14,757 bases of DNA from an uncultured bacterium. Its GTDB lineage: Bacteria; Hydrogenedentota; Hydrogenedentia; Hydrogenedentales; CAILVY01. Shown here piece after piece: positions 1-14,757 of this stretch. Below the pieces are notes generated by a model. The model had not been told where the DNA came from. It searched no databases and saw nothing but the letters and a program-made list of their open reading frames with translations. The position numbers and the translations under genes are program-made. Every line of letters starts with the position of its first letter. Positions within the stretch are counted from its first letter, which is position 1. Where the stretch lies: the NCBI GenBank assembly GCA_937951485.1, contig CALEDJ010000070.1, positions 1 through 14,757 of the forward strand, given 5' to 3'.

Positions 1-28
1 GCCATATACACCGGCTGCGTGTTGGGTT

Positions 29-46
29 CTCCTCGATGGCGAGGAG
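29..46. repeat. Short perfect hairpin
   Basis: CTCCTCG and CGAGGAG pair perfectly around a four-base ATGG loop. It lies in the left-edge intergenic region with no T-run after it, so it is not a clear terminator. A 12-base direct repeat (GCCATATACACC) occurs at 1-12 and again at 68-79, flanking this hairpin. Confidence 0.5.
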
Positions 47-77
47 CGACAGCATGCCCCAGGTTACGCCATATACA

Positions 78-113
78 CCCTCTCCCACTGGGAGAGGGGT
101 GGGGTGAGGGGAA
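78..113. repeat. Dispersed C/G-rich repeat, copy 1
   Basis: A CCCTCTCCC hairpin arm followed by GAGAGGGGTGGGGTGAGGGG. The same element, with a slightly different loop, occurs twice more in the window at 10003-10041 and 10075-10113. It has the look of a dispersed intergenic REP/MITE-like element. No coding potential is evident here. Confidence 0.65.
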
Positions 114-128
114 AGATCAATATGTCAA

Positions 129-205
129 AAGGCTTTTCTCAGAACTCAGGATATTTGGACCGCACGGAAGGCTTTTTTCAGAACTCAGGATATTTTGGAC
201 CGCAC
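129..205. repeat. Tandem pair of 37/38-bp direct repeats
   Basis: Bases 129-165 and 168-205 are near-identical. Each starts AAGGCTTTT, continues CAGAACTCAGGATATT and ends GGACCGCAC, differing by one substitution and a one-base T-run length change. The last bases of the second copy (CCGCACT, 200-206) pair with AGTGCGG at 217-223. The pair therefore runs directly into the hairpin cluster that follows. Confidence 0.75.
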
Positions 206-217
206 TGCTTTTTTGGA

Positions 218-311
218 GTGCGGCGGCTTGCCGCCGATTTTATCTGGCCGGGTTTGCCTGGACTTCCGGGCGGCAAGCCGCCCGGCTGAAATCGGTGGCA
301 AGCCACCGCAC
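218..311. repeat. Nested palindromic repeat cluster
   Basis: The outer arms at 218-240 and 289-311 are 23 bp each and inverted with about two mismatches. Each arm is itself a GGCGGCTTGCCGCC-type hairpin. Inside lies another hairpin, 266-285, with CCGGGCGGC and GCCGCCCGG arms. The arrangement resembles paired REP/BIME elements. No transposase or RAYT gene lies in the window, so mobility is only inferred. Confidence 0.65.
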
Positions 312-502
312 TTAAACGAACTGCGTGTTTTTTCCTTAGTTGCCACGAATGGCGGGAACTGTCGGTGATCTCCCGCTTCACATGGTTGAAGTGTCATCAA
401 AAAATGATATTCCCGTGTGTGCGCAGACGGCTGCAATGATACCGCTTTTGCAGGGGACGGCAATCTGCCGGTATGCTGAAAACAAAGCGAAAGGCGACCT
501 TT
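312..502. other. Intergenic leader of the isochorismatase-like gene
   Basis: No convincing gene and no strong promoter hexamers were seen. The short open frames here carry no recognisable motif. The ribosome-binding AAAGG for the downstream gene lies near the end of this stretch. Confidence 0.5.
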
Positions 503-1603
503 ATGCACCAGAAAAGATATAGCCGACGCATGGCGCTACGGGGTATGGGCGCGGTCTTGTGCGCGGGCATGGCGTCGGGACCGGCGGCCAGGGCCGCCCA
601 ATATACCGACACGCCGGAAAGCGAAGCGACAGTTCCATCATTGCGCCGGATTCCCGCGTGGTATTACCAGCATTTCGATGCGGATTTTTCCTTGGATGTG
701 CCGGAGGAGGGCTTCGGCGGCTGGAAACAGGAGCCGCTTGAGTTTTCGCTGGACCACACCGCGCTGGTGGTGATGCACGCCTGGGACGGCGGCACGCGCG
801 AGGAGTATCCGGGCTGGTGGCGGTGCGTGCCCTATCTTGCGCGGTCGGAGGTCATCCTTCGCGACGTGTTTCCGCCGCTGCTGGCGGCGGCGCGCGCTTC
901 CGGGCTGTCGGTGTTTCATGTGGTGGGCGGCGGCGACTATTACAAAGACCTGCCGGGATACCGCCATGCGGTCGCCCTGGCGGGCGATGCGCCGCCCGCG
1001 CTGGAGCAAATCCCCCGGGATGATGCGCGCCGGCGGCTTGATGCGTTCCGGTCGGCGAAGGTCTTTGTGGGCGCGCACAACGCCGAAGACGTGCGGCGTG
1101 GCTTTGCGCGGCTGGATTTCGCCGCAGAGGCGCGCCCCGCGGACGGCGAAGGCATTGCCGAGAATTCGCCGCAATTGTTCGCCCTGTGCAGGGAGCGTGG
1201 AATCAATCATCTCGTGTATTGCGGCTTCGCGGTGAACTGGTGCCTGCTGTTGTCTCCAGGGGGCATGGCGGAGATGCATGGGCGCGGCATGATGTGCTCC
1301 GTGTTGCGCCAGGCCGTTACGGCGGTGGAAAACCGGGAAAGCGCCCGGCAGGAGTGGTGCAAGGAACTGGCGTTGTGGCGGGTGGCGCTGGCATTCGGGT
1401 TCGTGTTCGACGTGGCCGATTTTTTGACGGCGCTGCGCGCCGAAGCATCGTTTGGGAAGACACGGACAGACACGGACGGGGGGGGACAATCAATCGTGGC
1501 GGGGCTTATTCTCGAGCATGAGGTCGTCGAGAATGAGCAGCCGTTCGAACCAGATCATCAGGAGGGTGCAGAGGTAGCGGCGTCCCATCTCGCGCAGCCG
1601 TAG
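503..1603 (+). CDS. Tat-exported isochorismatase-like cysteine hydrolase
   Basis: A 366-residue protein with an N-terminal Tat-type signal: twin arginines in YSRRMALRG (residues 6-13), then a hydrophobic Ala/Gly stretch ending near residue 32. The mature part resembles the isochorismatase/nicotinamidase hydrolase fold: a beta strand ALVVMHAWD (residues 87-95) and the nucleophile region LVYCGFAVNWC (237-247), where Cys247 fits the family's catalytic cysteine. The usual first-strand aspartate position reads His92, with Asp95 three residues on, so the substrate is unknown. ATG 503 is preferred over ATG 473 because AAAGG lies 9-13 bases upstream. The final residues, after about 318, are encoded by a GACACGGACA microrepeat and a run of eight G (1478-1485), then antisense to the facing glycosyltransferase gene. 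The natural C-terminus may therefore be shorter. Confidence 0.75.
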   Translation: MHQKRYSRRMALRGMGAVLCAGMASGPAARAAQYTDTPESEATVPSLRRIPAWYYQHFDADFSLDVPEEGFGGWKQEPLEFSLDHTALVVMHAWDGGTREEYPGWWRCVPYLARSEVILRDVFPPLLAAARASGLSVFHVVGGGDYYKDLPGYRHAVALAGDAPPALEQIPRDDARRRLDAFRSAKVFVGAHNAEDVRRGFARLDFAAEARPADGEGIAENSPQLFALCRERGINHLVYCGFAVNWCLLLSPGGMAEMHGRGMMCSVLRQAVTAVENRESARQEWCKELALWRVALAFGFVFDVADFLTALRAEASFGKTRTDTDGGGQSIVAGLILEHEVVENEQPFEPDHQEGAEVAASHLAQP

Positions 1604-2287
1604 ATTTGACTGCCCCCACGTGCGGCCCGACCAGGATATCGGCAGTTCCGCGATGCGGTAGCGCCGGATGATACAGGACAGCGACATCTCGATGGTGATG
1701 TTGAAGTGGGCGGCCTGAAGCGGGCTGATGCTCTCGATGACGTGGCGGCGGTACACTTTGAAGGCGTTGGTGAGATCGTTGTGCCGTGTCATGAACAGGA
1801 CCTGCATGGCGCGGTTCACGATGCGGTTCGCCACCAGTTTGACGGGGGGATAGTCGGTGACCTTGCTGCCGGGACGAAAACGCGACCCAAATGCGCAGTC
1901 ATAGCCTTCTTCAATTTTCCGATAACACCGGACGATGTCGGCGGGGCTGTCCGAGGAGTCGGCCATCACGAGAGCCAGCACATCCCCCCGGAAATGCCGC
2001 AACCCACACCGCACGGCGCGGCCCAGTCCGGCAGGGGCCGTGTTGTGAACCAGATGAATCTCCGGTACTTCTTCGCGCATCGCCTCGACCACGGCGGCCG
2101 TTTGGTCCGTGCTGTTGTCGTTGACGACCAGCAGTTCAAAGGGGATGCCCTCCCTGCGCAGTTCCGCCGCGATGTCGCGGAGGGTGCGCGGAATGTTTTC
2201 CGCTTCGTTATGCGCGGGGATGAGGACGGAATACAGCAGGGTATTACGGGGGACGGGTTTCAGTTCAGAGGCGACCTTGGAAACCAC
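1490..2287 (-). CDS. Family 2 glycosyltransferase (polyprenyl-phosphate sugar transferase type)
   Basis: A 265-residue GT-A enzyme, similar to dolichyl/undecaprenyl-phosphate mannosyl- or glucosyltransferases. Visible motifs are the N-terminal strand [14 protein letters not shown] (19-32), the nucleotide-binding [10 protein letters not shown] (54-63), and a DxD-like MADSSD (108-113) for metal and nucleotide-sugar. TNAFKVYRR (173-181) and the C-terminal SGRTWGQS region (220-227) are typical of this group. It has no GtrA domain or clear multi-pass membrane region, only a hydrophobic stretch near 239-253. It would transfer a sugar to a lipid carrier at the inner membrane face. The GTG start is chosen because GGAGG sits nine bases upstream. 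An upstream ATG at 2365 would overlap the epimerase gene by 101 bp. The gene overlaps the epimerase by 23 bp, indicating translational coupling. Confidence 0.85.
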
Positions 2288-3326
2288 GGTAGATTTCCTC
2301 CAGGATGGCGCGAATATCGTAGTCGTAACGCCAATCGGGATAGTGTGCCTGGAATTTACGCACATCGCTTATCCACCAGATATGATCGCCAATGCGGTTG
2401 TCCTCGCAATAGCGGACGTTCATCTTCCTGCCGGCGATTTCCTCGCACAGCGCGATCGCCTCCATCATCGAGCAATTGCTGTGGCGGCTGCCGCCGATGT
2501 TATAGACCTCGGCCACGCGCGGCGCCCGCGCCACCTCGGCGAAACACTTGATGAGGTCGTGGGCGTGGATATTGTCGCGTACCTGTTTGCCTTTGTACCC
2601 GAAAATACGGTATTCGCGACCGGTCATGGCGCACTTCATCAGATAGGATAGGAATCCGTGCAGTTCCGCACCGGCGTGCCCCGGCCCCGTCAGGCATCCC
2701 CCGCGGAAAATGGCCGTCTTCATGCCGAAATACAGGCCGTATTCCTGCACCATCACATCGGCGGCCACCTTCGACGCGCCGAATATCGAGTGCTTGCACT
2801 GGTCTATGGACATCGTTTCGTCAATGCCGTGCGCCGCATACGGGTGATTGGGATCCACTTCCCAGCGCGTCTCCATTTCAACCAGCGGCAGGCGGTTGGG
2901 CGCGTCGCCGTATACTTTGTTGGTGGAGGTGAAGATGAACACAGCGTCCGGCGCGTGGAGGCGGGTCAGTTCTAAGAGGTTCAGCGTGCCGACCGCGTTC
3001 ACGCCGAAATCCGTCAACGGTTCCCGGGCGGCCCAGTCGTGGCTCGGTTGCGCGGCCGTATGCACAATCAGGCGGATGTCCCCCGCACATTCCCGGAAAA
3101 GGCGGTCCATCGCGTTGAAGTCCCGGATGTCGGCAGTGTGATGCACATAATTGGCGTATTCCCCCACCAACTGCGCCGCCGACCAGCGCGTGGACGCCTC
3201 CTCCCCGAAAAAATACGCCCGCATGTCATTGTCAATGCCGACGACTGTGTCGCCTGTCGCCGCGAAATGCCGGACGGTCTCCGCCCCGATTAACCCGCCG
3301 GAACCTGTCACGATGACGACACCCAT
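2265..3326 (-). CDS. NAD-dependent sugar-nucleotide epimerase/dehydratase (extended SDR)
   Basis: A 353-residue extended short-chain dehydrogenase, close in character to CDP-paratose 2-epimerase-type proteins. The Rossmann motif TGSGGLIG spans residues 7-14, with an acidic GIDND (30-34) that selects NAD over NADP. The VHTAAQPSH strand (88-96), STNKVYG (134-140) and the substrate region FRGGCLTGP (207-215) are present. The catalytic YxxxK position reads FGASK (182-186): lysine is kept and tyrosine is replaced by phenylalanine. I recall this from related proteins, so it may be a subfamily trait. ATG 3326 is chosen over ATG 3344 and 3590 because GGGGAG lies ten bases upstream and the Rossmann strand begins immediately. 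It is first in a two-gene unit with the GT2 enzyme, pointing to synthesis and transfer of a modified sugar. Confidence 0.85.
2297..2301 (-). promoter_or_regulatory. Ribosome binding site deciding the GTG start
   Basis: GGAGG on the minus strand, within the last codons of the epimerase gene and nine bases before GTG at 2287. It supports the short start for the glycosyltransferase and coupled translation of the two genes. Confidence 0.7.
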
Positions 3327-3360
3327 ATAAATAAATCTCCCCATGATACAGTCGCGTCGC

Positions 3361-3391
3361 ATTCTATCCGAGTGTGGACGGCCGGTGTCAA
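3361..3391 (-). promoter_or_regulatory. Candidate sigma-70-type promoter of the epimerase/GT2 unit
   Basis: On the minus strand, TTGACA (3386-3391) is followed after 19 bases by TAGAAT (3361-3366). The predicted start is near 3354, about 28 bases before the ATG. The -35 is perfect and the -10 has one mismatch, but the spacer is two bases longer than ideal. Confidence 0.45.
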
Positions 3392-3394
3392 CCC

Positions 3395-3494
3395 AAGGCA
3401 TTTGCGAAATGGACTGTTTCTGCGCATAAGAACATGAAATATCCGGGATTTCAGATGGAACTGAGGTCCGTAACACCCATTTCGAAAATGCCTT
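3395..3494. repeat. 18-bp inverted repeat upstream of the epimerase promoter
   Basis: AAGGCATTTGCGAAATGG at 3395-3412 is matched in inverse at 3477-3494 with one mismatch. The 64-bp spacer contains a small GAAAT/ATTTC palindrome (3436-3452). The proximal arm begins four bases before the candidate -35, a position suited to a paired operator. This function is inferred only. Confidence 0.5.
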
Positions 3495-3589
3495 AACCCG
3501 CATGAGAAGCCCTGCTGCAATGACAGTTTTTTGATGCTGTCTGCGGCCGGTGTTACCATGGCCACGGTTGACAGTCAATCCATAATCCA

Positions 3590-3630
3590 CATCCCCCGGC
3601 GCTGCGCGCCACCCCCTTCAAAGGGGGATG
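3590..3630. repeat. CATCCCCC/GGGGGATG inverted repeat
   Basis: CATCCCCC (3590-3597) pairs with GGGGGATG (3623-3630), enclosing a GGCGC/GCGCC hairpin (3598-3610). An alternative hairpin is CCCCCTT/AAGGGGG (3612-3627). It resembles a dispersed intergenic element and lies between the divergent epimerase and membrane-protein genes. Confidence 0.5.
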
Positions 3631-3690
3631 CAAAAGGCCATATAGTGCGCCCCGACAGTCCATGCCATTCCGCTAAAGTGTTATCGGCTG

Positions 3691-3699
3691 TGTTATACT
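3691..3699 (+). promoter_or_regulatory. Candidate extended -10 promoter of the membrane-protein gene
   Basis: TGTTATACT gives an extended -10 (TGn followed by TATACT), with no good -35 at 17 bp. A start near 3706 would leave a leader of about 90 bases that holds both copies of the 22-bp repeat. Confidence 0.35.
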
Positions 3700-3703
3700 G
3701 CCA

Positions 3704-3786
3704 CCTTCACACGCATGGGGAACGGTACAGGTTACGGGCGCAGGAATTATCCGTTGACCTGACGCCTTCACACACATGGGGAACGG
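3704..3786 (+). repeat. 22-bp direct repeat pair in the leader of the membrane-protein gene
   Basis: CCTTCACACGCATGGGGAAC plus GG at 3704-3725 recurs at 3765-3786 with one mismatch, 61 bp apart. The second copy ends just before the start codon at 3795 and supplies part of the weak ribosome-binding GAACGGAG. It could be a duplicated leader or a regulatory site. Confidence 0.6.
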
Positions 3787-3794
3787 AGTTTTTG

Positions 3795-4871
3795 ATGAAA
3801 AAAGCGGTGCAGATCATTGTCGGCCTCGTCATCGGCGTCCTGCTCTTGTGGTGGGTGTTCCGAGATACGGACTGGGCCGAAGTGGGGACGGCGCTGGGTG
3901 CGGTGCATTGGGGCTGGCTGGCGGTGGCGACGCTGTTCGTGATCTTCAGTTTTGTCACCCGCATTCTGCGCTGGCGCTATATCGTGCGGACGGCGAAGCC
4001 GGTGTCCTTCCGCAGCATGTTCAGCGCGACCCAAATCGGGTTCATGGCGAATTTCATTCTGCCGGGCCGGGCCGGCGAGGTCATCCGCGCGCTGGTGCTC
4101 AGCCGCCTCGAAAAGATACCCTTTTCCAAGTGCTTCGCTTTTGTCGCCCTGGACCGGGTGACGGACCTCTTCGGCATGCTCGCGGCGATGCTGGTGGCCG
4201 TCTTGGCCTATCGCCCGGGCACAGCGGTGACCGTGGGACCGGAGGCGCACTTCCCCGACTGGGCCGCGCCGCTGTTGCATCCGCAGGCCATCCGCACGGC
4301 GGCGTTTTCCGCGGCCATATTCATGCTGGTCATTGTGGCGGCGTTTGCCGCGCTCTATCTGAACCAGCGGCTGGTGCTGCGCTGCACGGAACGGGTCATC
4401 GGGTTGATATCGCAGCGCATGGCGGCGCGCGTCACCGCCATGCTGGGGCACTTCGCCGAGGGCATGCACGTGTTCCGCTCGGCGGCGGATATGGCGAAGT
4501 CCCTGGGCTTCTCCCTGGTTACGTGGGGGTGCTTTTCGGTGACTTTCTGGACCCTGTTTTGGGCCTTCGGCTTGACCCTGCCCTGGTACACGCCGTTCTT
4601 CACGCTGTCGCTGGTGGCCGCCGTAATCAGCCTGCCCGGGGCGCCGGGCTTTGTCGGACAGTATCATGCGGCCATCTGGGCGGCCCTGCTCATTTGCAGT
4701 CCGGGCATCAACAGCAACGTCGTCCGCGCCGTCGCCATCATGGGACACCTGATCAATCTCGTGCCGGTGACGGTGGTGGGGTTGTATTGTCTTCAGATGG
4801 AGAAACTGGGTCTGATTGCCCTGCAGCGCGAAGGCGAGGCCGCGGAAACGGGGGACAAACCACAGGAATGA
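3795..4871 (+). CDS. YbhN/AglD-type integral membrane protein (LPG-synthase TM domain, UPF0104)
   Basis: A 358-residue protein with about eight hydrophobic segments, including residues 4-22, 38-57, 124-138, 168-187, 236-259, 268-282, 290-302 and 312-333. Hallmarks of the lysylphosphatidylglycerol synthase/AglD transmembrane family (PF03706) are visible: NFILPGRAGE (86-95), the conserved ALDR before a hydrophobic helix (118-121), and PGAPGFVGQ (281-289). The family is linked to lipid-linked glycan handling and often neighbours GT2 enzymes, as here. There is no C-terminal LPG synthase acyltransferase domain, so aminoacylation of phosphatidylglycerol is not implied. ATG 3795 starts directly with a basic MKK and a membrane helix, whereas the longer frame to 3531 reads through repeats. 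It converges with the response regulator gene 34 bases away. Confidence 0.85.
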   Translation: MKKAVQIIVGLVIGVLLLWWVFRDTDWAEVGTALGAVHWGWLAVATLFVIFSFVTRILRWRYIVRTAKPVSFRSMFSATQIGFMANFILPGRAGEVIRALVLSRLEKIPFSKCFAFVALDRVTDLFGMLAAMLVAVLAYRPGTAVTVGPEAHFPDWAAPLLHPQAIRTAAFSAAIFMLVIVAAFAALYLNQRLVLRCTERVIGLISQRMAARVTAMLGHFAEGMHVFRSAADMAKSLGFSLVTWGCFSVTFWTLFWAFGLTLPWYTPFFTLSLVAAVISLPGAPGFVGQYHAAIWAALLICSPGINSNVVRAVAIMGHLINLVPVTVVGLYCLQMEKLGLIALQREGEAAETGDKPQE

Positions 4872-4905
4872 CACCGTCGGTGCGCGGCTGTGGAAAGGCC
4901 GGGGC

Positions 4906-6210
4906 CTACAGGCCGAAGGATCGCAGTTTATAGATGAGATTGCGGCGGCTGATGCCCAGCATTGCGGCGGCGCGGGTTTTGTTGCCGCCGGTTTTCTCCA
5001 GCGCCTCCAGAATGGCGCGCCGCTGGATTTCCTGCATGTCGCCCACCAGCACGCCTTGCGGTTTCGCCCTGGGTTTTGCGCGCCGTGCCGCCTCCGGCAA
5101 GTCGGCAGGCAGCACCAACCCGCCCGCCGCCACAATCGCGGCGCGTTCCATGGCATTGCGCAACTCGCGGATATTCCCCGGCCAGTCATAATCCAGCAGG
5201 AGCCGCTGCGCGGCGGGCGCAAGGCGTTTGCGGAAAGGCTGTAGAAAGCGTTCGGCAAGGGGCAGAATGTCATCGGCGCGTTCGCGCAGCGGCGGGATGG
5301 CGATCGGGAACACGTTGATCCGGAAAAAGAGGTCTTCGCGGAAACGCCCCGTGCGCACTTCTTCCTCGAGATTGCGGTTGGTGGCCGCAATCACGCGCAC
5401 ATCCACCCGGCGTTCCTCATCGCCGCCGACGCGACGATAGGTCCCCGTCTCAAGGATGCGGAGCAGTTTCGGCTGCACACTCAGCGGCAATTCGCCCACT
5501 TCATCCAGAAACAGCGTGCCGCCGTCGGCGGATGAAAAACGGCCGTCGCGCGCTTCGGTCGCGCCGGTGAAAGCGCCTTTTTCATGGCCGAAAAGTTCAC
5601 TCTCCACCAGCGATTCCGGCAGGCTCGCACAGTCCACGGGGATCAGCGCCTTGGCGGCCCGTGCGCTCGTCTGGTGAATAAACCGCGCCACGACCTCCTT
5701 GCCCGTGCCGCTCTCGCCGAGGAGCAACACCGTGGCGTCGGTCGGGGCCGCTTGGGCCGCCTGTCGGAAGACCTGGCGCATGGCCTCGCTCTCCGCGACA
5801 ATGTCCTCCGGCAGCGCCATCGGTGGATCACTGCCGCGATTTGCGCCCACGCCCAGCGTATCCTCGATCACCGCGATGAGTTCGTCGAGGTCAATGGGCT
5901 TTTCCAGGTAATCGGCCGCGCCCTGCTTGATGGCGGCCACGGCGTCGCGCACATCAATGTACGCGGTGAGCAGAATCACCGGCAGGGCGGGGCGCATTTC
6001 ACACACGCGCTTCAGCACTTCCATGCCGCCCATGCCGGGCATGCGCACATCGAGCAGCATGAGGTCGCAGTCCCCGACGGCGTCGAGGGCCTCGCGGCCA
6101 TCGTCGCAAAGGACGCACGCATACCCCGCGCGCGTCAGGGCGTTTTCCAGCAACGCGCGCTGCGCGGGATCATCGTCCACCACCGCGATTCTCGGCGCTT
6201 CGTCGGTCAT
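4906..6210 (-). CDS. NtrC/ZraR-type sigma-54-dependent response regulator
   Basis: A 434-residue activator with all three NtrC modules. The receiver domain (about 6-120) has acidic residues in VVDDD (10-14), phospho-acceptor Asp54 in LLDVRMPG, and Lys104 in EKP. The AAA+ domain (about 136-365) has Walker A GESGTGKE (165-172), the sigma-54-contacting GAFTGA loop (212-217) and Walker B GGTLFLDE (230-237). The C-terminal Fis-type helix-turn-helix (about 396-432) contains [16 protein letters not shown]. It would be phosphorylated by the kinase encoded just upstream and open sigma-54 promoters, probably including the one at 8589-8603. ATG 6210 is chosen because AGGA lies six bases upstream and the receiver begins at once, while the frame upstream runs into a TGTCCAACC microrepeat. 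The domain order is complete and nothing is missing. Confidence 0.93.
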
Positions 6211-6239
6211 GTGATTTCCTGTGCTTGCGCCATGCGACT

Positions 6240-6279
6240 TGTCCAACCTGTCCAACCTGTCCGACCTGTCTGCCCTGTC
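6240..6279. repeat. 9-bp tandem repeat between kinase and regulator genes
   Basis: Units TGTCCAACC, TGTCCAACC, TGTCCGACC and TGTCTGCCC, then a partial TGTC. They occupy much of the 97-bp gap between the kinase stop and regulator start. A related array (TCTGTCCGAA type) lies at 11836-11865. The repeat lies inside the operon, so it is transcribed. Confidence 0.7.
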
Positions 6280-6307
6280 AATTTCCCATTGCGCCGCCGG
6301 ATCTGCG

Positions 6308-7657
6308 CTATCCTATCGCACGCAGGCCGTCGAGCGACACCTCGGTGCCGCGCCCGGGTTCGGAGGTGATGCGCAATCGCCATCCGGACGCCCGGGCCGC
6401 GTCTTCGACCAGCGCGAGGCCCAAGCCGGCCCCGCCGGGAAAACGGGAGAAATACGGTTCCGTCACATGGGGGAGGTCTTTGGCGTCAATGCCGCAGCCT
6501 GTGTCGCGGACGACGATGCAAACGGTATCGCCACTCCGTGTTGCGGTCACGAGAACACGGTCATTCTTTTGGCAGGCGTGCAGTGCGTTGATTATCAGGT
6601 TGAAAACAGCCTGCCGGAGCAGTTCCGGGTCCGCGTGGATGCTGCATTCAGGCGCATCGAGTTCCAGGCGGACGCCCCGGTCCGCTGCTTCATGACGAAG
6701 AATCCCCACGATCTTGTCGAGAAAAAGGTTCAGGCGAATCGCTTCCGGTTTGGGCGATTTGGGGCGGGACAGCCGCAAAAATGCGTCAATCCGGCCAACG
6801 ACCCGGTCACATTCGTCCACGATATGCCGCGCAGATGTCCGGATTTCTTCAGGCATTGCCGCGTTTTCTTCCATGTGCTGCGCCATGCCCCGGATGACGC
6901 TCAGGGGATTCTTGGTTTCGTGGGTAAGCCCCGCTCCCATGCGCGACAGTTTTTCGAGATGGGCGGCCCGCTCCGCGGCGATGGCCAGTTCCGTTTGCAA
7001 CGCCGCATGACGGCGGCGCGCCAGCATCCCCTGCAAACCGAGCAAACCCGCCAGCACAATCAGCAACCACCCAATCACGGCATAGCGCCGGGCGGCGGCA
7101 ATGCCTGCCTGGTATTCCGACAGGTCTAACAGCACGGAAATCCGGTGCGGTCCCGGCGGCATCATCATCCATCCGCCATGTTCCTGCGGACCGCGCGGCC
7201 CGCCGCGCCGTCCCATGGGAAAAGGCCGCTCCTGTAATGAAACCACACGCATCCAAGTGAACGCGGCGGCAGTGTCGGGCTGCGCTCCCGCGTCATCAGG
7301 CGCCGTCGCGTCAACGATGTTTTGTCCGTCCTGCGTTTGAACGCGCACGGACAATACGCCGGGCGCCCCGGCGATGCCTTCCAGGATTTCCACCAGGCGT
7401 TCGGGATGATAGCGGTTGTTGCGCAGGTGTGCGCCGACGATGCTTTGCACCACATCGAGAATCAGGTCTGCGCGTTCCTCCAGCAGGCGTTGCTGCCGCT
7501 GTACGGCGCCCCGGTAAGCATACAACACGACTGCCGCGCCGATAATCAATACCAGGGTCCCCGAGACGATGGCGGGCATTTTTGCCCGCGTGTTTCCGAA
7601 AAAATGCGATACGGCCCGCCGTATTCCGGCGAGCCGTATCTCTGGTGCTGCGGTCAT
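6308..7657 (-). CDS. ZraS-like membrane sensor histidine kinase
   Basis: A 449-residue kinase with a first membrane helix at about 28-48, a periplasmic sensor domain (about 50-190) and a second helix at 192-212. The cytoplasmic HisKA part carries the H-box GLTHETKNPLS, with phospho-acceptor His246. The ATPase part has N-box NLIINALHA (353-361), G1 DTGCGI (385-390) and the flexible-lid G2 GGAGLGL (408-414). The H-box context and two-helix layout resemble ZraS, the zinc/envelope-stress kinase. The periplasmic domain has an unusual Gly/Pro/Met/His loop around 148-171, including QEHGGWMMMPPGPH, which could bind metal. It is cotranscribed with the secreted repeat protein (19-bp gap) and with its regulator. 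The specific signal cannot be read from sequence. Confidence 0.9.
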   Translation of the reverse strand: MTAAPEIRLAGIRRAVSHFFGNTRAKMPAIVSGTLVLIIGAAVVLYAYRGAVQRQQRLLEERADLILDVVQSIVGAHLRNNRYHPERLVEILEGIAGAPGVLSVRVQTQDGQNIVDATAPDDAGAQPDTAAAFTWMRVVSLQERPFPMGRRGGPRGPQEHGGWMMMPPGPHRISVLLDLSEYQAGIAAARRYAVIGWLLIVLAGLLGLQGMLARRRHAALQTELAIAAERAAHLEKLSRMGAGLTHETKNPLSVIRGMAQHMEENAAMPEEIRTSARHIVDECDRVVGRIDAFLRLSRPKSPKPEAIRLNLFLDKIVGILRHEAADRGVRLELDAPECSIHADPELLRQAVFNLIINALHACQKNDRVLVTATRSGDTVCIVVRDTGCGIDAKDLPHVTEPYFSRFPGGAGLGLALVEDAARASGWRLRITSEPGRGTEVSLDGLRAIG

Positions 7658-7676
7658 TCAGCGGGGTGTTCCTGAG

Positions 7677-8504
7677 TTATCGCGCGCCATTGCCTGCGCC
7701 TTGCGGCGCATTTCGCAGGCCGCGTCCAAGTCCTTGTCCTTGGCCATAGCCCAAGCCTTGACCTCGACCCAAGCCCCGGCCCTGACCAACTCCCTGGCCT
7801 TGGCCGTAGCCCAAACCCTGGCCCATGCCCGGGGCGCGACCGACGCCCTGCCGCTGGCCGAGTCCCTGGCCTTGGCGGCGGCCCGGCGTACGGTTGGCGC
7901 ACGATGGGGGACGGTTGTCGCAGATGCCGTCGCCATCGGCGTCCACAAAGCGGTCATTGATGCCATCGCCATCGGCATCCATGAAGTTGTCGCAGATGCC
8001 GTCGCCGTCGGCGTCCACAAAGTTCGGGCTGTTGCCCCGGCCCTGCCAGCGGCCATAGACGCGCTGACCCTGGGCCATCCCGGCGCCGCGCCGCGCACAT
8101 TGCGCGGGGCGGTGATCGCAGATGCCGTCGCCGTCGGCATCCACGAAGTTGTCGCAGATGCCGTCGCCGTCCGCATCCTCAAAGCGGGGGCATGCGCCCA
8201 AACCCTGGCCTTGGCCGAAGCCCCGGCCCTGGCCCAGTCCGAGCCGCCGGCCTTTGCCCCGGCCCATGCCGAAGCCCCGGCCGGGCGCATTGCCGCATGG
8301 CCACAAATCGCACGCGCCATCGCCGTCGGCATCCACGAAGTTGTCGCAGATGCCGTCGCCGTCCGCGTCAACGAATCCGCCGCGCGGTGTCGGCGTGGTC
8401 TGGCCGGTGTTCGCCGCAACCGGCCGCTGCGCCTGCGCCACCGCAAGCATTCCGGTCAACAGCCACGCCGTCGTCATCAGGGCGAGCATTTTCCTGGTGT
8501 TCAT
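7677..8504 (-). CDS. Secreted Gly-rich protein with seven DADGDG calcium-binding-type repeats
   Basis: A 275-residue exported protein with a signal peptide at residues 1-25, cleaved after AQA. Seven DADGDG(I/A)xD loops occur in three clusters (44-70, 108-136, 162-202). Their spaced aspartates fit the calcium-binding loops of EF-hand, dockerin or thrombospondin type 3 repeats. Each cluster ends with a cysteine a few residues on (WPC, AQC, PSC), and most loops carry a cysteine, suggesting disulfides. Between and after the clusters are low-complexity GQGLG/GRG linkers (72-104, 138-158, 207-264). AAAGGAG six bases before the ATG supports the start. It is the first gene of the kinase-regulator operon, the position a periplasmic accessory or sensed partner would take, as ZraP is with ZraSR. 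It has no sequence resemblance to ZraP. Calcium binding is inferred. Confidence 0.8.
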   Translation of the reverse strand: MNTRKMLALMTTAWLLTGMLAVAQAQRPVAANTGQTTPTPRGGFVDADGDGICDNFVDADGDGACDLWPCGNAPGRGFGMGRGKGRRLGLGQGRGFGQGQGLGACPRFEDADGDGICDNFVDADGDGICDHRPAQCARRGAGMAQGQRVYGRWQGRGNSPNFVDADGDGICDNFMDADGDGINDRFVDADGDGICDNRPPSCANRTPGRRQGQGLGQRQGVGRAPGMGQGLGYGQGQGVGQGRGLGRGQGLGYGQGQGLGRGLRNAPQGAGNGAR

Positions 8505-8555
8505 GACCCACTCCTTTCTCAGCCCTTCGCGGGCTATTTTGCGCTTTCGATTGTC

Positions 8556-8577
8556 CGCCGCGCAATGTTGCGCGGCG
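8556..8577 (-). promoter_or_regulatory. 10-bp perfect hairpin at the predicted operon transcript start
   Basis: CGCCGCGCAA and TTGCGCGGCG pair perfectly around a two-base centre. Counting from the -12 element, transcription is predicted to start near 8577, at the base of this stem, so the mRNA would begin with a hairpin. A second small stem (AGCCC/GGGCT, 8521-8535) lies before the ribosome binding site. Confidence 0.5.
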
Positions 8578-8588
8578 TCTAGAGCATG

Positions 8589-8603
8589 GCCAGAACCATG
8601 CCA
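8589..8603 (-). promoter_or_regulatory. Candidate sigma-54 (-24/-12) promoter of the sensor operon
   Basis: The minus strand reads TGGCATGGTTCTGGC. Compared with the consensus TGGCACG-N4-TTGC it keeps the invariant GG and GC dinucleotides at the required ten-base separation. There is one change in the -24 element (C to T, which is tolerated) and one in the -12 element (T to G). It lies 85 bases before the first gene of an operon that encodes its own sigma-54 activator, which makes it credible. Confidence 0.6.
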
Positions 8604-8610
8604 GGCGTCC

Positions 8611-8636
8611 GGAAAGGCATTTTCCGCATGGCGGAA
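8611..8636. promoter_or_regulatory. Overlapping palindromes upstream of the -24/-12 site
   Basis: TTCCGC-ATG-GCGGAA (8622-8636) is a perfect palindrome. An overlapping GGAAA-N5-TTTCC (8611-8625) sits on its left. They lie about 8-30 bases upstream of the candidate sigma-54 promoter. This is closer than most enhancer sites, but it is the only dyad there that could bind the operon's own activator. Confidence 0.35.
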
Positions 8637-8695
8637 GTGCGGGTCATGTCCGCCAATTCATTGCGTTGCAGGCATATCCGGAGATTTTTGAGATG

Positions 8696-8723
8696 AAAAA
8701 ACGGTGTTGCAGGACGCAAACCG
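8696..8723 (-). terminator. Rho-independent terminator of the thymidylate-synthase-like gene
   Basis: On the minus strand, CGGTTTGC, a five-base loop GTCCT, then GCAACACCG, with one bulged base, followed directly by six T. It lies about 77 bases past the stop codon at 8800 and separates this gene from the sigma-54 operon downstream. Confidence 0.7.
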
Positions 8724-8799
8724 AGCCTATGGGAAGCCCTGCAAGGATGTTACACCCCCGCGCATCTCTGCAAAGATTGCAGCGTAGGGGCGGCGCGCT

Positions 8800-9792
8800 T
8801 CAGGGCAGGAAGGCGCCGGAGGCCATGTCGGCGATGAGTTTTCCGCCGAGGGCCACGGCTTGGGGCGGGAAGCGCCATTCTTGTATGCCGCGCTCGGAGA
8901 GCAGCGCCTCGAGTTGCGGGATGATAAGCATGTCGCGGGCCATTTCGCTGGTCAACGAACGGGCGACATAGGCGTCCTCGTCAAAGGTGTCGAAGAAACT
9001 TTTGAGTCCGCGTTCGGGATCGCCGCCGACCGCGCCGAAGTCCTGCCCGTAGATGTGCAGGGACGCGGCGTAATCGGCATAACTGCCGACACGCACCGTC
9101 CGCCCGGTCATTTCCGCGAGCCGTTCCGCGATCACCTTTTGCAGGCAGGTCAGCCCGATGATGTTGTCCGGCCACGCCTTGTACAAATCCCGCGATCGCC
9201 ACATGGTGTTCATGTTCAGGACGAGGTTGCCGTCAGCGTCTTCCGGACACCTGAACTGCACCTCGCGCAGGCAGGGGATGTCTTCGGTCAGGTAGGGGTC
9301 AATGTTGGGTACGGCAGTGGTGGCGACGGCGCGGCGGGTGTGCGGCGTTTTCGCGAGGCGTTCCAAGGCAAGCGCGATCTGGTCCACGGTGCCGCCGTCC
9401 ACATCGGGGTGCGCGAAGAGGCGCTGGTGATACGTGTAGGGCCATTCCCGGGCCGACAACTCGCCGGTGAGCGCCTCCTTGAGTTTGTCCATGGACAGCA
9501 CCATATGGTCCTTGATGCCCATGATTTCGGCGATATACGCGCCGATCTCGCAGAAGGATACAGGGGGATATCGGGGTTGGTTGAAGGGGTCGGTGATCTC
9601 GACGAGCACCCGCGCGTCGCGGCTCGGCGGGTCAATGAACGCGCCTTTGCCGTCCTTGCGGTCGTATTCGGTGCGGATGGCCAGGCCGTGCTCCCATACC
9701 GCTTTCATGGCGCGGAAGTGCGCCCGCGGCAGCGAATCCGCCACAATGTGCAACGATGGAATCCGGCCTTCCCCTCTTGCGTCTTCCTGCAT
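8800..9792 (-). CDS. Thymidylate synthase family protein (divergent)
   Basis: A 330-residue protein with the thymidylate synthase/dCMP hydroxymethylase active-site pattern. It has a phosphate-binding TRRAV (152-156), a candidate catalytic cysteine in DIPCLREVQF (Cys174), WRSRD (198-202) supplying the conserved Arg, Ser and Asp, and PDNI (208-211). Asn210 in PDNI matches the asparagine that favours dUMP over dCMP. HIY (246-248) closes the set. The usual PPCH reads IPCL and the N-terminus is not that of bacterial ThyA, so it may be an archaeal/phage-type enzyme or a paralogue with another pyrimidine substrate. ATG 9792 is preferred: GGAGGG ends nine bases upstream, whereas the TTG at 9798 would be only three bases away. 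It is a single-gene unit with its own terminator. Confidence 0.8.
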   Translation of the reverse strand: MQEDARGEGRIPSLHIVADSLPRAHFRAMKAVWEHGLAIRTEYDRKDGKGAFIDPPSRDARVLVEITDPFNQPRYPPVSFCEIGAYIAEIMGIKDHMVLSMDKLKEALTGELSAREWPYTYHQRLFAHPDVDGGTVDQIALALERLAKTPHTRRAVATTAVPNIDPYLTEDIPCLREVQFRCPEDADGNLVLNMNTMWRSRDLYKAWPDNIIGLTCLQKVIAERLAEMTGRTVRVGSYADYAASLHIYGQDFGAVGGDPERGLKSFFDTFDEDAYVARSLTSEMARDMLIIPQLEALLSERGIQEWRFPPQAVALGGKLIADMASGAFLP

Positions 9793-9852
9793 GGTCAATT
9801 ACCCTCCGCGTTTGTTGTATCTATCGTCATCATCTTTGTCCATTGTTGTCAA

Positions 9853-10002
9853 AAAAATGTTGTGGGCAACCCAGGTATCATGCCCGGAACCTTTGGGAAA
9901 ATCCGCTGAATCACGATGGCGCCAGAGGTTTTTTCCGCGGGCAAACTATTTACCGAAAGTTCCTGACGAATCGTTGACCCGTTGTTCATGCGTGCCCCAT
10001 CT
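9853..10002. other. Intergenic DNA between the PurF-like and thymidylate-synthase-like genes
   Basis: No gene-like frame or strong promoter pair was found. A perfect TTGACA (minus, 9847-9852) faces the thymidylate-synthase-like gene, but no good -10 lies at 16-19 bp. The rest of the 401-bp gap is the repeat pair and terminator listed separately. Confidence 0.4.
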
Positions 10003-10113
10003 TTCCCCCCCTCACCCCACCCCTCTCCCGGAGGGAGAGGGCGTTTGTGACGAGACGCGGGGAGTGCCGCCGCTCCCTCTCCCTCCGGGAGAGGGGTGGG
10101 GTGAGGGGGGGAA
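10003..10113. repeat. Perfect 39-bp inverted repeat pair
   Basis: Bases 10003-10041 and 10075-10113 are exact reverse complements over 39 bases, around a 33-bp spacer. Each arm contains a CTCCCGGAGGGAG-type hairpin plus the TCACCCCACCCC tail seen also at 78-113. As a pair they could form a very long stem or mark two opposed copies of the dispersed element. They lie downstream of the PurF-like gene. Confidence 0.85.
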
Positions 10114-10140
10114 CAAATCAAGAATGTATTTGTTTCATAC

Positions 10141-10175
10141 AAAAATATTTTAGACAGAACTAATCCTTATCTGTC
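10141..10175 (-). terminator. Probable terminator of the PurF-like gene
   Basis: On the minus strand, GACAGA and TCTGTC (10170-10175 and 10153-10158) form a six-base stem with an 11-base AT-rich loop. An A/T-rich tract including TATTTTTG follows. It begins about 19 bases past the stop codon. The long loop and broken T-run make it weaker than a textbook terminator. Confidence 0.5.
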
Positions 10176-10193
10176 CATGCGCATCCGCGTGGT

Positions 10194-11609
10194 TCATTCC
10201 ACTCCGGGGCACCCCCTGCATCCGTCCCAGCAATAGGTGCAGAGTTTTTCCTTGGGCAGGCCGATGGCGGCGACGAGATCGTCGAGCCGCTGATAGCGCA
10301 GCGAAGTCAGCGAGAGCCGCTGCCGGATGCGATCCACCATGGTGGCGTGCTTTTCGGAGTCGGGGTCGGCGTATTCCGGCGGGCATTCCTCGCCGCCCTC
10401 CAGTTCCTTGATCGCGCGGCGCGCCGCGAGGTCCATCGCCGTGCGCGATCGCGAGAAATTGAGAAATGGGCAGCCGTAGATGAGCGGGGGACATGCGGGG
10501 CGCATGTGCACCTCCAGCGCGCCATAATCGTATATCCGATCGATGGTGTCCTTGAGTTGCGTGCCGCGCACGATGCTGTCCTCGCAGAACAGGACCCGCC
10601 GTCCTGCGATCAGGTCGCCGATGGGGATGAGTTTCATGCGCGCCACGAGATCGCGCATTTCCTGCACCTGGGGCATGAAACTCCGGGGCCAGGTCGGCGT
10701 GTACTTTGCGAAGGGGCGGGCGTAGGGGATTTTCGCCTCGTTGGCGTAGCCGATGGCATGGCCGGTGCCGCTGTCCGGGATGCCCGCCACGAGATCAATT
10801 TCCCGGTCCTCGTTGCGGGCGAGCGCCGCGCCGCAGCGGTACCGCACCGTCTCGACATTGATACCCTCATAGTGTGACCCCGGAAAACCGTAGTACACCC
10901 AGAGAAAGGCGCAGATTTGCAGGTCATCGCCCGGCGGGTGTTTCTGATCGACGCCGTCCTCCGTCAGCAGCACGATTTCGCCCGGCCCCAGGTAGCGCTC
11001 GATTTCATAACCCAGGTTGGGGAAGGCGGTGGTCTCGAAGGTCGCGGCGCGCGCACCCTCCTTCGCGCCAATGATCACCGGCGTGCGGCCCAGGCGGTCA
11101 CGCGCCGCGTAGATGCCGTGATCGGTGAGCAGCAGCATCGAACACGATCCAGCGATGCTGTCGAGCGCGTGGCGGATGCCTTCGGTGAACGACGCGCCCT
11201 GGTTGATCAGCGTGGCCACGATTTCCGTCTGATTGATGCCGCCGCCGCTCATCTCCGAGAAATGCGTGCAGCGTTTCTTGAACGCCTCCCCCACCAACTC
11301 CTCCGCGTTCTTCACCGCGCCCACCGTCACGATCGCGTACGCGCCGAGGTGCGACCCGATGAGCAGGGGCTGCGACTCGTCGTCGCTGATGACTCCGATG
11401 CCCGATCGGCCGAACATCTGGCGCACATCCGTTTCGAACTTGCTGCGGAACTGCGCGTTCGTGATGTCGTGGATGTTTCGCGTGAAGCCCTCGCCGTTGA
11501 GCACCGCCATGCCGCCGCGACAGGTGCCGAGGTGTGAATGATAGTCGGTGCCGTAGAACAAATCGCTGACACAGTCGTCCTGGGAAACGACGCCGAAGAA
11601 ACCGCCCAT
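10194..11609 (-). CDS. PurF-like amidophosphoribosyltransferase lacking the Ntn cysteine
   Basis: A 471-residue protein with both PurF halves. PurF makes 5-phosphoribosylamine from PRPP and glutamine, the first step of purine synthesis. The phosphoribosyltransferase loop FCEDSIVRGTQ (341-351) and PDSGTGHAIGYA (278-289) are intact. Cysteines sit where Bacillus-type PurF binds a 4Fe-4S cluster: Cys233, Cys380, and Cys457/Cys460 in CTYCWDGCRGC. The glutaminase half begins MGGFFGVVS where active enzymes have MCGIFGVVS, so the N-terminal nucleophile cysteine is replaced by glycine. Start 11609 is chosen because GGGAG lies ten bases upstream and the domain begins there. The alternative start at 11669 adds 20 residues and no suitable cysteine. 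I recall similar MGGFFG proteins annotated as amidophosphoribosyltransferase, so this may be a distinct subfamily using ammonia or another partner. Confidence 0.85.
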   Translation of the reverse strand: MGGFFGVVSQDDCVSDLFYGTDYHSHLGTCRGGMAVLNGEGFTRNIHDITNAQFRSKFETDVRQMFGRSGIGVISDDESQPLLIGSHLGAYAIVTVGAVKNAEELVGEAFKKRCTHFSEMSGGGINQTEIVATLINQGASFTEGIRHALDSIAGSCSMLLLTDHGIYAARDRLGRTPVIIGAKEGARAATFETTAFPNLGYEIERYLGPGEIVLLTEDGVDQKHPPGDDLQICAFLWVYYGFPGSHYEGINVETVRYRCGAALARNEDREIDLVAGIPDSGTGHAIGYANEAKIPYARPFAKYTPTWPRSFMPQVQEMRDLVARMKLIPIGDLIAGRRVLFCEDSIVRGTQLKDTIDRIYDYGALEVHMRPACPPLIYGCPFLNFSRSRTAMDLAARRAIKELEGGEECPPEYADPDSEKHATMVDRIRQRLSLTSLRYQRLDDLVAAIGLPKEKLCTYCWDGCRGCPGVE

Positions 11610-11709
11610 GAAGCCGATGCTCCCGTCAATGAATTCCGCCGGACCCGGCGGCGCGCCTGAATCATGCATAAACCGAACGGATGGTAGCGCACACCCTCTG
11701 TCCGGGGCA

Positions 11710-11729
11710 AACCGGTATTTCTGCCGGTT
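11710..11729. repeat. Hairpin upstream of the PurF-like gene
   Basis: AACCGG and CCGGTT pair perfectly around an eight-base loop, about 100 bases before the PurF-like start. It could lie in the leader RNA. It does not resemble a purine riboswitch. Confidence 0.35.
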
Positions 11730-11835
11730 CGCTCAGATCGGCTGCCGCGGGGCCTGGCTTTCCCGGCGGTGTTGCGTGTTCCACGCCCCCTGCGGCGGCG
11801 ATTCGCAAAAGAAGGGGGCCAGCCGCCACATTTGA

Positions 11836-11865
11836 TCTGTTCGAATCTGTCCGAATCTGTCCAAC
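11836..11865. repeat. 10-bp tandem repeat array
   Basis: Units TCTGTTCGAA, TCTGTCCGAA and TCTGTCCAAC, ending about 16 bases after the stop of the AhpD-like gene in minus-strand direction. It is related in sequence to the TGTCCAACC array at 6240-6279. Confidence 0.6.
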
Positions 11866-11880
11866 CTGATAGCCCCCGCT

Positions 11881-12345
11881 TCACAAACCCACGCGCAGTT
11901 TCCAGTATTCCAGCGTATTGCAGAAGCGGTTGCCGATGTGCATCACCTGGATGACGAAGTGAATGTGGTCCAGGGTCTCCGCGCCATAGGCGCGCGCCAT
12001 CGCCGCCGAGGTCTGCGGGTTGGGCTTCCCGTCGCTTTGCGCCCAATGCCGCGCATAGAGCACCGCGGGGGCGTATTCCTCCGGGACACTGTCCGTGTCT
12101 CCCGCCATTAACGCGGCCGTCTCCTCCGCCGACAACTTCGCTTTGGCCGCGTGTTGGGTTACCATCCAGGAGAAGAGCGTGCATTCATTGGCCTGGGTGA
12201 CAGCGAGGAGCAGCCGGGCCTGGAATGCCGGATCGAGCGCTTTGCCCTCGGCGATGGCGTTTATGCGCAGGTGATTTGCCCAAAAGAATGCCAGGTCTTC
12301 ACGGAACTGGCGGAAACTGTTGTACTTTCGTTTGGCAAATTCCAT
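11881..12345 (-). CDS. AhpD/carboxymuconolactone decarboxylase-like protein, single cysteine
   Basis: A 154-residue, mostly helical protein. Its central helix, LLAVTQANECTLFSWMVTQHAA (about 46-67, listed here by position), resembles the AhpD-like segment that normally carries CxxC and a histidine. Here Cys55 and His65 are present, but the second cysteine position is Phe58. Classic AhpD disulfide peroxidase chemistry is therefore unlikely. A second helical segment around 120-150 (TLDHIHFVIQV, then NTLEYWKL) fits the all-alpha fold. AAGG six bases before the ATG supports the start. It lies upstream of the PurF-like gene on the same strand with a 271-bp gap, so cotranscription is uncertain. The family call is moderate. 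Confidence 0.65.
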   Translation of the reverse strand: MEFAKRKYNSFRQFREDLAFFWANHLRINAIAEGKALDPAFQARLLLAVTQANECTLFSWMVTQHAAKAKLSAEETAALMAGDTDSVPEEYAPAVLYARHWAQSDGKPNPQTSAAMARAYGAETLDHIHFVIQVMHIGNRFCNTLEYWKLRVGL

Positions 12346-12415
12346 GTGCGGCCTTGTCGTGGCTGGGTTTTCCCGGTGAGGCGCATCATTCCCCGGCGCG
12401 ATGCGGCCCGGATGT

Positions 12416-12423
12416 AGTATACT
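12416..12423. promoter_or_regulatory. Palindromic AGTATACT, possible bidirectional -10
   Basis: The eight-base palindrome gives TATACT on both strands, between the divergent AhpD-like and MTH1187-like genes. I find no matching -35 on either side, so this is a weak candidate. Confidence 0.25.
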
Positions 12424-12508
12424 CTAAGACTTGGGCGACGCGGCGAATACGAAGTGCCGCCGGAAGCAAATTATTATAAATCGGCGCAGTGGGAGGAGGC
12501 GAAAGGTC

Positions 12509-12808
12509 ATGAAAGTGATTGCGGACGTTTGTGTGACGCCGGTGGGCGCGGATGTGTCGCTGTCGGAATACATCGCGGTCTGCCAGCAGGTGCTTATCGC
12601 GGCGGGGCTGAAAACCAACATGCACGCCTACGGCACCAATGTGGAAGGCGAGTGGGACGAGGTCATGGCGGCGGTGAGGCGCTGCCATGAAGTCGTGCAC
12701 GAGATGGGCGCCCCGCGCATCACCACCACCATCAAACTGGGAACCCGCACCGACAAAGACCAGAGCATTGAAGACAAAATACGCAGCGTGCGGGAAAAAA
12801 TGGAGTAA
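12509..12808 (+). CDS. MTH1187/YkoF-family thiamine-binding-type protein
   Basis: A 99-residue protein matching the small MTH1187 family (PF01910, formerly DUF77). It has a first strand VIADVCVTPVGADVSLSEYI, a central NMHAYGTNVEGEWDEV segment in the 40-55 region, and RITTTIKLGTRTDKDQSIEDKI near the C-terminus, the usual closing pattern. Family members form ferredoxin-like dimers or tetramers and some bind thiamine or its pyrimidine part. The role here is unknown. ATG 12509 is used because a purine-rich GGAGGAGGCGAAAGG precedes it, whereas the upstream frame to 12431 is not conserved in character. It is the first of three plus-strand genes with short gaps. Confidence 0.85.
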   Translation: MKVIADVCVTPVGADVSLSEYIAVCQQVLIAAGLKTNMHAYGTNVEGEWDEVMAAVRRCHEVVHEMGAPRITTTIKLGTRTDKDQSIEDKIRSVREKME

Positions 12809-12863
12809 GGGACCGCGCGGTGCAACCGGGGTCGCTTGCAGCAATGCACCGGAGGAAAGAGGC

Positions 12864-12896
12864 ATGGGGCGATGGCGCAACCATTTGGGTCGGTAG
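12864..12896 (+). CDS. Possible 10-codon leader ORF
   Basis: ATG 12864 reads [10 protein letters not shown] and stops at TAG 12894-12896. It is the ATG best spaced from the strong GGAGG at 12851-12855 (eight bases). Its TAG overlaps a GTG (12896-12898) that is in frame with the next gene, giving a TAGTG junction suited to coupled re-initiation. Whether it is translated is unknown. Confidence 0.3.
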   Translation: MGRWRNHLGR

Positions 12897-13606
12897 TGTC
12901 TGGGGACACAAAGAAAAAGGGCGGCGCGTGTGTGCTTGGATGCCTGGGCTGCTGCGTGTTCCTGGCGGTGCTGATTGCGACGCCGACAGTCGGCGGCTAT
13001 CTGTTCACGAAGCATCTGGTCGAATCCTACACGGACACCAGGCCGCTAGTGTTTCCGGAACCGCCTCTCACCCCCGAAGAGACGGCGTCGTTCCTGGCGC
13101 GGGTGCTCGAATTCAAGGCGGCCATGGATGAAGGCCGCCGACAGGAACTTTCGCTGAGCGGCGATGAACTGAATGCCGCCCTCCGCGCCCATCCCGATAC
13201 GGCATCCCTTGCACAGCATGTGTATTTCCGCATTGAAGGCGACCGCGTCCGGGGGGAAATCAGTTTCCCCATGGAGATGTTCAAATTGCCCTTTATGCAG
13301 GGGCGTTACCTGAACGGCAGCGGCGAGTTTCATATTTCCCTGAAGGAGGGGATGCTCAACGTGTATCTGCTCAGTCTGACGGTGCGCGACACGTCACTCC
13401 CGGATCCGGCCGTGGCGCGACTGGCCGAGGAGAACCTGGCCAAAGATATTATCCAGGACCCTGAAATTCAGGCGTTGCTCCGGAAAATCGAATCGCTGGA
13501 GGTGCGGGATGGTCGTCTTGTCCTGGTCTCCCGCGAGGAAAACCCGGAATCGGTTGTTGCCGGCGCGGAATTGCCAGCCGCGCCGGATTACTGCGGCGCC
13601 GCGTAA
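12872..13606 (+). CDS. Membrane-anchored protein of unknown function
   Basis: I do not recognise this family. The 244-residue product has a short basic N-terminus (KKK near residue 15), one membrane segment at about 18-45 with clustered cysteines (CVLGCLGCC), and a roughly 200-residue domain predicted outside the cytoplasm. That domain begins with a proline-rich [10 protein letters not shown] and contains helices around 60-85. Beta-rich stretches follow, such as [16 protein letters not shown] and [16 protein letters not shown] (about 117-165), then a C-terminal helical [17 protein letters not shown]. Its layout suggests a lipid- or membrane-facing accessory protein, but this is only structural inference. 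The start is uncertain: ATG 12872 is used here, while GTG 12896 is possible and would be coupled to the leader ORF. It is followed after 28 bases by the NagB-like gene. Confidence 0.65.
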
Positions 13607-13634
13607 GCGCGGCGAGAAAAGGAGAATGAAAACC

Positions 13635-14591
13635 ATGGCTATCAATCTGATGAACACGCTGGAAGGATCATTGCTCAAGGGGTTCTTTCCGGAAGGCTGG
13701 GATCTGGCAACGCTCGACGCGCTCTGCGCCCGCCCCCCGGAACGCATCACCGAACGCGAGCGCTGGTGGCACAAGCATTTCACGCCTGTTCCCTGCGAAA
13801 GCCTTTCCGATTTTGACACCATGATGGGGCATGAAATTGCGGTCGAGATTGCGCGCGCGCGCGATGCGAAAAAGCCCATCGCCTTCATCCTTCCCGTCGG
13901 GCCGATGGGCATGTACCGGTGGGCCGTGTATTTCCTGAAGGAATGGAACGTGGACTGCCGGCATGTCCACGGCTTCAACATGGACGAATGGAGCGACGCC
14001 GACGGCAACACGCTGCCGCCGAACGATCCCGGCGCATTCCAGAACGCCATGGAACAGGCCTTCTATGGACCGCTCGAGAAACTTACCGTGCCGCCCGCGC
14101 AACGCCACTTTGCGACAAAAAAGGAATTGCCGAACTACCCCGCGCAGATAAAGGCCCTGCGCAAAAAAGGCGCGCGCCTGGTCACCGTCTTCGGCATCGG
14201 GCGCGCCTGCCACATCGCCTTCTGGGAACCCCATTTCGCCGCCGAATACAAGAACATCAAGGCCTGGCGCGACGAGAAATACCGCATCGGCGCGAAACTC
14301 TGTCCCCTCACCATCGAGCAGAACGCCATCACCAGTTTCAAAAGCCGGACCACCCTTGTGCCCACCCGCGCCAACACCGTCGGCCCCGGGCTGTTCCTCC
14401 AGTCCGACTGGATCATCGGCGGCGCCGACGGCGCTTTGGGGCGCGGCATGATGTGGCAGGGCATGTCGCTCTGGGCCACCCTGCACCACAAGCCCGATCC
14501 GTGGATTCCCAGCACCTTCATGCCCACCCTGCCCGGAAAACTGTTCTTCCTCAAAGAACTCGCCGGCCCCCTTGAACCCGAATGCAACTGA
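13635..14591 (+). CDS. NagB-like glucosamine-6-phosphate isomerase/deaminase family protein
   Basis: A 318-residue protein with the NagB/6-phosphogluconolactonase fold. Visible are the phosphate loop [11 protein letters not shown] (84-94) and GFNMDEWSD (113-121), whose Asp117 matches the base that abstracts the C2 proton. [15 protein letters not shown] (185-199) matches GVGNDGHIAFNEP. His193 and Glu198 of the ring-opening triad are kept, but the aspartate two residues before the histidine is Ala191. The protein is longer than the roughly 266 residues of NagB, with extra sequence at the N-terminus. Family membership is clear; glucosamine-6-phosphate as substrate is not. ATG 13635 has GGAG ten bases upstream, while ATG 13626 has it only one base away. 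Cotranscription with the two genes before it is likely. Confidence 0.82.
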
Positions 14592-14607
14592 CCCAAGGAG
14601 AGGCCCC

Positions 14608-14757
14608 TGTTGTGGCCGGCCACCCGACCTTTGTTGTGGCCGGTCTCCTGACCGTGCCTTTGTTGTGGCCGGCCACCCGACCTTTGTTGTGGCCGGTCTC
14701 CTGACTTTTGTTGTGGCCGGTCTCCTGACCGTGCCACAGCCCCGACCGAAGGTCTCC
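14608..14757. repeat. 24/29-bp tandem repeat array at the window edge
   Basis: Core TGTTGTGGCCGG starts at 14608, 14632, 14661, 14685 and 14709. Successive distances are 24, 29, 24 and 24 bases, with alternating tails CCACCCGACCT and TCTCCTGACCGTGCC. The first four units form a 53-bp higher-order repeat. The array starts 17 bases after the NagB-like stop, and variant units continue to the end of the window. Unit spacing and variability do not fit CRISPR. It is probably a dispersed intergenic repeat, and an RNA role is unknown. Confidence 0.75.

Follow-up and report, generated by a model that had tools for sequence, protein, structure and literature searches.

ZraPSR of Escherichia coli and Salmonella is a zinc-activated envelope stress system. 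Partners of the CpxP/Spy type, as in CpxPAR, are small secreted proteins that are made under the control of the accompanying two-component system. Even in E. coli there are competing views on what ZraS-type kinases sense and on the role of the secreted partner, and ZraR has few targets and a debated physiological role (PMC7657598). Here we analysed a stretch of 14,757 nucleotides from an uncultured bacterium of the Hydrogenedentota (hereafter, the window), in which a gene for a secreted protein with DxDGDG loops, which we call the leader, precedes a ZraS-like kinase gene and a ZraR-like regulator gene. We assign a probability of about 0.6 to the reading that these genes form a sigma-54-dependent system of three components that senses the envelope and works like ZraPSR, with feedback of the leader on the kinase. 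Among the open-access papers to which the literature search extended, we found none that connects ZraSR-like systems with DxDGDG proteins or with DUF2202.

Gene organization

The three genes lie in tandem on the minus strand, and their order and coordinates agree with the original prediction. The leader gene (8504-7677) encodes a secreted protein of 275 amino acids, followed by the genes for a membrane histidine kinase of 449 amino acids (7657-6308) and a response regulator of 434 amino acids (6210-4906). The leader stop codon and the kinase ATG are 19 bp apart, the gap between kinase and regulator is 97 bp, and the downstream neighbour, a gene for an LPG-synthase-like transmembrane protein, is convergent. 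Because of this short spacing and the convergent next gene, we treat the three genes as one operon. The upstream neighbour, on the same strand, encodes a thymidylate-synthase-like protein. The source genome carries a single copy of rpoN.

Several repeats were observed in the window. The gap between kinase and regulator contains a short tandem repeat, TGTCCAACC/TGTCCGACC, at 6236-6285. A GC-rich palindromic, REP-like repeat (CCCTCTCCC..GGGAGAGGGGTGGGGTGAGGGG) occurs as one perfect inverted repeat of 39 nt at 10003-10113, with a third copy at 78-111, and repeats of 24-27 nt (TTTGTTGTGGCCGGTCTCCTGAC) stand in tandem at the window end (14603-14729).

The kinase and the response regulator

The kinase has HisKA and HATPase_c domains far above the Pfam cut-offs and an H-box, HETKNP, with His246. 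Over its full length, it is matched best by the NCBIfam model for ZraS (E 3e-53, residues 25-442, below the equivalog cut-off), it shares 26% identity with E. coli ZraS over 445 columns, and its top PDB match is the ZraS cytoplasmic domain (9jfj). The homology to ZraS thus spans both the sensor and the catalytic parts, and the predicted likeness of the kinase to ZraS extends over its full length. The regulator, which adjoins the kinase gene, consists of a receiver, a Sigma54_activat (AAA+) domain with the GAFTGA motif and a Fis-type helix-turn-helix, all far above the Pfam cut-offs. AtoC, NtrC and ZraR are its leading NCBIfam models, and its 47% identity to E. coli ZraR, over the full length, bears out its assignment as a ZraR/NtrC-like activator.

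The leader protein and its loops

The leader has a hydrophobic, signal-peptide-like N-terminus (read by eye), 10 cysteines, and Gly/Gln/Arg-rich spacers and tail. The seven calcium-type loops that had been claimed for it were counted exactly: DADGDGxxD occurs seven times, at residues 46, 58, 110, 122, 164, 176 and 188, with a cysteine inside six of the seven loops. No domain was found in the window leader with Pfam. It had no match to the ZraP (Spy/CpxP-like helical) family in Pfam or NCBIfam, and the LTxxQ motif is absent from it. The predicted structure is disordered (pLDDT 45) and uninformative on the fold. Two other candidate relationships were rejected: matches to leader paralogues in the same genome cover only the Gly-rich part and were dismissed as low complexity, and PDB sequence matches were dismissed as chance, low-complexity hits.

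The loops raise the question of a dedicated calcium sensor-buffer, in which they would bind Ca2+ and the operon would answer to calcium; this reading overlaps with the others. All seven have the DxDxDGxxD pattern and, as DxDGDGxxD, agree with an EF-type loop in its first nine positions. However, the window leader gave no match to the Pfam EF-hand, dockerin or TSP3 models at E up to 10; weak matches of these types, below the cut-off, were seen only in the leaders of two other loci (L109 and L117). Moreover, nearly every loop contains a cysteine, which does not belong to a standard Ca2+ loop and points to chemistry of thiols, disulfides or soft metals, and the loops are eroded to DTTGDG in L093 and wholly replaced in some orthologous operons. 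We regard a dedicated calcium function as unlikely.

Conservation of the operon in related genomes

Searches of 60 relatives yielded 34 orthologous kinase genes in 33 genomes, the window included. The regulator gene follows the kinase on every contig of sufficient length. A secreted leader lies directly upstream in 26 of the 34 loci. This leader is of the loop-repeat type at 19 loci (degenerate in one, G007), so that the three-gene order, whose recurrence in related genomes had been set beforehand as a check, recurs across the order. The other genes found upstream are three for DUF2202 ferritin-like proteins with Gly/Arg-rich tails (L064, L067 and L077), three for Gly/Arg-rich proteins without loops and one for a DUF6448 protein. 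At the remaining loci, the kinase is preceded by a sulfatase gene (one locus) or by folD (five), with no leader adjacent, or its upstream side is at a contig end or was unread (two). The loop protein is therefore the commonest partner of the kinase, but not the sole one. Because DUF2202, DUF6448 and Gly/Arg-rich proteins also fill the slot, the calcium-type loops are not an essential part of it; the usual common element of the leaders is a secretion signal with a Gly/Arg/Gln-rich segment. One contig (L071 in G055, 2880-9932) carries the leader-kinase-regulator operon twice, in convergent orientation, with a second leader in tandem in the first copy.

Sigma-54 promoter and enhancer-like dyad

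The candidate -24/-12 promoter of the window, TGGCATGGTTCTGGCC (8588-8603, minus strand), precedes the leader ATG by 99 bp. Considered alone, it does not exceed chance: the window contains 22 comparable matches, where shuffles predict 30, and P is 0.09 within the upstream region of the leader. Because these single-window statistics are not significant, they were discarded as standalone evidence. In each of the 23 scored loci, a sigma-54 site precedes the secreted leader by 62-113 bp, and each of the 22 homologous loci has a better site than the window, whose promoter is the weakest of the set. The candidate promoter is thus weak, but its position is shared with the 22 homologous loci, and it is through this comparison only that it becomes credible. 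In the stretches searched before kinase or leader, no comparable site was found for the kinase genes that follow folD, and no good one at the two homologues with a DUF6448 or sulfatase gene upstream; L062 has one 352 bp upstream.

Side-by-side comparison of the upstream regions revealed an element additional to those of the original prediction, the dyad TGCAAAnTTTGCA (TGCA-N5-TGCA). In most loci it starts 73-76 bp before the promoter TGGC, and further TTGCAG half-sites usually follow. The copy in the window, TGCCTGCAACGCA (8662-8674, minus strand; at -71 from TGGC), keeps only TGC/GCA and does not rise above shuffles (P 0.15 for the best match in the region). It is degenerate although the recognition helix of the regulator (13 residues) is identical to that of most homologues. 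Because promoter and dyad are here the most degenerate of the set, the case for regulation at the window rests on the homologues.

A composite pattern (dyad, 58-65 bp, promoter) was run over 68 genomes of the phylum, all of one order, and gave 18 matches versus one for a reversed-pattern control. Fifteen of the 18 lie before this leader gene. The match in G060, which came from the pattern alone, falls on the contig of L098, upstream of leader, kinase and regulator. One further match (G054) precedes a secreted-protein gene cut by the contig end. The last two fall within coding sequence, the G003 one inside an open frame and the G062 one, similar in sequence, apparently so. Because the matches are near-exclusive to the leader, the candidate regulon comprises a single operon in each genome. 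The regulator may bind the dyad. It could be argued that an unrelated repeat protein happens to precede a kinase-regulator pair in the window, where the promoter is not significant alone. However, the same order is found in many genomes of one order, with promoter and dyad conserved; this synteny refutes chance neighbourhood, to which we give practically no weight.

Exchange and unlinking of the leader

Mapped on the tree of the kinases, leaders of the loop type are present in both halves. DUF2202 leaders were acquired a single time (support 100/100), and the kinases linked to folD form part of one supported group. Four of the five genomes with folD at the head (G041, G043, G045 and G057), and also G038, have a loop or Gly/Arg-rich leader elsewhere that has kept its sigma-54 site; the kinase of G038 is on another contig. 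The leader of L094 was excluded from this set because it runs off its contig. The dyad is present at -73 to -85 in G038, G041 and G057 (close to -74 in two of them, -85 in the third), a copy lies farther upstream in G045, and none was found in G043. As the unlinked leaders keep their sigma-54 sites, promoter sharing has outlived linkage.

Loop-repeat secreted proteins also occur outside Hydrogenedentota, in Desulfuromonas relatives, Chloroflexi, Firmicutes, Slackia, Methanosarcinales and others. A few are encoded within unrelated two-component clusters. In Ignavibacteria (L109 and L121), a loop-repeat protein with a T9SS sorting tail is encoded between a kinase and an NtrC-family regulator, which is a separate occurrence of the same design. 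A Chloroflexi cluster has the order leader-OmpR regulator-kinase, and in Lachnospiraceae (L102 and L162) a loop-repeat protein with a C-terminal PG_binding_1 domain directly follows a regulator-kinase pair. Two-component genes adjoin the loop proteins at about 6 of some 75 such loci; a general enrichment was dismissed on this count, and the individual clusters alone are claimed. Because most of these proteins have no neighbouring kinase, the loops represent a general module with other uses.

These observations bear on the possibility that the leader is output only, that is, a secreted protein with a metal-binding or protective role, or a component of the surface or matrix, that sends no signal back to the kinase. 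The partner folds are mutually unrelated (loop repeats, ferritin-like DUF2202 and DUF6448), and this is more in keeping with an exchangeable effector than with a specific ligand. The unlinked leaders retain their promoter, and the T9SS tails and the peptidoglycan-binding domain suggest a surface location. On the other hand, in most genomes the leader is the first gene of the operon that also encodes the kinase, and the kinase sensor loop resembles its own leader beyond other leaders, as described below. We consider an output-only leader possible but somewhat improbable.

Gly/Arg-rich segment and kinase sensor loop

The periplasmic domain of the kinase carries a Gly/Arg/Pro-rich loop, MGRRGGPRGPQEHGGWMMMPPGPH (7145-7216, minus strand; about residues 148-171). 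In the predicted kinase model (pTM 0.38), the loop lies between strands of this domain, with low confidence for the stretch 144-161. The orthologous kinases carry GxGRG/Pro-rich loops at this position, where E. coli ZraS has APWRHGMHNMPRCNGK, and the C-terminus of E. coli ZraP, GIPRGAGMGMGYGGCGGGGHMGMGHW, is likewise Gly-rich. By local similarity, the kinase loop is closer to its own leader than to other leaders (0 of 5000 permutations, and 1 of 5000 after thinning of relatives; L077 was left out of the set), while another stretch of the same sensor gave P 0.59. Low-complexity composition and relatedness could be a partial cause of the resemblance. Separately, the sensor loop of the L077 kinase was seen to contain GMGRG repeats much like those of the L077 leader.

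These data permit a broader proposal, which we offer tentatively. A ZraSR-type chassis would take an interchangeable secreted partner, and the kinase, by way of a co-varying, low-complexity Gly/Arg/Cys sensor loop, would share with it a metal- or surface-binding segment through which the two recognize each other or the same ligand. The DxDGDGxCD protein would then be a new kinase-partner family, which in Ignavibacteria, Chloroflexi and Firmicutes also neighbours two-component systems.

Proposed mechanism

In the favoured reading, that of an envelope-sensing operon with leader feedback, a periplasmic signal, probably a metal ion or envelope damage, would reach the ZraS-like kinase, which would phosphorylate the ZraR-like activator. 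In the homologues, the activator would bind the dyad about 74 bp upstream of the -24/-12 promoter, and the activated promoter would drive a single operon headed by the secreted partner. This protein would accumulate outside the membrane, bind the ion or damaged material via its loops and Gly/Arg/Cys-rich segments, and may tune the kinase by feedback. The feedback step is assumed by analogy with that of ZraP, reportedly described by Appia-Ayme in 2012 (cited in PMC7657598).

A series of operons with the same chassis and promoter separates what is constant (the Gly/Arg-rich segment and the dyad) from what is exchangeable (the loops and the ferritin-like domain), and this natural partner series makes the partner's role testable through module swaps. 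The dyad is a candidate enhancer motif for a phylum in which little regulation is known.

Comparison with known systems

DxDxDG-type loops resembling those of the leader are described for EfhP of Pseudomonas aeruginosa and for CaBP of Caulobacter, which is periplasmic (PMC9132961, PMC13171946). The window leader differs from both in having no EF-hand Pfam match, in the cysteine within most loops and in its place in a ZraSR-like operon. Like the partner in CpxPAR, the leader is a small secreted protein that accompanies a two-component system, but the window leader lacks LTxxQ, and the Hydrogenedentota regulator is a sigma-54 activator, not of the OmpR type.

ZraPSR is alike in the kinase (26% identity), the sigma-54 activator (47%), the type of the candidate promoter, a secreted partner with a Gly-rich, Cys-bearing segment and a very small predicted regulon. 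The partner had been described as unlike ZraP. This holds for the fold (the window leader has DxDGDG loops instead of the helical Spy/CpxP-type core of ZraP) but not for the Gly-rich, Cys-bearing segment, which is common to the ZraP C-terminus. The leader is also co-directional and first in its operon, whereas zraP is divergent from zraSR, and the dyad is TGCAAAnTTTGCA in contrast to GAGTAAAAATGACTCGC in the E. coli zraP-zraS gap. By analogy, the Hydrogenedentota operon would work like ZraPSR, with a leader that is not a member of the ZraP family.
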